Shown here: one piece after another, positions 1 through 64,000 of the stretch
Numbering within the stretch: position 1 is the first letter of the stretch
Layout: each line of letters opens with the position of its first letter
NCBI RefSeq assembly: GCF_029338555.1
Contig: NZ_CP119989.1
Location: forward strand, 868,001 to 932,000
DNA: 64,000 nt
From: Halobaculum marinum
GTDB taxonomy: Archaea; Halobacteriota; Halobacteria; Halobacteriales; Haloferacaceae
Direction: 5' to 3'
Program-made: the position numbers and the translations under genes
The notes under the pieces: generated by a model
Told to the model about the DNA's origin: nothing
The model's input: the letters and a program-made list of their open reading frames with translations, nothing else
Databases searched by the model: none

Positions 1-968
1 ATCGAGTCGAACATCTCCTCGGGGTCGGGTCGCGGAACCGCCTCCGCGGTGTCGACGGCGTCGGCGAGTTCCTCGTTCGCCTCGGCAGTCGCCTCCTCGA
101 CGAAGTCGCCGTCGACGATTCCCTGGCCCTCGCACCACTCGGCGAAGCGGTCGACCGGGTCGCGCAGGCGCCACTCGGGCAGGTCCGGGTCGCCGTCGCG
201 GTACTGGCTGGGGTCGTCGGCGGTCGTGTGGGCGCCGCGGCGGTAGGTGAGCGCCTCCACGAGCACGGGGTCGCCGTCGCGGGCGCTCGCCAGCGCGTCC
301 TCGACGACTGCGCGCGTCGCCAGCGGGTCGTTGCCGTCGACCTGCACGCCGTCGATGCCGTAGGCGTCGGCCTTGATCGCGATGGACTCGCTGGCGGTCT
401 GGCGCTCGCGCGGGAGCGAGATGGCCCAGCCGTTGTTCTCACAGAAGAAGACGGTCGGCGCGTCGAACACGCCCGCGAAGTTCAGCCCCTCGTGGAAGTC
501 GCCCTCGCTGGTCGCACCGTCGCCGAAGCAGACGAGCGCGGCCCAGTCCTCGTCGGCGTAGTTCGCGGCCATCCCCGCACCGGCGGCGTGTGGGATCTGG
601 CTGGCGATGGGGACCGCCTGCGGGAACACGGGCACGTCGTGGTCGGAGTGGTACTCGGCGAAGCCGCGACGGAACAGGAGGATGTCGCTCATCGGGACGC
701 CGCGAGCGATCTGGAGGGCGTTCGAGCGGTAGGTGGGGAACAGGTGGTCGTCGTCGCGCATCGCGTGGGCGGCGCCGACCTGCGCAGCCTCCTGCCCCTC
801 GTACGGCGGGTAGCCGCTCATCCACCCGCGGCGTTGGAGGGCGAGCGCGCGCTCGTCGAAGCGTCGCGTTCGGATCACGTCCCGCAGCGCCGCCCGGGCG
901 TCTTCGGCGTCGAAGCGGGTGTCGTCGAGGTCCCGTTCTCCGACGATCCGCGTCACGTCGTCGCTCAT
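1..968 (-). CDS. pdhA: Pyruvate/2-oxoacid dehydrogenase E1 component, alpha subunit (3' end outside window)
   Basis: Thiamine-diphosphate-dependent E1 alpha subunit, which decarboxylates pyruvate or a branched-chain 2-oxoacid as part of a dehydrogenase complex with E1 beta, E2 and E3. The ATG is at 968 and the frame stays open to the window edge, so about 322 residues are visible. The TPP/Mg motif runs from GDG (residues 149-151) to the Asn pair near 178-179 (CENNGW). Other family signatures are the substrate/phosphorylation-loop-like stretch RRGAHTTADDPSQYR and the N-terminal GYPPYEGQEA. The E1 beta gene would be expected just beyond the left edge on the same strand. The exact 2-oxoacid substrate cannot be told from sequence; haloarchaea carry several such operons. 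Confidence 0.9.
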   Translation of the reverse strand, partial: MSDDVTRIVGERDLDDTRFDAEDARAALRDVIRTRRFDERALALQRRGWMSGYPPYEGQEAAQVGAAHAMRDDDHLFPTYRSNALQIARGVPMSDILLFRRGFAEYHSDHDVPVFPQAVPIASQIPHAAGAGMAANYADEDWAALVCFGDGATSEGDFHEGLNFAGVFDAPTVFFCENNGWAISLPRERQTASESIAIKADAYGIDGVQVDGNDPLATRAVVEDALASARDGDPVLVEALTYRRGAHTTADDPSQYRDGDPDLPEWRLRDPVDRFAEWCEGQGIVDGDFVEEATAEANEELADAVDTAEAVPRPDPEEMFDS

Positions 969-1128
969 AGCTCGCCACTCCCGCCGCATCCGGCATAAAT
1001 TGCGGCGGGACGCGCCCGCCGGTCGGCGCCCGCGGCAGTCGGTCCGCGTCACGCGCACTGCCGCGTCTCGCCCCGCCGGTGTGCCTCGCGCCCGACAGCG
1101 AAAAGAGCGCCCGTCCCCAAGCGTGGGT

Positions 1129-1443
1129 ATGGTCTCGGCCCTCGCGCTCGTGCTCACCCTCGTCGCGCTCGCGGTGAACACGCTCGTCGTCGCGGTGCTG
1201 TCGCGCTTCTTCCGCATCCGCCTGAAGACGCAGTGGGGGTGGGTCGTCTACACGCTCATGGTCTCGCCGGTCGTCTTACTGGTGCTCGGGCTGATTCAGG
1301 GGACCGTGATCCCACCGCTGTTCGAGGGTGCCGCGGGGCTGTTCCTCGCGGTGTTCGTCGCCGTCCCGCTCGCGCTCGGGTTCACCATCGACCTGCTGTA
1401 CGTTCCGCCGCCCGAGGAGTACGACCTGCCGGCGTCGGAGTAG
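1129..1443 (+). CDS. Small hydrophobic membrane protein, unknown function
   Basis: A 104-residue protein starting at the ATG at 1129, which follows the pattern of a short A-rich stretch then 'gggtATG' common at haloarchaeal starts. It shows three hydrophobic segments (about residues 2-25, 38-58 and 68-90), with Arg/Lys between segments 1 and 2 (RFFRIRLK) and an acidic C-terminal tail. The longer reading frame back to 919 overlaps the pdhA start and looks non-coding. No family recognised. It stands alone between two minus-strand genes, so it must have its own promoter. Confidence 0.7.
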   Translation: MVSALALVLTLVALAVNTLVVAVLSRFFRIRLKTQWGWVVYTLMVSPVVLLVLGLIQGTVIPPLFEGAAGLFLAVFVAVPLALGFTIDLLYVPPPEEYDLPASE

Positions 1444-1451
1444 GGGCCAGT

Positions 1452-2288
1452 CTATCGTGACTCGTTCACCCACGCCGGGCGGGTCACGGTCGTGTTGCCG
1501 ACGTCGACGACGCTCGCCTGCTCGACGACCGTCACGTTCCCGCCGGTCCGTTCTTCGACGTACCGTACACCGACAGCGCGAACCACGCCGTCTGGGTCGA
1601 CCCAATACGCCGCCCGTCTGTCGGCGCCAGTCGTCGTCAGGAGGTGAGCCGGCCCGAACGGCGTGTCGACCGCGCCACGGTACCGGAGCTCGCTGTCAGC
1701 GATCCGGTCGATCAGGTACCCGCCCCGACGGAACGTCTCCAGCATTTCGGGGGCGTTCAGCGGCTGTGTCGAGACTCTGGGTTCGCCCTCGTAGCTGTCC
1801 CTGCGCGCGTACTGGTCGGTCGCGTTGCGCCAGTAGACGACGCTCGCGGTGGCGTCGCCGCGGTCGGGCCAGTCGAAGACGAACCGACCTCGGGGCCAGT
1901 CAATGCGGGCGTGGTACTCCGTAGTGTTCGGTTCGCCCCCTCGCCAGCCGATCTCTCGAACGCTCCCCGTCACCGAGTGCGAGGTGTCGTTCAGGGCCGC
2001 GACGTGGGTACGGTACAACAGCGTCTCGTTCACCTCACTCTCAGGTGTCGACGCGTTGGGAGCGATCCCAGCCGGTACCGGCGGTTGGGTCGTCATCGGG
2101 CGGTCGTCGACAGTGTCGAACACGGAGCCGTCGGGTTCGGTCTGCGGGACCGGCGTCGGCGTCTGTTGGAGCGAGGGGTTGACCGTTCGTGTTGCGTCGT
2201 GCGGTTCCGCGACGCCGCCGCAGCCAGTCACGAGCACGAGCGCCACGCAAACGACCGCGAGAACTCGTCTTCGTCGGTGGAGGGACAC
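1452..2288 (-). CDS. Lipoprotein of a three-gene tandem family, copy 1
   Basis: 278 residues from a GTG at 2288. Charged N-terminus (HRRRR), hydrophobic core and lipobox VTGC at about residue 23 indicate a Sec-type, lipid-anchored extracellular protein. After the Cys comes a Thr/Pro-rich linker carrying RTVNPSLQQTPT. The folded part (about 80-278) is rich in beta-strand-like stretches with Tyr/Trp (RGRFVFDW, SELRYRGAV, AAYWVDPDGVVRAVGVRY) and ends in VGNTTVTRPAWV. The next two genes upstream encode the same architecture, so this is the last gene of a tandem triplication (18-bp gap to copy 2). A LolA/LppX-like lipid-binding fold is possible but is only an impression; function unknown. Confidence 0.8.
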   Translation of the reverse strand: MSLHRRRRVLAVVCVALVLVTGCGGVAEPHDATRTVNPSLQQTPTPVPQTEPDGSVFDTVDDRPMTTQPPVPAGIAPNASTPESEVNETLLYRTHVAALNDTSHSVTGSVREIGWRGGEPNTTEYHARIDWPRGRFVFDWPDRGDATASVVYWRNATDQYARRDSYEGEPRVSTQPLNAPEMLETFRRGGYLIDRIADSELRYRGAVDTPFGPAHLLTTTGADRRAAYWVDPDGVVRAVGVRYVEERTGGNVTVVEQASVVDVGNTTVTRPAWVNESR

Positions 2289-2306
2289 GCTTCGCCCTCC
2301 ACCCGC

Positions 2307-3212
2307 CTACGTGTAGGTATTTCGACCTGATTGGCCGGTGCCGATCTGTGCCGGTTCGCTCTCTCCGTCGGCCGTGTCCGGTTCACCACCGACGCTCCGG
2401 GTCGCGTCGACGACCCACGGCGGCGGCGTCGCCACGCTGCCGCCGACGCTCGACCGGAACTGCTCGGTGGTCGTCGCGACGACGGACCCGTTCTCGGTGT
2501 CGTACGTCGCCGTGAACTGGAGTTCGTACGACCGGACCACCCCCTCGGGGGTGACGTACGCGACGAGGCTGTAGTTCCGGTACGTGACTCGTCCGGTGCG
2601 GTTCAGTCGGTCGTGGTCCGCGCGGACGACGAACAACTCCTCGTCGTCGACGGTCGCGGTGCCGACGACCCGGGCGTCCGTGCCGACGACCGCGCCGAAC
2701 ACCGCCTCCTCGCCGCTGTCGTCCGTGCCGCCGATCGTGGGCGGTTGTCCCTGGATCCGCCGCACGGTCACGTCCCCCGCAGCGTTGACTGCTCGGGTGA
2801 CGGTGACGCTCCCGTTCGTCCAGAACTCGAAGGTGGGGAACGGCGAGACGAACTCGCCCGGGAGGCCGCCCGTCTCGTTCACCCGGTAGTGGACGCGCGG
2901 GCCGGCGGACTCGACGGCGATGTCGGTCGCCGAGAGGGTCGTCCCGTTTGCCGTGACGACGCGCTGTTCGATGTGGACCGTCGAGTTCACCCGGTCGAGC
3001 GCCCGGTCGTGGCGCCCCGCCAGCACGCGCGCGTCGACGCCGTCGGGACCGGTGCCCGGCGGGTACGTCTCGGTGACCGCCGGCGTCGCCGTGAACGTGG
3101 GCGTCTCCGCGAGCGCGGGATTGACCGTCCGAGACCCGTCGTCGCTGCCGGCGCCACACCCGGCTACGAGCACCGCGAGAACGAGCGCGGCGACGACGAG
3201 ACCTCGGTGCAC
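2307..3212 (-). CDS. Lipoprotein of a three-gene tandem family, copy 2
   Basis: I place the start at the GTG at 3212, which opens a signal sequence (VHRGLVVAAL...LVAGC, Cys about residue 18). The frame runs open to 3914, but that extension is antisense-like Arg-rich sequence overlapping copy 3. Result is 301 residues. Behind the lipobox is a short Ser/Asp/Gly spacer, then RTVNPALAETPT, a Thr/Pro linker, and a beta-rich domain with repeated Tyr/Arg strands (YRNYSLVAYVTPEGVVRSY). The C-terminus keeps the VGG...PPPWV ending of the family. It is 83 bp downstream of copy 3 and 18 bp upstream of copy 1, probably one operon. Function unknown. Confidence 0.78.
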   Translation of the reverse strand: MHRGLVVAALVLAVLVAGCGAGSDDGSRTVNPALAETPTFTATPAVTETYPPGTGPDGVDARVLAGRHDRALDRVNSTVHIEQRVVTANGTTLSATDIAVESAGPRVHYRVNETGGLPGEFVSPFPTFEFWTNGSVTVTRAVNAAGDVTVRRIQGQPPTIGGTDDSGEEAVFGAVVGTDARVVGTATVDDEELFVVRADHDRLNRTGRVTYRNYSLVAYVTPEGVVRSYELQFTATYDTENGSVVATTTEQFRSSVGGSVATPPPWVVDATRSVGGEPDTADGESEPAQIGTGQSGRNTYT

Positions 3213-3295
3213 ACCGACCGCACGGCGGCACGGGGGATAAGTCGGGGTGGCGGCGGTGGTCCGGCGTGGTGGTGCGCCACCAGTCCGCCGCGCGG

Positions 3296-4171
3296 TCAGT
3301 CGTCGTCCGCCGCGCCGGGCGTCGACCCGTCGCCGGGGTCGTCGACCGTGGCGTTCGCGAGCGCGCGGTCGACCCACTCGGGGCGGGGGACGGTCGTCGA
3401 CCCGACGTTGGTGGTCCGCAGCGACAGCGTCACCGACCCGGGTTCGTTGCCGAGGAACACCTCGTAGCGGAGCGACAGCGACCGGACCACGCCGCGCTCG
3501 TCGACTCGGGCCGACAGCCGCACCTGCCGGCGGTCCGGGAGCCCGGAACGCTCGATGCGCCCCTCTGCCGCTTCGATCAGCGTGACTGTGCCGTTCGGCG
3601 TCACCTCGACCCCGGCGTAGCTCGGCCGCGTGTCCACGGAGGCGGCGTACAGCCACGCGCCGCCGGTCGGGTCGAGGCCGGCCGGTCCGCCGGCGTCGCG
3701 CGGGCGACCGTCGAGGGTCACGTCGCCGCGCCAACTGACTCGCTTGCTCGCCGCGGCGGTGCCGTTGCGCCAGTGGGCGTTCGCGAGGCGGTTGTCGCCG
3801 CGGACGCGCTCGAACGTGTACAGCGACCGGTTCCCGTCGACGAGCACGCGCGCGCTGGAGCGTTCGACCTCGCCGTCGAGTCCGACCACCGTCCGGTTCA
3901 GCGAGACGGTCCACGACCCGTTCGCCAGCGCCGCGCGGTGCGCGTCGATCATCGCCTCGACGTCGACGCCCGCGGGCGAGACGCCAGCCGGGAACCCCCC
4001 GGTCGGGGTCGCGGTGGCCGTGGGCGTCTCTGCGAGCGCGGGGTTGACCGTCCGGGCGCCGCCGTCGCCGCCCCCGACGCCGAAGCTAGTACACCCGGCG
4101 AGGACGACGAGGACGACGAGCGCGACCGCTCCGTACCGTCGACTGGAGCGAGCCGACCCTCCGCGTGACAT
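3296..4171 (-). CDS. Lipoprotein of a three-gene tandem family, copy 3
   Basis: 291 residues from ATG 4171. N-terminus with Arg residues, hydrophobic stretch and lipobox VLAGC (Cys about residue 27), then a Gly-rich spacer and RTVNPALAETPT. The mature domain matches copies 1 and 2 in order: an N-terminal helix-like segment (AMIDAHRAAL), strands with ...NRSLYTFERV, a mid-domain SGLPDRRQVRLSARVDERGVVRSLSLRYE, and the family end VGSTTVPRPEWV. First gene of the presumed three-gene operon; thymidylate kinase lies 81 bp upstream on the same strand. Likely exported and anchored to the outer face of the membrane; role unknown. Confidence 0.8.
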   Translation of the reverse strand: MSRGGSARSSRRYGAVALVVLVVLAGCTSFGVGGGDGGARTVNPALAETPTATATPTGGFPAGVSPAGVDVEAMIDAHRAALANGSWTVSLNRTVVGLDGEVERSSARVLVDGNRSLYTFERVRGDNRLANAHWRNGTAAASKRVSWRGDVTLDGRPRDAGGPAGLDPTGGAWLYAASVDTRPSYAGVEVTPNGTVTLIEAAEGRIERSGLPDRRQVRLSARVDERGVVRSLSLRYEVFLGNEPGSVTLSLRTTNVGSTTVPRPEWVDRALANATVDDPGDGSTPGAADDD

Positions 4172-4252
4172 ACGATCCCGTCGGACCGGCAGGGCAAAAG
4201 CGAGACGGGCGGGTCGGGCGAGCGGGCGGGGCGGTCGGCAGCGAGCGACGGA

Positions 4253-4864
4253 TCAGTCGTCGGCGTCGTCGCCGTGGAACGCGTCGATCAGTCGCTCGAC
4301 GGTGTCCTCGACGGCGTCGATCACTTCCTCGGGCGAGCGGGAGGCGTCGACCCGGACGAACCGCTCGGGTTCGGCGTCGATGAGGCGTTCGTAGTTCGAC
4401 TGCACCTCTGCGAGGAACGAGACGCGCTCGAACTTGTCGGTCGCCCCCGCGCGGGCGGCGGCGGTCTCGGGGTCCACGTCGAGGTAGATGGTCGCGTCCG
4501 GTTCGCGGGTGAACGCGCCGTGGATGCCGCGGACGTACTCCAACGGACGGCGAATCTCCGTGTCGGCGAGGCTGGCCGCCTGGTAGGCGTACCGCGAGTC
4601 GGTGTAGCGGTCAGAGATCACGACGTCGCCGTCGGCGAGGGCGGGGCGGACCACCCGCGAGAGGTGGTCGGCGTGGTCGGCCGTGAACAGGAACAGGTCT
4701 GAGAGGGGGTCGGTGTCGTCGTCGCCGAGCGAGCGGCGGACGGCCTCACCGTACCACGTGTCGGTCGGCTCGTGCGTGAACGTCGCGTCGGGGTAGGTGG
4801 CCTGGAGCGCCTCCCACGCGGTCGTCTTCCCGCTCCCGTCGAGCCCTTCGAGCGTGAGGAGCAT
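4253..4864 (-). CDS. tmk: Thymidylate (dTMP) kinase
   Basis: Phosphorylates dTMP to dTDP with ATP in the cytoplasm, a step in dTTP synthesis. 203 residues from ATG 4864, the normal length for the family. The P-loop GLDGSGKTT lies at residues 7-15; [11 protein letters not shown] is the DR[YH] signature that binds the nucleotide and lid region; HEPTDTWYG matches the N-terminal dTMP-contact region. Alone in transcription direction with the lipoproteins downstream. Confidence 0.95.
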
Positions 4865-4924
4865 CGTGTCTACCGTCGGTGGTCGGGCCGGGGGCTTACC
4901 GCTTGCGTGTCCGGGCGGTGCGGC

Positions 4925-5227
4925 TCACGGATCGCCGCCGGCTCCACGCTGTGTCGCGTACAGCGAGTAGCCGATTACGGCGAACCCGGTGGTTGTCAGG
5001 GCGTTCTCGACGACGAGAGCCGTCGACGTGTCCAACAGCAACGACTGATCGGCAACGCCCGCGAGTAGCGAGCCGAACGTCGCGATCCCGAAGCCGATCG
5101 CGAGGTACGTCAGGCCCGCCCACCCCGTCTTCCGGGCGGCGCGGGCGGCGGTGTAGGTGACGAACCCACCGATGACGAGCGTGAGCGTCTTGAACACGAT
5201 GACGAGTGGTGGGACGGTCGCGCTCAC
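4925..5227 (-). CDS. Small membrane protein coupled to the upstream wHTH regulator
   Basis: 100 residues with a GTG start whose bases overlap the stop of the upstream regulator (GTGA, 5224-5227), so the two are translationally coupled. Three hydrophobic segments (about 7-27, 37-60, 70-92) with short loops containing ARAARKTG. This is a recurrent haloarchaeal pairing: a winged-helix regulator followed by a small three-helix membrane protein (I believe the family catalogued as DUF7521, not verified). The arrangement suggests the membrane protein senses or modulates the regulator, but that is inference. Confidence 0.75.
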   Translation of the reverse strand: MSATVPPLVIVFKTLTLVIGGFVTYTAARAARKTGWAGLTYLAIGFGIATFGSLLAGVADQSLLLDTSTALVVENALTTTGFAVIGYSLYATQRGAGGDP

Positions 5228-5592
5228 ACTTCCTCACTGATGCGCGACCAGAGGCGCGCGAGGTGTTCGTCCGCACCCGGGGACTCCTGTCGCAACTCGA
5301 ACTCGAACCCGCCCTCCGTCTCCCCGTCGAGCAGCACCAACACGCCCGTTGCCGTCCGCTCGTACGTCTTCTCGTGGTGCCCGTCGGTGCGGATACTCGT
5401 CCCGGTGCTGGCGAGGCCGGCGTCGGAGAGCGCCTCCAACTTCCGGTAGGCACTCGTTCGCGGTAGATCGCAGCGGTCGGCGACTTCGGCGGCACTGCGG
5501 GGCGTTTCCAGTATCGTCAGGATCTCCCGACACTCGGGATCGGCGAGGGTCTCGAGTACCGACTGGAGATCCGTGGAGGGCGTATCGGTCAT
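5224..5592 (-). CDS. Winged-helix (ArsR/MarR-like) transcriptional regulator
   Basis: I choose ATG 5592 (MTDTPSTDLQ...), giving 122 residues; the open frame reaches 5691 but the extension is Pro/Gly-rich with no domain. The helix-turn-helix spans about residues 10-60: LADPECREILTILETPRSAAEVADRC, then the recognition helix LPRTSAYRKLEAL, followed by the wing GLASTGTSIR...KTYERT. The C-terminal part (about 85-122) is acidic. It cotranscribes with the membrane protein overlapping its stop. DNA-binding is supported by sequence; targets unknown. Confidence 0.85.
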   Translation of the reverse strand: MTDTPSTDLQSVLETLADPECREILTILETPRSAAEVADRCDLPRTSAYRKLEALSDAGLASTGTSIRTDGHHEKTYERTATGVLVLLDGETEGGFEFELRQESPGADEHLARLWSRISEEV

Positions 5593-5796
5593 GACTGTCG
5601 GAGGGGTGTGGCCCGGCGTCGCCCCGAGACGGTGTCCGGGCGAGAGCGTCGGGGCCGCGTACATCGTTCGCTGTCTGGCGAGGGCATCCACTACGATGAG
5701 TTAAATCCGGCGACACGATAGACGCCCCCACTGCGTTTCAGGATCTGGAACGCATCACGGGGTATCGTCACGACGGCGCACCGACGTCGAGCCGTG

Positions 5797-6693
5797 ATGT
5801 CACGGTCCCCCAGCCGCAGACGACTGCTGAGACGTGCCGCCCTCGTAGGAGCCGTCGGACTCGCCGGTTGTGTCTCCGCCGCTGACCCGGGCGACGAGCC
5901 GGACGGAACCGACGACGGCGGGCCGGCGACGACCGCCGCGACCGCGAGCACCGACCCGACCGAGGCGCCCGCCGACGAGCCCCTCAAAGAGTGGCTCGCG
6001 GGGGCGAACGGGTACGACGGCGAGATCGTCCGTCAGGCACCGCGTTCGACCCCGACGGTCGCCGTGGGCGAACACACCGACGACGGCCTCGCGTTCGTCC
6101 AGCCGGCGATCGAGGTCGCGCCGGGGACGGCCGTCCGGTGGAACTGGACGGGCCATGGCGGTCAACACAACGTCGTCGCGCTCGACGGCACGTTCGACAG
6201 CGGACGCACCAACGCCCAGCACGGCACGCAGTACCACTACATCTTCACGGAGCCGGGCGTCCACCGCTACGTCTCCGAGCCGGACCGCGAGGACGGGATG
6301 CGCGGCGTCGTCGTGGTCGCGGAGCCGCCGTCGTCCGGCAACGAGAAACTCGACGAGTGGGTCGTCGCCTCCGGCAACTTCGACGGCACGATCGTCGACC
6401 GGACCGGCACGGAGGTCGCCACCGTCTCCGTCGGCGTCGCGGGCAACGGCGGTAGCTTCGCCTTCGGCCCCCCGGCACTCCGCATCGACGCTGGGACGAC
6501 CGTCGAGTGGAGGTGGGTCGAAGAGAGCGGGCCGCACAACGTCGTCTTCGAAGCGATCGACGCGGGATCCGCAACCGTGTTCACCGACCCCGGAGTCCAC
6601 GTTGCGCACACCTTCGAGACGCCCGGTACGTACCTGTACTCGTGCGAGCCCCACGAGTCACTCGGGATGCGTGGTGCGGTCGTCGTCGAGTAG
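5797..6693 (+). CDS. Two-domain halocyanin-like cupredoxin lipoprotein; first copper site degenerate
   Basis: 298 residues from ATG 5797 (a GTG lies directly before it). SRRRLLRRAAL plus lipobox LAGC (Cys25) indicates Tat export and lipid anchoring outside the cell. A Thr/Pro/Asp-rich linker (about 26-62) leads to two tandem cupredoxin domains (about 63-175 and 182-298). Domain 2 has the full type-1 copper ligand set: His247 (GPHNVV), Cys283, His286 and Met291 (YSCEPHESLGM). In the aligned part of domain 1 (His124, then YVSEPDREDGM) the Cys is Ser160 and the second His is Asp163; only His124 and Met168 remain. So one redox copper centre is predicted. Halocyanins act as membrane-bound mobile electron carriers; the partner here is unknown. 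Confidence 0.9.
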   Translation: MSRSPSRRRLLRRAALVGAVGLAGCVSAADPGDEPDGTDDGGPATTAATASTDPTEAPADEPLKEWLAGANGYDGEIVRQAPRSTPTVAVGEHTDDGLAFVQPAIEVAPGTAVRWNWTGHGGQHNVVALDGTFDSGRTNAQHGTQYHYIFTEPGVHRYVSEPDREDGMRGVVVVAEPPSSGNEKLDEWVVASGNFDGTIVDRTGTEVATVSVGVAGNGGSFAFGPPALRIDAGTTVEWRWVEESGPHNVVFEAIDAGSATVFTDPGVHVAHTFETPGTYLYSCEPHESLGMRGAVVVE

Positions 6694-6738
6694 CCGACCG
6701 GCTCGGTCGGAGCTCTCGTTCCTCGTAGCTGCGCCAGC

Positions 6739-8328
6739 TCACGTCTCGACGACGAACCGCGCGCCGCCGAGTCGCTCGCCGTCTTCGACGCGGACGGTCC
6801 AGCCGTGCGCCTCGGCGACGCGTGCGACGATGCCGAGGCCGAGGCCGGTCCCGTCGGCGCCCGAGTAGCCGACGCGGAACACCGCCCCGCGCTCGTCGTC
6901 CGGCACGCCCGGGCCGTCGTCTTCGACGGCGAACCCGGTCTCGGTGCCGGTCACCAGCACGCGCGGCGCGTCGCCGGCGTGATCGACGGCGTTGGCGAAC
7001 ACGTTCTCGAACAGTTGGGCGAACAGGCTCGGGTCCGCCTCCACCGTGCGGTCGGCCTCGACGAGCAGTTCCGCGTCGCCCGTCTCGACGGCCTCCCACG
7101 CGGTCGTCGCCGTCTCACACACCGACAGCGGCTCCGTCTCGTCCACCTCCTGTCCGACGGCGAGCGCGCGGGCGTTCTCGATGATGTCGGCGACGCGTTC
7201 GAGCGCCTCGCTGGCGGTCTCCAGGTCCGCGGCCACGTCGTCGTCCCCGGCCTGTACTTTGTCGCGTGCGAAGTCGACGCGTCCCTGCGCGACGTTGAGC
7301 GGGTTGCGCAGGTCGTGGGAGACGACGTTCGCGAACTCCTCGAGGCGCTCGTCTTGCGCGGCGATGGTCGACGCCTGTTCGCGCAGGCGGACGGCTCGCT
7401 CGGCTCGGTCGAGCGCCGCGGCGGTGTTGTCGGCGAGCACGCGGGCCAACTCACGGCGACGACCGTCGAGGCGCATCCCCTCGGGGAGCGCGACCGACAG
7501 CGTCCCGTGGTCGCCGAGTGGGTACACTGCCGTCACGCCGAGTGCACTCGCGGTCGAGTCATCGCCCTCGCCGTCTCGGATCTCCGGCGTTCCGCGCGCC
7601 AACACCTCGCGGGCGACCCGCTCGGCGGCCTCGTCGCCGCCGACGCCGACGTCCTGGGCGGCGGCGTCGGAGACGGCCACGAGCGGGAGTGTGTCACACT
7701 CCACGTCGCGGAGACGCGCGCCGCTGTACGGGACGCCGAGGACCGCTTCGGTCGCGTCGACGGCCTCGGCGACGATTTCCTCCGGATCGTCGGCGGCTTG
7801 CATCGCCCGCGTGGCGTCGTGGAGGCCGTGGAGGCCGCGACGGTCGGCCGCCGCCTCCAGCGCCGCCGTCACGTCGGACGCGAGCGTCTCGAGGAGGTAG
7901 ACGGTCCGCTCGTCGAACCCATCCTCGTCGAGCGTCGCGACCGTCGCGACGCCGTGGGTGCCAAGCGGGATGTACAGCGCGTGTTCGACGGGGTCGGCGC
8001 CGGTGCCGGATGTCGCCCCAGCGACAGACACCGACGCGCCGTCGACGTAGGCGCGCCACGCGGGGCTGTCGTCGTCGCCCCGGCGGTGTTCGCTCCACTC
8101 GTCGAGGTACGGCTCTGCGGCGTCCGTCGCGGCGAACACGCCCAGGGCGTCGCGGCGGGGGTCGTAGCCACGGACCGCGGCCAACGCGACGCCGAGGTCC
8201 GACGAACAGGTGTCGACGAACTCCTCGGCGACGGTGGTGGTGTCGTCCGCCAGCGCCATCCGCCGGCTTGCTCGCCGAATCGCGAGCAGGTCGGCGTCCA
8301 CGGTTCGGGGAGATGGCGGACGAGGCAT
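6739..8328 (-). CDS. GAF-domain sensor histidine kinase
   Basis: 529 residues, ATG 8328, no membrane segment, so cytoplasmic. Two GAF-like modules fill about residues 15-165 and 168-310 (ALYIPLGTHGVATVATL; VTAVYPLGDHGTLSVAL). A coiled linker leads to the HisKA dimerisation helix with the phospho-acceptor His338 in VVSHDLRNPLN. The ATPase domain has the N box (LFENVFANAVDHAG, about 438-452), G1 (DDGPGVP) and G2 (GTGLGLGIV, about 493-501). No receiver domain is attached and no response-regulator gene is adjacent. It is convergent with the halocyanin gene. Signal unknown; a small redox or ligand input through GAF is typical for the family. Confidence 0.9.
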   Translation of the reverse strand: MPRPPSPRTVDADLLAIRRASRRMALADDTTTVAEEFVDTCSSDLGVALAAVRGYDPRRDALGVFAATDAAEPYLDEWSEHRRGDDDSPAWRAYVDGASVSVAGATSGTGADPVEHALYIPLGTHGVATVATLDEDGFDERTVYLLETLASDVTAALEAAADRRGLHGLHDATRAMQAADDPEEIVAEAVDATEAVLGVPYSGARLRDVECDTLPLVAVSDAAAQDVGVGGDEAAERVAREVLARGTPEIRDGEGDDSTASALGVTAVYPLGDHGTLSVALPEGMRLDGRRRELARVLADNTAAALDRAERAVRLREQASTIAAQDERLEEFANVVSHDLRNPLNVAQGRVDFARDKVQAGDDDVAADLETASEALERVADIIENARALAVGQEVDETEPLSVCETATTAWEAVETGDAELLVEADRTVEADPSLFAQLFENVFANAVDHAGDAPRVLVTGTETGFAVEDDGPGVPDDERGAVFRVGYSGADGTGLGLGIVARVAEAHGWTVRVEDGERLGGARFVVET

Positions 8329-8439
8329 TGGCTGTGAGAATGCGGCTCACACGAATAAGTACGTCCCCTCGTGTTCCGCCGTCGTCGTGTCTCTCGCTGC
8401 GCACGTCGCGGACGCCGACCCCGGTCGGCTCGCGCCGTG

Positions 8440-8655
8440 TTACACGACGAACGTCGTGACGAACAGGAACACGCCGGCGGCGAGCGCGGTGATCAGCGCC
8501 ACCTTCCACGCGATGCTGAGCACCACACGCCCGACGGTCAACACGACGAGGAACGCCACGAGCGCGAGGAACACCTTCCCCACCGTCGTGTCGAGGGGGG
8601 CAGGGAGTTGGAGGAGTGCGGTCGATGCGACGGCGGCCACGGCGTGTGCGTCCAT
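8440..8655 (-). CDS. Small two-helix membrane protein, unknown
   Basis: 71 residues starting at ATG 8655, the last plausible start before an almost continuous hydrophobic protein. Two transmembrane segments (about 25-45 and 47-70) with a single Arg between them and a short amphipathic N-terminus (AVASTALLQLPAPLD). The open frame extends to 8856, but that part lies in an intergenic region with palindromes. Sits divergently from nrdJ and shares its 0.4-kb upstream region. No family recognised. Confidence 0.6.
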   Translation of the reverse strand: MDAHAVAAVASTALLQLPAPLDTTVGKVFLALVAFLVVLTVGRVVLSIAWKVALITALAAGVFLFVTTFVV

Positions 8656-9066
8656 GCCACCGGATTGAGCCGCATCCGTTATACCCCTTCTTGCTTGCAG
8701 GTTGTCACTCGAACGTCGGCAGATCGTACACAGTTGTGTGATCGTGTCTATACACGAACACGCCCACCGCCGCCGTCCGGCGGTTCTACCCACCGGGTCG
8801 TCGCCGACCACTTTCACCCCGGTCTGAACAGCCTTATACTGCCCCTCGTACAACACCAGTACGCGCAGAATCCAACGCGTTCAGGCTCGAATCGACAAGC
8901 GGCGCGTACGTCAAGTGAGCTTGAATTAACACAAGCGTACCGGAATCCACGCCGTTTATCTGCGTGGATCCGGTACGGAACGTCCGTCCGAAACCACAAT
9001 GGAACGCCACTACGCCCACACCGAGATCTGCCGTTCGACCGGTCCTGCCGGGGAGGCCCGCGACGA
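8656..9066. promoter_or_regulatory. Structured intergenic region upstream of nrdJ
   Basis: 411 bp without a convincing gene, lower in GC than its surroundings. It holds, from left to right: an ACACA-GT-TGTGT palindrome flanked by GATC (8722-8743); TCGTGT-CTAT-ACACGA (8742-8757), which overlaps a TATA-like core; a GCTTG...CAAGC inverted repeat near 8920-8937; and a strong 15-bp hairpin at 8937-8976. The open reading frame running into nrdJ from 8371 is rejected as coding here because the NrdJ family begins at 9067. Confidence 0.6.
8937..8976 (+). promoter_or_regulatory. 15-bp hairpin in the nrdJ leader
   Basis: Left arm GTACCGGAATCCACGC (8937-8952), 9-nt loop CGTTTATCT, right arm GCGTGGATCCGGTAC (8962-8976). 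The arms pair perfectly except for one extra A/T-side base in the left arm, and the outer end is itself a GTAC palindrome. It lies 90 bp before the nrdJ ATG. It could be a DNA operator for a dimeric repressor or an RNA element in the transcript; the TTTAT in the loop also resembles a TATA core. Confidence 0.55.
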
Positions 9067-12000
9067 ATGAGTCGCGCGGACCTCGGCGCCGACGAACTGG
9101 AACTGCCGATCAAACGAACCGAAGGCGAGACGCTCGCGGAGCGACTCACCTCCAACGCCTACGACAACATCCTGCCCGCCCGCTACCTCCGCAAGGACGC
9201 GGACGGCGAGCCCGTCGAGACGCAGGAGGAACTGTTCGAGCGCGTCGGCCGCAACGTCGCGCTCGCGGAGGCGGTGTACGAGGCCGACGAGCCCGTCACC
9301 GTCACGCCCGACCAGCTCAAGCCCGACCACCCGCGCCGCGACGAACTCGCTGCCGAGGTGTTCGGCGCCGGCGTCACCGCGGACGACGACGCCGAGACTG
9401 AGCTGACCGTCTACAACGTCAACAAGTTCGCCTACGAGACGGTCGTCCCCGAACTGCCCGACGGCGTGCGCGAGCACGTCGAGGAGACGGCCGCCGAGTT
9501 CCAGGAGCTGATGGAGCGGCTCTCCTTTATGCCGAACTCGCCGACGCTGATGAACGCCGGCGACGAACTCCAGCAGCTGTCGGCGTGTTTCGTCGACTCG
9601 CCCGGCGACGACATCGACGACATCCACCAGACCGCCAAGGAGGCCGCGCAGGTGTTCCAGTCCGGCGGCGGGATGGGGTACGCGTTCTGGAAGCTCCGCC
9701 CGTACGGCGACGCGGTCGGCTCCACCGGTGGCATCGCCTCCGGCCCGATCACGTTCATGCGGACGTTCGACCAGATGTGCGAGACCATCGCGCAGGGCGG
9801 TGCCCGCCGCGGCGCCCAGATGGGCGTCATGCGCGTCTCGCACCCGGACGTCATCCAGTTCATCCACGCGAAGAACAAGGACGTGAGCCTCGCGAACACG
9901 CTCCGCCTCAACGACCCCGACGACTTCACGCACACGTCGTTCGCGGACGCGCTTGACGAGGCGCGCGAGCTCATCGACGACGACGGGAAGGTGCCCAAGC
10001 ACCTCCGCAACGCCGTCGAGGGTCACCTCTCGAACTTCAACATCTCCGTCGGCGTCACCGACGACTTCATGGAGGCGCTCCAGAACGGCGAGGAGTTCAC
10101 CTTCACCAACCCGCGCACGGAGGAGCCCCACGTCGCGACGCCCCAGACGAAGGAGCTGTACGAGATGTTCGGCCTCGGCGAGCACGTCGAGGTCGGCGAG
10201 GTGCTGTCGGTGCCGGCGAAGGCAATCTGGGACCACATCGTCCAGGGCGCCCACGAGAACGGTGAGCCGGGCGTCGTCTACCTCGAGCGCATCAACAAGC
10301 TCCACAGCTTCGACGTCGAGGAGCACCCCGACCACCGGATCCTCGCGACGAACCCGTGCGGCGAGCAGCCGCTGGAGGAGTACGAGGCGTGCAACCTCGG
10401 CCACATCAACCTCTCGACGCTCGCGGACCTGGACGCCCCCGACTGGCGTGTCTGGAGCGAGGCACACGCCGACGAGTACGACTCCGAGCAGGCCGCCGTC
10501 GAGGCGTTCCTCGAGGAGGCAATCGACTGGGACGAGTTCGACTACCGCATCGACATGGGGACGCGCTTCCTCGAGAACGTCGTCACCATGTCGGACTTCC
10601 CGGTCGAGAAGATCGAGGAGAAGGTCCGCGACATGCGGAAGATCGGACTCGGCGTCATGGGGCTGGCACAGCTGTACATCCAGCTGGGCGTCCGCTACGG
10701 CTCGGAGACGGGGAACCTCGTCGCCGAGGAGCTGATGACCCACATCAACCACGGGTCGAAGGCCGCCAGTCACGAACTCGCCGAGGAGCGCGGCTCCTTC
10801 AACGACTGGGCCGACTCGAAGTACGCCGACCCCGTCCGCTACGCCGACTGGTTCGAGCAGTACGTCGGCGAGGACCCCCACGACTGGGAGGACGGCTACC
10901 CGATCCGCAACCACAACACGACGACCATCGCGCCGACGGGCACCACGTCGATGGTGGGCAACACCACCGGCGGCTGTGAGCCCATCTACAACGTCGCCTA
11001 CTACAAGAACGTCTCCGACGACGTGCAGGGCGACGAGATGCTCGTCGAGTTCGACGACTACTTCCTCCGCACCCTCGAGGCGAACGACATCGACGTCGAC
11101 GCCGTGAAGGAGGAGGCACAAGCGCAGATGGCGAACAACGAGTTCGACGGCGTCGAGGGGCTGGAGACGGTGCCGGACGCCATCGGCGAACTGTTCGTGG
11201 TCACCGGCGACCTCACCGCGAAGGACCACGCGGGCGTGCAGGTCGCCTGCCAGACGGGCGTCGACTCGGCCATCTCGAAGACGGTCAACGCGCCCAACGA
11301 CTCCACGCTGGAGGACGCCCAGGAAGTGTTCGAGTACATCTACGAGCACGGCGGCAAGGGCGTCACCTACTACCGCGACGGCACCCGCTCGAAGCAGGTG
11401 CTCACCACCCGCGCCGACAACACGGAGTTCGCCGACGAGAGCGAGGCCGCGGAGGCGCTCGTCGAGCAGATCACCGAGGTGTTCGGCGGCATCGAGAGCT
11501 TCCTCGACAACGAGGACGTCCAGGCCGCCCTCGACGAGGAAGTCGCGGACCTCCTCGAAGCGGCCGACGAGAAGACGGTCCACATCGACTACACCGAGAA
11601 GCGCGCCCGGCCGGACTCGCTGCGCGGGGTCACCCAGCTCATCGAGACCGGCTACGGGAAGATGTACATCACCATCAACGAGGACCCCGAGACGGGCGAG
11701 CCGTTCGAGCTGTTCGCCAACATCGGTCACTCCGGTGGCTTCACCAACTCCTTCACGGAGTCGCTGGCGAAGGTCATCTCGACGGCGCTGCGCTCGGGCG
11801 TCGACCCGCGCGAGATCGTCGACGAACTGCAGGGCACCCGCTCGCCGAAGATCGCCTGGGACAAGGGTGAGCAGATCCAGTCCATCCCGGACGCAATCGG
11901 CACGGCGATGCGCCGCTACCTCGACGACGAGGTGGAGAAGGGCTACCCCGAGCAGACGAGCCTCGACCAGGTGACCGAGGAGACGGACGCCGCGAGCGGC

Positions 12001-12210
12001 CCCGAGGCCGACGGCGGCGCGGCCGTCGAGGCTCCCTCGGAGGGCGCCCCCGGGCCGGAGGACGCCGGCGACGTCGAGCAGACGACCGACGCGGTCGACG
12101 AACTGATCGCGAACGGCGAGTCGCCCGAGTGTCCCGACTGTGGCAGCATGACGCTGTACTACTCGGAGGGCTGCAAGACGTGCGAGTCGTGCGGCTGGTC
12201 CGAGTGCTGA
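9067..12210 (+). CDS. nrdJ: Adenosylcobalamin-dependent (class II) ribonucleotide reductase
   Basis: Reduces ribonucleotides to deoxyribonucleotides using a B12-generated thiyl radical. 1047 residues from ATG 9067. By family analogy, Cys174 (LSACFVDSP) and Cys442 (EACNLGHIN) form the redox pair and Cys431 in NPCGEQ carries the radical, next to the conserved Glu. Other signatures: MPNSPTLMNAG, GGGMGYAFWKLRP, APTGTTSMVGNTTGGCEP. The C-terminus ends in a zinc-ribbon-like pair of CxxC motifs (CPDC...CKTC, CGW) after an acidic linker, presumably the tail that re-reduces the active site. No intein. Transcribed alone behind a structured leader and followed by a hairpin plus pyrimidine tract. Confidence 0.97.
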   Translation: MSRADLGADELELPIKRTEGETLAERLTSNAYDNILPARYLRKDADGEPVETQEELFERVGRNVALAEAVYEADEPVTVTPDQLKPDHPRRDELAAEVFGAGVTADDDAETELTVYNVNKFAYETVVPELPDGVREHVEETAAEFQELMERLSFMPNSPTLMNAGDELQQLSACFVDSPGDDIDDIHQTAKEAAQVFQSGGGMGYAFWKLRPYGDAVGSTGGIASGPITFMRTFDQMCETIAQGGARRGAQMGVMRVSHPDVIQFIHAKNKDVSLANTLRLNDPDDFTHTSFADALDEARELIDDDGKVPKHLRNAVEGHLSNFNISVGVTDDFMEALQNGEEFTFTNPRTEEPHVATPQTKELYEMFGLGEHVEVGEVLSVPAKAIWDHIVQGAHENGEPGVVYLERINKLHSFDVEEHPDHRILATNPCGEQPLEEYEACNLGHINLSTLADLDAPDWRVWSEAHADEYDSEQAAVEAFLEEAIDWDEFDYRIDMGTRFLENVVTMSDFPVEKIEEKVRDMRKIGLGVMGLAQLYIQLGVRYGSETGNLVAEELMTHINHGSKAASHELAEERGSFNDWADSKYADPVRYADWFEQYVGEDPHDWEDGYPIRNHNTTTIAPTGTTSMVGNTTGGCEPIYNVAYYKNVSDDVQGDEMLVEFDDYFLRTLEANDIDVDAVKEEAQAQMANNEFDGVEGLETVPDAIGELFVVTGDLTAKDHAGVQVACQTGVDSAISKTVNAPNDSTLEDAQEVFEYIYEHGGKGVTYYRDGTRSKQVLTTRADNTEFADESEAAEALVEQITEVFGGIESFLDNEDVQAALDEEVADLLEAADEKTVHIDYTEKRARPDSLRGVTQLIETGYGKMYITINEDPETGEPFELFANIGHSGGFTNSFTESLAKVISTALRSGVDPREIVDELQGTRSPKIAWDKGEQIQSIPDAIGTAMRRYLDDEVEKGYPEQTSLDQVTEETDAASGPEADGGAAVEAPSEGAPGPEDAGDVEQTTDAVDELIANGESPECPDCGSMTLYYSEGCKTCESCGWSEC

Positions 12211-12266
12211 GCCGGGTCTGACGACACGCGGCTCGACTGCGGTTTCTCTCTCTCTCTCGCTCTTTC
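12209..12266 (+). terminator. Probable nrdJ terminator: stem plus pyrimidine tract
   Basis: GAGCCG (12209-12214, starting inside the stop codon) pairs with CGGCTC (12229-12234). A run of alternating T and C (TTTCTCTCTCTCTCTC) follows from 12242. Archaeal termination depends mainly on U-rich tracts, so the pyrimidine run is the more meaningful part. Confidence 0.4.
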
Positions 12267-12322
12267 GCGCGGTCCTGTTCGGCGAGCAACAGCTATTCGC
12301 GCCGACCGCGTAGGTTCTCGTC

Positions 12323-13204
12323 ATGCCCACCGTGGAGACGAACGACATCGAGACGTACTACGAGCGCCGCGGCGACGGCCCGCCGGTCGTGTTCGTCCAC
12401 GGCGCGCTCGTCGACCACACCCAGTGGGCGCCGCAACTCGACGCCCTCGCCGACGAGTACACCGTCGTCGCGTACGACGTGCGCGGCCACGGACGGACCG
12501 GTGGCTCCGCCCGGGAGTCGTACTCCATCGACCTGTTCGCCGACGACCTCGCCGCGCTGGTGGAGGCGCTCGACCTCGACCGACCCGTGGTGTGTGGACT
12601 GTCGATGGGCGGGAGCATCGCGATGACGTACGCGGCGCGACACCCCGACCGCCTCTCGGGGCTGATCCTCGCGGACACGTTCGGTCCCGTCCCGCTCACC
12701 GTCGGGGACCTGCTCCAGCGACAACTGCTCCGGCTCACGATCCCTCCGGCGCGACTGGTCGGCTTCGAGCGAGTCGAGCGCGCGATGGTGTGGCTCCAGG
12801 AACGGCTCTCGGGCGAGCGAGTCGGCGGCGACTACGACCGGATCGAAGCGATCCGCGCCCGTGGGCCACGGATGCCGAGCGGGGAGTTCGAGAAGGTGGT
12901 CCGCGCGCTGGCGTCGTTCCACCGGACGAGCGTCGACTACGGCGCGATCACCGTCCCGACGTTGGCGGTGTACGGCGAGCAGGAGACGGCGCTGATCCGA
13001 CGGCAGATGCGGAGCATCGCGTCGCTGATCCCGCACACGCGCCTGCTCGTCGTCCCGCACGCCGGTCACGCCGCGAACCTCGACAACGAGGCGTTCGTCG
13101 ACGGCGCGATCCGCGGGCACCTCCGGCGCGTCTGGCCGGAGCACGCGCCGGCGCGCGACGACGACCAGGCCGCTCCGGCGGCGCCGGCGTCCGACGCGTC
13201 GTGA
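12323..13204 (+). CDS. Alpha/beta-hydrolase fold protein
   Basis: 293 residues, ATG 12323. Classic order: oxyanion HG motif VVFVHGALVDH (about 22-32), VVAYDVRGHGRTG (about 49-61), nucleophile elbow GLSMGGS with Ser at about residue 95, and the catalytic His in HAGHAANLDN near 250. The cap between about 130 and 200 is helical. Esterase, lactonase or related hydrolase; substrate not predictable. The C-terminal 20 residues are Ala/Asp/Pro-rich and probably disordered. Convergent with the histidine kinase downstream. Confidence 0.88.
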   Translation: MPTVETNDIETYYERRGDGPPVVFVHGALVDHTQWAPQLDALADEYTVVAYDVRGHGRTGGSARESYSIDLFADDLAALVEALDLDRPVVCGLSMGGSIAMTYAARHPDRLSGLILADTFGPVPLTVGDLLQRQLLRLTIPPARLVGFERVERAMVWLQERLSGERVGGDYDRIEAIRARGPRMPSGEFEKVVRALASFHRTSVDYGAITVPTLAVYGEQETALIRRQMRSIASLIPHTRLLVVPHAGHAANLDNEAFVDGAIRGHLRRVWPEHAPARDDDQAAPAAPASDAS

Positions 13205-13249
13205 ACGCCGGCGCGCGAGCGTAGGCCGGCCCCGGCGTCGCGCCTCCCG

Positions 13250-15115
13250 TCAGACGGACGTGCGGGACTCGTCGGGGGCGTCGGCGTCCGCGGCGGTCGA
13301 CGGTGCCGTCGGCGGCCCGGCGACGGGGAGCGTCACCGAGACGGTCGTCCCGCCGTCGTGTCCGTCGGTGGCGGTGACCGACCCCCCGGAGAGCCGGACG
13401 ATCCGGTTGACGAGCCACAGGCCGAGGCCGCTCGCACGTTCGAGCGAGGGGTCGTCGCCGACGAGTATCGCCCGGTCGTCGGGCGGGAGACCCGGGCCGT
13501 CGTCCGCGACGCGGAGTTCGACGGTCGACCCGTCGGCCGCGACGGTCAGCGAGACGACGAGGTGCGGCTGGTCGCCGTCGGCGTGTTCGATGGCGTTCTC
13601 GATCAGGTTGTCGACCACCGACGGGAACGCGGCGACGGCGGAGATGTGGACGGCGCCGTCCGGCAGCGACGTGTCGAGGCGCACGCCCGGGTGCTCCCTG
13701 GTCGCCTGCTCGCAGCGGCGGCGGACGACGGCGGTCGCGTCGAACCGGCGGACGTCGGTGTCGGCGTCCACGACCGAGTCCGCGAGTGCGGCCTGTTCGG
13801 TGACGTCGATCATCCCGTCGGCCCGTGCGGTGAGCACGTCGAGCGCGTCGGCGACGGCGTCCGTGTCGGCGTCGCCGAGTTCCTGCCGGAGCAGGTCCAG
13901 GTAGCCGTCGATCACCGAGATGTCGTTCCGGAGGTCGTGGCGGAGCATCCGGTTGAGCACCGCCGCACGCTGTTCTGCCAGCCGGCGGTCGGTGATGTCC
14001 CTGAACACGAGGGCGACCGCGTCGGTCCCCGCGAGCGCGCTGACCGAGACGGTGAACGTGCGCGGGCCGCCGGCACCGACTCGGTCGTCGGTGTCGGTCG
14101 CGTCGGCAGGGTCGGCCACACGGTCGTCCGCGGTGGTCGACGTCCCGCTGGTCGCCGGCGGTTCCCGAGCGGGCGGCTCGTCGAACGTGACGGTCACGTC
14201 GGCCCGCTCGTCGCTCGACGCCTCGCGGATCGCCTCGACGAGTCGCGGGTGGCTCCTGAACACGTCTGCGAGCGAGCGCCCCACCGGGTCGTCGCCCCCG
14301 AACAGTCGCGTCGCCGCCGCGTTCGTGGCCCGAACCGTCTCGTCGCCGTCGACGACGACGACGGGGTCCGAGAGTCGGTTGACGACGTGGTCCTGTGCGA
14401 CGGCAATCGAGTCGAGCAGGCGGTACCGCGTGATCGCGGCCCCGGTGAACAGCGTCGTCACGGAGAACGTCACCGGCGTGAAGTCGATGACGGGGGAGTC
14501 GCCCGATGCCCCGGCGATGCTCGCGATCCCGGCGATCATCGGCAACAGCCCCGCCGCGAACACGACGAGTCGCCGCGCCCGCGCGGCGCCGGTCGTCCCC
14601 CGACAGCTCACCCCGACCCGCCAGAGGACGTAGCTGTTCACCCCGAACGACCACAGGAGGAAGACGCCGAACCCGATACCCGGCGTCACCGTCGAGCGCA
14701 CGACCTCCCCGGCGACGAGTGACACGTCGCTGTAGATCAGGTTGTGTGCCCGGTTCGAGATCGCGAGCAGGGCGAATCCCAGGGGGACCCCCGAGATCAG
14801 CGGGAGCCGGTACCGGGTGAGCCAGCGGTCCTCGCCGGCGACCGCGAACGCGAAGACCGGCCACGAGGCGCCGACGATCCCGGTGCCGATCCACAGCAGG
14901 TGGTTGTACGCGACGATCACCGGGAGCGTCGTCGCACTCAGTTGGAGGGCGTACGACCACGTCCACAGCGTCGCGCCGACCGCCAGTCCGACGAACCCGA
15001 GTACCTCGGGTCCGCCGATGCTCACCCGCCGGCGCCACAGCACCAGCAGCAACACGGCGAGGGAGGTCGCTCCCGCTACCCAGAGGAGCGGAACGACGTA
15101 CGTGGTTGCGGACAT
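13250..15115 (-). CDS. 7TM-N-terminal, PAS-containing sensor histidine kinase
   Basis: 621 residues with ATG 15115 ([12 protein letters not shown]...). The open frame reaches 15313 but that extension lies in a TA-rich promoter region. Seven hydrophobic segments fill residues about 5-215, resembling the archaeal/bacterial 'histidine kinase N-terminal 7TM' domain. A PAS domain follows (about 225-365, beginning [17 protein letters not shown]), then the HisKA helix with His393 in [11 protein letters not shown] and an ATPase domain with N box ([14 protein letters not shown]), G1 (DDGPGLP) and G2 (ASGLGLWLV). Membrane-located; the ligand is unknown. No response regulator nearby, as is common in haloarchaea. 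Confidence 0.9.
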
Positions 15116-15359
15116 CTGTGGGTGGCTCCGTTCGGTCTGCCGTCGCGCGTGTCCGACTGACTCGGCGTCGCTCGGTCGCGACGGCGGTTGGTACGCGTTC
15201 AACCACAGACGCGGCTTTAAGACTAACGTCGGTACCGATTCGCCAGTCGGACACGAGGCCGGTGTGAAGCCGTCCACGCCGGCCGCTGAGCGCGCTCGCT
15301 CCGACAGCAACATCTGTTCGTGTGCGGCAGTTTATCAGGCCCGACGCCGACCCGGTGGT

Positions 15360-17156
15360 ATGAGCGAACACCAGCCGCCCGAAGCGGACCGCGACGGCGA
15401 CGCGGGTGAGGACGCGCCGGCCGACGCGGACGCGTTCGCCGGCGAGAAAGACGAGTCCCTCCGGAGCCGCGAGGTGACCGCGGGCGCCGAGCGCGCGCCC
15501 CACCGCGCAATGTTCCGCGCGATGGGGTACGACGACGCCGACCTGTCCTCGCCGATGATCGGCATCCCGAACCCCGCCGCCGACATCACGCCGTGCAACG
15601 TCCACCTCGACGACGTCGCCGACGCCGCCCGCGAGGGCGTCGAGTCGGCCCAGGGGATGCCCATCGAGTTCGGCACCGTCACCATCTCCGACGCCATCTC
15701 GATGGGGACCGAGGGGATGAAGGCGAGCCTCATCTCGCGAGAGGTGATCGCCGACTCGGTCGAACTCGTCTCCTTCGGCGAGCGCATGGACGCGCTCGTC
15801 ACCGTCGCTGGCTGTGACAAGAACCTCCCCGGGATGCTGATGGCGTCCATCCGCACTGACCTCCCGTCCGTGTTCCTGTACGGCGGGTCGATCAAGCCCG
15901 GCGAACACGAGGGGCGCGACGTGACCGTCCAGAACGTGTTCGAGGGCGTCGGCACGTACGCCGAGGGCGACATGAGCGCCGAGGAGTTGGACCAGATGGA
16001 GCGCCACGCCTGCCCTGGCGCGGGCTCCTGCGGCGGGATGTTCACCGCCAACACGATGGCGAGCATCTCGGAGGCGCTCGGGATGGCGCCGCTCGGCTCC
16101 GCGTCGCCGATGGCCGAGTCCGAGGAGCGCTACGACGTGGCCAAACGCGCCGGCGAACTGGCCTTGGAGTGCGTCGCCGAGGACCGCCGGCCCTCGGACA
16201 TCATCTCGAAGAAGTCGTTCGAGAACGCCATCGCGGTGCAGGTGGCGATGGGCGGGTCGACGAACGCCGTCCTCCACCTGCTCGCGCTGGCGGCAGAGGC
16301 CGACGTCGACCTCGACATCACGGAGTTCGACGAGATCTCCCGGCGCACGCCGAAGATCGCGAATCTCCAGCCCGGCGGCACGCGTGTCATGCAGGACCTC
16401 GACGCCGTCGGCGGCGTCCCGGTCGTGATCCGCCGGCTCATCGAGGGCGGGTACATGCACGGCGACGCGATGACGGTCACCGGGCGGACGATGGCCGAAG
16501 AGATCGAACTGCTGGAGGAGACGGGCCACCTCCCCGCGGACGACGACATCGAGGCGGACTTCCTCTACACCGTCGACGAGCCGTACAGCGAGGAGGGTGC
16601 GATCAAGGTGCTGACGGGCAACCTCGCACCCGACGGCGCGGTGCTGAAGGTGACCGGCGACGACGCGTTCCACCACGAGGGACCCGCCCGCGTGTTCGAG
16701 GCCGAGGAGGACGCCATGGAGTACGTCCAGTCGGGCGCCATCGAGTCTGGCGACGTGCTCGTCATCCGCAACGAGGGCCCCCGCGGCGGCCCCGGGATGC
16801 GCGAGATGCTCGGCGTCACCGCCGCCGTCGTCGGCGCGGGCCACGAGGACGACGTGGCGCTGTTGACGGACGGGCGCTTCTCCGGCGCGACGCGCGGGCC
16901 GATGGTCGGCCACGTCGCCCCCGAGGCCGTCGAGGGCGGCCCCATCGGCCTCGTCAAGGACGGCGACACGGTGACGGTAGACATCCCGAACCGCGACCTC
17001 TCGGTCGATCTGAGTGACGAGGAACTCGCCGAGCGTGCCGACGCCTACGAGGCGCCCGAACCGCCGTACCGCGGCGGCGTGCTCGCGAAGTACGCCCGCG
17101 ACTTCGGGAGTGCGGCCAACGGCGCCGTCACGAACCCGAAGGCTCAGCGCGACTGA
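15360..17156 (+). CDS. ilvD: Dihydroxy-acid dehydratase
   Basis: Dehydrates 2,3-dihydroxy-isovalerate and -methylvalerate in valine, isoleucine and leucine synthesis; Fe-S cluster enzyme. 598 residues from ATG 15360; the first ~40 are acidic and variable. Signature cysteines for the cluster sit in [19 protein letters not shown] and [16 protein letters not shown]; the C-terminal catalytic motif [14 protein letters not shown] is present. No other ilv genes are adjacent. Divergent from the 7TM kinase with 244 bp between. Confidence 0.97.
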
Positions 17157-17162
17157 GCCAGC

Positions 17163-18368
17163 TCAGTCGTTCTCCACCGGCTGCCGCTCGCGCTCGGCGC
17201 CCGGGTTCACGGTCTCGTGCACCCCGAGCACGAGCGCCGGAACGACGACCATGAAGATGTGTTCCTCCAGGGGGATGCCGAGCAGTTCGACGCCGGTGCG
17301 CATCGGAATCGAGAACACGCCGACCTCCAGCGTGTACCAGTCCCAGACGTACGCGAGCGGGTAGACGGCGGCGACGGTCCGCGCGGCGCGCCACGTCGCC
17401 GCCCGGCCCGCATGGCGGAGGAGTGCGAGTGCGGCGGTTCCGAACACGACCTCCGTCGCGAGGTAGGTGTACGGGCCGAGGACGGTGACGTCCGGCAGCG
17501 AGACGCCCGCCAGCGGTCGGAAGAACACCGCCACGAGCAGGCCCGCGAGGAACAGGTACGCGCCCCGCACCAGCAGCATGGTCGCCGTCGTCGCGTCTCT
17601 CCGGACGGCGACGACCGCGACGAAGCCGAACGCGAGGCTCGCGACCGGCGAGGCCGGCGGCAGCACGCCCACCACCGCGAGCGGGACGACCGCGAACAGG
17701 CCGACGCCGAGACTCGCCACCGCCAGCGAGCGGGCACGGTCGGGACCGAGCGCGACGGCGACGGTCCGTTTGTCGATGGTGCGGTCGTACGCGTAGTCTT
17801 GCGTGTCGTCGATCACCTTCACCCCGGCGAGCGTGACGACGAACACCGCCGCGAGCGCGAGCGGGGCGACCGCGAGCGTCCCGGTCTGGGCGGCGTAGCC
17901 GCCGAGGAGACACAGCGCGATGCCGACGGGGTAGCCGAGCGTCGTCGTCACCGGGTTGGTGTCGAACTGCGGGGCGTGGAGGTAGCCGATGGCCCACATC
18001 GGCGCCGCGAGCGCGACCGAGAGCGGGGTCGCGAGGACGGCGAGTCCGACGAGGCACGCACCGAAGCCGACCGTCGCACCCGCGAGACCAATCCGACACC
18101 CCCGTACGGTCATCGGATGGTCGTCGTCCTCGCCGCGGACGTGGAAGTCGACGTAGCCGTCTTTCACGTGGGCGGTGTAGACGGCGAAGAACGCCGCGCC
18201 GGCGTACACGAGCGCGACAAGTGGGTCGAACGCCCGCGTCCCGGCGGTCGAGAGCGCCGCGCCGAACAGCGCCGTCGCGACCGGCGGGAGCATGAACACC
18301 GGGTGGACCTGCGAGGCGTACGCGCGTGCGACCGCGGCGGGCCCGCTCTCGTGACGGGCGATAGTCAT
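17163..18368 (-). CDS. UbiA-type prenyltransferase fused to a lycopene-cyclase domain
   Basis: 401 residues, ATG 18368, about 10-12 membrane segments. Residues 1-290 look like a UbiA prenyltransferase: the first Asp motif is HVKDGYVDFHVRGEDD (Asp70, Asp74) and the second is KVIDDTQDYAYDRTIDK (Asp187, Asp188, Asp191, Asp195), the Mg-diphosphate-binding positions of the family. The C-terminal ~80 residues match the small lycopene beta-cyclase domain (CrtYc/CrtYd/CrtYe/f type): YVWDWYTLEVGVFSI then GIPLEEHIFM with the hallmark PxEE. Known systems pair a UbiA lycopene elongase with such cyclase domains to make cyclic C50 carotenoids (decaprenoxanthin in Corynebacterium). A carotenoid role is therefore likely, but no other carotenoid gene is adjacent. 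Convergent with ilvD. Confidence 0.75.
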   Translation of the reverse strand: MTIARHESGPAAVARAYASQVHPVFMLPPVATALFGAALSTAGTRAFDPLVALVYAGAAFFAVYTAHVKDGYVDFHVRGEDDDHPMTVRGCRIGLAGATVGFGACLVGLAVLATPLSVALAAPMWAIGYLHAPQFDTNPVTTTLGYPVGIALCLLGGYAAQTGTLAVAPLALAAVFVVTLAGVKVIDDTQDYAYDRTIDKRTVAVALGPDRARSLAVASLGVGLFAVVPLAVVGVLPPASPVASLAFGFVAVVAVRRDATTATMLLVRGAYLFLAGLLVAVFFRPLAGVSLPDVTVLGPYTYLATEVVFGTAALALLRHAGRAATWRAARTVAAVYPLAYVWDWYTLEVGVFSIPMRTGVELLGIPLEEHIFMVVVPALVLGVHETVNPGAERERQPVEND

Positions 18369-18484
18369 GTACGTGTGGTCGCCGTCTCCGGCGATAAATC
18401 GTCCGGCGGTCGATCACCAGACGCAATCCACGTCGGCCGGAGTCGGAGAGCGATTCATATGGTCGGACGACTAACAAGAGTGGC

Positions 18485-18937
18485 ATGAACGACTCGACCG
18501 GAGACCTGGACGCGTTGGTCGACAACGAGATGAGCGAGGCCGCCGTGGAGGCCACGCTCCGCGAGCACGGCACCGGCGTCCTCTCGATGGCGCGCGACGG
18601 CGAGGCGTACGCCATCCCGGTGTCGTTCGGCTACGACGGCGAGCGCTGCTACTTCGTGTTCGTCGGCTACCACGAGCCGAGTACGAAGGCGGCGTTCGCC
18701 GAGGCGACCGAACGCGCGACGCTCACGGTGTACGACGACACCAGTCGCGACGACTGGCACAGCGTCAACGTCCGCGGCCGCCTCGCCAAACTGGGCGACG
18801 ACGACTGGCCCGCCGCGCGCGAGGCCATCGGCGACAACGCCTGGTACCCCGCGCTGTTCCGCGGCGCCGACCCCCGCGGTCGGATCGACATGTGGGCGCT
18901 GGAGGTCGAAGAGAAGACCGGCTACCAGAGCGACTGA
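18485..18937 (+). CDS. Pyridoxamine-5'-phosphate-oxidase-fold (PPOX) family protein
   Basis: 150 residues, ATG 18485. Split-barrel flavin-binding fold: GVLSMARDGEAYAIPVSFGYDGERCYFVFVG is the typical first hairpin (about 29-60), followed by ATLTVYDD and WHSVNVRGRLAKL. The family binds FMN, F420 or haem. With F420 genes in this genome an F420-linked reductase is possible, but substrate and cofactor cannot be fixed from sequence. Own promoter; divergent from the UbiA-cyclase gene. Confidence 0.85.
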   Translation: MNDSTGDLDALVDNEMSEAAVEATLREHGTGVLSMARDGEAYAIPVSFGYDGERCYFVFVGYHEPSTKAAFAEATERATLTVYDDTSRDDWHSVNVRGRLAKLGDDDWPAAREAIGDNAWYPALFRGADPRGRIDMWALEVEEKTGYQSD

Positions 18938-19059
18938 ACGCGAACCGACGGCACCGTACCGGGGGACAGCGGACGCGACGGGACCTGAAGAATCGCAGGT
19001 TGTCGGCCAGAATCGTGTGTTTCGGGGTCGGGGCCTGCCGCCGACCCCGCGACGGTGGA

Positions 19060-21291
<2,232 letters not shown>

Positions 21292-21448
21292 TTAGGATTC
21301 GGTACCGCTGATCGCATCGTCGAGGACTGCGTCGTCGTCGCGTCCCGTGATGAGGGGCGTTCTGGGAGCTGGGTTGGTTTGGTACCAGCTGTCCAGTGAA
21401 TCGTTGTGGTGCGACTCAGATTGAGATTCGTCTCGAGAGGATAAGAAG

Positions 21449-21519
21449 TGGGACCGCCGAGATTCGAACTCAGGTCCTACGGACCCCATCCGCAGAGGAT
21501 ACCACTACCCTACGGTCCC
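21449..21519 (-). tRNA. tRNA-Pro (anticodon GGG)
   Basis: 71 nt without encoded CCA. Acceptor stem GGGACCG/CGGTCCC with discriminator A; D arm GGG...; anticodon stem TGCGG/CCGTA with loop ATGGGGT, giving anticodon GGG after the invariant T33; variable loop of 4 nt; T arm CTGAG-TTCGAAT-CTCGG. No intron in the anticodon loop. It reads proline codons CCC and CCU. It lies between katG and the AstE-like gene, all on the minus strand. Confidence 0.95.
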
Positions 21520-21603
21520 GCATCAGCGAAGAGACGAGCCCCAAGGTTAAGCCCTTCGTTTCACAGACCCCCTCCGTCGTGCGATCACACGACACGGCGG
21601 CGC

Positions 21604-22704
21604 TCACTCGTCGTCCGGATCGCGCGGTACCACGAGGTCGCCGTCGTCGCGGACGGCCATGCTCGCGACCGCCTTCCCCTCGTACGTCGCCAGCCCCTCC
21701 GCCCGGCCGATCACGTAGCCGTCGTGCTCGCTCTCGACCGTCGCGACCACCTCGCCGTGGGGCGTCACGACGTCGGCGACCGCGTCGCCCTCCTCGACGG
21801 CGTCCCCGACGGCGAGGCGGTGGCGCACCAACCCGGCCGTCTCGACGCGCGGGCCGACGAACCGCCGGACGGGGTAGTCGACAGGGGCGTCCGGGACCCC
21901 CTCGCCAGCGGCACCGACACCCGCGGGTACCGCGTCCAGCAGGCCGAACTCGACGGCGACGGCGCAGATGCCCGCGACGCCTGCCGCGCGGGCGTCCTCC
22001 TCGACCACGCTGTGGCCGCCCAACTCCGCCGTGATCGCGGGGATTCCGGCGGTGTTGAGCGCCGCGCCGGCGGTCGAGCGCTGGAGCGCCTGCTCGACGT
22101 ACTCCTCGGCGGGGTACTCCGTGAGCACCGGGAGTCCCAATGCGCTCGCGAGGCGGTCGAGGTCCTCGGCGAGCGCCTCGGCCTCTTCTTCGGTGCGCTC
22201 CTCGCCGTACAGCACGCGGTCGCGGATGGTGAACGGCATCGAGCCAACCTGCGCGGTGTGGCAGTCGACGAGCAGGTCCGCCGAGTCAGACAGTGCTTCG
22301 AACAGGCGAGTGTCGATCCGCTCTTGCGTCTCGGGCGGGCGCGAGCGGTCGCGCTCGGTGTCCGGGAAGTAGCGGTTCGGGTCGTCGCCGCCGTAGTAGG
22401 AGGTGCGCTCGTTGCGCCGGAGGCCGGCGGGGTTGACGACGGGCGCGACGACGACGGCGCCGGCGAGGTCGTCCACGACCGGCGCCAGCGTCGCCGCCGC
22501 GTCCTGCGCGACGGCGACGCCGGTCGCCTCGTCGCCGTGGACGCCGCCGGTCACCCACAGCACCGGGCCGTCGGCGGCGCCGTTCACCACGGTCACGGGG
22601 AGTCGCTCGCTCCCGCCAGTGGGGAGCGGCGTCGCGTCGATCCAACCGTCGTCGCGCTCGCCGGGGTCGGCGCTGGCCGTGCCGACCGCGAGTGTGTCGT
22701 CCAT
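21604..22704 (-). CDS. Succinylglutamate desuccinylase/aspartoacylase-family zinc deacylase
   Basis: 366 residues, ATG 22704. The carboxypeptidase-like zinc site is seen as GGVHGDEATG (His and Glu ligands) and DCHTA (third His). NPAGLRRNERTSYYGGDDPNRYFP is the Asn-Arg substrate-binding region of the family. The C-terminal ~100 residues form a biotinyl/lipoyl-like beta module (GDAVEEGDAVADVVTPHGEVV) seen in many members. Probably cleaves an N-acyl or ester bond of a small molecule; substrate not determined. Confidence 0.88.
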   Translation of the reverse strand: MDDTLAVGTASADPGERDDGWIDATPLPTGGSERLPVTVVNGAADGPVLWVTGGVHGDEATGVAVAQDAAATLAPVVDDLAGAVVVAPVVNPAGLRRNERTSYYGGDDPNRYFPDTERDRSRPPETQERIDTRLFEALSDSADLLVDCHTAQVGSMPFTIRDRVLYGEERTEEEAEALAEDLDRLASALGLPVLTEYPAEEYVEQALQRSTAGAALNTAGIPAITAELGGHSVVEEDARAAGVAGICAVAVEFGLLDAVPAGVGAAGEGVPDAPVDYPVRRFVGPRVETAGLVRHRLAVGDAVEEGDAVADVVTPHGEVVATVESEHDGYVIGRAEGLATYEGKAVASMAVRDDGDLVVPRDPDDE

Positions 22705-22764
22705 GCCGGCGACTGGGGGTCCCCGGCGAAAAAGCCCCGACAGCCGGCAGTCGGCGTCGGCTTT

Positions 22765-23406
22765 ATGTTCGAATCACAACCAGACAGGAGCGTGTTACGT
22801 GCCCTCACCGACCCGGACGGCTTCTTCGCCGAACGTCGCGACGACCCCGCGTTCCTCGCACCGATGTTGGTCGTGCTCGCCGCGGGGGTCGTCGGCGTCG
22901 TCGGATCGATCCCCGTGTTGCGTGCGACGCTCTCGGCGCTCCCACCGGAAGCCAGCGGCCTCGCGAGCGTCTTCGTGGTCGTCGGAGCCGTCGGCGGCCT
23001 GGTCGGTCCGCTCGTCGTGTGGGTGGTGGCAGCCGGCGTGTTCCACGTCCTCTCGATCCCGTTCGACGGCGAGGGGCCGTTCTCGCGGACGCTGAAAATC
23101 GTCGGCTGGGGGTTCGTCCCCTCCATCGTCGCCGGGGTTGTCACCGCCGTCGTCAACTACCGGGTGTACTCGGCCGTGCAGTTTCCAGACGACCCACAGC
23201 AGATCCAGCAGTTCGTCGAGTCGATCCAGAGTCGCCCGGAACTACTCGTCGCCGGCGCCGTCGGCGTCCTCCTGACCGTCTACCAGGGGTTCATCTGGGT
23301 GTACGCGGTGAGGCACGCTCGTCGGGTCGACCTCCGGAGCGCCACCGTCGTCGTCGGCGTCCCGACCGCGCTGCTGGTGGTGTGGCAACTGTACAACCTG
23401 CTGTAG
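22765..23406 (+). CDS. Yip1-family-like integral membrane protein
   Basis: 213 residues from ATG 22765 (TTTATG context). N-terminal soluble stretch QPDRSVLRALTDPDGFFAERRDDP, then five predicted membrane segments. The order (short cytosolic region containing P-x-x-F-F, then FSRTLKIVGWGFVPSIV) matches haloarchaeal YIP1-domain proteins. Function in archaea not established. Convergent with truB. Confidence 0.8.
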   Translation: MFESQPDRSVLRALTDPDGFFAERRDDPAFLAPMLVVLAAGVVGVVGSIPVLRATLSALPPEASGLASVFVVVGAVGGLVGPLVVWVVAAGVFHVLSIPFDGEGPFSRTLKIVGWGFVPSIVAGVVTAVVNYRVYSAVQFPDDPQQIQQFVESIQSRPELLVAGAVGVLLTVYQGFIWVYAVRHARRVDLRSATVVVGVPTALLVVWQLYNLL

Positions 23407-23451
23407 TCCCGGTGTCTCGCGCGGTGGTGGGCGCGCGGAAGGCGCTCGCCT

Positions 23452-24351
23452 TCAGACCAGCACGCGCTCCAACTCGACCACCTCGCCAGCCTCCGCCGCC
23501 GGGTCGCCTCGTCGGCGACCCAGACAGACTGCGGCCCCGTTGGGTGTGTAGCAGGCGAGCAGGTCGCCCTCGTCGGGCGTACCCGCACCGACCTCACCGA
23601 CCGCGAGTACGCCCGGCGCGTACACGGGTGCGCCCTCGGCGACCTCGCGAGCGGCGGAGTCGGCGATGGTCAGCGACGGGAGGCCGGTCATCGCGTCCTC
23701 GGCGGGGCGGAGCACCTCGCGCAGCAGCGACTCGTCCGGTTCGCCGTCAGGTGTGTCTCGGCCGTCGGCGAACGCGATGCCGTCGGCGAGGTCGTGCAGC
23801 GTGTGGAGGTCGCGGTCGTCGAACGGGTCGGTCGCGGTGCGGCGGAGGTGGCCCATGTGGCCGCCCGTCCCGAGCGCGAGGCCGATGTCGTGACACAGTT
23901 TCCGGACGTACGTTCCCGACTCACAGCGAATCCGGAGGAGCACCTGCCGGTCGGTCCGGTCGAGCACGTCGAGGTCGTACACCTCGCGCGTCCGGAGTTT
24001 CCGTTTGACGGCGGACTTGCGGGGCGGCTTCTGGTACAACTCCCCCTCGAACTCGGCGACGACGCGGTCGAGGTCCGTCGGGGCGGTGCCGTGGAGTTCG
24101 AGCACGGCGACGTACTCTTTGGCGCCCTCCAGAAACACCTGCGCCATCCGCGTGGCGTCGCCGGTGAGCGTGGGCAGACAGCCCGTCACCTTCGGGTCGA
24201 GCGTCCCCGAGTGGGCCGCGCGGTCGACGCCGAGGAGGTCGCGCACCCACGCGGCGACCTGGTGGGCGGAGGGGCCGGCGGGCTTGTCGAGGTTGACGAC
24301 GCCGAACGCGGCCAACTCCGCGACAGACCGATCCTCGGGTGCCGGGCGCAT
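23452..24351 (-). CDS. truB: Cbf5/TruB-type RNA-guided pseudouridine synthase
   Basis: 299 residues, ATG 24351. Pseudouridylates tRNA and, in H/ACA ribonucleoproteins with Nop10, Gar1 and L7Ae, rRNA. NLDKPAGPSAHQV and HSGTLDPKVTGCLP (catalytic Asp) are the TruB motifs; RCESGTYVRKLCHDIG is motif III. A PUA domain occupies about residues 215-299 (APVYAPGVLAVGEV...DLLACYTPNG). Five bases downstream of cmk, with which it forms the usual archaeal pair. Confidence 0.95.
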   Translation of the reverse strand: MRPAPEDRSVAELAAFGVVNLDKPAGPSAHQVAAWVRDLLGVDRAAHSGTLDPKVTGCLPTLTGDATRMAQVFLEGAKEYVAVLELHGTAPTDLDRVVAEFEGELYQKPPRKSAVKRKLRTREVYDLDVLDRTDRQVLLRIRCESGTYVRKLCHDIGLALGTGGHMGHLRRTATDPFDDRDLHTLHDLADGIAFADGRDTPDGEPDESLLREVLRPAEDAMTGLPSLTIADSAAREVAEGAPVYAPGVLAVGEVGAGTPDEGDLLACYTPNGAAVCLGRRRGDPAAEAGEVVELERVLV

Positions 24352-24356
24352 GAGAC

Positions 24357-24935
24357 TCAGAAGTCGTAGTCGACGCCCTCGACCGGCGCCTTCCCCTCGT
24401 CGGTGTCGGGGTCGTAGGAGTCGACGGCGGTCGTGAGCATGCCGAGGACGCCCTCGGGCGACCAGCGCGCGGTGTTGTACGAGAGGTCGTAGATGCTGAG
24501 GTCGTCGATGTCGATGTTGTAGTACTCGCGGTAGCGCTTCGCCTCGCTCGACTCGCGGCGGCGCGTCTCCTCGATCACCTGCTCCAGCGGCTTCTCCTCG
24601 CGGTCGACGATGCGCTCACAGCGGACCTCCAGCGGCGCGTCCAGCCAGATCCGCAGATCCGCGTGGTCGGCGGCGAGCCACCCGGCGAGGCGCGACTCCA
24701 GCAGCACGTCGTCGCGCTCGACGGCGATGTCGCGCAGGCGACGGTCGAGGTCGCGGTCGATCTGGTCTTCTTCCTCGGCGAGTTCGTTGAACTCGACCGG
24801 CGTCATCCCGCGCTCGGCGGCCAGTTCGCGGAAGATGTCACCGCCGGAGACGTGTTCGAGGTCGAACGCCTCCGCGAGCGCGGCGGCGGTGGTGCTCTTC
24901 CCGCTGCCCGGCGGGCCGGAGACCGTTAGCAACAT
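24357..24935 (-). CDS. cmk: Cytidylate kinase, archaeal type
   Basis: Phosphorylates CMP/dCMP with ATP. 192 residues, ATG 24935. P-loop GPPGSGKSTTA at residues 7-17; VSGGDIFRE is the NMP-binding start; LLESRLAGWLA and RRRESSEAKRYREYYNIDI (lid and base region) match archaeal Cmk. The stop lies 5 bp before truB. In many archaea this pair belongs to the secY-adk cluster, but those genes are not upstream here. Confidence 0.95.
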   Translation of the reverse strand: MLLTVSGPPGSGKSTTAAALAEAFDLEHVSGGDIFRELAAERGMTPVEFNELAEEEDQIDRDLDRRLRDIAVERDDVLLESRLAGWLAADHADLRIWLDAPLEVRCERIVDREEKPLEQVIEETRRRESSEAKRYREYYNIDIDDLSIYDLSYNTARWSPEGVLGMLTTAVDSYDPDTDEGKAPVEGVDYDF

Positions 24936-25013
24936 ATCCCTTCTGGGCCGCTCGCGCTCAAAAAGGCGTCCATGTTCGCGCCGGTGTGTGGGGCGCTCGC
25001 GTGGCTCGCCCCG

Positions 25014-25841
25014 TCACTCCGCGCCGGCGGACGCGCCCGCAGCCAGTCGGTCGGCGATCAGTTCGAGGGTGACGGGCTCTGCAGTCTCGCGGGCGTCGTC
25101 GTACTGTTCGTGCGCCCACCGCACCGCCTCTGGCGTGTCGTTGATCGCGACGCCGCCGACGCCGGTGTCCGTGTACACGAGCAGGCCCGCCTCGCTTGGC
25201 CGGTCGTCGTGGTCGGCGACCCACAGCCCGAAGCGCGCGTCTATCGGTCCGACGAAGAACTCGAACTCTCCCTCGCGGATCTGCTCGCGCAGGCGCTCGG
25301 GGCGGCTCTCGACCAGGTGGTCGAAGACGGCCGGGGTGAGCACCATCTTCGGCACCGCGCCGCCGGTCCTCGCTTCGGTGTCGAAGGTGTCGATGTGGCC
25401 ACCGAGCACGACGGGCGCCAGCCCGTGGACCCGAGTCGCGTTCCGCACCGACTCGAACAGGCGGTCGACCACCCCGTCCGGCACGCTGGGGTCGGGCTGA
25501 CTCACCGTCGCGCCGGCGAGGAACCGCCCGTCGACGGGGGTGTCCGCCGGGAGCGACTCGAACAGCGCCTCCGCCTCGTGGAGGCCGGCGAGTTCTGCGT
25601 GGTAGCGGTCGGCCGACTCCAGCGCCTTCGCCCCGACGACCGTCGCTTGGAATCCGCCGTCGACACGCTCTGCGAGCCCCTCGTCGACCAGTTCCCGAAT
25701 GCCACGGTCGAGCGTCGTCCGTGGGACTCCGAGCGACTCCACGAGCGTCCGCTTGCGAACCGGCCCCTCACACAGCGCCGCCAACACGTCGCGGCGCTTT
25801 CGCAGAACCCCCGCCGTCTCGGATGTGTCGCCGGCGCTCAT
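25014..25841 (-). CDS. HTH regulator with FilR1-type (DUF1724) sensor domain
   Basis: 275 residues from ATG 25841. N-terminal winged helix (about 10-70: VLAALCEGPVRKRTLVESLGVPRTTLDRGIREL, wing GLAERVDGGFQAT). Then a domain of about 150 residues typical of the archaeal regulators named after methanogenic FilR1 (MVLTPAVFDHLVESRPERLREQIREGE; FGLWVADHDDRPSEAGLLVYTDTGVGGVAIND). An earlier ATG extends the frame to 26132 but gives only low-complexity residues. The start codon is embedded in a palindrome (25841-25855), which suggests autoregulation. Confidence 0.88.
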   Translation of the reverse strand: MSAGDTSETAGVLRKRRDVLAALCEGPVRKRTLVESLGVPRTTLDRGIRELVDEGLAERVDGGFQATVVGAKALESADRYHAELAGLHEAEALFESLPADTPVDGRFLAGATVSQPDPSVPDGVVDRLFESVRNATRVHGLAPVVLGGHIDTFDTEARTGGAVPKMVLTPAVFDHLVESRPERLREQIREGEFEFFVGPIDARFGLWVADHDDRPSEAGLLVYTDTGVGGVAINDTPEAVRWAHEQYDDARETAEPVTLELIADRLAAGASAGAE

Positions 25842-25855
25842 CTGTCCGGGACAGA
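25841..25855 (-). promoter_or_regulatory. Palindrome joined to the start codon of the FilR1-type regulator
   Basis: TCTGTCC-G-GGACAGA on the plus strand: seven-base arms around one base. On the coding strand the last A of the palindrome is the A of the ATG at 25841, so a bound repressor or an RNA hairpin would block initiation. Confidence 0.5.
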
Positions 25856-26204
25856 CGCACGGCGAACAGTTGTGTGTTCCGCTTGATGGGACATTTCCCG
25901 ATCCGTGGGGTGGTGTCCGGCCGGTGAAGTAATGTTGACGACGACAATACGTCAAATCGCCCCCAAGCGTCGGTCTCCGACTGCACGGCCCTCCAATCCG
26001 CTCCCCGCCCGTCCCCTCGGGCGGGGACCCGCCGCCGACCGCCTCGTCTCCCGCTGACCGCCCCCGTCGCCGCTTCACCCTCGCGACGCAACTCGCACTC
26101 GGCCCGACCCGACCCCTCGGGGACCGGCCCACTCGTTCGCTCCGGTCGCTGCTCGTATCGGCGACCGCGGCGACCGTGCTCCGAACGCGTCGGACAGCCC
26201 TCGA
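25842..26204. other. Intergenic stretch with inverted repeats, no gene seen
   Basis: 363 bp between the regulator and moaB. Besides the start-codon palindrome it holds TTGACG...CGTCAA (six-base arms, nine-base spacer, near 25933-25953) in an AT-rich patch that probably carries the regulator's promoter. It also has a GC-rich hairpin CCCCGCCCG-loop-CGGGCGGGG near 26001-26024. The remaining open frames are Arg/Pro-rich and unlike their neighbours, so I call no gene. Confidence 0.4.
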
Positions 26205-26801
26205 TCACTCCCGTCTCGCCAGCCCAGCGAGGTGACCCGCCTCCTCGACGATGATCGCCTCGCTCCCGAGTCTGGCGGCGTTCTCGCTCCCCGGGAGACA
26301 GAACACGGGCACCCCGTCGGCGACGCCGGCGGTCGCGCGCGTCCCGACGACCATCGTTCCGATCTCCTCGCGACTCAGCGACCGAAACAGTTCCCCGAAG
26401 CCGGGCAACTCCTTGTCGAACAGCGGCGTCACCGCCTCCACGGTCACGTCGTCGGGGGTCACGCCCGTGCCGCCCGTGGTGACGACGCAGTCGACGTCGT
26501 CGCGGTCGATCAGTCGATCCACGGTCTCTTGCACGCCGTCGAAGTCGTCCGCGATGATTTCGCGAACCACCGCCTCGTCACCCGCGTCGGCGACCGCGGC
26601 CTCGATGGCGTCGCCCGCGGGGTCGTCCTCGTGACTCCGCGAGGTGGAGACGGTCACGACGGCGTAGCCGAGCGCGTCGAGGTCGTGTGCGTGGTGGTCG
26701 TCGTCTGCGTGGCTGTGTCCGTCGCCGTGGTCGTGGCTGTGTCCGTCGCCGTCGTCGTGTCCGTGGTGGTGCTCGTCGCCGTGGTCGTGGTCGTCACTCA
26801 T
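26205..26801 (-). CDS. moaB: MoaB/MogA-type molybdopterin protein with His-rich N-terminus
   Basis: 198 residues, ATG 26801. Adenylates molybdopterin in molybdenum/tungsten cofactor synthesis. Residues 1-40 are a metal-binding-like tract with 14 His among Asp and Gly. The MPT-binding fold follows from residue 44: [22 protein letters not shown] and [13 protein letters not shown] are the conserved motifs, with [12 protein letters not shown] near the end. Family members are about 160-170 residues, so the extra length is the His tract. Partners moeA1/moeA2 are 7 kb away. Confidence 0.93.
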
Positions 26802-26827
26802 GGGCGGTCGTTCCCACGCCGGGCGCT

Positions 26828-27304
26828 TCAAGCCCGCGTCCGCAGCGACTCGCGGACGCCGTCGACGCCGAGGCGGATCGCGACTACGAGTCCGCCCACC
26901 GCGAGCGCGACCACGCCACCGACGAGGAGACCGACGCCGAGCACCCACACGACGACGGCGGGCCGCCCCTGGAGGAGCATCGCGAGGCCGACAACCAGCG
27001 ACAGCCCCGTCAGCGACGAGGCGGCCCCGCCGGCGACCAGCCGGTACCGACACGAGCGGTCCGCCAGCGGTCCGAGTCGGAGGCGCCCCTCGCCGACGGG
27101 GAGCCCGTAGCCGACGGCCGTGACGATGCCGGCGACGGCGGTCCCGATCAGCGCGAAGGCGAACGCAAAGCCCACGGGGACGCCGTCGCCCGTCTCCGGG
27201 GGCGGTGGCAACTGGATGACGAACGCGGCGACGGCGACGTGGCCGGCGAGGCCGACCGCGAGGACGAGCGACCGGAGGGCGGCGAGGAGGCGGGGACGGT
27301 TCAC
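26828..27304 (-). CDS. Four-helix membrane protein, unknown
   Basis: 158 residues if the GTG at 27304 (VNRPRLLAALRSL) is used; an upstream in-frame start at 27412 would overlap the XRE regulator gene and adds only polar residues. Four hydrophobic segments (about 10-30, 45-65, 90-115, 122-145). It is 26 bp upstream of moaB on the same strand and may be cotranscribed with it. No family recognised. Confidence 0.6.
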   Translation of the reverse strand: MNRPRLLAALRSLVLAVGLAGHVAVAAFVIQLPPPPETGDGVPVGFAFAFALIGTAVAGIVTAVGYGLPVGEGRLRLGPLADRSCRYRLVAGGAASSLTGLSLVVGLAMLLQGRPAVVVWVLGVGLLVGGVVALAVGGLVVAIRLGVDGVRESLRTRA

Positions 27305-27366
27305 ACCGGACGTGTCGGACGAACGATAATGGGTGTTGGGGGACGGAGCGTCAGTGGGACCGTGGC

Positions 27367-27570
27367 TCACTCCTCGTCGAGGTCCGGGTGGAACAGCTCC
27401 TCGATCCGGCACTCGAAGAAGTCGGCGAGCCGGAACGCCAACTCTAGCGACGGGTCGTACCGACCGCGCTCGATGCTGTTGATCGTCTGGCGGGTGACGC
27501 CGACCTCGTCGGCGAGTCCCGCCTGACTCAGGCCGCGCTCCTCGCGGCGGGCGCGCACGTCGTTGTTCAT
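27367..27570 (-). CDS. XRE-family helix-turn-helix regulator (Cro/CI-like)
   Basis: 67 residues, essentially one HTH domain: RARREERGLSQAGLADEVGVTRQTINSIERGRYDPSL is the textbook Cro/CI helix 2-3 and recognition helix, ending in ECRIEELFHPD. The ATG at 27570 overlaps the stop of the upstream membrane-protein gene (ATGA). Such small regulators paired with a membrane protein are common in haloarchaea and are often autoregulated. Two tandem palindromes lie in front of the operon. Confidence 0.93.
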   Translation of the reverse strand: MNNDVRARREERGLSQAGLADEVGVTRQTINSIERGRYDPSLELAFRLADFFECRIEELFHPDLDEE

Positions 27571-27977
27571 CCGGCGAACTTGACGTACCCGAGCGCCAGC
27601 GCGAACACGACGAACAGCGCGACGTAGCCGTACAGGACGCCCGCGACGACCGGCGGCGCGTCGTAGACGCCGAGCGCGCTCAACGCCCGGGTGCCCGAGG
27701 CCCCAAGGATGAGGACGACCCCGGCGACGGACAGCGTGATCGTGCTCGCGCGCCGTTCGAGCTCCGTGTCGCGCTCGTCGAACAGCGTCACCGGGCTGAG
27801 TCGCCAGACGGCGACGAACGCGAGCACCCCGAGCAGGTACGTCGCCTCGGCCGCGACGGGATACGAGAGCAGGCGCAACACGACGTTGGCGACGACCGCG
27901 ACCGCGACCGAGCCGTACAGCAGTCGCTTGTATCGGCGGCGTCGCGCCACCGTCGGCGCGGCGACGGCCTCCGTCAT
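27567..27977 (-). CDS. Membrane protein (DUF2178-like) preceding the XRE regulator
   Basis: 136 residues from ATG 27977. Four hydrophobic segments (about 18-35, 41-60, 81-102, 110-132) with DERDTELERRASTIT between segments 2 and 3, a hallmark of the DUF2178-like proteins that accompany small XRE regulators. An alternative start at 28091 would put coding sequence through the palindromes, so I reject it. First gene of a two-gene operon. Function unknown; a membrane signal controlling the regulator is a possibility. Confidence 0.8.
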   Translation of the reverse strand: MTEAVAAPTVARRRRYKRLLYGSVAVAVVANVVLRLLSYPVAAEATYLLGVLAFVAVWRLSPVTLFDERDTELERRASTITLSVAGVVLILGASGTRALSALGVYDAPPVVAGVLYGYVALFVVFALALGYVKFAG

Positions 27978-28053
27978 CGGCGGGCCCTCACGACGGCGGG
28001 GACGAGGCGGTTCGAGACGAGCGGGGTCGGGTCGGAGTGGATGGTGGACATGG

Positions 28054-28088
28054 TGTAAAGCTCGCTTTACAGTAAAGGAGACTTTACA
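28054..28088 (-). promoter_or_regulatory. Tandem operators in front of the XRE operon
   Basis: Two palindromes share one base: TGTAAAGC-TC-GCTTTACA (28054-28071) and AGTAAAGGAGACTTTACA (28071-28088, inner GTAAAG...CTTTAC). They lie just downstream of a minus-strand TATA-like TATAAG (about 28094-28099), about where transcription should start. The XRE protein encoded by the operon is the obvious candidate to bind them. Confidence 0.65.
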
Positions 28089-28180
28089 CATCGACTTATA
28101 GCTATCGGTGAGCCATCCGACACGTTCGGATCGCCGTGGGGGAAGGGTTTACTCCCCCCGCGTGGCACGTGCCATCACGC

Positions 28181-29221
28181 ATGAAGGCAGTCCAGTTCTC
28201 GGAGCACGGTGACCGCGACGTGATCGAGTACGGCGACTTCCCCGACCCGGAACCGGAGCGCGGCGAAGTGGTCATCGACGTGAAGGCGGGCGCGCTCAAC
28301 CACCTCGATATCTGGACCCGAAAGGGCCTGCCGGGGATCGATCTGGAGATGCCGCACATCCCTGGCTCGGACGCGGCGGGCGTCGTGACTGAAATCGGCG
28401 AGGGTGTCACCCGCTTCGAGGAGGGCGACCACGTCGCCGTCTCGGCGGGCGTCTCCTGTGGCGTCTGTGAGTTCTGCCGCCACGGCGAGGAGTCGGAGTG
28501 TGTCCGCTTCTCGATCATCGGCGAGCACCAGCGCGGCGTCCACTCGGAACTGGCCGCCGTACCGGAGGACAACCTCGTCCCCGTCCCCGAGCACGTCGAC
28601 TGGGAGGTCGCCGGCTCCGCCTCGCTCGTGTTCCAGACCGCGTGGCGGATGCTGCTCTCGCAGGGCGAACTCGCCCCGGGCGAGAAGATTCTCGTGCTCG
28701 GCGCCTCCGGCGGCGTCGGCCACGCCGCGGTCCAGATCGCCGACTTCGTCGGCGCCGAGGTGTACGCGACGGCTTCCACCGAGGAGAAACTCCAGTACGC
28801 CGAGGAGTGCGGCGCCGAACACGTCATCAACTACGAGGAGGACGACTTCGCGAAGGAGATCCGCGACCTGACGGGCCGCCGCGGCGTCGACATGGTCGTC
28901 GACCACATCGGTGCGGCGACGTGGACCGACTCGCTCAAGAGCCTCGCGAAGGGCGGGCGCGTCGTCACCTGCGGGGCGACCACCGGTGGGCGCCCGGAGA
29001 CGGACATCAACCGCATCTTCTGGAACCAACTGAAGGTGATCGGCTCGACGATGGCGACGCCCGGCGAGGTCGACGACGTGCTCGAACTCGTGTGGGACGG
29101 CACCTTCGAGCCGCGGATCCGTGAGGTCCTGCCGATGAGCGAGGCCGCACGGGCACACGAGATGATCGAGAACCGAGAGGGCTTTGGCAAGGTGGTGGTT
29201 AGACCAGACAGTGAGCTCTGA
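28181..29221 (+). CDS. Zinc-containing medium-chain dehydrogenase/reductase
   Basis: 346 residues, ATG 28181. NAD(P)-dependent oxidoreductase of the alcohol dehydrogenase superfamily. The structural-zinc lobe CGVCEFCRHGEESEC has four Cys; the catalytic-zinc region shows HIPGSDAAG (about 65-72) and an Asn-His pair at ALNHLDIW. The Rossmann motif is VLGASGGVGHAAVQIA. Substrate unknown (alcohol or quinone-type). The stop overlaps the next gene by 11 bp. Confidence 0.93.
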   Translation: MKAVQFSEHGDRDVIEYGDFPDPEPERGEVVIDVKAGALNHLDIWTRKGLPGIDLEMPHIPGSDAAGVVTEIGEGVTRFEEGDHVAVSAGVSCGVCEFCRHGEESECVRFSIIGEHQRGVHSELAAVPEDNLVPVPEHVDWEVAGSASLVFQTAWRMLLSQGELAPGEKILVLGASGGVGHAAVQIADFVGAEVYATASTEEKLQYAEECGAEHVINYEEDDFAKEIRDLTGRRGVDMVVDHIGAATWTDSLKSLAKGGRVVTCGATTGGRPETDINRIFWNQLKVIGSTMATPGEVDDVLELVWDGTFEPRIREVLPMSEAARAHEMIENREGFGKVVVRPDSEL

Positions 29222-29519
29222 GACCGACTCCGGCACCGCCCGCGTCGTCAACACGGGCGACGGCTACGAGCGCGTCGACGCCGCGGACGACGGCGACGCG
29301 GCCGCCGACGCGGACGACGACCTCGGTCGGGCAGGCTGGGTGCTCGTCGCGGTGGTGGTCGTGGCGTTCCTCGTGATCCCGGGCGTCATCTACGTCCGCC
29401 CGACGATCCCCGGCGAGATCGGACTGCGATTCCTCGCCGCGATGCTCGTGTTGCCGTTCCTCCCGGCGCTGTTGCTGGGTGTGACGGCCGTCTGGAGTCT
29501 CGCGGTGGGCGAGGAGTAG
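29211..29519 (+). CDS. Small membrane protein overlapping the dehydrogenase
   Basis: 102 residues from GTG 29211, which overlaps the end of the dehydrogenase gene. N-terminal ~35 residues are acidic (Asp/Ala repeats); two hydrophobic helices follow (about 42-62 and 72-97). Overlap implies translational coupling. No family recognised. Confidence 0.7.
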   Translation: MSSETDSGTARVVNTGDGYERVDAADDGDAAADADDDLGRAGWVLVAVVVVAFLVIPGVIYVRPTIPGEIGLRFLAAMLVLPFLPALLLGVTAVWSLAVGEE

Positions 29520-29578
29520 CCGCCGCGCGAACCGCTGGCACGACATATTTTTCACGCGTCGGTCGAACGGTTCAATCC

Positions 29579-29941
29579 ATGGACGACGCGCTCGTGACGG
29601 ACCTCCGGCGGGAGGTGGGCGACGCTCTCCGCGCGGTGGGGACGTACGACGGCGACGACTACCACGTCCGGTACCTCCGCGACGACGTGGCGCCCGCCCT
29701 CGACGACGACGACCTCGACGCGATCCGCCAGGGTGCGGTGTTCGACTCGCTCGAACGCGACTACTACGAACGCCTGTTCTCGACGGCGGGCGACTTCGAG
29801 GCGACCGTCCGGCGCTTCGAGGACGCGCTCGTCGTCGAGGTACCCACCGGTCACGGCGGCGGCGTGTTGGCGAGCGTCGACCGCCACCACGACGGGTCTG
29901 TGTCGGCGGTCATCGAGCGGTGTCGCGCGGTCGCGGTGTGA
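29579..29941 (+). CDS. Uncharacterised haloarchaeal protein, 120 residues
   Basis: Acidic soluble protein from ATG 29579. Helical N-terminus (LVTDLRREVGDALRAVG), a YHVRYLRDDV motif, then an ERDYYERLF helix and a beta-like C-terminus (LVVEVPTGHGGGVLASVD). I recognise the pattern as a haloarchaeal family of unknown function (possibly DUF7522, not verified). Monocistronic looking, between a membrane protein and a hydrolase. Confidence 0.75.
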   Translation: MDDALVTDLRREVGDALRAVGTYDGDDYHVRYLRDDVAPALDDDDLDAIRQGAVFDSLERDYYERLFSTAGDFEATVRRFEDALVVEVPTGHGGGVLASVDRHHDGSVSAVIERCRAVAV

Positions 29942-29983
29942 CCCGGGCGGGACGTTTTGCCCCCCGGGCGCGTACGGGCGACC

Positions 29984-30886
29984 ATGCCCACGACGCTTCG
30001 CGCCGCCCGCGAGCCCGACGACCTCCCGGCCGACGTGCCCGGTGAGTCCACGTTCGTCGAGGCGAACGGTCGGACCCTCCACGCCGTCGAAGCCGGCCCC
30101 GTCGACGGCGACCTCGTCGTCTTGCTCCACGGCTTCCCCGAGTTCTGGTACGGCTGGCACGACCAGATCCGGCCGCTCGTCAACGAGGGGTACCGCGTCG
30201 TCGTCCCCGACCAGCGCGGCTACAACCGGAGCGAGCGCCCCGGGCGCGTCGACGCCTACCGGATCGAGGAACTCGCCGCCGACGTGGTCGGTCTGATCGA
30301 CGCGTACGACCGCGACAGCGCCGCCGTCGTCGGCCACGACTGGGGCGGCGTCGTCGGCTGGTGGCTCGCGCTCCACCACCAAGAGCGTCTCTCGTCGTTC
30401 GTCGCGGTCAACGCCCCCCACCCGACGGTGATCCGCCGGACGCTCTCGGGCGACCCGACGCAACTGCTCCGCTCGGGGTACGCGCTGTTCTTCCAGGTGC
30501 CGAAGCTCCCCGAGGCGGTGATCCGGGCGGGCAACTGGCGCCTCCCGGTGACGATGCTGCGCGAGTCGTCGATGCCCGGCACGTTCTCGACGGCGGACTT
30601 CGACCGCTACCGCGCGGCGTGGGGGCGCGAGGGGGCGTTCACCGCGATGCTCAACTGGTACCGGGCCGCCGCACGGCGCCGCCCGACACCCGCGACCGAC
30701 GAGGTGACGGTGCCGACGCGGGTGATCTGGGGCGTCCACGACCAGTTCCTCAAGCGCCGGATGGCGTACGACTCCGTCGACTACTGTACGGACGGCCGAC
30801 TCACGACGTTCCAGGAGGCGACCCACTGGGTCCAGCACGAACAACCGATGAAGGTCGCCGACGCGATCATCGACGAGTTGGCCTGA
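29984..30886 (+). CDS. Epoxide-hydrolase-like alpha/beta hydrolase
   Basis: 300 residues, ATG 29984. HGFPEFWYGWHDQI (oxyanion HGxP) and VVPDQRGYNRS are the epoxide hydrolase/haloalkane dehalogenase signatures. The nucleophile elbow is GHDWGG, where the central residue is Asp, as in those enzymes rather than Ser. C-terminal acid and His: GVHDQFL and ATHWVQHEQP. It probably hydrolyses an epoxide or C-X bond through a covalent ester; substrate unknown. Confidence 0.9.
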   Translation: MPTTLRAAREPDDLPADVPGESTFVEANGRTLHAVEAGPVDGDLVVLLHGFPEFWYGWHDQIRPLVNEGYRVVVPDQRGYNRSERPGRVDAYRIEELAADVVGLIDAYDRDSAAVVGHDWGGVVGWWLALHHQERLSSFVAVNAPHPTVIRRTLSGDPTQLLRSGYALFFQVPKLPEAVIRAGNWRLPVTMLRESSMPGTFSTADFDRYRAAWGREGAFTAMLNWYRAAARRRPTPATDEVTVPTRVIWGVHDQFLKRRMAYDSVDYCTDGRLTTFQEATHWVQHEQPMKVADAIIDELA

Positions 30887-30934
30887 ACGGGGACCCCTGA
30901 GGCGTCCCTCACGACACTCACGACGAGCGCGCGG

Positions 30935-32827
30935 CTACTTCTCGCGCTCGTCGTCGACGCCGATGGCGACGCCGCTGTCGTCCCAGTCGCGCCGCCCACG
31001 ACGGCGCTCGCGGAGGTCGCGTCCGCCGTCGGCCGTCGGAGCGGTCTCGTCGCCCTCGTCTCCCCCCTCGCCGCCGGCCTGGTTCACCGCACCCGGCATC
31101 ATCGCGTCGACGGTGCCGGGGCCCTCCTCGGCGTCCTGTGACTGCCGCTCCTTGAGGTTCTGGCGGGTGAACTGCGGTTGCGCGCGGATGCCGCGGCGGT
31201 CCTTCGTGAACGAGCGGTACAGGAAGAACACCATCGGCAGCGTCGCGACGACGATGCCCACCGAGAGGTAGACGTTGAGCATCGAGTCGGGCGACCCGTT
31301 GAACGAGTAGATGATCGCCGCCGACAGCCCACCGACGGCCGTGAGGATCGAGTAGGCGATCCGCTTGGCCAGCCGTTCGAGCACGTCGTTCTCGTCGTTC
31401 AGCGTGACGTTCACCTCCAGATTGCCCCGCTGGGCCGTGGTGAGCACGTCGTCCAACTTCGGCGGCACCGTGAACAGCGCCTGCGCGGTCCGCCGGGTCT
31501 GCTGGGCGGCGTCGCCGGCGAGGCGGCGGGCGGTGTCCTCCAGGTACCCCTGCTCGGTGAGGTAGTCGGTCGCCACTTCGATGAAGTCGAAGTCGGGGTC
31601 GAGCGTGACGCAGACGCCCTCGACGACCGTGGCGACCCGGAGCACCAGCGCCATGTTCTGCGGGAGGCGCAGCGGGAAGTCGTAGATGGTCGACTCCACC
31701 TGCTCGATCACCTGCTGGACGCGGTACTGCTCGATGTCCTCGCCGCGCACGTCGGCGATGGCCAACTCCATCACCTCGGCCATCACGTCCCGGTCGGCCT
31801 CCGGCGACAGCGTCCCCATCTCGACTAAGGCGTCGAGGATGCCGTCGATGTTCTGGTTGGCGACGGCGATGTAGAAGTCGATGATCTTCTCCTGGATGAA
31901 CGGGTCGACGCGCCCGGACATCCCGAAGTCGTAGAAGATGATCTTCCCGTCTTCGGTCACCGAGAGGTTCCCGGGGTGGGGGTCGGCGTGGAACACGCCG
32001 TCCTCGGCGATCATCTGGAGGTAGACGCGCTGGAGCGTCGTCGCCAACTCCGTGCGGTCGATGCCCATCTCGTCGAGCGCGGCGGTGTCGGATATCTTCG
32101 TCCCCGGGAGGTACTCCATCGTGAGCACGCGGGGACCCGAGGCGCCCGCCTTCGGTTCGGGGATGCGCACGCGGTCGTTGCCCTCGAAGTTCGCCCGGAT
32201 CTCCCGGAGGACGCGCTGCTCGCGGGCGTAGTCCATCTCCTGGTGGATCGTCTTGTCGAACTCCTCGGCGAGGTTGTCGAGCGAGAACGCCTGGCCGGAG
32301 CCGACGAACCGCGTCAGGAACGGCACCGACCACTTGATGATCGTGAGGTCCGCCTCGACCAACTCCTCGATCCCGGGGCGGCGCACCTTCACCGCGACCT
32401 GCTCGCCCTCGTAGGTGGCGACGTACACCTGGCCGAGGCTGGCGCCGGAGATGGGGTCGCTGTCGAACTCGTCGAACACCTCGTCGACGGGGCCGAGTTC
32501 GTCCTCCAGCACGACCTTCGACTCCGGCCACGGCGCCGGCGGCACGTCGTCTTGGAGCGAGGACAGCACCTCGATGTACGCCGAGGGGAGCACGTCGGGA
32601 CGCGTCGAGAGGATCTGGCCGAGTTTGATGAACGTCGGCCCGAGCGTGAGCAGCGTATCGAGCAGCACCTCCGCGCGCCGGAGCCGCATCTCGCGGGTCA
32701 CCTCGCGGGACCGACCGACGACGAGGAACCGTTTGTGGTCGCGGAGGTACGCGACGATCAGCGGCAGGAACCGGTAGATGACGACGGGGAACCGCCGATA
32801 CGCTCGCAGTGAGACCAGCGTGACCAC
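30935..32827 (-). CDS. UbiB/ABC1-family atypical kinase
   Basis: 630 residues, GTG start 32827. N-terminal KxGQ motif in FIKLGQILSTRPD (about 66-78); kinase-like region with ALA-loop (ISGASLGQVY), VAVKVRRPG (Lys), DPHPGNLSV (DxHxxN catalytic-like) and FYDFGM (DFG-like). C-terminal part: one or two membrane segments (about 520-560) and a charged tail. Members act in isoprenoid-quinone or lipid homeostasis. It ends 5 bp... its start follows the Hsp20 stop by 5 bp on the same strand, so the two form an operon. Confidence 0.9.
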   Translation of the reverse strand: MVTLVSLRAYRRFPVVIYRFLPLIVAYLRDHKRFLVVGRSREVTREMRLRRAEVLLDTLLTLGPTFIKLGQILSTRPDVLPSAYIEVLSSLQDDVPPAPWPESKVVLEDELGPVDEVFDEFDSDPISGASLGQVYVATYEGEQVAVKVRRPGIEELVEADLTIIKWSVPFLTRFVGSGQAFSLDNLAEEFDKTIHQEMDYAREQRVLREIRANFEGNDRVRIPEPKAGASGPRVLTMEYLPGTKISDTAALDEMGIDRTELATTLQRVYLQMIAEDGVFHADPHPGNLSVTEDGKIIFYDFGMSGRVDPFIQEKIIDFYIAVANQNIDGILDALVEMGTLSPEADRDVMAEVMELAIADVRGEDIEQYRVQQVIEQVESTIYDFPLRLPQNMALVLRVATVVEGVCVTLDPDFDFIEVATDYLTEQGYLEDTARRLAGDAAQQTRRTAQALFTVPPKLDDVLTTAQRGNLEVNVTLNDENDVLERLAKRIAYSILTAVGGLSAAIIYSFNGSPDSMLNVYLSVGIVVATLPMVFFLYRSFTKDRRGIRAQPQFTRQNLKERQSQDAEEGPGTVDAMMPGAVNQAGGEGGDEGDETAPTADGGRDLRERRRGRRDWDDSGVAIGVDDEREK

Positions 32828-32832
32828 CCAGG

Positions 32833-33189
32833 TTACGCGTCCGACACCGGGATGGTGTGTTCGGGTGCGGCCACGCGCTTCGGGAGCCGCACCGTCAGCA
32901 CGCCGCGGTCCATCTCCGCCTCGCCGTTCTCGTGGGTCGCGTCCGGCGGGAGCGGAATCTCCGCGTCGAGGAACAGCGGGCGGTCCTCCTCGACGTAGCT
33001 GAACTCGGGGTCGGCGGCCTTCTCCCGGCGCGCCTCGATCTGGAGGCGACCGCGTTCGAGTCGCACGTCCGTCGTCTCCGCGCTGGCTCCCGGTAGGTCG
33101 ACGACGAGGAGGTACGCGTCGTCGCTCTCCAGCAGATCGGCGAACACCGGCTCGGGGAGTTCCCGGAGGGCCTCGCGTAGCTTCGACAT
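32833..33189 (-). CDS. Small heat-shock protein, Hsp20 family
   Basis: 118 residues from ATG 33189 (MSKLREALREL). The alpha-crystallin domain runs about residues 17-108: DDAYLLVVDLPGASAETTDVRLERGRLQIEA, an RPLFLDAEIPLP strand and the closing GVLTVRLPKR; the IPV near the end (HTIPVSDA) is the I-x-I/V-type assembly motif. The frame continues to 33405 but that extension is Arg-rich and unlike the family. A chaperone; the UbiB kinase gene follows after 5 bp. Confidence 0.9.
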   Translation of the reverse strand: MSKLREALRELPEPVFADLLESDDAYLLVVDLPGASAETTDVRLERGRLQIEARREKAADPEFSYVEEDRPLFLDAEIPLPPDATHENGEAEMDRGVLTVRLPKRVAAPEHTIPVSDA

Positions 33190-33297
33190 GGACGGGGTAA
33201 GGGGCGGCGCGTCGAAAAAGGCCGCGGTGGCTGGCCCCGATCCATGCGTGTTAGTGTCTCCCGTGGGTTTTTGTACCCGCCGCCGGTGGGGTGAGGT

Positions 33298-33543
33298 ATG
33301 TACGAGAGCGCCGAGGAGGGCGACCGCGAGACGCCGACGGACCCAGAGGTCGAGGTCGAACCGGCGGTTCGAGTCGAACCGGACGCAGCGGTGGTGTCGC
33401 TGCACGCGCGGGTGCCGCCAGACGCCCGCCGCGAGGCCCCGGTTCCGCTCCGTCCACTCGCGACGGCGCGGGCGCTCGGCGGTCGCCTCCGGCGACTGCT
33501 GGGTGGCCGCGGCCGACGCTCGCGGGCACGTGGCCGGGAGTAG
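33298..33543 (+). CDS. Possible small protein, unknown
   Basis: 81 residues from ATG 33298 after a T-rich stretch (GTTTTTGTACCC) that fits a haloarchaeal start context. The first half is acidic with repeated Glu/Val/Pro (EVEVEPAVRVEPDA); the second half is Arg/Ala-rich. No known domain. Codon pattern is plausible but the Arg-rich tail resembles antisense translation. It lies between divergent hsp20 and moeA, so it could be a spurious frame. Confidence 0.35.
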   Translation: MYESAEEGDRETPTDPEVEVEPAVRVEPDAAVVSLHARVPPDARREAPVPLRPLATARALGGRLRRLLGGRGRRSRARGRE

Positions 33544-33594
33544 CGCCCACCACGACTGCTGGCCTTTTTACGACACCGCGACGACCGATACGGT

Positions 33595-34812
33595 ATGAGT
33601 CACGACCGCACACGCTCCGGGTTCAAGGAGCGGACCCGGGTCGCCGCCGCGCGCGAGCGCCTCCTCGCGGCGGCGACGCCCCACGGCCGGACCGAGACGG
33701 TGCCGCTGACCGCGGCGGACGGTCGCGGCGTCGCCGACACGGTCGCCGCGCCGACGCCGGTGCCGGGGTACGACCGCGCGGCGATGGACGGCTGGGCCGT
33801 CCGCGCAGAAGACACGTTCGGGGCGTCCGCGCGCTCACCCGCGGTGCTGTTCGTCGAGGACGACGAGGTCGGGCCCGAGGGAGCCGTGCGCGTCCACACG
33901 GGGAGCGAACTGCCGCCGGGCGCCGACGCGGTGGTCAAGATCGAGCAAGTCGACGAGGTGGGGTCGGAGGTAGAGGTGTTCGACGCCGTCGCCGAGGGGG
34001 AGAACGTCGGACCCGTCGGCGAGGACGTCGCGGAGGGGCAGTCGCTGTACGAGCCACCCCACCGGCTCCGGCCCTCGGATCTGGGCCTGCTGAAGTCGGT
34101 CGGCATGGACGAGGTGGCGGTCGCGGAGCCGCCTCGCGTGTCGGTGATCCCGACCGGCGAGGAGTTGGTCGAGGCCGACCCCGACCCGGGCGAGGTGATC
34201 GAAACGAACGGCCTCACCGTCTCGCGACTCGCCGAGCGGTGGGGCGCCGAGGCGACGTACCGCGACATCGTCACCGACGACGAGGACGCCTTGCGCGGGG
34301 CCGTCGAGCGCGACCTCGACCACGACGTGGTCGTGACCACCGGCGGCTCCTCCGTCGGCGAGCGCGACCTCATCCCGGAGGTGATCGCCGACCTCGGCGA
34401 GGTGCTCGTCCACGGCGTCGCGCTGAAGCCCGGCCACCCCGTCGCACTCGGTGTCGTCGAGGAGACGCCCGTGGTGATGCTCCCGGGGTACCCGGTCGCG
34501 TGCATCGTCAACGCCGTCCAGTTCCTCCGGCCGGTGCTCCGTGAGATCGGCTCGCTCCCGCACGAGCCACACCCGACGCGGCGGGCGACGCTCACACGGA
34601 AGGTGTCCTCGGAGCCGGGGGTGCGGACGTTCGCTCGGGTTCGTCTCGCTGCGGGCGACGACGGGACGGAGGCGACGCCAACCCGCGCCTCAGGCTCCGG
34701 GATGCTGTCGTCGGTCGCGCTCGCGGACGGCTGGGTGGTCGTCCCCGAGTCGCGGGAGGGCTTCGACGCCGGCGAGCACGTCGACGTGGAGCTGTGGGAG
34801 GTGAACGAATGA
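33595..34812 (+). CDS. moeA: Molybdopterin molybdotransferase, first MoeA paralogue
   Basis: 405 residues, ATG 33595. Inserts molybdate into adenylated molybdopterin. MoeA motifs: YDRAAMDGWAVRAEDT (substrate loop), GSELPPGADAVVKIE, VIPTGEELVE, TTGGSSVGERDL (MoCF-binding) and LPGYPVACI. A C-terminal beta domain (about 325-405) is present. The last four bases overlap the start of the second moeA (ATGA). Length and domain order normal. Confidence 0.95.
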   Translation: MSHDRTRSGFKERTRVAAARERLLAAATPHGRTETVPLTAADGRGVADTVAAPTPVPGYDRAAMDGWAVRAEDTFGASARSPAVLFVEDDEVGPEGAVRVHTGSELPPGADAVVKIEQVDEVGSEVEVFDAVAEGENVGPVGEDVAEGQSLYEPPHRLRPSDLGLLKSVGMDEVAVAEPPRVSVIPTGEELVEADPDPGEVIETNGLTVSRLAERWGAEATYRDIVTDDEDALRGAVERDLDHDVVVTTGGSSVGERDLIPEVIADLGEVLVHGVALKPGHPVALGVVEETPVVMLPGYPVACIVNAVQFLRPVLREIGSLPHEPHPTRRATLTRKVSSEPGVRTFARVRLAAGDDGTEATPTRASGSGMLSSVALADGWVVVPESREGFDAGEHVDVELWEVNE

Positions 34813-36752
34813 GCGACCGCAAGGAGTTCCGCGATCTCGCGGAGCCGCACGAGGCGCACGAGGCCATCGCCTCGCTTGACCTCGTGCCCGACCCGGAGAC
34901 GGTTCCGCTCCGGGAGGCGCGCGGGCGGGTGCTCGCCGAACGGATCGACGCCGAGATGGACGTGCCCGGGTTCGACCGCGCCTCGATGGACGGCTACGCG
35001 GTGCGCGCCCGCGACACGTTCGGCGCCGACGAGGCCGACCCCGCGACGCTGGACCTCATCGGGGCGGTCCACGCCGGCAGCGAGCCGACGGTGACCGTCG
35101 AGTCGGGCACGTGCGCGGAGATTTCGACGGGCGCCGTGATGCCCGACGGCGCAGACGCGGTGGTGATGGTCGAGCGGACGACGGAACTCGCGGGCGGGGG
35201 CGACGACGGCGGCGACGCCATCGAGATCCGAACGTCGGTCGCGCCCGGCGACCACGTGATGTTCGCGGGCGCCGACATCGCGGCCGGTGGACGGGCACTC
35301 GGTCCCGGCACGGCGATTACCCCCCGTGAGATCGGACTGTTGTCCGCGCTCGGCGTCGACGAGGTGCCCGTCCGCGGGCGTCCCACCGTCGGGATCGTCT
35401 CGACCGGCGACGAACTCGTCCGTCCGGGCGAGGACCTCCACAGCGAGCGCGGGCAGATCTACGACGTGAACAGCTACACTATCGCCGCGGGCGTCGAGGA
35501 GGCCGGCGGCGAGGCGCGACTGTACCCCCACGCGGGCGACGACTACGACGAGATGGAGCGCCTGCTCGTCGAGGCCAGCGAGGAGTGCGACCTGGTGCTG
35601 TCGTCGGGGTCGACCTCCGCGTCGGCGGTGGACGTGATCTACCGCGTCATCGAGGAACGCGGCGAGTTGCTCCTCCACGGCGTCTCCGTCAAGCCCGGCA
35701 AGCCGATGCTCGTCGGACGCGTCGGCGACTCGGCGTACGTCGGCCTCCCGGGGTACCCGGTGTCGGCGCTCACCATCTTCCGCACGTTCGTGGCGCCGGC
35801 GGTCCGCCGCGCCGCGGGCGAACCGGAGCCCGCGACGGCGACCGCGACGGGCCGGATGGCCGTCGAAGAGCGCTACTCGGAGGGCCGGATGCGGCTGATG
35901 CCCGCCGGACTCGTCGAGGACGCCGAGGGAGCGACGCTCGTCTACCCCGTCGACAAGGGGTCGGGCGCGACGACGAGTCTCGTCGAGGCCGACGGCGTCG
36001 TCGTCGTCGACCCGGACACGGAGTACCTCGCCGCCGGAGAGCCGGTCGAGGTGCAGTTGTTCTCGCCGGAGGTGCGCGCGCCGACGCTGTTCGCCGTCGG
36101 CGAGGACGACCCCGCGCTGTCGCGCCTCTTGGATCGCGTCGAACGCCCGCGCTACCTCGCGCTCGGCTCCCGCGAGGGCCTGCGCCGCCTGCGCGACGGG
36201 GTGCCCGACGCGGCGGTCGTCGCCGGCGACCCCGGGCGCGACCCGGTGGCCGCGCCGGACCCCACCGGCGACGCTGCACCGGCCCCGGCCGAGGTCGTCG
36301 GCGAGTGGCACCGCGAGTGGGGCCTGGTCGTCCCCGCCGGCAACCCCGACGACGTGACGGGCCTCGCGGATCTGGTCGACCGCGACCTCCGGTTCGTCAA
36401 CCGCGACTCGAACTCGGGGCTGCGCACCGACCTCTCGAACGCGCTGGCGGACCTGGCCGACGAGCGCGGGACCGCCCGCCGCGAGGTGACCGAGGCGGTC
36501 GACGGCTTCGACCGTGCCGTCCGCGCCCACGAGTCGCCAGCGCGGCGCGTCCTCGCGGGCGACGCCGACGCGGGACTCGGCCTGCGTGCGACCGCCGAGC
36601 GACTCGGCACCGGGTTCGTGTCGCTCGGCACGCAGCGGGTTCGCGTGTACGCCAACCCCGCCCGGGCGGACAAGCCGGGCGTGCAGGCGCTGGGCGAGGC
36701 CGTCGCCGACGGCGACGACGTGTTCGCGTCGCTGGCTGGGTACGAGCGGTAG
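34809..36752 (+). CDS. moeA: MoeA fused to a C-terminal periplasmic-binding-protein-like domain
   Basis: 647 residues from ATG 34809, overlapping moeA1. The first ~410 residues are MoeA (FDRASMDGYAVRARDT, GAVMPDGADAVVMVE, IVSTGDELV, LSSGSTSASAVD, LPGYPVSAL). Residues about 425-647 resemble the substrate-binding (ModA/LysR-effector-like) domain found fused to some archaeal MoeA proteins (WGLVVPAGNPDDVTGL, FVNRDSNSGLRTDL, LAGDADAGLGLRATAERLG). This domain may bind molybdate/tungstate or a cofactor; role inferred. Two MoeA paralogues are often split between Mo and W insertion. Confidence 0.95.
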   Translation: MSDRKEFRDLAEPHEAHEAIASLDLVPDPETVPLREARGRVLAERIDAEMDVPGFDRASMDGYAVRARDTFGADEADPATLDLIGAVHAGSEPTVTVESGTCAEISTGAVMPDGADAVVMVERTTELAGGGDDGGDAIEIRTSVAPGDHVMFAGADIAAGGRALGPGTAITPREIGLLSALGVDEVPVRGRPTVGIVSTGDELVRPGEDLHSERGQIYDVNSYTIAAGVEEAGGEARLYPHAGDDYDEMERLLVEASEECDLVLSSGSTSASAVDVIYRVIEERGELLLHGVSVKPGKPMLVGRVGDSAYVGLPGYPVSALTIFRTFVAPAVRRAAGEPEPATATATGRMAVEERYSEGRMRLMPAGLVEDAEGATLVYPVDKGSGATTSLVEADGVVVVDPDTEYLAAGEPVEVQLFSPEVRAPTLFAVGEDDPALSRLLDRVERPRYLALGSREGLRRLRDGVPDAAVVAGDPGRDPVAAPDPTGDAAPAPAEVVGEWHREWGLVVPAGNPDDVTGLADLVDRDLRFVNRDSNSGLRTDLSNALADLADERGTARREVTEAVDGFDRAVRAHESPARRVLAGDADAGLGLRATAERLGTGFVSLGTQRVRVYANPARADKPGVQALGEAVADGDDVFASLAGYER

Positions 36753-36788
36753 ACCGCAGAGAACGAGTCGCCGGTTGCAGACGCCGGC

Positions 36789-37850
36789 TTACGGCGTCGG
36801 TGCGGCCTTCTGGAGGGCGGTCTCGGCGATGTTGCCGCCGTAGTCGGCGGCGCGGGAGACGGAGTCGACGATGAGTCCGAGCAGTTGCGCCTGTGCGGGG
36901 TCGAGGCCGCGGAGGAGTTCGTCGATCTTACGGGCGCGCTGGTCGACGCCGCGGACCTCGCCGCGGGCCTCGTTCGCCAGCGTCGTCGCCTCGGCGCTGT
37001 CGTCGGCGAACAGCGCCTCCATCGCCTGGTCGACGACCGCGCGAGCCTCCTCGTCGAGCGCCTGCAACGCCTCGACGAACTCGTCGGGGAGCGTGGTGTC
37101 GCCGTCGGCGGCCGTGGCGGGCACCTCGCCGCCGGCGGCGTTGGCCTCGTCGCTGCCGAGGAGTTCGAGCGTGAGGTGGGCAATCTTCGTCGCGTGGTCG
37201 GCCACCCGCTCCAGTTGGCGGGCGCTGGAGTGGTAGTCGAAGCACACCTCCCGCGAGAGGCCGATGTCCTCGGCGGCCTTCGGGGTGCGCAGAGTCGCGC
37301 GGAAGATGCGCGAGACGACCATGTACAGGCGGTCGACGTCGTCGTCGCGCTGGATCACGTCCAGCGCCATGTCCTCGTCGGCGTCGGTGAGCGCGTCCAC
37401 GGCGTCCTCGAGCATCGAGACGGCGATGAGGCGCATCCGGGTGACGGCGTTGTGGATCGACAGCTCAGAGGAGTCGAGCAGGTCGCGGATGACGACGCGG
37501 TCGCGCGTCTCCTCCAGCACCTCCAGGCCGACGAGACTCTGGACGGAGTCGCGGATCGTCCGGCGCTGGTCGTTGGTGATCCGGGCGGCCTCCAGCGCGA
37601 TGACGTCGAAGCCGGAGACGTACATCGTCATCACCGCGCGAGTGAGCTGATCGCCGGTCAAGTCGCCGATGTCGAGCGTCCCCTCGGTTCGCTCCTCCTC
37701 GCTCACGGGTGTGAGAAACAGCGAGTCGCCTTCGGGGTAGAACTCGACCTCGGTGCCCGCGCTCACGCCGTTGTCGGTCGCCCAGTCCTTCGGGATGGAC
37801 ACCGTGTACGTCGACCCGCCGGTCACCTGCACCTTCCGTGTCTCGACCAT
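36789..37850 (-). CDS. AbrB-domain PhoU-type phosphate regulator
   Basis: 353 residues from ATG 37850 (MVETRKVQVTGG); earlier starts would translate an AT-rich promoter. Residues 1-45 form an AbrB/SpoVT swapped-hairpin DNA-binding domain (QVTGGSTYTVSIPKDWATDNGVSAGTEVEFYPEG). Residues ~110-340 have the two PhoU three-helix repeats (RLIAVSMLEDAVDAL...DDVDRLYMVVSR; SSARQLERVADHATKIAHLTLEL). This fusion is the usual archaeal phosphate-uptake regulator that links PhoU signalling to DNA binding. Convergent with moeA2. Confidence 0.9.
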   Translation of the reverse strand: MVETRKVQVTGGSTYTVSIPKDWATDNGVSAGTEVEFYPEGDSLFLTPVSEEERTEGTLDIGDLTGDQLTRAVMTMYVSGFDVIALEAARITNDQRRTIRDSVQSLVGLEVLEETRDRVVIRDLLDSSELSIHNAVTRMRLIAVSMLEDAVDALTDADEDMALDVIQRDDDVDRLYMVVSRIFRATLRTPKAAEDIGLSREVCFDYHSSARQLERVADHATKIAHLTLELLGSDEANAAGGEVPATAADGDTTLPDEFVEALQALDEEARAVVDQAMEALFADDSAEATTLANEARGEVRGVDQRARKIDELLRGLDPAQAQLLGLIVDSVSRAADYGGNIAETALQKAAPTP

Positions 37851-38058
37851 CGTGCCGTACTCCGGCGGACCGTAGATTAAAACTACCGGTGTTCTATATA
37901 TTTCCCTGCGCCGGTCCGCCCCGCCCCGACACACCACGAGGAACTCGACGAGGTACGACACCGGATCGATAGGCGGCATCGGCCAATATATCGGAGACTC
38001 GACCGCGATCACGCCCGAACTTGTCGCCACGAGACGAACGAAACTCGATGTGTGTCCA

Positions 38059-38072
38059 GAGCAATATTGCTC
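38059..38072. promoter_or_regulatory. Perfect 14-bp palindrome between the AbrB-PhoU gene and a lipoprotein gene
   Basis: GAGCAATATTGCTC, followed ten bases later by another GCTC and a TCTATATATC TATA-like run (to about 38090). It is in a 267-bp AT-rich region (37851-38117) with further TATA-like cores near 37895-37906 and 37983-37991. The first of these is positioned for the AbrB-PhoU gene. Confidence 0.5.
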
Positions 38073-38117
38073 AATTCTGCTCTATATATCTATGAGCCGA
38101 TCCACACCGACTCGTGG

Positions 38118-39206
38118 TCACCCGTCAGGCACCGTCGGCCGAACCGTCACACTGGGGCCGCGGTCGGTGACAGCCACGACGACGGGTCCGACGGGTGGGC
38201 AGACGGCCCAGTCGACCCGTTCGGTCACGCCGTCGACGGTGACGTGGAAGACGTACCCGGATGCGGGAGGGACGATGCCGCTGACGCGACGGGTGTCTCC
38301 GGCAGGGAGCGTGAACGACCGGTCGAAGCGCGCCTCGCCGTCGGCTGTGAGCGCGACCCCCACCGTCGCCGCCGTGTCGCGGTCGTTGCGCACCTGGAGG
38401 TCACGCACGAACAGGTCACACAGAAAGCGCGGCGTCTCGTCGAGTCGGAGGACGAGCGCGCCATCGGCCAGTGGCTGCCACCGGAACGTCGCCGCGGTCG
38501 CCCCCTCGTCGACGCGGGCGACGACGCGGACTGCCGACCTGGGGACCGACACCGGCACGGAGAGCCGGGCCACCGGCGGCACGTCGAGCGTCGCGTCGGT
38601 CGACTCCCCGCCCGTGTCCGCCGCCAGCGTGACTCGGCGTGCTGGTCCGGGGTTGTCGACGACGAGGAGCGCGGATCCGCCGGACTCCGGTACGAGTCCG
38701 TCGGCACCCGCGTCGTCGACGAGGAACTCCACCGCGCGTCCCGGGTCGAACACGTCGAACGCGTCGACGGTCGCCCCGAGGTCGACGCCGAGGTGGCCGC
38801 CGGCGTCGCTGGCGGTCCACTCCGTCCGGAGACTGCGGCCGTCCGCCGTCGTCGCGACGACCGCGTAGGTCCGCGCCGCACCGACCACGCCGGCGACCCG
38901 CGTCTCGGCGCCGCCCGGCACCCCGAGGGTCCGGTCGAAGGCGGTCGTGTCGCCGTCGCGCACGCGGAGTCGGAGTCGGACCGCGTCCAGTCGCCGGTTG
39001 CCGACGACGACGTCCTTCGCCGCGGTGAGTGCGTCGCTCGCGCCGGCGCCGTACGGGGTGGGTGTCGCCGTCGGCGTCGGCGTGGCGGTGGGCGTCCCGC
39101 GAAGCGCCGGGTTCACCGTCCGGTCGCCGCCGCCGGTCTCGGTCGAACAGCCGGCAAGGGCCGCCAGCCCCGCGGCGGCGGTCGAGATGAACACCCGTCG
39201 CTGCAT
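38118..39206 (-). CDS. Tat lipoprotein with RTVNP linker, paralogue A
   Basis: 362 residues, ATG 39206. MQRRVFISTAAAG with lipobox LAGC (Cys about residue 19) marks a Tat-exported lipoprotein. The linker begins GGGDRTVNPALRGTPT and continues as a Thr/Pro repeat. The rest looks like three immunoglobulin-like beta modules; one segment, RFLCDLFVRDLQVRNDRDTAATVGV, closely parallels RLVCDLLIRDLLLENDTDDDAGVDV in the gene upstream. The two are tandem duplicates (119 bp apart). Probably a surface-exposed binding protein; function unknown. Confidence 0.8.
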   Translation of the reverse strand: MQRRVFISTAAAGLAALAGCSTETGGGDRTVNPALRGTPTATPTPTATPTPYGAGASDALTAAKDVVVGNRRLDAVRLRLRVRDGDTTAFDRTLGVPGGAETRVAGVVGAARTYAVVATTADGRSLRTEWTASDAGGHLGVDLGATVDAFDVFDPGRAVEFLVDDAGADGLVPESGGSALLVVDNPGPARRVTLAADTGGESTDATLDVPPVARLSVPVSVPRSAVRVVARVDEGATAATFRWQPLADGALVLRLDETPRFLCDLFVRDLQVRNDRDTAATVGVALTADGEARFDRSFTLPAGDTRRVSGIVPPASGYVFHVTVDGVTERVDWAVCPPVGPVVVAVTDRGPSVTVRPTVPDG

Positions 39207-39325
39207 GGACTCCCTACACACTGGAGCTACCTGAACCCGCCCACGTGCGGTCGATGGGGTGCCGTACTGCCGGCTCCCGAGCGGTCCGGAGTCTCTCCGA
39301 AGGTGGAGTCCCTCGGCGGGCGGAG

Positions 39326-40408
39326 TCACTCGACGGGGCGAGCGCCGACATCGACCCCGTCGTCGGTTAGCCGGACGACGAGGGGGCCGCGAGCGGGACA
39401 GCGGCGGAGGCGCCGCCGGATCACGTCGTCGCCGCGCTCGACGGCGACGACGTAGCGTCCCGCCGGGGGGACGACCGTCGGGATACGGACGCTCCCGCCG
39501 GCGGCCGGGTAGAGGCGCCAGTCGAACACGCTCGCGTCGTCGGCGACCACCTCGACGTCGACGCCAGCGTCGTCGTCGGTGTCGTTCTCCAAGAGGAGGT
39601 CGCGGATCAAGAGGTCGCACACCAACCGCGGCGGGGAGTCGTTGAGACACACCAGCGCCCCGTCCTCGCTGGGGACCCACTCGTGGCGGTCCGTGCCCTT
39701 GCGGGTCTCGACGGCGACCGACACCTCCCCGCGGGGAAGCGACAACGGGATCGGGACGCGTGACGCCGCCGGCACGCGCAGGTCGACCCCTGCGGATCCC
39801 TCGCCGTCGGAGGCGGTCACGCGGACGCGTCCGCCCTCCGCGGGCGTGTCCACGACCACCTCGGTCGTCGACGGGGCGCCGGCGACGAACCCGGGGTCGG
39901 TCGTTCCCACGACGAACTTCGGCGCCGTCGAGGGCGGGTAGCTGTCGCGGGGTGTTATCGTGGTGCCGAGGTCGATTTCGAGGTCGCCGTCGCCCGGCCC
40001 CGGTGCCCACTCGAACTCCCCGCGTCGGCGGTCGGTGGTCCGGACCGTGACGGCGTACCGTCGGGGTGCGGCGATGACGCCGTCGAGCGAGACACGATCC
40101 GCTGGGGGGATGCGCACCGTCCGCTCGACGGCGGTCCGCCCGCCTTCGGCGATCTGGAGGGAGATCCACTGCGGGGTGACGAACCGATTTCGCACGTGAA
40201 CCGAGCGCGCCCGCTCCAAACTGTCGGCTTCCCCGGCGCCGTACGCCGGTGGCTCGGGCGTCGCGGTGGGCGTCGGTGTGGGCGTGTCGGTCGGCGTCTC
40301 GCGCAATGCGGGGTTCACCGTCCGGCTCCCGCCGTCCCCAGCCGACGAACAGCCGGCGATCCCCGCGAGTCCAGCGACGCCGACGCGGAGGAACCGCCGT
40401 CTGTGCAT
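39326..40408 (-). CDS. Tat lipoprotein with RTVNP linker, paralogue B
   Basis: 360 residues, ATG 40408. Twin-Arg signal MHRRRFLRVGVAG with lipobox IAGC (Cys about residue 20). GGSRTVNPALRETPT follows, then a long Thr-Pro stretch, the shared YGAG[AE] motif, and beta-rich modules. The order of strands, the CDL.(I/V)RDL motif and the C-terminal C(P)...GP(L/V)VV element repeat those of paralogue A, so the pair arose by duplication. Placed between two PhoU-type genes. Function unknown. Confidence 0.8.
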   Translation of the reverse strand: MHRRRFLRVGVAGLAGIAGCSSAGDGGSRTVNPALRETPTDTPTPTPTATPEPPAYGAGEADSLERARSVHVRNRFVTPQWISLQIAEGGRTAVERTVRIPPADRVSLDGVIAAPRRYAVTVRTTDRRRGEFEWAPGPGDGDLEIDLGTTITPRDSYPPSTAPKFVVGTTDPGFVAGAPSTTEVVVDTPAEGGRVRVTASDGEGSAGVDLRVPAASRVPIPLSLPRGEVSVAVETRKGTDRHEWVPSEDGALVCLNDSPPRLVCDLLIRDLLLENDTDDDAGVDVEVVADDASVFDWRLYPAAGGSVRIPTVVPPAGRYVVAVERGDDVIRRRLRRCPARGPLVVRLTDDGVDVGARPVE

Positions 40409-40529
40409 ACGTGGACTACGAACGGCGACTACATGAAGGCCTGGCGCGATCTTCGGGGCGGTGTGTCGGTGACGCGTCGTGGTCGGTTGAAGCCGAAGGT
40501 TTACACCTCACGGCGGGACACCCAAGCAT

Positions 40530-41201
40530 ATGCCCAGAGAGAAGTATCAGGAACGTCTTACGCAACTCCGCGACGACGTGCTCTACATGAGCGAGATCGT
40601 CGCCGAGCGTCTCCGGATGGGGATGGACGCGCTCGCGGAAAAAGACGAGGAGCTCGCACATCGCGTCATCGAAGAGGACGCCGAGGTGAACCAGCTGTAC
40701 CTGGAACTGGAACAGGACTGCATCGACCTGCTGGCCCTCCAGCAGCCGGTCGCGGGCGACCTCCGCTTCGTCGCCGCGACGTTCAAGATCATCACCGACC
40801 TCGAACGGATCGGCGACCTCGCGACGAACCTCGGCGAACACACCCTGCAGGCCGAACGCGACGTGTTCTCCGACGTCGACGTCCAACGCATCGGCGAGGC
40901 GACCCTCGACATGCTCGACGACGCGATGACCGCGTACGCCGAGGAGAACGCCGACGCCTGCTTCGCGGTCGCCGCGGACGACGACGACGTCGACGAACTG
41001 TGTGAGAACGCCTCCAGCGCCGTGATGCTCGAACTCATCGAGCGCGAGGGCGTCACCGAGGAGGACGTCGACGCGCTGATGGCGGACGTCTCGCGGCTCC
41101 TGCTGACGATCCGCGACCTCGAACGCGTCGGCGACCACGCGGTCAACATCGCCGCGCGGACGCTGTACATGATCGAGAACAACGACGAACTGATCTACTG
41201 A
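40530..41201 (+). CDS. phoU: Phosphate-signalling protein PhoU
   Basis: 223 residues, ATG 40530. Two tandem three-helix PhoU repeats, each with the E/D-x-x-x-D metal-binding pattern: DDVLYMSEIVAERLRMGMDAL...FKIITDLERIGDLATNLGEH, then LLLTIRDLERVGDHAVNIAARTLYM. Negative regulator of phosphate transport and the phosphate response. The stop codon TGA is the first three bases of the 12-bp arm of the intergenic inverted repeat. Pst transporter genes are not in the window. Confidence 0.95.
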   Translation: MPREKYQERLTQLRDDVLYMSEIVAERLRMGMDALAEKDEELAHRVIEEDAEVNQLYLELEQDCIDLLALQQPVAGDLRFVAATFKIITDLERIGDLATNLGEHTLQAERDVFSDVDVQRIGEATLDMLDDAMTAYAEENADACFAVAADDDDVDELCENASSAVMLELIEREGVTEEDVDALMADVSRLLLTIRDLERVGDHAVNIAARTLYMIENNDELIY

Positions 41202-41202
41202 A

Positions 41203-41210
41203 CCTCTTTT
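41203..41210 (+). terminator. T-rich arm downstream of phoU
   Basis: CCTCTTTT directly after the phoU stop codon, followed by a GC-rich hairpin. Archaeal RNA polymerase terminates at such U-tracts, so this arm is likely the phoU terminator. Confidence 0.5.
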
Positions 41211-41554
41211 CGCCTCGGGTTTCCTCGCGCTCGCCGGAGGCGAGCGCTGCGGGAACCGCTCGGCGAAAACCCGTTCATGCCAAAAGCCGCTCGCTCGGGC
41301 TCCGCCCTCGCTCGCGGTGCGACACGTAGTGGTTCCGCAACCGCCCGCTTGGCTCTCGATACGGTGGTCGGTGGGGGTTCACTGTCACCAGTTACTGTAC
41401 CGCGAGTGAGCCAGCCAGAGGCTGGCGAACGAGCGGCCTTTTGGCATTACGGGAAATCGAAGATTTCCCGTCAGCAGTCGGATTCGTAGAATCCGACAGC
41501 ATGAACGGGTTTTGACGGGGTTCGAGCGCGCCGAAGGCGCGCGAGGACCCCGTT

Positions 41555-41562
41555 AAAAGAGG
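41555..41562 (-). terminator. T-rich arm downstream of the CDC48 gene
   Basis: The mirror image of the phoU arm: on the minus strand CCTCTTTT follows the CDC48 stop codon and leads into the GCGCGCC/GGCGCGC hairpin. Confidence 0.5.
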
Positions 41563-41563
41563 T

Positions 41564-43789
41564 TCATTGGAAGCCGATCCGGCCGCTCCGGTCGGTGCGG
41601 AGGCTGTCGGTGCCGCCGCCCTTGAACTGCTCTTCGATGTCCGCGTAGTAGTCCATGATCGCCTCCGAGATGGTGGGCCGGACGTTCTCCATCGCCTGCT
41701 CGAAGTGGCGCATGTTCACGTCCTCGGCGTCGTCGTCCTCGCGCAGCGCCTGAATGGCGGCCTCGCGGGCGATGGACTCCAGGTCGGAGCCGACGTAGCC
41801 GTCGGTGCGCTCGGCGAGTTCGCGCAGGCTCACGTCCGCCGCGAGCGGCGTGTCGCCGGTGTGGATCTTGAGGATCTGCTCGCGCCCCTCCTCGTCGGGC
41901 TGGCCGATCATCACGAGCCGGTCGAACCGGCCCGAGCGGATGAGCGCGGGGTCGATCATGTCCGGGCGGTTCGTCGCGCCGATGACCATCACGTTGCCCA
42001 TCTCCTCGAGGCCGTCCAGTTCCGTCAGGAGCTGGTTGACGACGCGCTCGGAGACGTTGTTCCCCATCTCCTGCCCGCGGCTGGGCGCCAACGAGTCGAG
42101 CTCGTCGAAGAAGATGACGGTGGGCGACACCTGCCGGGCCTTCCGGAACGTCTGCCGGATCGCCTTCTCGGACTCACCGACCCACTTGCTCAGGAGCTGG
42201 GGCCCGCGCACCGAGATGAAGTTCGCGTTCGTCTCGTTGGCGACGGCCTTCGCCATCAGCGTCTTCCCGGTGCCGGGCGGGCCGTACAGGAGGACGCCCT
42301 TCGGCGCCTCGATGCCCATCCGGTCGAACTTCTCGGGGGTCGTGAGCGGCCACTCGACGGCCTCCTTCACCTGCTGTTGGGCGTCGTCGAGCCCGCCGAC
42401 GTCCTCCCAGGTGACCTTCGGGAGTTCGACGAGCACCTCCCGCATCGCCGAGGGCTCAACCTCCGCGAGGGCGCCCTGGAAGTCGTTGCGCTTGACGATC
42501 ATCCGGTCGACGAGGCTCGGCGGGATGTCCTCCTCGTCCAAGTCGATCTCCGGGAGGTAGCGCCGGAGCGCCTTCATCGCCGCCTCCTTCGTCAGGCTCT
42601 CGATGTCGGCGCCGACGAAGCCGTGCGTCTCGTCGGCGAGGTGGTCAAGGTCCACGTCGTCCGACAGCGGCATGCCGCGGGTGTGGATCTGGAGGATCTC
42701 CTTGCGGCCGACCTCGTCGGGGACGCCGATCTCGATCTCACGGTCGAAGCGCCCGGGGCGACGCAGCGCTGGGTCGACGGAGTCGACGCGGTTCGTCGCC
42801 GCGATGACGATCACCTGTCCGCGCGTCTCCAACCCGTCCATCATCGTCAGCAGTTGGGCGACGACGCGGCGCTCGACCTCGCCGGTCACGTCCTCGCGCT
42901 TGGGCGCGATGGAGTCCAACTCGTCGATGAAGATGATGGAGGGCGACTCGTCTTTCGCGTCCTCGAAGATCTCACGCAGTTGCTGTTCGGACTCGCCGTA
43001 GTACTTCGAGATGATCTCCGGCCCGGCGATGGAGAAGAAACTCGCCGAGGTCTCGTTGGCGACGGCCTTCGCCAGCAGCGTCTTCCCGGTGCCGGGCGGC
43101 CCGTGGAGGAGGACCCCCTGCGGCGGCTCGATCCCCAGTTTCTTGAAGATCTGAGGGTGCTTCATCGGCAACTCGACCATCTCGCGGACGCGCTGGATCT
43201 CGCCTTGGAGGCCGCCGATGTCCTCGTAGGTGATGCCGCCGCCGGTCTTCTCGAACCCGGAGATCGGCTCCTCGCGGAGTTCGACCTCGGTGTCCTCGGT
43301 GATGAGGCAGACGCCCTCCGGTTCGGTGTCGACGGCGATGAGCGGGATCGCCTGCCCGGGCGAGCGCATGAACGGGTGGTTCGTGGAGGACATCACGGGG
43401 ACGATGTCGCGCTCGACGACCGGGCGCTTGAGGATCTGTCGTTTCACCATGCCCGCGGCGTCGGAGCCGAACTGCACGGACGCCTCCTCCGGCGGCGCGA
43501 GCGTCAGTTTCTCTGCCTTCTTCGCCTCCGCCTTGCGGATGGTGACGCGCTCGCCGATGCCCACGTCGGCGTTCTGGCGCGTGAAGCCGTCGATGCGGAC
43601 GGTGTCGGTGTTCCAGTCCTGCCGGTCGGCGCGCCAGACCTTCGCCGCGGTGGTCTCGGCGCCCTCGATCTCGATGATGTCGCCGGGGGAGAGCTTTAAG
43701 TGCAGCAGGGTGTCCGGGTCGAGGCGGGCGATCCCTCTCCCGGAGTCGTTCGGGTACGCCTTCGCGACTTCGAGTTGGACTTCATTCAT
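41564..43789 (-). CDS. CDC48/VAT-type AAA+ ATPase
   Basis: 741 residues, ATG 43789. Archaeal p97 homologue that unfolds proteins, usually feeding the proteasome. N-domain (about 1-180: double-psi barrel [21 protein letters not shown] and beta-clam), then D1 and D2. Each has Walker A GPPGTGKT, Walker B ([24 protein letters not shown]), sensor 1 ([40 protein letters not shown]) and the Arg-finger region. The C-terminal tail lacks the HbYX motif that docks to the proteasome (ends GRIGFQ). Reading frames extending to 44320 are antisense to larC. Confidence 0.97.
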
Positions 43790-43821
43790 GATGGATGGAC
43801 AGGTGTTCGTTCGCAATACGT

Positions 43822-43833
43822 CCGTCCGGACGG
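43822..43833. promoter_or_regulatory. Perfect 12-bp palindrome in the CDC48 upstream region
   Basis: CCGTCCGGACGG, 33 bp before the CDC48 start codon and roughly where its transcription should begin. It lies in the 225-bp gap to the divergent larC gene, so it could control either gene. Confidence 0.35.
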
Positions 43834-44014
43834 CGGTTAAGCCCTCCGTTGCGTGTCGTCGGGCCGGAACGTCGCTCCCACTCGCCGTCCGCACGGTCGC
43901 ATTACGTGCTAGTCTATCGCACGGTATGGCGTCCGTCTTGAAAACACCACCGGCGTCGAGAGGAGTCGCCGCTGTGGCGGTAGCGACTTGTCGCCGGCCC
44001 GCGATCGGTCGACC

Positions 44015-45424
44015 ATGCGTACGATCGCCTTCGACGGCCGGATGGGCGCCGCCGGCGACATGATCCTCGGCGCGCTCGTCGCGGCGGGCGCCGACCCCGA
44101 GGTCCTCGCGCCCGTCGAGGACGCCCTCCCGGTCCGCTACGAGTTCGAGTCCGTCGACCGCAACGGCATCGCCAGCACCCGCGCACGCGTCCGGCACCTC
44201 GACGCCGACGACGAGGCCCACGACGACGCCGACCACGGCGGCGAGGGACACGACCACGACCACCCCCACGACGCGAGTGAGGACGCCCACGGCTACGACC
44301 ACGACGAGGGGGCCGGCCACTCACACGACCACGACCACTCACACGGCCACGGCGACGACGCTCACACGCACGACCACCACGGCCACGACGCGGAGGGGCA
44401 CGGTCCCCAGCGCACGTACGCGGAGGTGGTCGAGTTGGTCGAGGGGCTGTCCATTCCGGACACCGTCCGGGCGGACGCGCTCGCCACCTTCGAGATCCTG
44501 GGCGAGGCCGAGTCGTCGGTCCACGGGTCGGACCTGTCCTCGACCCACTTCCACGAGGTCGGCGCCGACGACGCCATCGCCGACGTGGTCGGCGCGTGCC
44601 TGCTGTTCGACGACCTCGACGCCGACCGGGTGGTGACGACGCCGCTCGCGACCGGCGGCGGCGAGGTGGAGTTCAGCCACGGCGTCTACCCGGTGCCGGT
44701 GCCGGCGGTCGTCGAGGTCGCCGAGCGCGCCGACTGGTCGCTGCGGGGCGGCCCCGTCGACGCGGAGTTGCTCACGCCGACGGGCGCGGCGGTCCTCGCA
44801 CACTTCGCCGAGGGCGTCGAGCGGCTCCCATCGCTGCGGGTCGAGGAATCCGGCTACGGCGCTGGCGGGTGGACGTTCCCCGACCGACCGAACGTCTTGC
44901 GCGCGGTCGTCGGCGAGGCCGAGCGCGGCGGTCTCGTCCGCGACGACGTGGCCGTGTTGGAGACGAACCTGGACGACGCCGCCCCGGAGGTGCTCGGTGG
45001 CCTGCAGGAGACGCTCGCGGACGCCGGCGCCCGCGACGTGTCGATCCTGCCGGCGACGATGAAGAAGTCCCGCCCGGGTCACCTCGTGAAGGTGATCTGC
45101 AAGCCCGAGGACGCCGACCGGGTCGCGCGCAGACTCGCCGCAGAGACCGGCACGCTCGGGGTACGCGAGGGCGGCGCGAGCCACCGCTGGATCGCCGAGC
45201 GCTCGTTCGAGACGGCGACGCTCGACCTCGGCGGCGACAGCTACGAGGTCCCCGTGAAGGTCGCCAGCGACGGCGACGGCGCGGTGTACGACGTGAGCGC
45301 CGAGTACGACGACGCCGCCGCGGTCGCACGGGAGACGGGTCGCCCCGTGCGGGAGGTCCTGCGCCGGGCGGAGACGGTGGTCCGGGAGCGACTGGACGCC
45401 GGTGACGACGGGGACGACGCGTGA
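44015..45424 (+). CDS. larC: LarC-type nickel-pincer cofactor nickel-insertion protein
   Basis: 469 residues, ATG 44015. Inserts nickel into the pyridinium-bis-thiocarboxylate pincer nucleotide used by lactate racemase and related enzymes. N-terminal [18 protein letters not shown] is the family signature; [18 protein letters not shown] follows, and [17 protein letters not shown] and [14 protein letters not shown] define the C-terminal half. Residues about 69-129 are a His-rich insert (about 20 His). LarC of some bacteria needs a programmed frameshift; here it is one frame. LarA, LarB and LarE genes are not in the window. Confidence 0.95.
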
Positions 45425-45591
45425 CCGCCTCGGGCGACACCTACACCTGCGGCGAGTGCGGCGCCGAGTTCCCCGAGAGCGATGCCACTCGGACGGAGAC
45501 GATGGGCGGCCTCGATGCGGACACCTGGCAGACGCTGTGCTGTCCGACCTGCGGTGCGCGCGTGAAGACGGTCTTCGTCGGCGACGACTGA
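45421..45591 (+). CDS. Small zinc-ribbon protein overlapping larC
   Basis: 56 residues: GTG at 45421 overlaps the larC TGA (GTGA). Two Cys pairs, CGEC near residue 10 and CCPTC near residue 41, flank an acidic loop (FPESDATRTETMGGLDAD). This is the rubredoxin-like/zinc-ribbon layout of small haloarchaeal 'zinc finger' proteins. Coupling to larC suggests translation in fixed ratio; whether it works with the nickel protein is unknown. It is shorter than most cut-offs, so it is easily missed. Confidence 0.75.
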   Translation: MTASGDTYTCGECGAEFPESDATRTETMGGLDADTWQTLCCPTCGARVKTVFVGDD

Positions 45592-45593
45592 GG

Positions 45594-46367
45594 TCACTCC
45601 TCGTCGTCGGGTTCGCCGTTTCCGTCGCCACCAGCCCGCTGTTCGGCGACGGCGTCCGCCAGCGTCACCTCGCCGAGCGCGACCTGCCGGGCGAGGTCGT
45701 CGCCGATGGTGAGGTCGCCACCGGAGGCGTCGCGCGACTCGTTTTTGATCCGCTGAATCTCTCCGGGCGTCGGCTCCACGTCGCGCGTCTCGACTGCCTC
45801 CCCCTCCATGCGGGCGATGTTGACCGCCGCGAGCACGTCTGCCATCCCCTTGCCGGCGGCGCCCCGGCCGAGCGTCGGCGTCGTGCCGGACTCGTCGACC
45901 AACTCGACCGCCACGTCGTCCAAGGCGTTGACGATGCGCGCGCTCCGGAGTCGGTCGCCGTCGCCCACCCGCACCAGCGCGTCGGGTTCGTCGGCGACTT
46001 CCGCTCGCACCGTGGGCACTGCGTCGGCCAGCGGGACGTGGAACGCCGCGACGACGGTGTCGCCGGACACGACCGCGATCCCCGGCTGGTCGCCCGGGTC
46101 GACACCGACGACGACGCGGCCGTCGCCCTCGCGGAGGCCGCCGAGCGCCTCCTCCACGCCGGCCCGCGCGTCGTCGGCGGTCGTCGTCACGTGGGCGACT
46201 GGCTCGTCGCGGTAGCTCACCCGGTCGTGGGGCGCGGAGATGACCGCCTCCGCGCGCTCGGGGAGGGCCGCCCCCGGTTCGAGCGTAGTGAACGTCGCTC
46301 CCCGGTCGCGGAGCGCTGCCACCGCGGCGTGGTACAGGGCGAAGTCGTCGGTCGCGACTACGATCAC
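45594..46367 (-). CDS. RNase-H/RuvC-like fold protein, haloarchaeal
   Basis: 257 residues from GTG 46367 (VIVVATDDFALY), which gives a start right at the first strand; an ATG at 46484 would add 39 residues of basic, variable sequence. VVVGVDPGDQPGIAVVSGDTVVAA (about 100-123) is the first-strand motif of RuvC-like nuclease folds. LRSARIVNALDDV and GKGMADVLAAVNIARMEG follow, resembling the DDD/Asp-rich rest of the fold. C-terminal ~60 residues are acidic. Activity not proven. Confidence 0.7.
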   Translation of the reverse strand: MIVVATDDFALYHAAVAALRDRGATFTTLEPGAALPERAEAVISAPHDRVSYRDEPVAHVTTTADDARAGVEEALGGLREGDGRVVVGVDPGDQPGIAVVSGDTVVAAFHVPLADAVPTVRAEVADEPDALVRVGDGDRLRSARIVNALDDVAVELVDESGTTPTLGRGAAGKGMADVLAAVNIARMEGEAVETRDVEPTPGEIQRIKNESRDASGGDLTIGDDLARQVALGEVTLADAVAEQRAGGDGNGEPDDEE

Positions 46368-46514
46368 TCGGCCCGAGTAGGACGTTCGCGGGCTTGACCG
46401 TGACGCCTGACCATGCACGTGAGTTCTCCGGTTACAAGAAGGAACTCTTCCACCCATCAGCGATGATATTCGGGTGGTTAGCATTAAACGTCGAATCGGT
46501 TAGCTCGGATCAAG

Positions 46515-48947
46515 ATGACTGATAGATCACGCACCGGGGTGGGGGCCCGCCTCGTGCCGGACGCGATCAGAGGAGGGATTGTCAGAAAGTTCGCGACGGT
46601 CCTGCTGGTGCTCGTCGTCGCCGTCGGTGCGGTTGGCGCGTTCACCGTGAGTCAGTCGACAGACGAGATCCACCAGAGCGTCGAGACGGAGATGGCGACG
46701 GTGACGTCGCTGGAGGCGGGCGAACTCGCCGAGTGGATCGAGAATCGGCAGACGGCGACCCGGATGATCTCCGAGTACCAGGACGTTCGAGAGGGAAACG
46801 AGGCGAAACTGCGACCGGTGTTCGTTTCTGAACTCCGTTCGCTCCCGAACGACGTCCACGCGATCCACTACGTCGACACCGAGGCAGGCCGCGTGCTCGC
46901 GTCGAGCGACCCGGACAGTGAAGGGGTGTCGCTGTCGGCGGCGCGTCTCGCGTGGGCACCCGAGACCGCGCCCGCGTCGGCGGACAGAACGGCCATGTCC
47001 GACGTGTACGAGACCGACGATGGGACCATGATCGGCTTCGTCAGCTCGGTGCCGTCGGCGCCGACGCGAGCGGTCGTGCTGGTCGCCGACGTGAGCGACA
47101 TCGCGGCGACCTTCCAGGAACCGGTCGAGGGTGGGTTCACGCAGGTTGTCGCCCGTGACGGCACCGTGTTGATGGCCGAGAACGCCGGTGCGGTCGGTCG
47201 CGCGTACCTCGGCGCCGACAGCGAGGCGTTCCAGCGCGCCATCGACGGCAACGAGGTCGTCACGGAGGACGCCGGCATCGAGGACGCGATGGACACCGAG
47301 TTGGTCGTCTCGTACGTCCGCGTCCCCGGAACATCGTGGGTCATCGCGGCCCACGCTCCAGCGGACAACGCCTACGTGCTCGCCTCGTCGATCCAGCGCA
47401 ACATCCTCCTCCTCGTCGCCACGGCGATCGTGGGCTTCCTCGTCGCGGGGGTGCTCATCGCCAAGCCGACCGGCGACGCGCTCGACGACCTGAGCGAACG
47501 GGCTCGCGCACTCGGTGGCGGCGACCTCAACGTGTCCGTCTCGTCGAACCGGATCGACGAGATCGGCACGCTGTACGGTGCGTTCGGCGATATGCGCGAC
47601 GACCTCGACGAGACGCTCTCGCAGGTCCGGACAGAGCGCGAGCGCGCCGCCGAGTCGAAAGCCGAGGCCGAGGCGATGGCCGAGTCGCTGGAGCGCCGCG
47701 CCGACGAGTACGGTGACGCGATGGCCCGGTGTGCCGACGGCGACCTCACCGTCAGGCTGGACGAGGACTCCGACCACGAGGGGCTCCGAGAGATCGCCGT
47801 CTCGTTCAACCGGATGGTGGACGACCTGGAGGACACGGTCGGCACCGTCCGGGCGTTCGCCGACGAGGCCGACGGCCGCGCGACCGCCGTCGCCACGGGC
47901 GCCGACCAGATCGAGGACGCGAGCGCGTCGGTCAGCCACGCGATGACGGAGGTGGCCGGCGCCAGCGACGAGCAGACCGAGCGCCTCGACGAAGTGAGCG
48001 GCGAGATGAGCGGCCTGTCGGCGACCGTCGAGGAGATCGCCGCCACCGCCGCCGACGTGTCGTCGCTCTCGGCCGAGGCGGCCGACAGCGCGGACGCCGC
48101 CGGCGACGCCGCCGAGGACGCGCTCGCGGCGTTCGACGAGGTCGCCGACCACACCGAGCGGACGGCCGCGGAGGTCGAACAGGTCGCCGACGAGATGGCG
48201 GAGATCACCGAGGTCGTCGACCTGATCGACGGCATCGCCGAGCAGACGAACCTGCTCGCGCTCAACGCCTCCATCGAGGCGGCGCGGGCGGGCGAGGAGG
48301 GCGACGGCTTCGCCGTCGTCGCCAGCGAGGTGAAGACGCTCGCCGAGGAGACGAGCGCGGCCACCGACGACATCGCCGCCCGCATCGAGACGCTGCGCGA
48401 GGCGTCCGAGGCCGCCGCCGCGGACATGACCGCGACCGAGGCGGTCGTCGAAGACGGCGTCGACGTCGTCGAGGAGGCGCTCGACGCCGTCGAGTCCGTC
48501 GGCGACCGGATCGACGACACGAACGACGCGGTCGCGTCCATCGACACCGCGACCGACGACCAGGCGGCGACCACCGAGGAGGTCGTCACGATGGCCGAGG
48601 AGGTGGCCGACATCGGCGCGGACACGAGCGCAGAAATCGACGACGCCGCGGCGGCGGCCCAGGAGCAGGCCGCCGCGGTCACGCAGGTCAGCGAGGCGGC
48701 CGAGCGGCTCTCCGACCGCGTCCAGGACCTCCGCGCGCTGGTGGAGCGCTTCGACGTCGACGACGTCGACGAAGATCTCGTCGACGCGGTCGACGAGTCA
48801 GCCGTCGACGGAGCGGGCCTCGCCGCCACCGCCACCGACGACGCCGACGACGCTGCGGGGACGCTCGACGACACGTCGACCGGTGCTGAGACTGGGTCGG
48901 GCGTTGCGATGACCGACGGCGACGGCTTCGAGTTCGGTCCCCGCTGA
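46515..48947 (+). CDS. Methyl-accepting chemotaxis transducer (Htr family)
   Basis: 810 residues, ATG 46515. Two membrane helices (about 24-46 and 296-318) flank an extracellular dCACHE-like domain ([49 protein letters not shown]). HAMP segments follow (about 320-372 and 400-455, [15 protein letters not shown]). The cytoplasmic signalling hairpin tip is [33 protein letters not shown], with methylation-region-like Glu-rich helices and an acidic C-terminus. Ligand unknown. Che genes are not adjacent. Confidence 0.95.
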
Positions 48948-49017
48948 GGCACGCGGGCATCCGCTGAGCCACGCCGGTCTCGGGAGGTTTTTGCCCGGTG
49001 GCGACGCACCCCCGACC

Positions 49018-49719
49018 GTGTCCGAGTTCCTCACGACCGGCAGCGCGGCCGTCGACGACCTCCTCGGCGGGGGAATCGAGCGAGGCGTCGTCACGCAACT
49101 GTACGGCGCGCCGGCGTCGGGGAAGACGAACCTCGCGCTGACCGCAGCCGTCGAGGTCGCCGCGGCGGGCGGCTCCGTGCTGTACATCGACTCCGAGGAC
49201 CTCTCGATGGTCCGCTTCCGCGACATCGCCGAGGCGCGCACCGACGTACCCGTCCAGGAGGTCGCGGGCCGCCTCGTCGTCAGCGAGGCGATGAGCTTCG
49301 CCGAACAGGGCGAGGCGGTGAAAGACGCCGCCGACCTCGCCGACGGCGTCGACCTGATCGTCCTCGACTCCGCCACCGGCTTCTACCGACTGGAGCGCAC
49401 CGAGGACTCCCGCGGCGGCGAGTCCGTCCGCGAGGTCGCCCGGCACGTCACGCAACTGCTGTCGCTGGCGCGCAAACACGACCTCGGCGTGCTCGTCACT
49501 AACCAGGTGTTCACCGACCCCGACGCCGACCGCGACCGCCCGCTCGGGGGCAACACCTTGGAACACTGGACGGGCGTCATCCTGCGGCTCGAACGATTCC
49601 GCGGCGGCAACCGTCGAGCGACGCTGGAGAAGCACCGCTCCCAACCCGCTGGCGGCTCCGCACGCTTCCGGATCACCGACGCCGGTATCGAAGACATCGA
49701 CGAGGGCGGCGGCGTCTGA
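49018..49719 (+). CDS. radB: DNA repair and recombination protein RadB
   Basis: 233 residues from GTG 49018; RecA/RadA-family paralogue lacking the N-terminal domain. Walker A GAPASGKTN (30-38), Walker B DLIVLDSATGFYRLE, and the L-loop region LGVLVTNQVFTDPD with GGNTLEHWTGVILRLERF. RadB binds DNA and modulates RadA in archaeal homologous recombination. Its start falls in the TTTTTGCCC context typical of haloarchaeal genes. Confidence 0.95.
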   Translation: MSEFLTTGSAAVDDLLGGGIERGVVTQLYGAPASGKTNLALTAAVEVAAAGGSVLYIDSEDLSMVRFRDIAEARTDVPVQEVAGRLVVSEAMSFAEQGEAVKDAADLADGVDLIVLDSATGFYRLERTEDSRGGESVREVARHVTQLLSLARKHDLGVLVTNQVFTDPDADRDRPLGGNTLEHWTGVILRLERFRGGNRRATLEKHRSQPAGGSARFRITDAGIEDIDEGGGV

Positions 49720-49792
49720 CCGGATCGACGACGACGCCGCGGACGACCGCGAGGGGGCGTGTGGTTCGATTCGAGCGATTCAAGTAGCCGCA

Positions 49793-49806
49793 CGGGATTT
49801 ATCCCG
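49793..49806 (+). promoter_or_regulatory. Palindrome immediately before the S8e gene
   Basis: CGGGAT-TT-ATCCCG, ending two bases before the ATG of rps8e. Its position would put the ATG at the end of a hairpin in the transcript, consistent with translational or transcriptional feedback. Confidence 0.35.
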
Positions 49807-49808
49807 CT

Positions 49809-50186
49809 ATGAAAGACCAGAGCGGACGCAGGAAGCGAAAGCGGACCGGCGGCCTCCGACGACCCTCCAGCAACAAGAAGCGCCACGAACTCGGTCGCGA
49901 ACCGGCCGAGACGACCGTGGGTGAGCCGCGGTTCCGCGTCATCGACTCGCGCGGCACCAACGAGAAGACCCGCGCGCTCTCCACGAACGTCGCGCAGGTC
50001 GCCACGGGCGAGGAGACCGTCGAGGCCGACATCGAGGGCGTCGAGGAGAACCCCTCGAATGTGAACTACGTCCGCCGGAACATCATCACGAAGGGCGCCG
50101 TCATCGCCACGAGCGAGGGGAACGCCCGCGTCACGTCCCGTCCGGGCCAGACCGGGCAGGTCAACGCCGTCCTCCTCGACGAGTAA
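49809..50186 (+). CDS. rps8e: Small ribosomal subunit protein S8e
   Basis: 125 residues, ATG 49809. Basic N-terminus QSGRRKRKRTGGLRRPSSNKKRHELGREPAET is the S8e RNA-binding signature, followed by the beta-barrel VIDSRGTNEKTRALSTNVAQV...NPSNVNYVRRNIITKGAVI. Archaeal/eukaryotic-only ribosomal protein. Own promoter region; its neighbour on the minus strand is a membrane protein. Confidence 0.97.
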   Translation: MKDQSGRRKRKRTGGLRRPSSNKKRHELGREPAETTVGEPRFRVIDSRGTNEKTRALSTNVAQVATGEETVEADIEGVEENPSNVNYVRRNIITKGAVIATSEGNARVTSRPGQTGQVNAVLLDE

Positions 50187-50210
50187 CGCCGACAGACGCC
50201 TATCTCCCGT

Positions 50211-50693
50211 TCACTTCGCTCCCTGAGCGACAGCGCCGTCTCCCCCTCCCCCGGCGTCCCTCCCGCGCGACCGCCCGAACAGCAGCGGCGCGGCCACCAG
50301 CGTCACCGGCACGAGTATCCACACCTGCCCCGCGAGCACGTCGTACTGGTCGAGCGTCACCGACACCGGGGTCCCTTCGGCGTACCCGACGAGGAACTCG
50401 AACCCCACCGTCATGACCATCCACCCGAGACCGATCGCCGCGAGTTCCCGCACCGTGTACGCGTCCGGCGTTCGGGCGAAGTAGGCGTACGCGACCGCGA
50501 GGATCGCAGCGACGAGAAGCGCCGTGCTGACGACGTGGCCGGGGTACTCGCCGATCCGGGGGATGATCGCCAGTTCTCGGAAGACGCCGTTGGCGACCGC
50601 GAGGACGGCCATGGCGGCCCACGCGACGAGGGGGCGGAGGATCTTCTTGACGGACGCGGGCAGGTCGAACGAGCGGGTGAACTGGCGGAACAT
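50211..50693 (-). CDS. Four-helix membrane protein, unknown
   Basis: 160 residues, ATG 50693. A basic N-terminus (FRQFTRSFDLPASVKKILRP) precedes four hydrophobic segments (about 22-42, 55-72, 86-104, 125-142), ending in a Gly-rich tail. No family recognised; convergent with rps8e. Confidence 0.7.
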   Translation of the reverse strand: MFRQFTRSFDLPASVKKILRPLVAWAAMAVLAVANGVFRELAIIPRIGEYPGHVVSTALLVAAILAVAYAYFARTPDAYTVRELAAIGLGWMVMTVGFEFLVGYAEGTPVSVTLDQYDVLAGQVWILVPVTLVAAPLLFGRSRGRDAGGGGDGAVAQGAK

Positions 50694-50837
50694 CGGCTCT
50701 CGTAGGTCTGTACGACCGGCGTCCGCTTCCGTTCAGACGGTGGGTCCCGCGAGTCGAGAATCACCGGCGGGTGGTCGGGCGGCTCTCACCTCACGCGGTC
50801 GTTGTTCGAAGCAGGACTCGTCGACCACTGAGGCGGC

Positions 50838-51290
50838 TCACGACGGACAGAACTTCCGCCGGACGTCTGCCTCGATTCGGTCGTCGTGGACGTCGAACGT
50901 CGCGACGACGGCGTTGTTCCGTTCGCCCGGCCAGTCGACGGTCGCCGACCGCCCGAGGGCCTCGACAGATATTGTCGGCTCCGCGGCGTCTGGGATCAGG
51001 TCCGGGGAACGCCACCGGTCGCCGGCGGGGATTCGGACCTCCCGTCGCTCCTCGCCGACGGCGAGCGTCACGCGGACCTCGCGGTCGAGGGTGTGTTCGA
51101 TCACGACGTCGTCCTCGCTGTCCGCGTGGGTCCACGGTGCCGCGTTGCCGTCACGGTACTCGGGACCGTCGGGCGGTTCACGACACCACTCGCGTTCGGG
51201 ATCCGGATCGCGCAGCGCCGAACAGCCGGCGGTCGCCGCGAGCAGTCCGGCACCGGCGGTGAGGACGCTCCGTCGCGTGCTGGAGGGCAT
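50838..51290 (-). CDS. Small Tat lipoprotein
   Basis: 150 residues, ATG 51290. SSTRRSVLTAGAGLLAATAGC is a twin-Arg plus lipobox signal (Cys about residue 23). The mature part (about 120 residues) is acidic and beta-rich, with a Cys near residue 36 (EREWCREP) and one at the very C-terminus (RKFCPS), which could form a disulfide outside the cell. No domain identified. Confidence 0.75.
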   Translation of the reverse strand: MPSSTRRSVLTAGAGLLAATAGCSALRDPDPEREWCREPPDGPEYRDGNAAPWTHADSEDDVVIEHTLDREVRVTLAVGEERREVRIPAGDRWRSPDLIPDAAEPTISVEALGRSATVDWPGERNNAVVATFDVHDDRIEADVRRKFCPS

Positions 51291-51369
51291 ACGAGCGGGT
51301 CGGCCGGCCAGCAACGTAAACCCGTGGCCGGTCGGCTGTTGCTCGGGCGAGCGCTACTCGAGGGGCGAC

Positions 51370-51705
51370 TCAGCCGCTCCCCGGCAGCGGACAGAGACTC
51401 GCGGTGAACGCGACGACCTCGTCCGTCTCGTTGCGCGCGCCGTGCACGTCGCCGCGCTCGTGGAGGACGACGCCGGGCGCGGCAATCGACTCCGTCTCGT
51501 CGTCGCGGACGACCGTCACCTCGCCGTCGAGAATGTGGAACACGTTCGTGCTGTCGCCGTGTTCGTGGGGGGACAACTCCGCGTCGGGGCCGAGCGCGAA
51601 CAGTTTCACGAGTACGTCGTCGCTGACGACGAGCTCGGCAGTCTCTACCTCCCCCTCGGCGGGGTCGAGGTCGGCGAGCGCCTCCGCGAACAAGTCGAGT
51701 GCCAT
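51370..51705 (-). CDS. Cupin-fold protein
   Basis: 111 residues, ATG 51705. Single cupin barrel: LSPHEHGDSTNVFHILDGEV is motif 1 (His pair, later His) and HERGDVHGARNET is motif 2, with the metal-binding His/Glu set mostly present. Metal-binding enzyme or sensor; ligand unknown. On the same strand downstream of nothing obvious; 79 bp past the Tat lipoprotein start. Confidence 0.8.
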   Translation of the reverse strand: MALDLFAEALADLDPAEGEVETAELVVSDDVLVKLFALGPDAELSPHEHGDSTNVFHILDGEVTVVRDDETESIAAPGVVLHERGDVHGARNETDEVVAFTASLCPLPGSG

Positions 51706-52044
51706 ACCGGATGCAGCGTGTCGCGTGTCAAAAGCGATGTGGGGCCCGCGACCGGGGTCGGTGTCCCGGTGGACGCCGACCCCGTCGGGGCTTCGCCGTC
51801 CCGCGTGCCGTGGACTCCCTGTCTGCGTGGACTCCCGGAGGACTGTCGTACCGTTCGGAGGGTCGGTCGCGGCTCGAAACGGGTGACGACCGTTCCCGTC
51901 GTGCCTCTCTCGGTCTGGGGGTACGATCGCCCCCAGTCGCGCGTGTCAGTGGTGACGACCGCTCGTGTCTGCGGGTCGCGGATCCCGAAGGAACCGCGGG
52001 TGCCGCGGTGGGTCGTCTCGGTCTCGCTCGCGTGGCGCTGTGGT
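51706..52044. other. Intergenic stretch, no gene seen
   Basis: 339 bp between the cupin start and the stop of the sequon-rich secreted protein. The open frames here are Arg/Pro/Thr-rich with no start context, domain or codon consistency, so none is called. The cupin promoter should lie at its left end. Confidence 0.4.
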
Positions 52045-52911
52045 CTACCGACCGCCGTTGCCGTTGCCGTTGTTCCCGTTGCCGTTGCCGTTGTTGCCGG
52101 ACGAGTCGTCGTCCTCGTCATCGTCGTCGTGCTTGGGGCCGACGTCGTCGGGCTTGCCGGTCTGCTTGTCACCCTTGGGGCCGGCGTCCTCGGGCGGGCC
52201 CGTCTCCTTGTCGTCCTTGGGGCCAACGTCGTCGGGCTTGCCGGCGTCTTCGGGGGCGTTCCCGGCGACCGCACTCACGGCCTCACCGAGCGTCTCGGCG
52301 TCCGACTCGCCGCTGAGGAACGTGTTGATCGCCGAGAGCACCGACCGCGCGTTGTCGGAGGCGTTGGCGGGCAGGTCGAGCTGGGGACCGGCCATGCCCA
52401 GCGTCGTCTCGTTGGTCTCGTTCAGCTCCGTCTCGTTGAGGTCGGTCTCGTTGAGGTCGGTCTCGTTGAGGTCGGTCTCGTTGAGGTCGGTCTCGTTCGT
52501 CTCGGTCTCGTTCTCGGTGCCGTCGTCGACGGCCTCGAAGCCGCCCTCGACGAGGCTGAGCGAGCCGTTGTCGACCGCGTACGTGAACTCGCCCGTCACC
52601 TCGTCGTTGGAGACGACGACGGTGAACTCCTCGGAGGCGTTCACGTCGAACGTGACGCTCCCGTCGACGTCGGTGACGCCGACGGAGTCACCGTCGACGG
52701 CGACCGGGGCGCCGGAGACGGCGGACCCGTTGTCGGTCACGGAGAACGTCACCGTGCCGTCGTCGTACGCGGCGACCGCGTCGTAGCCGTCGATACTCGC
52801 GTGTGAGTCGGCGACCGTCGCTCCTGCCCCGGTACTCGTCGCGGCGGCGCCGACGCCGGCGCTCACGAGGAGCGAGGCGAGGGCGACCGCGAACAGCTTC
52901 CTGGCGTCCAT
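52045..52911 (-). CDS. Secreted protein with NET-sequon repeat region
   Basis: 288 residues from ATG 52911 (a GTG precedes it). Sec signal (about 1-25, ALASLLVSAGVGAAA). Residues ~40-125 form a beta domain of Ig/Big type (VTFSVTDNGSAVSGAPVAV; VTFDVNASEEFTVVV). Residues 134-169 contain eight N-E-T sequons, mostly as NETDL repeats; with four more (N61, N91, N115, N183) this is a likely N-glycosylated stalk. A helical segment (~184-217) and a charged Gly/Lys/Asp/Asn repeat tail follow (PDDVGPK..., NGNGN). Exported and glycosylated; function unknown. Confidence 0.8.
   Translation of the reverse strand: MDARKLFAVALASLLVSAGVGAAATSTGAGATVADSHASIDGYDAVAAYDDGTVTFSVTDNGSAVSGAPVAVDGDSVGVTDVDGSVTFDVNASEEFTVVVSNDEVTGEFTYAVDNGSLSLVEGGFEAVDDGTENETETNETDLNETDLNETDLNETDLNETELNETNETTLGMAGPQLDLPANASDNARSVLSAINTFLSGESDAETLGEAVSAVAGNAPEDAGKPDDVGPKDDKETGPPEDAGPKGDKQTGKPDDVGPKHDDDDEDDDSSGNNGNGNGNNGNGNGGR
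52420..52494 (-). repeat. 15-bp tandem repeat encoding NETDL
   Basis: Four exact copies of GTTGAGGTCGGTCTC on the plus strand (52435-52494) preceded by a variant unit (52420-52434). In frame with the secreted-protein gene each unit adds Asn-Glu-Thr-Asp-Leu. Copy number may vary by slippage. Confidence 0.85.
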
Positions 52912-53064
52912 CACGTCTCCACCCTGTCACCCCATGGTAATGAAGCGGCTTCACCGCGAACTCGGATTCTGAGTTTTCAAGCGCTCTAAAGCCGGATTAA
53001 CCCCGATTAAGTGGTGGATCGGCTGTGTTCGTGTCGGCGTCGTGCGGCTCCGCAGGCCCGCAGA

Positions 53065-53400
53065 TCAGGCGCCAGAGACGAGTTCGTCGGCGACCACGTC
53101 GGCCGAGAGCAGTTCCGGGTCGACCGCCAGGTCCGTCTGGCCTTTCGCGTACTCGGGGAGCGTCTCGGCGGCGTAGGCGACGGCGCGCACGTCGGGGTTG
53201 CGCTCCTTGGCGACGGCGATGCCGGTCGCCTCGGTCATGTCCGTGAGGACGAACAGCGCGGCGTCGTCGATACCCGCGTCCTCGAGCGTCCCGCCGGTGA
53301 CGGCGCCGTCGATGCGCGAGACGTGTACGTCGAGCGATTCGAGCTCCTCGCCGAGCCCGTCGGCGTCGGGACCCGCGACGATCGCGGAGAGATCGGTCAT
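53065..53400 (-). CDS. Stand-alone Rossmann-like protein (TrkA-N/RCK-like)
   Basis: 111 residues, ATG 53400. Begins with a Rossmann-type strand-turn-helix (LSAIVAGPDADGLGEELESLDVHVSRIDG), then GIDDAALFVLTDMTEATGIAVAKERNPDVRAVAYA, which mirrors the RCK/TrkA-N pattern. Only one half-domain is present, so it may dimerise. It follows guaA on the same strand (115 bp), a placement that suggests but does not prove a link to nucleotide metabolism. Confidence 0.7.
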   Translation of the reverse strand: MTDLSAIVAGPDADGLGEELESLDVHVSRIDGAVTGGTLEDAGIDDAALFVLTDMTEATGIAVAKERNPDVRAVAYAAETLPEYAKGQTDLAVDPELLSADVVADELVSGA

Positions 53401-53514
53401 TGTCGGGGGGAGTGGTCTGGTGGGGATAAGCTTCGTGTCTCACTTCGGTGGTCGCCGCGCCGTCGACGGGGACCGCACCGCCGAGCGCGGCGACCGACCG
53501 CGACCCGAGTGTCG

Positions 53515-54431
53515 TTACTCGTACTCGATGGTCGCGGGCGGCTTGTGGGTCACGTCGTACACGACGCGCGCGACGTTGTCGTTCTCGCCGGTGATGCGCG
53601 ACTGGATGCGCTGGAGCGTCTCCCACGGGAGGTTCTGCGCCCGCGCGGTCATGCCGTCGCGGCTCTCCACCGAGCGGACGGAGACGACCCAGCCGTGGAC
53701 GCGGTTGTCGCCCTTCACGCCGGTCGCCTTGCCGATGACGGCGGCGAACGCCTGCCACGGCTCGTGTTCGGCGACTTCCTCTTCGACGACGTGACACGCG
53801 TTGCGGGCCACGGTCAGCTTCTCCTCGGTCACTTCGCCGATGATGCGCACGGCGAGGCCGGGGCCGGGGAACGGCATCCGCTCGGAGATGACGGCCTCCA
53901 GGTCGAGCGCGCGGGCCACGGCGCGGACCTCGTCTTTGTACAGGTCGCGCACGGGCTCGACGATGCCGTCGAAGTCGACCACGTCCGGCAGGCCGCCGAC
54001 GTTGTGGTGGGACTTGATGTTCCCCTCGCTCTCGATGCGGTCGGGGTAGATGGTCCCCTGCACGAGGTACTCGGCGTCCGTCTCCTTCGCCTCGCGCTCG
54101 AACTCGCGGATGAACTGCTCGCCGATGACGTGGCGCTTCTCCTCGGGGTCGGTGACGCCCGAGAGGGCGTCGAGGAAGCGGTCCTGTGCCTCCACGACTT
54201 CGAGCGACTCCATGAAGGAGAACGTCTCGCGGATCTGCTCGGTCTCGCCCTTGCGCATCAGGCCGGTGTCGACGTAGACGGGGGTGAGCTGTTCGCCGAT
54301 GGCGCGGTACGCGAGCGCCGCCGCGACCGACGAGTCGACGCCGCCCGACAGCGCGATGATGGCGTGGGAGTCGCCGACGGCCTCCTGAATCTCCGTGGTC
54401 GCCTCGTCGATGAACTCGTCGACGTCGACCA

Positions 54432-54432
<1 letters not shown>
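53515..54432 (-). CDS. guaA: GMP synthase, ATP-pyrophosphatase subunit
   Basis: 305 residues, ATG 54432. Converts XMP to GMP with ammonia delivered by a separate glutaminase subunit, the archaeal split arrangement (GuaAb). SGGVDSS (29-35) is the ATP-PPase loop; [26 protein letters not shown] and the C-terminal dimerisation domain ending [12 protein letters not shown] are present. The start overlaps pyrG by one base (TGATG). Confidence 0.96.
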
Positions 54433-56234
<1,802 letters not shown>

Positions 56235-56277
56235 TCAGCGACCACATCTTTAGGTTGGTTCCGCCCGTGGATCGGTC

Positions 56278-57213
56278 ATGCGCGTCATCATCGCCGGCGG
56301 CACCGGGTTCATCGGCACCCACCTCTGTACCGAACTCGACCAGCGCGGCCACGACGTGGTCGCCGTCGCCCGCGAGCCGACGAGCGCGGGGCTCCCGGAC
56401 GGCGTCGTGACGAAAGCGGGCGACGTGACCGACCGCGACTCGCTGGACCCGCTCGTCGCCGACGCCGACGTGGTCGTCAACCTCGTCGCGCTGTCGCCGC
56501 TGTTCAAGCCCGACGGCGGCGACGAGATGCACGACCGGATCCACCGACAGGGGACGAAGAACCTCGTCGACGCCGCCGAGGAGGCGGGCGTCGACCGCTT
56601 CGTCCAGATGTCCGCCCTCGGCGCCGATCCGAACGGAACGACCCACTACATCCGAGCGAAGGGGCGCGCCGAGGAGATCGTCCGCGACGCCGACCCCGAT
56701 CACGTCATCTTCCGCCCGTCGGTCGTGTTCGGTGACGGCGGCGAGTTCGTCCACTTCACGAAGCGCCTGAAAGAGATCTTCGCGCCGGGCGTCCCCGTCT
56801 ACCCGCTGCCGGGCGGCGGGCGCAACCGCTTCCAGCCGATCTGGGTCGGCGACCTCGCACCGATGCTCGCCGACGGCGTCACCGAGGCCGAGCACGCCGG
56901 CGAGACGTACGAGCTCGGCGGTCCCGACGTGCTGTCGCTGCGCGACATCTCGAACAAGGTGTTCGAGGCCGAGGGCAAGTCCATCAGCGTCGTCCCGCTC
57001 CCGATGGGACTGGCGAAGGTCGGCCTCACGGTGCTCGGCTCCGTCGGGTTCCCGATGGGCCAAGACCAGTACCGGTCGCTCCAGTTCGACAACGTCACCG
57101 CCGACAACGAGGTGGGCGCCTTCGGCGTGCGCGAGGCGGACCTCAAGACGTTCGACGAGTACCTCGGGCTGGTCGCCGCGGGCGACGAAGCCGACGCCAC
57201 GGCGACCGCGTAA
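56278..57213 (+). CDS. NAD(P)-binding NDUFA9/epimerase-like protein
   Basis: 311 residues, ATG 56278. Extended short-chain dehydrogenase fold: IIAGGTGFIGTHLCTEL is the dinucleotide-binding motif, GDVTDRDSLDPLVADADVVVNLVAL follows, and FVQMSALGAD...HYIRAKGRAEEIV replaces the usual YxxxK with a Tyr-x-x-x-Lys-like YIRAK. The closest class is the NDUFA9/atypical SDR group, which often lacks catalytic activity in complex I or quinone pathways. Divergent from pyrG. Confidence 0.88.
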   Translation: MRVIIAGGTGFIGTHLCTELDQRGHDVVAVAREPTSAGLPDGVVTKAGDVTDRDSLDPLVADADVVVNLVALSPLFKPDGGDEMHDRIHRQGTKNLVDAAEEAGVDRFVQMSALGADPNGTTHYIRAKGRAEEIVRDADPDHVIFRPSVVFGDGGEFVHFTKRLKEIFAPGVPVYPLPGGGRNRFQPIWVGDLAPMLADGVTEAEHAGETYELGGPDVLSLRDISNKVFEAEGKSISVVPLPMGLAKVGLTVLGSVGFPMGQDQYRSLQFDNVTADNEVGAFGVREADLKTFDEYLGLVAAGDEADATATA

Positions 57214-57529
57214 ACGACCGCCTACGGACCTCGACGCCCCCAAGCGGCGACAGGTAGGTGTGTCGTACCCTCGGCGCGCGGGAGCGGGGTCGATCCGCCT
57301 CGCTGGCCGAAACAGTCTAGTATCGGAACGCTCTGGCCACAAGGGATAAACCTGTCACCAGTCACGATTGTCCCCGCGACTGTCGCCGAACGGGCGACAG
57401 AATTACTCCGTCGCAGTCTGGCGATTTTGGCCGCAATCTGGTGCGGATCGTCTCTCGTCTTTGATACCCGCATCACAAGGCTTTTTACCGTTGTGCGATT
57501 GGGTCACGCCTAATGAGGAGGGGAGAAGT
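57214..57529 (+). promoter_or_regulatory. Intergenic leader upstream of cetZ1
   Basis: 316 bp without a gene. It holds an 8-bp stem CTGTCGCC/GGCGACAG (57380-57400). Further on, CACAA...TTGTG (57474-57495) brackets GGCTTTTTACCG, a TATA-like core placed 35-50 bp before the start codon. A purine-rich ribosome-binding site follows. Confidence 0.45.
57517..57525 (+). promoter_or_regulatory. Strong Shine-Dalgarno site of cetZ1
   Basis: GGAGGGGAG, five bases before the ATG at 57530. Many haloarchaeal genes lack such a site, so this marks cetZ1 as a leadered, well-translated message and supports the start choice. Confidence 0.7.
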
Positions 57530-58711
57530 ATGAAACTGGCACTCATCGGCTTCGGTCAGGCGGGGGGGAAGATCGTTGACAAGTTCGTCGAGTACGATCA
57601 GCGTACCGGCAGCGACATCGTCCGTGCGGCGGTCGCAGTCAACACGGCGAAAGCGGACCTCATGGGGCTACAGAACATCCCGAACGATCAGCGCGTGCTG
57701 ATCGGGCAGTCACGGGTGAAGGGCCACGGGGTCGGTGCTGACAACGAACTCGGCGCGGAAGTCGCCGAAGAGGACATCGACGAGGTGCAGGGCGCCATCG
57801 ACTCGATCCCGGTCCACGAGGTCGACGCGTTCCTCGTCGTCGCCGGGCTCGGCGGCGGCACCGGTTCCGGCGGCGCGCCGGTGCTGGCGAAGCACCTGAA
57901 GCGCATCTACACCGAACCCGTCTACGGGCTGGGCGTGCTGCCCGGCTCCGACGAGGGGGGCATCTACACGCTGAACGCGGCGCGCTCGTTCCAGACGTTC
58001 GTCCGTGAGGTGGACAACCTCATGGTGTTCGACAACGACGCGTGGCGCAAGACGGGCGAGTCCGTCTCCGGCGGCTACGACGAGATCAACGAAGAGATCG
58101 TCAAGCGGTTCGGCATCCTGTTCGGCGCGGGGGAGATCGACCAGGGCCAAGAGGTCGCCGAGTCCGTCGTCGACTCCAGCGAGATCATCAACACGCTCGC
58201 CGGCGGCGGCGTCTCGACGGTCGGCTACGCCAGCGAGGAGGTCGAAGAGGCCGCCGGCGGCGGCGGACTCCTCTCGCGGCTCACCGGCGACAAGGGCGAA
58301 GACGACCTCGACACCGCCCACACGACCAACCGGATCACCTCGCTCGTGCGCAAGGCAGCGCTGGGTCGTCTCACGCTGCCGTGTGAGATCGAAGGCTCCG
58401 AGCGCGCGCTGCTGGTCATGGCCGGCCCGCCCCAGCACCTCAACCGCAAGGGGATCGAGCGCGGCCGCAAGTGGCTCGAAGAGCAGACCGGCTCGATGGA
58501 AGTCCGCGGCGGGGACTACCCCGTCAGCGGCTCCGGCTTCGTCGCCTCTGTGATCTTGCTGTCGGGCGTCACGAACGTCCCGCGCATCAAGGAGCTCCAG
58601 CAGGTCGCCATCGAGGCCCAGGACAACATCGAGGACATCCGCCAGGAGAGCCAGGACAACCTCGACAGCCTCATCAGCGATGACGAGGACGAACTTGAGT
58701 CGCTGTTCTAG
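57530..58711 (+). CDS. cetZ1: CetZ1, tubulin-like cytoskeletal GTPase
   Basis: 393 residues, ATG 57530. Archaeal tubulin-superfamily protein that controls cell shape and motility-related rod development in Haloferax. N-terminal KLALIGFGQAGGKIVDKF is the CetZ nucleotide loop; tubulin/FtsZ T4 loop GGGTGSGG at 108-115; RVKGHGVGADNELGAEVAEEDI is characteristic of CetZ1. C-terminal tail is acidic, ending DDEDELESLF as in CetZ1 proteins. The next gene overlaps its last 32 bp. Confidence 0.96.
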   Translation: MKLALIGFGQAGGKIVDKFVEYDQRTGSDIVRAAVAVNTAKADLMGLQNIPNDQRVLIGQSRVKGHGVGADNELGAEVAEEDIDEVQGAIDSIPVHEVDAFLVVAGLGGGTGSGGAPVLAKHLKRIYTEPVYGLGVLPGSDEGGIYTLNAARSFQTFVREVDNLMVFDNDAWRKTGESVSGGYDEINEEIVKRFGILFGAGEIDQGQEVAESVVDSSEIINTLAGGGVSTVGYASEEVEEAAGGGGLLSRLTGDKGEDDLDTAHTTNRITSLVRKAALGRLTLPCEIEGSERALLVMAGPPQHLNRKGIERGRKWLEEQTGSMEVRGGDYPVSGSGFVASVILLSGVTNVPRIKELQQVAIEAQDNIEDIRQESQDNLDSLISDDEDELESLF

Positions 58712-59471
58712 GCTCACCGCGGTCCTCGCCGTCTTCGCCCTCCTGCTCGCGGCGACCGCCCCAGCGGCGGCCGTCTCCGTCGAGCAGACCGACGTTCCCG
58801 ACTCGGGCGAGGTGGGCTCGCAGGTGACCGCGACGGCGACGCTGACGGAACTGTACGACACCTACGAGACGTGGCAACTCGCCGGCTCCACGCAGCTGGA
58901 GAACGTGACGTGGACCGTGACGTTCGTCAACCAGGCCGGCAACCAGGTCCGCCAGGAGTCGTACGACGGGCAGAACTTCACCGGCGCCACCGTCGACATC
59001 GGCGAGGGCACCGCCGAGGTTCGGGTCCGCGTGACCGGAACCGCCCCGACCGTCGAGGAGTACACGTACGACCCACAGCAGTCGTTCACGCTCATGGCGC
59101 TCGACCAGACGCGCGAGGGCGGCACCTCGAACGAACTGGACACCGTCACGGCGACACACTACACAGCGGACAGCCGGGAGGCGCGTGAGGCGCTCGACTC
59201 CGCGCGTGCGGCCATCGACGCCGCCGGCAACCCCTCGGTCGCCGAGGAGTCGTTCTCCAGCGCGGTGAACGCCTACGAGGCGGGCAACTTCGACAACGCG
59301 GTGACGCTCGCCGAACGCGCCGAAGAGGAGTCGTCGCAGGCGCAGGGCGCCCAACAGCGCAACCAGTTGATCCTGTACGGCGTCGGCGCGCTGCTCGTGC
59401 TCGCGCTCGTCGGCGGGGGCGCGCTGCTGTTCCTGCGCAGTCGCGGGAACGGCTACGACAAACTCGGCTGA
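58680..59471 (+). CDS. Secreted/membrane-anchored protein coupled to cetZ1
   Basis: 263 residues, ATG 58680, starting 32 bp inside cetZ1 in another frame. Signal peptide (about 1-32: RLTAVLAVFALLLAATAPAAA), a beta-rich extracellular domain with four to five NxT/S sites (ENVTWTV, QNFTGATV), a helical segment resembling a TPR-like pair (REAREALDSARAAIDAAG...NAYEAGNFDNAVTLAERAEE), then a C-terminal membrane helix (about 232-252) and short basic tail. Overlap with cetZ1 suggests linked expression and perhaps a cell-surface role in shape control; not proven. Confidence 0.8.
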   Translation: MTRTNLSRCSRLTAVLAVFALLLAATAPAAAVSVEQTDVPDSGEVGSQVTATATLTELYDTYETWQLAGSTQLENVTWTVTFVNQAGNQVRQESYDGQNFTGATVDIGEGTAEVRVRVTGTAPTVEEYTYDPQQSFTLMALDQTREGGTSNELDTVTATHYTADSREAREALDSARAAIDAAGNPSVAEESFSSAVNAYEAGNFDNAVTLAERAEEESSQAQGAQQRNQLILYGVGALLVLALVGGGALLFLRSRGNGYDKLG

Positions 59472-59498
59472 CCCGCCGCAGTTCGCACTTTTTCTCCC

Positions 59499-60134
59499 GT
59501 GTCCGACCGCGTCGACGCACTCGTTCCGTTCGCACCCGACCGCCCGAAGACCCGGCTCTCCGACGTGCTCACGCCCGCCGAGCGGCGCGAGTTCGCCGAC
59601 GCGATGCTCGACGACGTGCTCGCAGCGCTCGACGCCGCCGGCTTCTCGCCGCGACTCCTCTCCACCGACCCGACCAACCGCGACGTGCCCGAGACGGTGG
59701 ACGAGCGACCGCTCACCGCGGCGGTGAACGCCGTGCTCGCCGACCGCGAACCTTCACCCGAGTCACCGTTGGCGGTCGTGATGGCCGACCTCGCGCTGGC
59801 GACGCCGCGAGCGCTCTCGCGGCTCCGTGGGTCGGGCGACGTGGTGCTCGCGGCTGGACTGGGCGGCGGGACGAACGCGCTCGTGTCGCGCTCGCCCGAC
59901 TTCCGCGTCGACTACCACGGTGCCTCCTACCTCGACCACCTGCGTGCGGCCCGCACGGTCGGCGCGACGGTTCGAGAGGTGGACTCGCGGCTGTTGGCGA
60001 CGGATATCGACGAGCGCGCCGACCTCGCGGATGTCCTGCTCCACGGCGACGGCGCCGCGCGCGACTGGCTGGTCGACGCGGGGTTCGAACTCGACGCGGG
60101 AGACGGGCGGGTGTCGGTCGTCCGCGAGGAGTGA
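59499..60134 (+). CDS. cofC: 2-phospho-L-lactate guanylyltransferase
   Basis: 211 residues, GTG 59499. Activates 2-phospholactate with GTP for coenzyme F420 synthesis. Nucleotidyltransferase start VDALVPFAPDRPKTRLSDVLTPAERREFADAML, LAVVMADLALATP (DxD-like metal site) and the specific GGGTNALVSRSPDF region identify CofC. Its partner cofG is 1.8 kb downstream on the same strand. Confidence 0.93.
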   Translation: MSDRVDALVPFAPDRPKTRLSDVLTPAERREFADAMLDDVLAALDAAGFSPRLLSTDPTNRDVPETVDERPLTAAVNAVLADREPSPESPLAVVMADLALATPRALSRLRGSGDVVLAAGLGGGTNALVSRSPDFRVDYHGASYLDHLRAARTVGATVREVDSRLLATDIDERADLADVLLHGDGAARDWLVDAGFELDAGDGRVSVVREE

Positions 60135-60145
60135 GCCGCGAGCGC

Positions 60146-60919
60146 TCAGAAGCGAGTCGCTGCCGCGACACCGTCGTCGGGGTCCGCTCCGGTCGTGAGT
60201 TCGTCGTCACCGCCGGCCCGGAGCAGGTGGATCCCGACCCAGGCGAACCACGCGATCAGCCCGAATCCGAAGATGGCCCCGAGATCACCGAGACCGGGGA
60301 CTACAGTGAGCAGTCCGGCGACACCGGCCACGAAGCCGAGATAGCACACGGTCCGCGGGAGCGACCCACCCCGGATGGCCGCCCAGCCGACGAGGATCAC
60401 CCACAGGGACCCGACGATCTCGTTGCCGCCCCCGAGCCCATTTTCGACGGCGCGCAGCGTCGCCCACGTCGCCTCGGCCTCGGCGGGCGAGCGGCCGGCG
60501 GCGTCGACGACGGCACCAATGGCTACGTTCGCGACCATGCCCGCGCCGATCACCAGCCCGGCCCAGATCTGCCCGAACACGGTCGCGACCGCCGCCAGCA
60601 CGGGCGTGTCGTCGCGGAGACGGCGGTGGAGCGCCAGCGCGAGCACGACGAGTGCGGTCCCGAAGACCACGTAGATGACGAGATTCCACGCGGTCAACAG
60701 CGCCCGGTTGTCGAGCAGGAAGGCGACCGACCGGGCGGCGTCGTCGCCGTAGCCCGCCGCCGCGAGCACCGTGAGGAACAGCGCGAACCCGACGACGAAC
60801 GTGGCCGCCGCGACGAGCGCGGCGACCCCGCCCGCCCGACGAAGGACGACCTCCCCGCCGTCTGCCGACCGTTCGATAGCGATCTGTCCCGTGTTACCAC
60901 TCGCGGTGCGATCCACCAT
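60146..60919 (-). CDS. Membrane protein (DUF4386-like)
   Basis: 257 residues, ATG 60919. Short polar N-terminus then six hydrophobic segments (about 30-52, 68-90, 100-125, 150-172, 180-198, 208-228) with an extended loop DAAGRSPAEAEATWATLRAVENGLGG between the third and fourth. This pattern matches uncharacterised DUF4386-type proteins. Convergent with cofC, 11 bp apart. Confidence 0.75.
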   Translation of the reverse strand: MVDRTASGNTGQIAIERSADGGEVVLRRAGGVAALVAAATFVVGFALFLTVLAAAGYGDDAARSVAFLLDNRALLTAWNLVIYVVFGTALVVLALALHRRLRDDTPVLAAVATVFGQIWAGLVIGAGMVANVAIGAVVDAAGRSPAEAEATWATLRAVENGLGGGNEIVGSLWVILVGWAAIRGGSLPRTVCYLGFVAGVAGLLTVVPGLGDLGAIFGFGLIAWFAWVGIHLLRAGGDDELTTGADPDDGVAAATRF

Positions 60920-61094
60920 GATCGGGCAAATGGACGACTCCGGAGCTATTCAATCGTCTCTTCGGCGACACACACCCGGCAGGAACACGACGGAATCCGG
61001 GCCACATCCGCCGGTCCACCGCTGTTCTACGGACGCGCTACCGACCCGGATCAGTGGCGCGACGACGGCAGCAGGCGACGACCCACGGCCACCT

Positions 61095-61757
61095 TCACTC
61101 CACGTCGAGACTCGTCACCATCGCCTTCGCCGCCGCCAGTTCGTCTTCGTTGACGCCGTGGCCCATCCCCTCGTAGATGCGCTCGTCGACGGCGGCGCCC
61201 AGGTCCTCCAGCACCTCGGTCGTCTCCTTCACCCGTTCGAGGGGGATGTGCGGGTCCACGTCCGAGCAGCCGAGGAAGACGGGTGTGCCGTCGAGGTCGC
61301 CGTCGTACTCGCGGGGGGTCCCCTCGGGGCCGATGAGGCCGCCGGAGAAGCCGACGAGGCCGCCGTAGCGAGCGGCGTTGCGCGCCATCCACTCCGAGGA
61401 GAGACACGCTCCCTGCGAGAAGCCGAGCAGGAGGACGTTCTCGCGCCCGACTGCGTCGGCGGCGGCGTCGACCACACTGGCGACAAACGCGAGCGCGGAG
61501 TCGAGGTGTGGCTGGTTCTTCGTCGTCTCCTCCATGAACGAGTACGGGTACCACGTGTTGCGCGCGGCCGAGGGAGCGAGGTAGGCGACGTCGTCGGTGC
61601 CGAACTCGCCCGCCATCCCGAGGATGCTGTGGGCGGTCGCGCCGCGACCGTGGACCATCACGACCGCCGCGTTCGCGTCGTCGAGCGCCGCGCCGGCGTG
61701 GCGGACGGGCTGGCCGCCGTGTGGGCCGTCGACTGCGCTGGTGTCGATATCGGTCAT
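61095..61757 (-). CDS. Phospholipase/carboxylesterase-type alpha/beta hydrolase
   Basis: 220 residues from ATG 61757; an ATG at 61835 would add 26 Pro-rich residues. VVMVHGRGATAHSIL (oxyanion) and nucleophile elbow LGFSQGACLSSEWM (Ser in GFSQG), then CSDVDPHIPLERV (Asp) and EGMGHGVNEDEL (His) complete the triad of the YpfH/acyl-protein-thioesterase-like family. Divergent from cofG. Confidence 0.9.
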   Translation of the reverse strand: MTDIDTSAVDGPHGGQPVRHAGAALDDANAAVVMVHGRGATAHSILGMAGEFGTDDVAYLAPSAARNTWYPYSFMEETTKNQPHLDSALAFVASVVDAAADAVGRENVLLLGFSQGACLSSEWMARNAARYGGLVGFSGGLIGPEGTPREYDGDLDGTPVFLGCSDVDPHIPLERVKETTEVLEDLGAAVDERIYEGMGHGVNEDELAAAKAMVTSLDVE

Positions 61758-61915
61758 CGGTCGAATCACCTCTCGCCACGTGGGAAGCCGTTGTGGTGGC
61801 GGAAGCAGCGGCGGTCGATCCGCGTGGCCGTTCACCAGTGCGGGATTCAGCCGATGGCTCCGACTCGTTCACCGCGACCGACTCGTTTTTGCCCCTCCGT
61901 CGGCGACTCCACGGC

Positions 61916-63064
61916 GTGTTCCCGGGCGCCGCCGAGTACGACGTCGACGTCGCGGTCGCCGACAGTGAGGTGGAGCGCCTGCTGTCGGTCACGCCCGCCG
62001 ACGTCGACGCGGCGCCCGAACTCACGTTCGCCCGCAACGTGTTCGTCCCGCTGACGACCGCCTGCCGCTACACCTGCACGTACTGCACGTACTACGACGT
62101 GCCCGGCGAGGCGAGCCTCCTATCCCCCGAGGAGGTGCGCGAGCGCTGTCGCGTCGGCGCCGACGCCGGCTGTACGGAGGCGCTGTTCACCTTCGGCGAC
62201 AAGCCCGACGACCGCTACACGGCCATCCACGAGCAGTTGGCCGAGTGGGGGTACGACTCCATCGTCGACTACCACGAGCGCGCCTGCGAAATCGCGTTGG
62301 AGGAGGGCCTGCTCCCGCACTCGAACCCCGGCGACCTGACCGAGGCGGAGTTCCGCCGCCTGCGCGACGTGAACGCCTCGATGGGCGTGATGCTGGAGAC
62401 GACCGCCGACGTCGACGCCCACGCCGGCGGCCGGCGGAAGAGCCCCGGCCAGCGGCTCAACACGATCCGTGCTGCCGGCGAGGCGCGCGTCCCGTTCACC
62501 ACGGGCATCCTCGTGGGCATCGGCGAGGACTGGCGCGACCGCGCGGAGTCGCTGCTCGCGATCCGCGAGTTGCACGAGCGGTACGGCCACGTGCAGGAGG
62601 TAATCGTCCAGCCGGTCGTCCCCAACGAGCGCTCCGACTTCGACGCCCCGTCGACCGAGACGATGCGCCGCGTGACCGCGATGGCCCGCGCCGCCCTGCC
62701 GAGCGAGGTGTCGGTGCAGTCGCCGCCGAACCTCGCGCCCGTCCGCGACCTCCTCGACTGCGGCGTCGACGACCTGGGCGGCGTCTCGCCGGTGACGGAC
62801 GACTACATCAACCCAGACTACGCGTGGCCGGCGCTCGACGAACTGCGGGCGGTCGCCGACCACGGCGGCGTCCCCCTGTACGAGCGCCTGCCGACACACG
62901 AGCGCTACCTCTCCGCCGAGTACCGACACGAGGCGTTCGAGGAGTCCCGGGCGGCCGCCGGCGACTGGCTCCACGGCCAGATTCCGACCGCACTCGCAAA
63001 CTCCGGCGTCCACGGGGAGCGCTTCCGCGGGGTCGCCCGGCGCGACGGACCGCTCTCTCCGTAA
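61916..63064 (+). CDS. cofG: F0 synthase subunit CofG (radical SAM)
   Basis: 382 residues from GTG 61916 (VFPGAAEYDV), which follows a GTTTTTGCCCC context; longer frames reach 61721 without conserved sequence. Makes the deazaflavin chromophore of F420 with CofH from tyrosine and a ribitylaminouracil. The radical SAM CxxxCxxC is Cys50, Cys54 and Cys57 (ACRYTCTYCTYY). Then FTFGDKPDDRY, LPHSNPGDLTEAEF, MGVMLETT and TTGILVGIGED. C-terminal INPDYAWPALDEL region is family-specific. CofH is not in the window. Confidence 0.93.
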   Translation: MFPGAAEYDVDVAVADSEVERLLSVTPADVDAAPELTFARNVFVPLTTACRYTCTYCTYYDVPGEASLLSPEEVRERCRVGADAGCTEALFTFGDKPDDRYTAIHEQLAEWGYDSIVDYHERACEIALEEGLLPHSNPGDLTEAEFRRLRDVNASMGVMLETTADVDAHAGGRRKSPGQRLNTIRAAGEARVPFTTGILVGIGEDWRDRAESLLAIRELHERYGHVQEVIVQPVVPNERSDFDAPSTETMRRVTAMARAALPSEVSVQSPPNLAPVRDLLDCGVDDLGGVSPVTDDYINPDYAWPALDELRAVADHGGVPLYERLPTHERYLSAEYRHEAFEESRAAAGDWLHGQIPTALANSGVHGERFRGVARRDGPLSP

Positions 63065-63155
63065 CCGCCGTCTAGACGGCTCCTACTCGCGCCGAACGTC
63101 CGTTCAGGTGGCCAGCAGGTTCTTACCGCGGACAGCCGAACGACCGGCAGACTCA

Positions 63156-64000
63156 TGGCGCAGGTTCTGTTGCAGACGAGCGTCGACGCGCTCGTCGGGA
63201 CGCTCTCCGGCTACGTGACGAACGTCATCGGCTTCGTCGTCGGCTTCGTCCTCACCTACCTGATCGGCAAGTTCGCGATCGTTCCGCTGGTCCGCCGCGT
63301 GCTGGAGCGGCGCGGCTTCGACCGAACCGTGTTGAGCCTCCTCGACAGCGTGCTGGCGGCGCTCGTGGTCGTGCTCGCGATCTCGATCGGGTTCATGGCC
63401 GCGGGCTTCCCTCGGTTCCTGACGGCCGCCGCGACGCTCGGGGGCGCGCTCGCGTTGGCGATCGGGTTCGCCGCACAGGACCTCATCGGCAACTTCGTCG
63501 CGGGGGTGTTCATCATCAAGGACAAGCCGTTCGAGGTGGGCGACTGGATCGAGTGGAACGACAACAGTGGGCGCGTCGAGGACATCGACCTGCGAGTCTC
63601 GCGCGTCCGGACGTTCGACAACGAGCGGATCACCGTCCCCAACGGCGAGTTGGCGAACAACGCCGTCACCAACCCCGTCGCCTACGACACGCTCCGCCAG
63701 AAGTTCGTGTTCGGAATCGGCTACGACGACGACATCGACCAGGCGACCGACGCCATCGTCGAGGAGGCCGAGTCGGTCAGCGGCATCCTCGACGACCCCG
63801 CGCCGTCGGTCCGCGTCACCGAGTTGGGCGACTCGGCGGTCGGCCTCCAGAGCCGATTCTGGATCGACCAGCCGGACCGCGCGGACTTCGTGAAGACTCG
63901 CTCGCAGTACGTGCAAGCCGTGAAGGAGCGCTTCGACGAGGAGGGGATCGATATGCCGTACGTCCACCGCCAACTCACCGGCGAGGTGGAGGTGCTGGAG
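63156..64000 (+). CDS. MscS-family mechanosensitive channel (3' end outside window)
   Basis: ATG 63156; about 281 residues visible and the frame is still open at the window edge. Three membrane helices (about 16-38, 58-82 and 85-118), the third being the Gly/Ala-rich pore helix (GGALALAIGFAAQDLIGNFVAGVFI). Then the beta domain FEVGDWIEWNDNSGRVEDIDLRVSRVRTFDNERITVPNGELANN and the start of the alpha/beta vestibule. Opens under membrane tension to release solutes on hypo-osmotic shock, relevant to a halophile. Confidence 0.9.

Follow-up and report, generated by a model that had tools for sequence, protein, structure and literature searches.

A UbiA prenyltransferase fused to a single lycopene-cyclase-family domain in haloarchaea

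What is the function of a membrane protein that joins a UbiA prenyltransferase to one half of a lycopene cyclase? The window analysed here, a stretch of 64,000 nucleotides from the Halobaculum marinum contig NZ_CP119989.1 (positions 868,001 to 932,000), encodes such a protein (Table 1). The initial annotation had described it as a UbiA prenyltransferase fused to a single lycopene-cyclase domain, and had regarded the UbiA half as elongase-like, as expected of a compact enzyme for cyclic C50 carotenoids. The fusion itself is borne out, and the elongase-like character of its UbiA half is not. The UbiA family (Pfam PF01040) matches residues 31-256 (E 1.2e-8, 35.0 bits, just over the cut-off of 34.2), and the NCBIfam model CarR_dom_SF (TIGR03462) matches residues 300-381 (44.4 bits, cut-off 39.4). 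The Pfam family Lycopene_cyc (PF18916) matches residues 301-386 below its cut-off of 27 (E 9e-5, 23.4 bits). An AlphaFold2 model of the protein, built on 52 homologues (mean pLDDT 91), has a UbiA fold at about residues 10-288, followed by three helices that form a further domain at about 294-387. The fused architecture is not a chance occurrence, because 63 fetched homologues of the same form align with the window protein. In the resulting alignment of 64 rows, both PxEE and WDWY are retained in 62; the two rows that lack them are apparently L068 and L069, in both of which the UbiA and cyclase parts are out of frame with each other.

Table 1. Features of the fused gene, in positions of the window
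Feature	Coordinates	Strand	Basis
Fused UbiA prenyltransferase / single CrtYd-like cyclase-domain protein, 401 aa	17163..18368	(-)	ORF translation, Pfam, NCBIfam, AlphaFold2, homologues
UbiA prenyltransferase domain, residues 10-288, helical membrane bundle	17505..18341	(-)	AlphaFold2 model, PDB matches
First Asp-rich motif, variant, K69-D70-G-Y-V-D74-F-x-x-R78-G-E80-D81-D-D-H84-P85 (vs NDxxDxxxD)	18114..18164	(-)	Conservation in homologues, alignment
Second Asp-rich motif, canonical, K184xxDDxQDxxYDRxIDKRT202	17763..17819	(-)	Conservation, alignment with other UbiA families
Single lycopene-cyclase-family (CarR/CrtYd-like) domain, residues 289-387, three helices	17208..17504	(-)	TIGR03462, comparison with CrtY C-half, separate genes, AlphaFold2
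W342-D343-W344-Y345-T346 motif	17331..17345	(-)	Invariant in 42 copies; CrtY alignment
I365-P366-L-E368-E369-H370, the PxEE motif of the cyclase family	17259..17276	(-)	P, E, E and H invariant

The UbiA half belongs to the UbiA prenyltransferase superfamily by both profile and fold. Nine entries of solved UbiA structures match the model at Z 20.7-24.2, the nearest folds being those of DGGGP synthase (DGGGPS; 6m31, Z 24.2) and UBIAD1 (8djk_B, Z 24.1), with ApUbiA of A. pernix at Z 22.0 (4od4); no solved relatives of the fused protein were found by sequence. Both Asp-rich motifs of the superfamily had been reported as present. This is accurate for the second, which is canonical (DDxQDxxYDRxIDKRT), whereas the first is a variant, KDGYVDFxxRGEDDDHP, rather than NDxxDxxxD. 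The variant is conserved in 64 fused and 17 split homologues, and in the alignment LyeJ, MenA and DGGGPS show ND-type motifs in its place.

The models of the known lycopene elongases, PRK12875 for LyeJ and PRK13105 for LbtC, give the fused protein no match at E 10 in NCBIfam. As controls, the host's own LyeJ reaches 448 bits with the former, and an Arthrobacter LbtBC reaches 469 bits with the latter through its UbiA half. Profile-profile comparison gives the UbiA half a probability of 2.5% with LyeJ, 8% with LbtC, 81% with MenA and 89% with DGGGPS, and the control comparison of LyeJ with LbtC gives 99.8%. The maximum-likelihood tree places the haloarchaeal UbiA subfamily in a clade of its own (100/99), and LyeJ and LbtC together in another (100/99). 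The freely estimated tree thus keeps the subfamily outside the LyeJ and LbtC clade, but forced grouping with it is not rejected (AU p = 0.32), the deep order being weakly supported. The profiles show the UbiA half as a putative separate haloarchaeal subfamily, set apart from LyeJ/CrtEb. Its best likenesses are to MenA/UBIAD1 and DGGGPS, in fold (Z of about 24 for DGGGPS and UBIAD1) and in profile similarity, which is still weak; split-form relatives likewise match MenA models weakly. The subfamily differs from all of these in its own clade, its variant first motif and its cyclase partner.

The C-terminal half belongs by profile to the lycopene-cyclase family, nearest to the second (d) half of CrtY. 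It had been assigned to this family on a WDxY...GIPLEE signature, and both elements are present (W342-D-W-Y and G-I-P-L-E-E). Profile checks agree with the assignment: beyond the TIGR03462 match, the second half of haloarchaeal CrtY matches the cyclase half at 95.8% probability, and the first half does so at 67%. In the alignment, D343 stands opposite an Asp of the second half of CrtY, which also keeps the PxEE motif. The WDWYT motif and the P, E, E and H of the PxEE stretch are invariant in 42 fused and separate copies, and R357, H370 and H384-E385 are further invariant residues specific to this family. Modelled alone, the domain has a pLDDT of 91; a fold search of the PDB with it gave no clear match, which does not make the fold new.

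Of the two different halves (c and d) that make up enzymes of the cyclase family, the fused protein contains only one d-like domain. A second half, for which a search of the genome had been proposed, was not found elsewhere in it, as the other PF18916 matches are only the two halves of CrtY. CrtY itself comprises two halves and no UbiA domain. As regards INDEPENDENCE from carotenoid genes, the congeners G146 and G296 carry the fused gene and have no CrtY match at E 1e-10. CrtY is therefore not the missing half of the fused protein, since both genomes keep the fusion without it. The presence of a single domain, where characterised cyclases use two, would suit a non-catalytic subunit that assists the prenyltransferase in assembly, substrate binding or membrane anchoring, as would the constant company of a UbiA protein and the extra family-specific invariants. 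We nonetheless consider such a role distinctly unlikely: the acids of PxEE and D343 are invariant in fused and separate copies, which would be unexpected for a pure scaffold.

A fusion of a UbiA prenyltransferase with one cyclase domain is already known from the actinobacterial LbtBC. In Dietzia sp. CQ4, LbtBC works with LbtA in a pathway to C50 beta-cyclic carotenoids (PMC6393565), its cyclase being N-terminal (residues 1-134) and its elongase C-terminal (135-432; PMC6669644). Like the haloarchaeal protein, it combines a UbiA prenyltransferase and a single CarR/lycopene-cyclase domain in one chain, but in the haloarchaeal fusion the order is reversed. Further, the elongase of LbtBC falls in the LyeJ/CrtEb clade, whereas the haloarchaeal UbiA falls in a different one, and LbtBC is encoded in a crt operon where it overlaps lbtA, the gene for the second half, while the haloarchaeal fusion has no operon. 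Given the opposite order, the different UbiA clade and the missing operon, the haloarchaeal fusion looks independent of LbtBC. An unannotated pair of the LbtA/LbtBC type is also present on a 1-Mb plasmid of Arthrobacter sp. StoSoilB13 (L127:5153-6738), where a 129-aa cyclase subunit (5153-5542) overlaps a 399-aa cyclase-elongase fusion (5539-6738) by 4 bases; this is probably a cyclic C50 carotenoid locus.

Since the kinds of protein domain are the same as in the LbtBC of Dietzia (PMC6393565, PMC6669644) and of Arthrobacter, the haloarchaeal fusion could be a compact LbtABC, a synthase of cyclic C45/C50 carotenoids, with the UbiA half elongating lycopene by C5 units and the cyclase half forming the rings at its ends. 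A supply of lycopene can be expected in most haloarchaea, LyeJ having been found in 28 of the 30 genomes checked, and the AU test does not reject a grouping with LyeJ and LbtC. We consider this explanation unlikely, if still worth weighing, as the elongase models fail to recognise the UbiA half, its first Asp motif is a variant, the domain order is reversed, and LbtBC needs a second half, LbtA, for which no counterpart was found in the host genome. A canonical LyeJ is also present in that genome, and carotenoid genes are absent from the vicinity of the fusion.

The 3.5-Mb host genome encodes five UbiA proteins, namely a CtaB-like one (whose N-terminal extension reads as COX15-like by sequence), DGGGP synthase, MenA, the canonical LyeJ and the fused protein. 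LyeJ (C1:2312363-2313229) is found in a different region of the chromosome, next to crtB and to homologues of crtI/crtD and cruF. It shares with the fused protein its haloarchaeal setting and UbiA superfamily, but is a separate gene that matches a different NCBIfam model, has the canonical NDxxD and carries no cyclase domain. The two-half CrtY directly adjoins a brp/blh-like gene. Because of this LyeJ cluster and this CrtY-brp/blh pair, bacterioruberin and retinal synthesis appear to be served by other genes. LyeJ also occurs in genomes without the UbiA and cyclase pair (G001, G002, G014, G021, G075 and G218). Searches for crtB, crtI, lyeJ, cruF, crtY and brp (E 1e-8) found none in the window and none near 100 pair loci, the distance covered being about 8 kb around 80 homologous loci and about 6 kb around the separate cyclase gene at 20 others. 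These queries do recover the clusters in the host's own genome. This distance from carotenoid genes is weak evidence against a carotenoid role. A C50-carotenoid synthase is a less likely reading than a non-carotenoid prenyltransferase/cyclase.

The two parts co-occur near-obligately, whether fused or split. UbiA and cyclase lists from 391 haloarchaeal genomes were compared by hand: the full protein has a match in 315 of these, the cyclase domain in 311, and both in 309. Approximately 90 genomes carry one fused gene (89 full-length and one apparently frameshifted, by hand count). In approximately 219 others, a small cyclase gene stands apart from the gene for a UbiA protein of about 290 aa, mostly at a great distance, as in G106, where the parts lie at 0.33 and 1.68 Mb of one contig. 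The cyclase domain is a separate gene of about 100 aa in most haloarchaea. Among the genomes that lack a fused gene, roughly 301 in number, both parts occur in 219, UbiA only in 6, the cyclase only in 2 and neither in 74 (Fisher p 2e-60, a value that ignores relatedness and is inflated by it).

These exceptions largely disappear under an HMM re-check of 36 genomes, 34 picked for a missing or odd part and two serving as positive controls. Cyclase scores are bimodal, with true parts at 161-189 bits and everything else at 33 or below, in frames of CrtY-like length. UbiA orthologues score 331-454 bits, a second UbiA paralogue 162-177, and the remainder 26 or below. Five of the six UbiA-only genomes hold this second paralogue (162-177 bits), and both cyclase-only genomes have CrtY-like matches (26-33 bits). 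A UbiA orthologue without a cyclase part is left in G183 alone (94% complete), and the reverse case in none. Both genes are missing from G018, a member of genus g26 whose other listed members carry both in split form, and from G037 (g37). We infer that the parts are functionally coupled, because both have been lost together, including unlinked copies (G018 and G037).

The distribution across the UbiA tree points to repeated rearrangement. The fused or split state requires four changes, at least two of which are forced by well-supported branches, and the fused genes of Halovenus and Natronomonas group within Haloferacaceae, a placement that suggests their transfer. In some genomes, split pairs are adjacent or divergent (L064, L146 and L147). 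That the fusion joined two unrelated enzymes by chance, with nothing in common except ancient presence in haloarchaea, seems to us very improbable: most haloarchaea have both parts, so co-occurrence partly reflects shared ancestry, but joint loss of unlinked genes, adjacency of split pairs and repeated fusion or fission all speak against it. Separately, the Halobaculum litoreum chromosome record NZ_CP126156.1 has two very similar fused copies near its two ends (L010 and L068), the UbiA and cyclase parts of L068 being in different frames; the two copies may stem from a true duplication or from faulty assembly.

A phylum-wide search found no close relative outside haloarchaea, the best match (E 3e-6) being weak and confined to the UbiA part. 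The search beyond haloarchaea covered the same phylum and, for bacteria, a plasmid collection. The stronger finding of this work is that the pair is a haloarchaea-specific prenyltransferase/cyclase, near-universal there, in about four in five species. In the literature searched for a haloarchaeal UbiA/lycopene-cyclase fusion, for the pair or for haloarchaeal meroterpenoids, we found nothing relevant and no function assigned to the pair, and section 3.7 of a function survey that treats haloarchaeal genes for lipids, carotenoids and menaquinone does not mention it (PMC8305020).

Gene neighbourhoods name no pathway for the fused gene, the split UbiA genes or the split cyclase genes. The fused gene is surrounded by ilvD-like, PNPOx-like (pyridoxamine-oxidase-like, Pfam-confirmed) and katG-like genes, the first and last identified by reading translations, and these recur in only some close relatives. 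The split UbiA gene commonly has genes for a class I aminotransferase and a YchF-type GTPase around it, joined in Natrialbaceae by one for a TPP enzyme. At most of 20 loci (L130-L149), a divergently oriented gene next to the separate cyclase gene encodes a protein of about 380 aa with four CBS domains, and trp genes often lie nearby. Neighbour clustering is noisy, because high-GC shadow ORFs inflate the runs.

Haloarchaeal plasmids carry further UbiA genes. The second paralogue, 37-41% identical and without a cyclase domain, occurs at L092:5950-6804, L272:6971-7843, L273:6977-7879, L274:6971-7867, L275:7028-7960 and L276:7004-7798. It adjoins a divergent AMP-binding acyl-CoA ligase gene at all six loci and an IclR regulator at most, and in two genomes it lies near FAA-hydrolase and cupin genes, the one cupin tested being gentisate-dioxygenase-like. 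On pHME505 of Haloferax mediterranei (L091:3111-4664), a UbiA gene nearer to the fused family (57%), also without a cyclase domain, is followed by a gene for a DUF998 membrane protein. Plasmid pHl5678-1 of Haloferax larsenii has three UbiA prenyltransferase genes and a geranylgeranyl reductase-family gene (L128:4888-10529), possibly a specialised isoprenoid lipid locus.

We propose, with about even confidence, that the fused protein is a haloarchaea-specific, two-part membrane enzyme that prenylates an acceptor and then cyclises the attached chain. The UbiA part would use its two acidic motifs, with Mg2+, to bind a prenyl diphosphate, and would then join the chain to the acceptor. A small membrane molecule of aromatic or quinone-like type is a likelier acceptor than lycopene. 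The MenA matches of the split forms and the neighbours of the second UbiA paralogue are weak leads towards an acceptor that may be aromatic. Since there is only one half-domain, the cyclase domain would probably act as a homodimer, with two copies standing in for the usual c and d halves. D343 and the PxEE acids could then donate a proton to the distal end of the chain that the UbiA part has attached, so that a ring closes; the product would be a cyclised prenyl lipid not yet described. A comparable logic operates in bacterial and fungal meroterpenoid pathways with pairs of UbiA and Pyr4-type terpene cyclases, such as the zig cluster, in which an acceptor is prenylated and a membrane cyclase then closes the chain (PMC13307353). 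This likeness is one of logic only; by annotation, the Pyr4-type cyclase belongs to a different family from the haloarchaeal cyclase half.

We speculate, more tentatively and with some doubt, that some cyclised prenyl lipid or quinone not yet described, a membrane compound of a meroterpenoid-like kind, is formed by this enzyme in nearly all haloarchaea, a homodimer of single CrtYd-like domains cyclising a chain that UbiA has just attached to a non-carotenoid acceptor. If so, this would be, to our knowledge, the first known case of a single lycopene-cyclase half working with a non-carotenoid UbiA enzyme. That roughly four of every five haloarchaeal species retain the pair, fused or split, suggests that these archaea share an isoprenoid product not yet described.
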